A stretch of 8,048 bases of DNA from Planctomycetales bacterium (GTDB taxonomy: Bacteria; Planctomycetota; Phycisphaerae; SM23-33). Position 1 is the first letter of the stretch. Every line of letters begins with the position of its first letter. Below the pieces are notes generated by a model, which was not told where the DNA came from, did not search any database, and was given only the letters and a program-made list of their open reading frames with translations. This document shows positions 1 to 8,048 of the stretch, piece after piece. The position numbers were made by a program, and so were the translations under genes. The stretch lies in the NCBI GenBank assembly GCA_030631125.1, contig DAOVLS010000093.1, positions 1 through 8,048 of the forward strand, read 5' to 3'.

Positions 1-51
1 GCGGGAACAGAATAGGAATTGAGAACAATTTCAAATTCAGGGTCTCTTCCA

Positions 52-510
52 ATGAAACTTGACGATTCAAAATTCATTCAGATAGTCGATGCTACGCCGC
101 TGGTGTCAGTTGACCTGATAATCAAAAATGCCGAAGGTGCAGTTCTGCTTGGCAAGCGAGTTAATCGGCCTGCTGCGGGATACTGGTTTGTGCCGGGCGG
201 AAGGATCAGGAAAAATGAACTTCTGCGCAACGCCATCCAGAGAGTAGCCGATTTTGAGCTGGGTTTTTCTCCGGCCACGGAAAATCTGCGATTTCTGGGT
301 GTATATGAACATTTCTATGACGACAATTACTTTGGTCGTGAGGGGGTCGGCACTCACTATGTGGTTCTTGCTTACGAATATCTCCTGCAGGATTCCAAGC
401 CGCTCAAGAAGGACGACCAACATTCAGAATTGCGATGGTGGAAAGTGGATGACCTTCTGAACTGTCCAGACGTGCACGAAAATACGAAGGCCTATTTTAA
501 CCAGGTTTAA
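52..510 (+). CDS. gmm: GDP-mannose mannosyl hydrolase (Nudix family)
   Basis: This cytosolic Nudix hydrolase is predicted to cleave GDP-mannose (in the family also GDP-glucose) to GDP and free sugar, which limits the GDP-sugar pool for polysaccharide synthesis. The 152-residue product follows the known enterobacterial enzyme (about 160 aa) nearly end to end. It has TPLVSVD near residue 15, LLGKR..NRPA..GYWFVPGGR at 32-51, HFYDDN at 87-92, THYVVL at 101-106 and DDQH at 121-124. His124 matches the histidine proposed as general base. The Nudix box (GGR to ELG, 49-71) is the shortened GMM form, with the R64/E69 pair instead of REUXEE. ATG 52 is chosen over an in-frame TTG at 19 because it matches the family N-terminus, although its ribosome site is weak. 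The gene lies 97 bp upstream of the carboxypeptidase gene. Family assignment is firm; the substrate is inferred. Confidence 0.9.
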   Translation: MKLDDSKFIQIVDATPLVSVDLIIKNAEGAVLLGKRVNRPAAGYWFVPGGRIRKNELLRNAIQRVADFELGFSPATENLRFLGVYEHFYDDNYFGREGVGTHYVVLAYEYLLQDSKPLKKDDQHSELRWWKVDDLLNCPDVHENTKAYFNQV

Positions 511-527
511 ATCACCTTTGATGTAGC

Positions 528-567
528 CGTTCCCAAGATCGCCTATACTTACGCTACCTTGGGGACG
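528..567 (+). repeat. 10-bp inverted repeat in the gmm to carboxypeptidase gap
   Basis: CGTTCCCAAG (528-537) and CTTGGGGACG (558-567) form a 10-bp stem with one G-T pair and a 20-nt loop. No T-run follows, so it is a poor intrinsic terminator. The loop holds TATACT (544-549), a plausible -10 box, with TTGATG (518-523) 20 bp upstream as a badly spaced -35. The repeat could be an operator around a weak promoter for the carboxypeptidase gene, or an RNA hairpin. The symmetry is visible; the role is a guess. Confidence 0.35.
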
Positions 568-607
568 AAAGATTTGTAGCCTGGTCCTGTTATTGAAAGG
601 TGTGATT

Positions 608-1846
608 ATGGCGAGTAAAGCAATCTCGCTCCTTCGAGCCGTTGTTGAAAATGAAACAGTTCAAATTAGCGGCTACAAGGCTGCGCTGTATTTTGAAGAT
701 GCCGAGAACAGCGATGTATTCAGAACATTACGCATTTGGCGTAAGGAAGAAACGGATTTTCAATTCGGGCGTGACTATGCGGAGTATTTCGACGGTTTAA
801 GCCATTCAAATGCAACCTTGATTTACGAAGGGCCATTGGATGCGAGCAATAACAGGAAGTTCACGTTCGTGGACCGCGATGTAACTGTCGGAAAGACTTA
901 CGCTTATTGGATGGCCGCTGCGGAAACCGAACCCGCCGGGCCTGTAGGTGTTAAAGTACGTGATCCGAAAGTCTGGTGGCCTGAAAGCAGGATTCGCGCA
1001 AAGGTGCTTCAGTTGAAGGAGAGATTCCCCAGTCTTGTCGAGGTGCACAAAATCGGGAGAACGGTTCAGGGGCGGGAGTTGACGGCCCTGTCGGTGGGGC
1101 GGGGTGAAAAAAGCATAGGACTTGTCGGAGCAGTTCATGCCGGCGAATCCGGGCCTGAGTTGATACTTTCCGCCCTGGAAACCTTGCTGGCGGATCAGGA
1201 GGGTCTTTTCGAGGATATTTCAATTTGTGCCATCCCTGTGGTCAATCTGGACGAGCGGCAACGTGAAGTCGAAGGTCTGCCGTGGTATTTACGCACCAAT
1301 TCGAACGGGGTTGATCTGAACCGTAATTTCCCTGCCAATTGGAACGAAACCAGCCTTGGCTATGGGCTGGACAGTTCAGATCCCGATTCTGCGACTTATC
1401 GGGGACGAGTTCCCGCAAGTGAGCCGGAAGTACAAGCGGTGATGTCTTTTCTTCAGGAATACAAGCCGATTGCGGTTTTGGCTTATCACTGGCTGGCCAG
1501 TGTTTGTGGAAAGACTTTTATCGCCCCGGGCTGCGCCGCCGACGATACCGATTATGGAACGACCTGCAAACAAATAGTCAAATCCTATTGTGAAGGATAT
1601 TCCCGCGTCTGTGGCGAACAGGCTTTAACGGATGATAATCCATCCTTTGCGGGGTCGGCTGGAAGTCTTCCCACCTGGTGTTACCGCGAGTTGAACATTC
1701 CCGCATTCGATATTGAGGGGTCTGGTGGGGAACCCGGGACTGAAACTGCCCGAATAGACCATACGGACGAGGCATTGCTGAAAGAATATCAGCGCCGCCA
1801 TACGGAAGGATTACGGCACTTATTGAAGAGTGTATCCGGTTTGTAG
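608..1846 (+). CDS. M14-family zinc carboxypeptidase, probably cytosolic
   Basis: This is a predicted metallocarboxypeptidase that trims C-terminal residues from peptides or acts on a related amide. In the 412-aa product, residues 20-115 form a beta-rich, fibronectin-like N-terminal domain and 125-405 the M14 catalytic domain. The zinc motif HAGE has H177 and E180, and the third zinc ligand is probably H294 in AYHW. The substrate-carboxylate pair N238/R239 is in DLNRNFPANW, and the catalytic glutamate is E370 in FDIEGSGG. All key residues are therefore present. ATG 608 is preferred to an in-frame TTG at 593 because AAAGG at 596-600 is correctly spaced for it. No signal peptide or membrane segment is visible, which is unusual for a family whose members are often secreted. 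The gene converges on the DUF2283 gene. The physiological substrate cannot be told from sequence. Confidence 0.85.
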   Translation: MASKAISLLRAVVENETVQISGYKAALYFEDAENSDVFRTLRIWRKEETDFQFGRDYAEYFDGLSHSNATLIYEGPLDASNNRKFTFVDRDVTVGKTYAYWMAAAETEPAGPVGVKVRDPKVWWPESRIRAKVLQLKERFPSLVEVHKIGRTVQGRELTALSVGRGEKSIGLVGAVHAGESGPELILSALETLLADQEGLFEDISICAIPVVNLDERQREVEGLPWYLRTNSNGVDLNRNFPANWNETSLGYGLDSSDPDSATYRGRVPASEPEVQAVMSFLQEYKPIAVLAYHWLASVCGKTFIAPGCAADDTDYGTTCKQIVKSYCEGYSRVCGEQALTDDNPSFAGSAGSLPTWCYRELNIPAFDIEGSGGEPGTETARIDHTDEALLKEYQRRHTEGLRHLLKSVSGL

Positions 1847-1860
1847 GGGCCGGTTGGCCC
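1847..1860. terminator. Small GC hairpin between convergent genes (possible terminator)
   Basis: GGGCC-GGTT-GGCCC forms a 5-bp GC stem with a 4-nt loop, starting right after the carboxypeptidase stop codon and 11 bp from the DUF2283 stop codon. The position between two converging genes suits a bidirectional terminator. The stem is short and no T-run follows, so the call is weak. Confidence 0.3.
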
Positions 1861-1871
1861 AGCCCTATCCC

Positions 1872-2093
1872 TCACCCCGCGAGTCTGACTTTGAGGTTTT
1901 TCAAGCCGATTTCCGGGGCGGCCTTGAGATGGAGCGTCTCCTTTGCGTCGAGTATTTCAATGCCGACAAGTTCCTCGGCTGGGCCTATGTTCAGAGCGAC
2001 GGTGTCTGACAAACGAACGGTCCTACACTGAAAATCACCCTCCAGCAACCGGATGTAAATGGCATCAACCTGTTCATCGTAACTAATCTTCAT
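1872..2093 (-). CDS. DUF2283 family small protein
   Basis: This 73-aa protein matches the DUF2283 pattern: it begins MKISYDEQVDAIYIRL and continues with beta-strand segments, including TVALNIGP and ELVGIEILDA. DUF2283 proteins are single compact domains of about 60-80 residues. No biochemical role is established, though they are often found beside small toxin-like genes and have been suspected to act as antitoxins. Here the gene lies 60 bp downstream of hepT on the same strand, so it may be a third member of that module. ATG 2093 is chosen because it gives the typical family start. An upstream in-frame TTG at 2111 would add six residues. The ribosome site is weak (GGGA about 12 nt upstream). 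Family call good; function unknown. Confidence 0.8.
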   Translation of the reverse strand: MKISYDEQVDAIYIRLLEGDFQCRTVRLSDTVALNIGPAEELVGIEILDAKETLHLKAAPEIGLKNLKVRLAG

Positions 2094-2153
2094 GTTGCCG
2101 ACTATTCCCAAGTCCCTTTTTCAATTCGACATTCATTATTCAGGCAGCGCTGG

Positions 2154-2501
2154 TTATGCCTTATCCTTTACGCCGAGGATCGCACGGAGCATTTCAATCA
2201 GAGGAGGGAGGTCTTCCTGTAACGTGCTCCACACAACGTCGAGATTGATGTCGTAGTAGCCATGCACGAGCCGGTGTCGCATATCGATCATGTCTCGCCA
2301 GGAAATATCCTTGAGTTCCGTTCGTGCGGCGGGAGAGACCTGATTGGCGGCTTCGCCGATAATTTCGACGCATTTGACAACGGCCATGACGAGTTGGCGG
2401 TCCGAATCCAGATCGTCTCGCGATCTGCCTTCCGCAAAAGCAATCGCATCGCAGGCGGCATCGAGCATGTGCCGCAGCCGGATTCTGTCGTTATCCTGCA
2501 T
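2154..2501 (-). CDS. hepT: HEPN toxin HepT (DUF86 type)
   Basis: This is the predicted ribonuclease toxin of an MNT-HEPN type VII toxin-antitoxin pair. The 115-aa all-helical protein carries the diagnostic RX4HXY motif as R75-HRLV-H80-G-Y82 near the C-terminus. In studied pairs this motif forms the RNase site of a HEPN dimer, and its tyrosine is AMPylated by the partner nucleotidyltransferase. Other family features are [10 protein letters not shown] at 45-54 and [12 protein letters not shown] at 66-77. A longer reading frame exists back to 2654, but ATG 2501 fits the family length and has GAGGTG at 2506-2511 in good position. The start overlaps the end of mntA by 11 bp, typical of coupled pairs. 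The motif is intact, so the toxin is likely active. Cellular target not predictable. Confidence 0.9.
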
Positions 2502-2793
2502 ACTGCACCTCGGCCTCGGCGAGGACATTTGCTCGGAAATAACGGCTGATGTCTTCCGGGGTTCGCAGGTCGATTTTCCGGCCTCCAAAAACGTCTGACA
2601 GTTCCCGCTCCAAACGAGCCAATCCAAACAGGCCCGGCACGTGCCCTTTCTCAAAATCCACCAGAACGTCTATGTCACTCTCTGGGCTGAAGTCATCGCG
2701 CAGAACCGATCCAAACAACGCCAGTCGGCGAATGTGATGCTCACGACAAAATTGGGCAATACGCCCTCTATCTGTATCCACTTTGACTACCAT
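2491..2793 (-). CDS. mntA: MNT-domain nucleotidyltransferase antitoxin MntA
   Basis: This is a minimal nucleotidyltransferase predicted to neutralise HepT by transferring AMP to the tyrosine of its RX4HXY motif. With ATG 2793 the product is 100 aa. It shows the polymerase-beta-type motif with G28-S29 (LFGS), then D40 and D42 in SDIDVLVDF, and a third acidic residue D75 in [10 protein letters not shown]. The catalytic set is therefore complete. A start at 2814 would overlap the fructose-bisphosphate aldolase stop (TAATG). ATG 2793 is preferred because AAGGA (2802-2806) sits 8 nt upstream and the length matches typical MntA. The gene begins 20 bp after the aldolase stop on the same strand, so it may be carried on transcripts from the aldolase promoter. 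No separate promoter was recognised in that gap. Confidence 0.9.
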
Positions 2794-2801
2794 CGTTCTT
2801 T

Positions 2802-2806
2802 TCCTT
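2802..2806 (-). promoter_or_regulatory. Ribosome binding site deciding the mntA start
   Basis: AAGGA on the minus strand lies 8 nt before ATG 2793. The competing ATG at 2814 has only an A/T-rich stretch in front of it. This favours a 100-aa MntA and a 20-bp gap after the aldolase gene rather than a stop-start overlap. Confidence 0.6.
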
Positions 2807-2813
2807 ACGGACA

Positions 2814-3836
2814 TTATTTTTTATAAAAATCCACCATTTCCTTGCAGGTAGTGGGTTTGATTTTTCCGGCGTTTCCTGCCTGGCCGAAGGCGGTCATTCG
2901 CTTGATGCAGACCTGCTTCATCGCCTCGCGGGCAGGGGCGAGGTATTTGCGCGGGTCGAAGGCTTCAGGGCTTTTACTGAAAACCTTGCGAATCGCGCCG
3001 GTAATCGCCAGCCGGCTGTCGGTATCGACGTTAATCTTGCAAACGCCGTGCTTGATGCCGCGCTGGATTTCCTCTATCGGAACGCCGTAGGTCTGCTTGA
3101 TGTCGCCGCCGTACTGGTTGATGATGTCCTGCAATTCCTGCGGCACGCTCGACGAGCCGTGCATCACCAGGTGCGTGTTCGGCAGGCGTTTGTGGATTTC
3201 CTCGATAAGGCTCATCTTCAGCACGTCGCCGGTGGGTTTCTTCTTGAACTTGTACGCTCCGTGACTGGTGCCGATGGCGACGGCCAGGGCGTCCACGCCG
3301 GTGTCGGCGACGAACTGCTCTGCCTGTGCCGGATCGGTCAGATGCTCCTGGGCTTCTTCCTCGCTCAGGCCTGCGCCGTGTCCGTCCTCGATTCCGCCCA
3401 GCGCGCCGATCTCGCCTTCGACGCTGACGCCGACGGCATGAGCGGCATCGACGACTTTCTTCGTTACCTCGGCGTTGTACTCATACGAACTGGGCACCTT
3501 GCCGTCTTCGCTCAGTGAGCCGTCCATCATCACGGACGTGAAGCCCTGCTCGATGGCGCTGAAGCAGGTCTCGGCGCTGTTGCCGTGGTCGAGGTGCATG
3601 ACGATGGGGATTTTCGGGTACAGTTCGACGGCTGCGAGCATCAGGTGGCGCAGATAGGCGTCGTTGGTGTACTGCCTCGCGCCGCGCGACGCCTGAATGA
3701 TGACAGGCGAGTCGGTTTCCTCGGCGGCCATCATAATCGCCTGAATCTGCTCCATGTTGTTGACGTTCAGAGCGGCGATCCCGTAATCGTTTTCAGCGGC
3801 GTGATCCAGCATTGTTCTCATTGGAACCAGTGGCAT
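2814..3836 (-). CDS. fba: Class II fructose-bisphosphate aldolase (Calvin-cycle subtype, IIB)
   Basis: This cytosolic zinc aldolase reversibly joins DHAP and glyceraldehyde-3-phosphate to fructose-1,6-bisphosphate. The 340-aa product has the class IIB order: [11 protein letters not shown] at 24-34, QASRGARQY at 48-56, HLDHGNS at 81-87 (D83 catalytic, H84 zinc), GEIG at 141-144, GTSHGAYKF at 189-197 (H192 zinc), VMHGSSSVP at 224-232 (H226 zinc) and [10 protein letters not shown] at 267-276. Residues are complete and length is near normal. The loop after GALGG is shorter than in many relatives. ATG 3836 is chosen because AAGGAGAA at 3844-3851 is ideally placed; the 18 extra upstream residues are non-conserved. 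A promoter is seen at 3902-3931. Given the neighbouring microcompartment aldolase, it could consume DHAP released from deoxysugar cleavage; that link is inferred. Confidence 0.95.
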
Positions 3837-3901
3837 TTCAAAATTCTCCTTCGATTTTAGACCGGTGTTTCCAGATTCGTTCTTTGACAAATCGCCGGAG
3901 C

Positions 3902-3931
3902 ATTGTAGCGAGGCAGTGAGGATAATGCCAA
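3902..3931 (-). promoter_or_regulatory. Sigma70-type promoter for the fructose-bisphosphate aldolase gene
   Basis: On the minus strand TTGGCA (3926-3931) and TACAAT (3902-3907) are separated by 18 bp. Each box has one mismatch to the TTGACA/TATAAT consensus. It lies in the 120-bp gap after the TIM-barrel gene and about 65 bp before the aldolase start codon. It implies that fba, and probably mntA-hepT behind it, can be transcribed separately from the microcompartment operon. Confidence 0.6.
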
Positions 3932-3956
3932 TGGTTGTTATCGTCGGCCCGAAGTG

Positions 3957-5153
3957 TCAGCCGAGGCGGGCCTGATGGTATGCCAGGCGTTGCTGCGGCG
4001 TCATTTTTGGGAAGTCCGGCAGCCCGTCGGGTTTGGTCGGCCAGGAGATGTCGGAATTCGCCTGTGTTGCGGTTGAGGCACTGACGGCTGTGGCCCCGGC
4101 GGGCGAGCGCGGGATGCTTATCGTCCTGCCGGAAGAACCGTAACTCGTTATGCCGCTGGTCAGTTGCATGTCTTCTTCCAGAGGCCGGTGCGGCTGGAGG
4201 CCCAGACCGGCGAGGACGCCGTGGTATGCCCTGGTCGCTTCCTCGGGTTCGATCTCTCCGTCGGCGATCCAGCGGAGGAACTGGATGAAGCAAAGTTCGT
4301 CTTCGGCGTCCTTGATTTTCCGGCCGAAAAGGGCGGCCCGTGCGCCGTGCTTTTTTGCCTCGGCCAGGAGTTTGAAAGCGTCGTAAGTCGTCCCTGCCGA
4401 GCCGCCGAGGATTCCCGGCACCAGGTGCGGGTCGTATTTGACCAGTTCTTCCATAGCGGCCGGTCCGAGGTACGGCATTTTCAGGAACAAGGGTCTGGCT
4501 GACGACGGTACGCCGGCGAGTGCGCGGGTGATCATATCGTTCAGAAAACTGCCAAGTTGCTCGGTCGGAATGGGGTTGACCATCGCATTGGGAGCGAAAA
4601 CCTCAAGGAAATGGCGAAAACCCCTCTGTTCCGCCTCGATACGAAAGGCCTTGTACGCTTCGAGCATTTCGCGGTCGAGGTTGACGTCGTTGTTGAATGT
4701 CATACTGAACAGACCCAGGTTCGCGCCGAGGTGCCGGTCGGCGATGTCGCAGCCGACCTGTCCGCACTGTGCGTGGTCCAGCAAGGCCGTGCTGAAGGGT
4801 CTGGCCGGGACCTGCGGATAGGACGCTCCGCGGGCGACGTGGATGTCGGTGGTGTCGTTGGCGCGGATGGCGGGCGTTACGGACGAGCCGTCGAAGATAC
4901 GCTCGCGGATCGTGAGTATCTCGTTGGACGAGATCGACATTAGCATAATGTCGAGCAGTCCCTGTCGGACGTTTTGGCGGATGTGTTCGCGGTAATCGGC
5001 CAGCGAGCGAAACTCCCCGTCGGCGTGCTCGGGGCTTTTGCCGGGCGTGGCGATACCGAATGCCATGTCCGCGTCCTTGGCGTCGGCGAGAATAAAAGCG
5101 TTGGAATTCGGGTCCGAATGAATCTCCGCGAGTTTTTTATCCAATGATTTCAT
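3957..5153 (-). CDS. TIM-barrel class I aldolase-like protein (DeoC/LacD superfamily), C-terminal tail
   Basis: A 398-aa protein that I recognise only at superfamily level. Residues about 1-320 read as a beta/alpha barrel: AFILADAKDADMAFG at 19-33, HFLEVF at 181-186, PLFLKMPY at 221-228, GILGGSAGTTYDAF at 247-260 and AALFGRKI at 273-280. K225 sits on a strand where DeoC/LacD/FbaB aldolases carry the Schiff-base lysine. The GG at 250-251 and GR at 277-278 resemble their phosphate-binding loops. Residues about 345-378 are a Ser/Thr/Ala/Pro-rich linker, followed by a short helix (MTPQQRLAYHQARL) ending the protein, a layout like that of microcompartment cargo. The gene follows the microcompartment aldolase on the same strand after 144 bp filled by repeats. 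ATG 5153 has only a weak GGA upstream. It may be a sugar-phosphate aldolase; the true reaction is unknown. Confidence 0.75.
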   Translation of the reverse strand: MKSLDKKLAEIHSDPNSNAFILADAKDADMAFGIATPGKSPEHADGEFRSLADYREHIRQNVRQGLLDIMLMSISSNEILTIRERIFDGSSVTPAIRANDTTDIHVARGASYPQVPARPFSTALLDHAQCGQVGCDIADRHLGANLGLFSMTFNNDVNLDREMLEAYKAFRIEAEQRGFRHFLEVFAPNAMVNPIPTEQLGSFLNDMITRALAGVPSSARPLFLKMPYLGPAAMEELVKYDPHLVPGILGGSAGTTYDAFKLLAEAKKHGARAALFGRKIKDAEDELCFIQFLRWIADGEIEPEEATRAYHGVLAGLGLQPHRPLEEDMQLTSGITSYGSSGRTISIPRSPAGATAVSASTATQANSDISWPTKPDGLPDFPKMTPQQRLAYHQARLG

Positions 5154-5193
5154 AATTCAGCATTCCACGTAGTGTTGTGTAACACCTGGTTAT

Positions 5194-5276
5194 ATGGGTG
5201 CCATGCCCTCACCCGTCTTCGGGGGTGGGCATGTTCACGCCCTTCGCTGCGCTTCGGTCGAGAACATGGCACCCAT
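5194..5276. repeat. 83-bp palindromic element with perfect 12-bp terminal inverted repeats
   Basis: ATGGGTGCCATG (5194-5205) is matched exactly in inverted form by CATGGCACCCAT (5265-5276). Inside are two hairpins. The first is CATGCCC (5202-5208) with GGGCATG (5227-5233), extended by ACCC/GGGT. The second is CATGTTC (5230-5236) with GAACATG (5262-5268). Together they can fold as a three-armed structure. It carries no gene and sits between the aldolase and the TIM-barrel gene. It looks like a REP/MITE-type mobile repeat, but only one copy can be seen here. Confidence 0.75.
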
Positions 5277-5302
5277 CATTATTCATGGCACCCATCATTA
5301 TT
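5265..5302. repeat. 19-bp perfect tandem duplication at the aldolase 3' end
   Basis: CATGGCACCCATCATTATT occurs twice back to back (5265-5283 and 5284-5302). The first copy includes the right terminal repeat of the 83-bp element. The second copy contains the stop codon (5298-5300) of the class II aldolase and part of the codon before it. This suggests slippage or an insertion footprint at the end of the gene. Confidence 0.9.
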
Positions 5303-6314
5303 GTTGATACGGTCCACCGGATGCCTGAACGAGTTTGTCGGTTATTACCTGTACGAGTCGTTCGATTTCGTCTTCCGTAGCCCGTTTGCGTACGGTTTCG
5401 GAACTTGAGCCCAGGCCTTCGGCGCCGGGTATATTCCGCCCGGCGACCGTAGCGGGGAAAGCCCCGGGCGATGTCGGCGTCGGCTGGGGCTGACCGGCCT
5501 GCGACGGCGTTCCGGCGATGCCGTTACCGTGGCCGTGACCTTCGGCGTCGGGCGTGTGCTGCGGGATGGCGATCGTCGAGAAGCCGCGCAGAAATTCGTC
5601 GCTGCCGGCGAGGACGCACGCCTCCGGATTACTTTCATGCGTTCGCAGACACTCAAGCCGGGGATCGGAAATGCCCATCCCCTCCTTTATGTCGAGCAAC
5701 TCACGCACCTTGGTTTCGGGCAGCGGGCGAATATTGCCGATCTGTTTGGACAGCAGCAGGATATTGCAGTACATATCCAGCGTTTCGATGTGGAAATATG
5801 CCTGCTGGAGGTCCTTGTCGCAGGTAACCACTCCGTGATTGGCGAGGATGATCGTGTTTGCGTTGTTTTTCAGGTGCGGCAGGATGGTCTCGGCCAGGTT
5901 TTTACTGCCGGGGGTGTCGTATGCGGCTATCGGCACCTGTCCGATGAATATTTCCACTTCCGGCAGGATGCCCGATGGCAGGTCCACGCCGGCGACTGCA
6001 AAGGCAGTCGCGTTGGGTGGATGGGCGTGGCAGACGGCGTTTATCTCCGGCATCTCGTGATATATTTCCAGGTGCAGCAGTATCTCGGAGGTTCTAGGCT
6101 TCGCCCCTTCCAGTTGTTTTCCCTTATCGTCCACCACGGCGATATCGGCGGGTTTCAGGAATCCTTTGGACACGCCGGTCGGCGTGCAGAGGAATCGCCC
6201 GTCGCCGAGGCGGAAGGATATGTTGCCGTCATTGGCGGCCACGAAGCCGTGATCGTACATTCGCCGCCCTATGTCGCATATCTGCTGCTTGATTTGCCAT
6301 TCATTGACCATCAT
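5298..6314 (-). CDS. Class II (FucA-type) sugar-phosphate aldolase with C-terminal encapsulation helix
   Basis: This is a predicted zinc aldolase of the microcompartment core, splitting fuculose- or rhamnulose-1-phosphate to lactaldehyde and DHAP. Residues 1-215 are the AraD/FucA domain: AANDGNISFR at 26-35, TPTGVSKG at 44-51, catalytic E77 in RTSEILLH, zinc ligands H96 and H98 in HAHPPN, and H160 in ANHGVVT. FucA itself is about 215 aa, so the 338-aa product carries a large extension. Residues 251-311 are a Pro/Gly/Thr-rich linker with a GHGHGNG stretch, and 313-331 form an amphipathic helix of the encapsulation-peptide type. The start overlaps the upstream BMC-P stop (ATGA). GGGGGA upstream fits either of two adjacent ATGs (6314, 6311). 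The stop codon lies in a 19-bp repeat. Class is firm; the exact sugar phosphate is inferred. Confidence 0.92.
   Translation of the reverse strand: MMVNEWQIKQQICDIGRRMYDHGFVAANDGNISFRLGDGRFLCTPTGVSKGFLKPADIAVVDDKGKQLEGAKPRTSEILLHLEIYHEMPEINAVCHAHPPNATAFAVAGVDLPSGILPEVEIFIGQVPIAAYDTPGSKNLAETILPHLKNNANTIILANHGVVTCDKDLQQAYFHIETLDMYCNILLLSKQIGNIRPLPETKVRELLDIKEGMGISDPRLECLRTHESNPEACVLAGSDEFLRGFSTIAIPQHTPDAEGHGHGNGIAGTPSQAGQPQPTPTSPGAFPATVAGRNIPGAEGLGSSSETVRKRATEDEIERLVQVITDKLVQASGGPYQQ
5322..5378 (-). other. Predicted C-terminal encapsulation peptide of the class II aldolase
   Basis: Residues 313-331 of the aldolase (TEDEIERLVQVITDKLVQA) alternate charged and hydrophobic positions, with I317, L320/V321, I324 and L328 on one face. 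The segment follows a long flexible linker. This is the standard layout of peptides that recruit enzymes to BMC shells. No binding data are implied. Confidence 0.75.
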
Positions 6315-6616
6315 TTATCCCCCATCCTGATAACGGGTCGAAAGTTGACGGTGTCCAGTATGCAGGCGTTATAGGCGTCGTATGGTACTTTCGTAGGCCA
6401 GAACGGAGCGGTGGCTTCGCGTCCCTCGACCAGGCCGACCATATCGCCGACGCCCGCGCCCAGGCGGTCGTACATAACGACCGTCTCGTCGTTGCCTTCG
6501 TTAGCGCCGGTGAGCGTGCCGCGATTGCAGGTCCGGACAATCAGGAAACTGCCCGGTACGACCTCGCTCATCGACAGGTTCATCGTTACTTTGCCTATGA
6601 CCTTCGCTATTCGCAT
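6311..6616 (-). CDS. BMC-P shell pentamer protein (EutN/CcmL family)
   Basis: This 101-aa vertex protein is expected to form pentamers that cap the corners of the microcompartment shell. The family signature is strong: MRIAKVIGKV at the start, VPGSFLIVR at 20-28, NDETVVMYDRLGAGVGDMVG at 42-61, LVEGREA at 62-68 and ACILDTV at 84-90. It is of the ordinary single-domain length. ATG 6616 follows directly on the TAG of the upstream gene (TAGATG), and a very strong ribosome site (GGAGGAGAGG, 6623-6632) is embedded in that gene's last codons. Its own stop overlaps the aldolase start. The strong site suggests plentiful translation within the operon. Confidence 0.95.
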   Translation of the reverse strand: MRIAKVIGKVTMNLSMSEVVPGSFLIVRTCNRGTLTGANEGNDETVVMYDRLGAGVGDMVGLVEGREATAPFWPTKVPYDAYNACILDTVNFRPVIRMGDK

Positions 6617-7480
6617 CTACGACCTCTCCTCCCTGCCGACTGCTTCCAGAAGAACGCCGGAAGAAACCTTGTTGGCGCGATTATTCGTGAAAGCGCGGAT
6701 CATCGTGCACATCTCGTGGAACGTTGAGAAGGCGTGTTCGAGTATCAGGACGTTCGCGCCGAAGTGGCGAAGCCCGGCCTTGACGCTTTCGAGACGCGTG
6801 CCTTGCACGGCGCGGATGCCGGTGATCTTATTGGCCAGCACCATCGCATCGGCTGCGTATGGCATGATCGCAACACCGGCGACAAGCCCGTCCGAAGCGA
6901 CATCCCGGCACATCGACCGGAGGTTCTCCATCCAGCAGGACGACCGGTCGAACCGCGAAAAACCAATTCCGTTGTTTGAAAGCGAATCGGTAACGCTTCG
7001 GACCTTCTCATCGGATCTGTCGATAACAAGACCGATTGTGGTCGTCGGCGTCGAATCCGGGTTTGTATCCGTCGGAGTGGAGCGAGGTGTTCCGGTTTCG
7101 TCATGCCTCGCTGAAGCGAGCACGCCGGACGTGTGGTATTCCGGTATTCCGATATTCCGTTCTATTTTAGAGATTGTAAGGTTTTTCTGCTCTGCAAAGT
7201 CAGTGGCGGCGGGCGTGAGGAATTCGTTGTGCGACAACTCGATTACACTACCGTTTATACCGGATAATCGTTGTCGTAAGTCATCGACGGTGATAAAGAC
7301 CCTCGTAACCGGACGGGTTCCCAAAGCCGACGGATAGCTATCCGTCGGTTTGCGTTCCGCCGGTTCCTGTGTCTTCGGAAGCGGGGTTTCCAGTTGCGAT
7401 GCTGCAATCCCTTGCCGCCCAAGGGCTTCTATCACCTGTTCGGTAATCTTATTGACCAGTTCGGCGTCCACTCGTTTCAT
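6617..7480 (-). CDS. Microcompartment-associated protein: encapsulation-like helix plus degenerate RpiB-like domain
   Basis: This 287-aa protein has three parts. Residues 4-20 form an amphipathic helix (VDAELVNKITEQVIEAL) like an encapsulation peptide, followed by a Pro-rich linker to about 56. Residues 59-107 contain FITVDDL...FLTPAATDFAEQKNLTI, resembling the N-terminal segment of EutT-type proteins. After a Thr/Pro-rich linker (125-147), residues 148-285 align with ribose-5-phosphate isomerase B: AGVAI, ANKITGIRAV at 216-225, GANVLIL at 241-247. Where RpiB has its catalytic ICGTG loop this protein reads IMPYA (205-209), so the cysteine is a methionine and the glycine-rich loop is lost. RpiB activity is therefore doubtful. 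ATG 7480 overlaps the BMC-P stop (ATGA). A longer frame to 7513 adds non-conserved residues. It is likely a cargo, scaffold or ligand-binding protein; the exact role is unknown. Confidence 0.75.
   Translation of the reverse strand: MKRVDAELVNKITEQVIEALGRQGIAASQLETPLPKTQEPAERKPTDSYPSALGTRPVTRVFITVDDLRQRLSGINGSVIELSHNEFLTPAATDFAEQKNLTISKIERNIGIPEYHTSGVLASARHDETGTPRSTPTDTNPDSTPTTTIGLVIDRSDEKVRSVTDSLSNNGIGFSRFDRSSCWMENLRSMCRDVASDGLVAGVAIMPYAADAMVLANKITGIRAVQGTRLESVKAGLRHFGANVLILEHAFSTFHEMCTMIRAFTNNRANKVSSGVLLEAVGREERS
6623..6632 (-). promoter_or_regulatory. Very strong ribosome binding site for the second BMC-P
   Basis: GGAGGAGAGG on the minus strand, ending 6 nt before ATG 6616, lies within the last codons of the RpiB-like gene. 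It is by far the best ribosome site in the operon and contrasts with the absent one before the first BMC-P gene. Confidence 0.75.
7421..7471 (-). other. Predicted N-terminal encapsulation peptide of the RpiB-like protein
   Basis: Residues 4-20 of the RpiB-like protein place hydrophobic side chains at V4, L8, I12, V16 (with I17) and L20, with charged or polar residues between them. A Pro-rich linker follows. The i/i+4 pattern and terminal position match known encapsulation peptides and resemble the aldolase's C-terminal helix in character rather than exact sequence. Confidence 0.7.
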
Positions 7481-7740
7481 TCCTGATGATCGAGAATTCC
7501 TATAACGGCCCATCGGACGGGCGAGTTGGTGTTGCCGACCATCTCTCGCGCACCCTTACCGTCGTTGCTGATAAGCACCTTGCTGCCATGGCCTGCGCCC
7601 AGCATGTCGATAGCCAGAAGCGGATCGCCGTCCGGCTTGCCGACCAGATCAATCGGCTGGACCACCAGCAGCCGCCATCCCCGCATCGAGGGATGCTTTA
7701 TTGTCGAAACCGCATTACCTTCTACCACTGCTATGAACAT
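7477..7740 (-). CDS. BMC-P shell pentamer protein (EutN/CcmL family), first copy
   Basis: This 87-aa shell vertex protein has the EutN/CcmL pattern: MFIAVVEGNAVSTIKHPSM at the start, LLVVQPID at 24-31, LLAIDMLGAGHGSKVLISND at 41-60 and NSPVRWAVIGILD at 72-84. It differs clearly from the second BMC-P (6311-6616), so the two are separate paralogues that may occupy different vertices. ATG 7740 is chosen because it gives the family's canonical start; a GTG at 7794 would add repeat-encoded residues. There is no Shine-Dalgarno site: the upstream sequence is CCACGAAAAA, immediately preceded by a palindromic repeat. Its TGA overlaps the next gene's ATG. Confidence 0.92.
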   Translation of the reverse strand: MFIAVVEGNAVSTIKHPSMRGWRLLVVQPIDLVGKPDGDPLLAIDMLGAGHGSKVLISNDGKGAREMVGNTNSPVRWAVIGILDHQE

Positions 7741-7749
7741 TTTTTCGTG

Positions 7750-7811
7750 GCACAGGTTTTCAACCTGTGCATCCCGCACTTGGTGGAGCAGCACAGGTTG
7801 AAAACCTGTGC
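7750..7811. repeat. Two inverted 21-bp palindromes (REP-like pair)
   Basis: GCACAGGTT-TTC-AACCTGTGC (7750-7770) and its exact reverse complement GCACAGGTT-GAA-AACCTGTGC (7791-7811) flank a 20-bp spacer. Each is a 9-bp stem with a 3-nt loop, and the two copies can also pair with each other. The pair fills nearly all of the 79-bp gap between the aldehyde dehydrogenase and the first BMC-P gene. It resembles bacterial REP/BIME elements. Confidence 0.85.
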
Positions 7812-7819
7812 TACCAACA

Positions 7820-8048
7820 TTAAATAATCCTCAAATTATCGACCATTGTGCATCGTCGCAGGCGGGTGAAGGTCATCGGCGTTACGACGCCTTCGCCGGT
7901 GGCGCAGGCGATGGAGAAGTTACCGTAACCTTCTCCGCCCGCACCGTTGCCCGCCGCCGACGGGCCGTTCTTTACATAGAGCGTCGTGTCCATCGCCTTG
8001 CCCATGTAGGTCATGTTGCCCACCAACTTCGAGTGTATAATCGCGGTA
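7820..8048 (-). CDS. CoA-acylating aldehyde dehydrogenase (PduP/EutE family), C-terminal end
   Basis: Only the last 76 residues are in the window; the gene runs off the right edge. They match the C-terminus of PduP-type enzymes, which convert an aldehyde, NAD+ and coenzyme A to acyl-CoA and NADH inside microcompartments. Recognisable pieces are [49 protein letters not shown], and the terminal [17 protein letters not shown]. The usual N-terminal encapsulation peptide cannot be checked. With the FucA-type aldolase in the same cluster, lactaldehyde is the likely substrate, giving lactyl-CoA. The stop codon is followed by the palindrome pair before the first BMC-P gene. Family call is firm although the gene is partial. 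Confidence 0.93.

Follow-up and report, generated by a model that had tools for sequence, protein, structure and literature searches.

The 8,048-nucleotide stretch of Planctomycetales DNA analysed here (the window) carries a microcompartment locus of the PVM type, which degrades fucose and rhamnose, and in which a gene between two shell pentamer genes encodes a protein with the fold of ribose-5-phosphate isomerase B (RpiB). On balance, we lean towards the view that this protein is a pseudo-isomerase turned structural shell-cargo adaptor, the PVM relative of the isomerase of SPU loci. Comparison with related loci establishes its kinship, its slot in the locus, the loss of the catalytic motifs, the action of purifying selection, and the homology of an internal module to EutT.

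Gene context and protein architecture

The relevant features of the window are the following.

7820..8047, minus strand: C-terminal end of an aldehyde dehydrogenase (AldDH), cut by the window edge and matched by the AldDH of locus L003
7477..7740, minus strand: shell pentamer gene EutN/CcmL (PF03319, E 8.4e-26), with a 4-nt overlap with the pseudo-isomerase start
6617..7480, minus strand: gene of the RpiB-fold pseudo-isomerase of the PVM microcompartment (287-aa ORF)
7406..7468, minus strand: N-terminal amphipathic helix, encapsulation-peptide-like, residues 5-25 (AlphaFold2 helix 6-25)
7163..7303, minus strand: TPxA module, kin to the N-terminus of EutT and less surely of EutQ, residues 60-106
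6671..7042, minus strand: RpiB-fold domain, residues 147-270 (PF02502, AlphaFold2, profile alignments)
6935..6937, minus strand: Cys182, at the loop of the RpiB DYP motif (C in 76/78 aligned rows)
6854..6868, minus strand: IMPYA loop, where RpiB has ICGTG, residues 205-209
6311..6616, minus strand: second shell pentamer gene EutN/CcmL (PF03319, E 9.4e-15), abutting the pseudo-isomerase stop
5298..6314, minus strand: class II aldolase, the PVM signature enzyme (PF00596, E 1.6e-50)
3957..5153, minus strand: uncharacterised 398-aa protein recurring in PVM loci (locus survey)

A preliminary description of the sequence had placed the gene between two pentamer genes with start-stop overlaps. The slot and the upstream overlap hold, the stop of the upstream pentamer gene sharing ATGA (4 nt) with the start of the pseudo-isomerase, but on the downstream side the stop and the EutN start only abut (TAG-ATG, no overlap). 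The downstream pentamer gene overlaps the aldolase gene by ATGA. A start further upstream, at 7513, would lengthen the pseudo-isomerase to 298 amino acids. Two palindromes, CACAGGTTTTCAACCTGTG and CACAGGTTGAAAACCTGTG, were noticed by eye at 7750-7812, in the gap that separates the AldDH end from the first pentamer gene. The 398-residue protein recurs in 14 of 30 PVM loci; searches with it gave no match in Pfam (E up to 1) or the PDB, and a weak NCBIfam match (E 0.045). Directly downstream of a class II fructose-bisphosphate aldolase gene, a HepT-like gene and a nucleotidyltransferase gene form a pair at 2154-2814 that we take to resemble the HepT/MntA toxin-antitoxin module.

The RpiB ancestry proposed earlier for the C-terminal domain is borne out by PF02502 (LacAB_rpiB), the sole Pfam match of the protein, which covers residues 178-269 (E 6e-8, 33.2 bits against a cut-off of 24.7). 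Among three other PVM members scanned, L074 and L097 fell under this cut-off and L098 gave no match, and a search of PDB sequences with the window protein found no match. An AlphaFold2 model computed from a 44-row alignment (mean pLDDT 81.3, pTM 0.53) comprises a helix (residues 6-25), a folded module (61-105) and a domain with five beta-alpha units (148-266). The pLDDT exceeds 90 in most ten-residue blocks of the module and the domain, and the linkers are of low confidence. RpiB and LacAB proteins are Rossmann-like alpha-beta-alpha sandwiches (PMC3755991).

The amphipathic N-terminal helix of the targeting type that had been described is present in the model, though its amphipathicity alone is modest: the moment ranks second of 270 sequence windows, and 4.6% of 5000 shuffles reach as high a value. 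The layout of an encapsulation peptide is likewise present, as the helix is followed by flexible blocks with pLDDT 47-64. The segment thus looks encapsulation-peptide-like, with a predicted role in targeting. By eye, the N-termini of AldDH (L003, L074) and PduL (L002, L074) look alike.

Occurrence in microcompartment loci

The profile of the family matched 79 of 392 genomes of the phylum, several matches being canonical RpiB, and the pentamer family was matched in 134 of the 392. From 56 of these 134 genomes, 60 pentamer regions were taken, mostly down the E-value list; together with the window and three loci chosen by similarity (L001-L003) they form a survey set of 64 loci, annotated by profile searches. 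The survey covers the phylum of the window. Locus types rest on profile matches, with Pfam run only on the window aldolase, the L003 AldDH, the L047 DeoC and the L087 ACT protein.

Thirty of the 64 loci (26 fetched, the window and L001-L003) are of the PVM type, with a class II aldolase, an AldDH and the slot pentamer - gene - pentamer; PduL and AckA are present in 27 of them. In the window itself the aldolase, the two pentamers and the AldDH end are present in the conserved order, while PduL and AckA lie beyond its edge and are present in the close relative L002. The pseudo-isomerase gene fills the slot in all 30 loci, which agrees with the earlier claim that the protein is an integral part of the locus. 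Another 15 loci are of the SPU type and combine DeoC with an RpiB-type gene in the same kind of pentamer slot. When the window and L001-L003 are dropped along with L094-L100, which were picked with the match in view (six PVM, one DeoC), the remaining counts of the gene in its slot are 20/20 PVM and 14/14 DeoC loci. By the family profile each locus has one RpiB-type ORF, with no partner beside it.

The PVM sequences are very divergent, at 16-76% identity to the first of 28 rows. Conservation across these 28 diverse rows is highest at a single Val in the helix, at T, T, P and D in the module, and at N, R, A and N in the core of the fold. When plasmids were searched for PVM loci using the L003 aldolase, 1344 records came back, all below 60% identity.

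A further 12 loci (L043, L054, L060, L065, L081-L084, L086, L088, L089 and L092) have a class II aldolase, Pfam-run on L043 only, and three nearby pentamer genes, and no RpiB-like gene was found in them. The remaining survey loci are three in no assigned type and four with ACT-type proteins carrying a similar module. The latter, a different planctomycete microcompartment locus type, encode proteins with an N-terminal TPxA-like module and an ACT domain (L085 8156-8653, L087 11118-11615, L090 10512-11021, L093 8085-8741), the domain being assigned by Pfam in L087 and by similar sequence in L085, L090 and L093. In L085, L087 and L093 a 97-aa protein with a similar module is encoded beside the ACT-type gene.

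Loss of the isomerase pocket

The replacement of ICGTG by IMPYA at residues 205-209 (Met206, codon 6865-6863) stands as first described. A database search with the window protein gave 78 proteins, its own counted; the alignment also has 78 rows, namely the window protein, 76 of its 77 relatives (the short P0009 was dropped) and P0114. Positions 206-209 occur in 18 variants in these rows, LPYA (43) and MPYA (7) being the commonest and none CGTG-like, and the dismantled loop, sought in other microcompartment loci as well, is common to all 30 PVM loci examined. A local mutation or sequencing error was rejected on these grounds.

The idea that the cysteine is the sole loss was also rejected, as none of the 30 PVM loci keeps any full RpiB motif (DHxG, DYP, Gly loop or phosphate-Arg). 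At the DHxG position the window sequence reads VIDRSDEK; the His of this motif is found in 0/30 and the Asp in 5/30 PVM loci, and the Asp of DYP is kept in two. In the catalytic loop the first Gly survives in 3/30 loci, the second in none, and the Cys column holds C in one, the pairing of columns being uncertain in the most divergent rows. The GGRHxxR region is absent from the window protein, the first phosphate Arg from all 30 loci and the second from all except one. Retained are the Asn of ANK/R and the K or R that follows it (30/30 each), the Ala (29/30) and the Asn of ANV (28/30). Compared with canonical RpiB/LacAB (PF02502, e.g. 3he8), the protein thus shares the fold family and the ANK/R...RA...ANV core, but is without full DHxG, DYP, CGTG and GGRHxxR and has an extra helix and module. 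D8, H9 and C65 are indispensable to LacB (PMC3755991), and modelling of Leishmania RpiB assigns the phosphate to R137/R141 (PMC4783025). Loss of the isomerase pocket in the window protein is, on the evidence of the alignments, well supported.

Homologues that keep the catalytic Cys and the Gly-rich loop, which would have made the loss a local event, were found in part. The Gly loop is kept in DeoC loci, but with Asp for Cys; among PVM loci, the Cys column is occupied by Cys in L041, and L044 and L049 carry one a column earlier, followed by GG, yet the other motifs are gone in all three, which form one group in the domain tree. The L001-L003 genomes each have a separate canonical RpiB (E about 1e-55).

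Relationship to the RpiB proteins of DeoC loci

The RpiB proteins of the 15 SPU loci (L042, L046-L048, L051, L055-L057, L061, L064, L068, L070, L073, L091 and L100) are nearly intact. In all 15 the DHGG motif retains its D, H and G and the DYP motif its D and Y, and the two loop Gly, the His-Asn pair and the two Arg are also in place. Asp stands where the catalytic Cys would be in every one of them, and Ala (13), Val (one) or Met (one) has replaced the loop Thr/Ser. The same Asp occupies the Cys site in 116 of 120 listed relatives of the L047 protein (P0128-P0247, part of 7999 scored), with three unparsed and one parsed wrongly. The module is present in all 15 SPU proteins, as TPxA in 14 and TTLA in L048, and a helix-like N-terminus was seen by eye in 12 (not L051, L055 or L091). 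The two forms therefore have in common the TPxA module, the RpiB fold, the slot between pentamer genes and mostly the helix; they differ in the pocket, kept in SPU apart from the Cys and Thr/Ser substitutions and lost in PVM, and in the locus enzyme, DeoC in the one and a class II aldolase in the other.

The preliminary description had the window protein lose its Cys and gain an encapsulation peptide on its own account. This does not agree with the SPU proteins, where the module, the Asp for Cys and, in most, the helix are already found. Because nearly intact RpiBs in the same slot carry the module and mostly the helix, these parts were hardly gained in the window protein.

The PVM and SPU versions align over nearly their full length, helix and module included (hhalign 99.3%, E 1.7e-20, 219 columns). 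Alignment with canonical RpiB is confined to the domain (96.8% over 89 columns and 97.9% over 129). A quick maximum-likelihood tree was computed on the domain, its 45 PVM rows representing the 30 loci and 15 window-clade proteins of unchecked context. The PVM rows fall on one side of a branch with SH-aLRT 99 and the SPU rows on one side of another with 92; the length of the PVM branch, 2.9, calls for caution in reading the tree. It does not make SPU the nearest kin, because the fork that joins SPU, PVM and two canonical rows is unresolved. The main evidence for the kinship that we propose is the shared module and gene slot, and the simplest history would be that the isomerase site was lost once, in the common ancestor of the PVM proteins.

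The TPxA module, EutT and EutQ

The resemblance of the middle segment to the start of EutT, noted from the sequence at the outset, was confirmed by profile search. With the window-clade module profile, Escherichia coli EutT scored 24.7 bits, where the best other ORF reached 9.1 and the top score among 2000 shuffles was 8.5. The EutT scores across three module profiles range over 24.7-37.4 bits. By these scores the homology of the module to the EutT N-terminus is clear. Automatic cutting gave 216 module segments, at least one of which (P0016) was mis-cut. In EutT the module is followed by a cobalamin adenosyltransferase domain, which distinguishes the two proteins. Against solved structures the module gave nothing above chance (best 13.3 bits, E 0.46).

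For EutQ, the other relative that had been considered, the searches were divided. E. coli EutQ was matched by the SPU module profile (18.7 bits, E 4.4e-4; best shuffle 12.3) and by the mixed profile A4 (15.7 bits, E 0.0037; best shuffle 11.0), but with the window-clade profile it reached 3.9 bits, under the best shuffle of 8.5. The matched segment is E. coli residues 2-47, a position carried over to Salmonella EutQ. Homology of the module to the shell-binding part of EutQ is thus moderately supported by the profile scores.

In Salmonella, EutQ without residues 9-41 stays with the cargo while the shell parts from it, and EutQ without residues 62-99 stays with the shell (PMC12487888). Residues 9-41 are the shell-binding part; the C-terminal domain forms dimers and is dispensable for assembly (PMC12487888). 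Growth on ethanolamine does require this domain, for which acetate kinase activity has been reported (PMC12487888). The moderately matched TPxA-type N-terminus and the presence of a C-terminal domain, which in EutQ dimerises, are points of likeness to EutQ, which differs in having a cupin instead of the RpiB fold, in its reported kinase activity, and in its cargo-binding helices H3/H4, of which no counterpart was seen in the pseudo-isomerase.

A proposed structural adaptor

Among four close loci (the window and L001-L003), dN/dS amounts to 0.08-0.20 for the module and 0.16-0.21 for the RpiB domain; the helix gives 0.09-0.63 and the linkers give 0.70-1.32. The module and the domain are under purifying selection, and the domain is not decaying. 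Relic status without function is hardly conceivable: the great divergence of the PVM sequences is what such decay might leave, but the gene is present with an open reading frame in 30/30 PVM loci examined, and dN/dS of about 0.2 or less in module and domain speaks against it.

We propose that the PVM form has lost isomerase chemistry and has been retained as a structural adaptor. The N-terminal helix would join the cargo core, alongside the similar-looking helices of AldDH and PduL; the TPxA module would dock on the inner face of the shell, as the corresponding EutQ segment does; and the RpiB-fold domain, as a dimeric or tetrameric hub, would make the contacts multivalent. The adaptor reading is suggested by homology, because the module shows a moderate match to the EutQ segment whose deletion parts shell from cargo, and it is from these Salmonella deletions that shell binding by the module is inferred. 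Cargo binding, oligomerisation and absence of activity are likewise presumed for the PVM protein. In favour of the adaptor count the same BMC-P - gene - BMC-P slot in 30 PVM and 15 DeoC loci, the nearly full-length PVM-SPU alignment, the motif loss, the separate genomic RpiB, the selection, the best-kept residues, the similar AldDH and PduL N-termini, the EutQ shell segment, and the precedent of inactive domains as scaffolds. The preliminary description had offered a pseudo-enzyme or scaffold among its ideas, and this is the one that motif loss in 30/30 PVM loci, selection and module homology place in the lead.

CcmM provides a carboxysome parallel for an enzyme fold kept as a scaffold. Inactive enzyme domains of microcompartments have been proposed as scaffolds, among them carboxysome domains and the second AldDH of GRM1 loci; the enzyme fold is kept there and catalysis lost, as here, but the folds are unrelated and the locus types are others (PMC4207490).

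Several observations weigh against the adaptor. The match to EutQ is of moderate strength and is lost when the window-clade profile is used, and no H3/H4 counterpart was seen. EutT, the best match of the module, is an enzyme, and shell binding by its N-terminus is not stated in the parts of the literature covered. The domain tree does not resolve SPU as nearest kin. Finally, the window clade has many conserved polar residues near the old active site, beyond the needs of a plain hub. The EutQ parallel alone is also no argument for lost activity, since the C-terminal domain of EutQ is itself a reported enzyme.

Alternative readings

The polar residues give the main rival, because the window clade keeps a new, near-invariant set, C182, Q226, R238, E248 and H255. 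In 55 window-clade rows below 75% identity (mean pairwise 45%), C182, K218, Q226 and N243 never vary, and R238, E248 and H255 are each conserved at 98%. In the AlphaFold2 model, C182 just precedes the helix that follows beta2. Q226 and E248 close strands beta4 and beta5, D211 opens the helix behind beta3 and H255 the one behind beta5; all five are at or adjoin the C-terminal ends of strands 2 to 5. R238 adjoins the position of the RpiB ring-opening His, which in LacAB serves the site of the partner (PMC3755991). The clade could have rebuilt the old active-site region into a new ligand-binding or catalytic site made of C182, W183, D211, Q226, R238, E248, H255 and E256, with K218 and N243 as older members; a lactaldehyde-pathway metabolite or a sugar phosphate might be its ligand. 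Near-invariance, placement and strong purifying selection all favour such a site. K218 and N243, however, are also kept in canonical RpiB and are therefore inherited, C182 is C in 76/78 of all rows, and in the alignments the new set is not common to other PVM lineages with the same slot. Interfaces can be equally conserved, and there is no obvious missing reaction for such a site to fill. We regard a rebuilt site as possible but rather doubtful. Its fuller version, a re-armed isomerase of the planctomycete window clade whose Cys/Gln/Arg/Glu/His set catalyses some new reaction or detects a metabolite within the fucose/rhamnose organelle while the protein also tethers cargo to the shell, we consider unlikely.

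The protein might instead be a non-catalytic subunit that completes the site of another RpiB-family isomerase, as LacA does for LacB. LacAB has one site per pair, LacB giving Cys65 and LacA His96 and Asn97 (PMC3755991), and this precedent of a shared site lends the idea some appeal, as do H239, which sits at the LacA His and is present in 61/78 rows, and the canonical RpiB encoded elsewhere in the three close genomes. Yet Phe240 takes the place of the Asn in the window protein, this position is hydrophobic in 30/30 PVM loci, the His is kept in 4/30, and the single RpiB-type ORF that the family profile finds per locus has no adjoining partner, which makes such a role highly improbable.

Nor does a sugar-phosphate isomerase working with another base, as Mycobacterium tuberculosis RpiB does with Glu75, fit the motifs well. 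RpiB bases can move (PMC4783025, PMC3755991), and the DeoC-locus relatives already have Asp for Cys. With the His of DHxG, the second loop Gly and the first phosphate Arg gone in 30/30 PVM loci, however, and with L007, a canonical-type RpiB that is without Cys, keeping DHxG, a Gly loop and both Arg, retained isomerase activity of this kind appears very remote.

Implications for PVM organelles

PVM organelles are widespread, with 285 representatives in the 2021 catalogue (PMC8217296). Catalogues place RpiB in SPU loci and credit PVM loci with an aldolase, an acetate kinase and a lactate/malate dehydrogenase; in the parts covered, neither names an RpiB-like protein in PVM loci (PMC4207490, PMC8217296). 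A search for such a protein in the literature gave none among the titles and abstracts listed, and an earlier description is possible. How cargo is attached to the shell in PVM organelles is not stated in the parts of the literature covered. Where relatives of the window protein are named in databases, they appear as hypothetical protein, ribose 5-phosphate isomerase RpiB/B, or RpiB/LacA/LacB family sugar-phosphate isomerase; the PVM proteins should not be annotated as ribose-5-phosphate isomerase.

An inactive-looking enzyme domain in a microcompartment is of a known kind; this one derives from RpiB and occurs in every PVM locus examined, its present role being deduced. The pseudo-isomerase links two organelle types, SPU and PVM. 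As a former enzyme in a fixed PVM slot, whose module has kin in EutT and, with less certainty, in EutQ, it is a candidate for the linker between shell and cargo.
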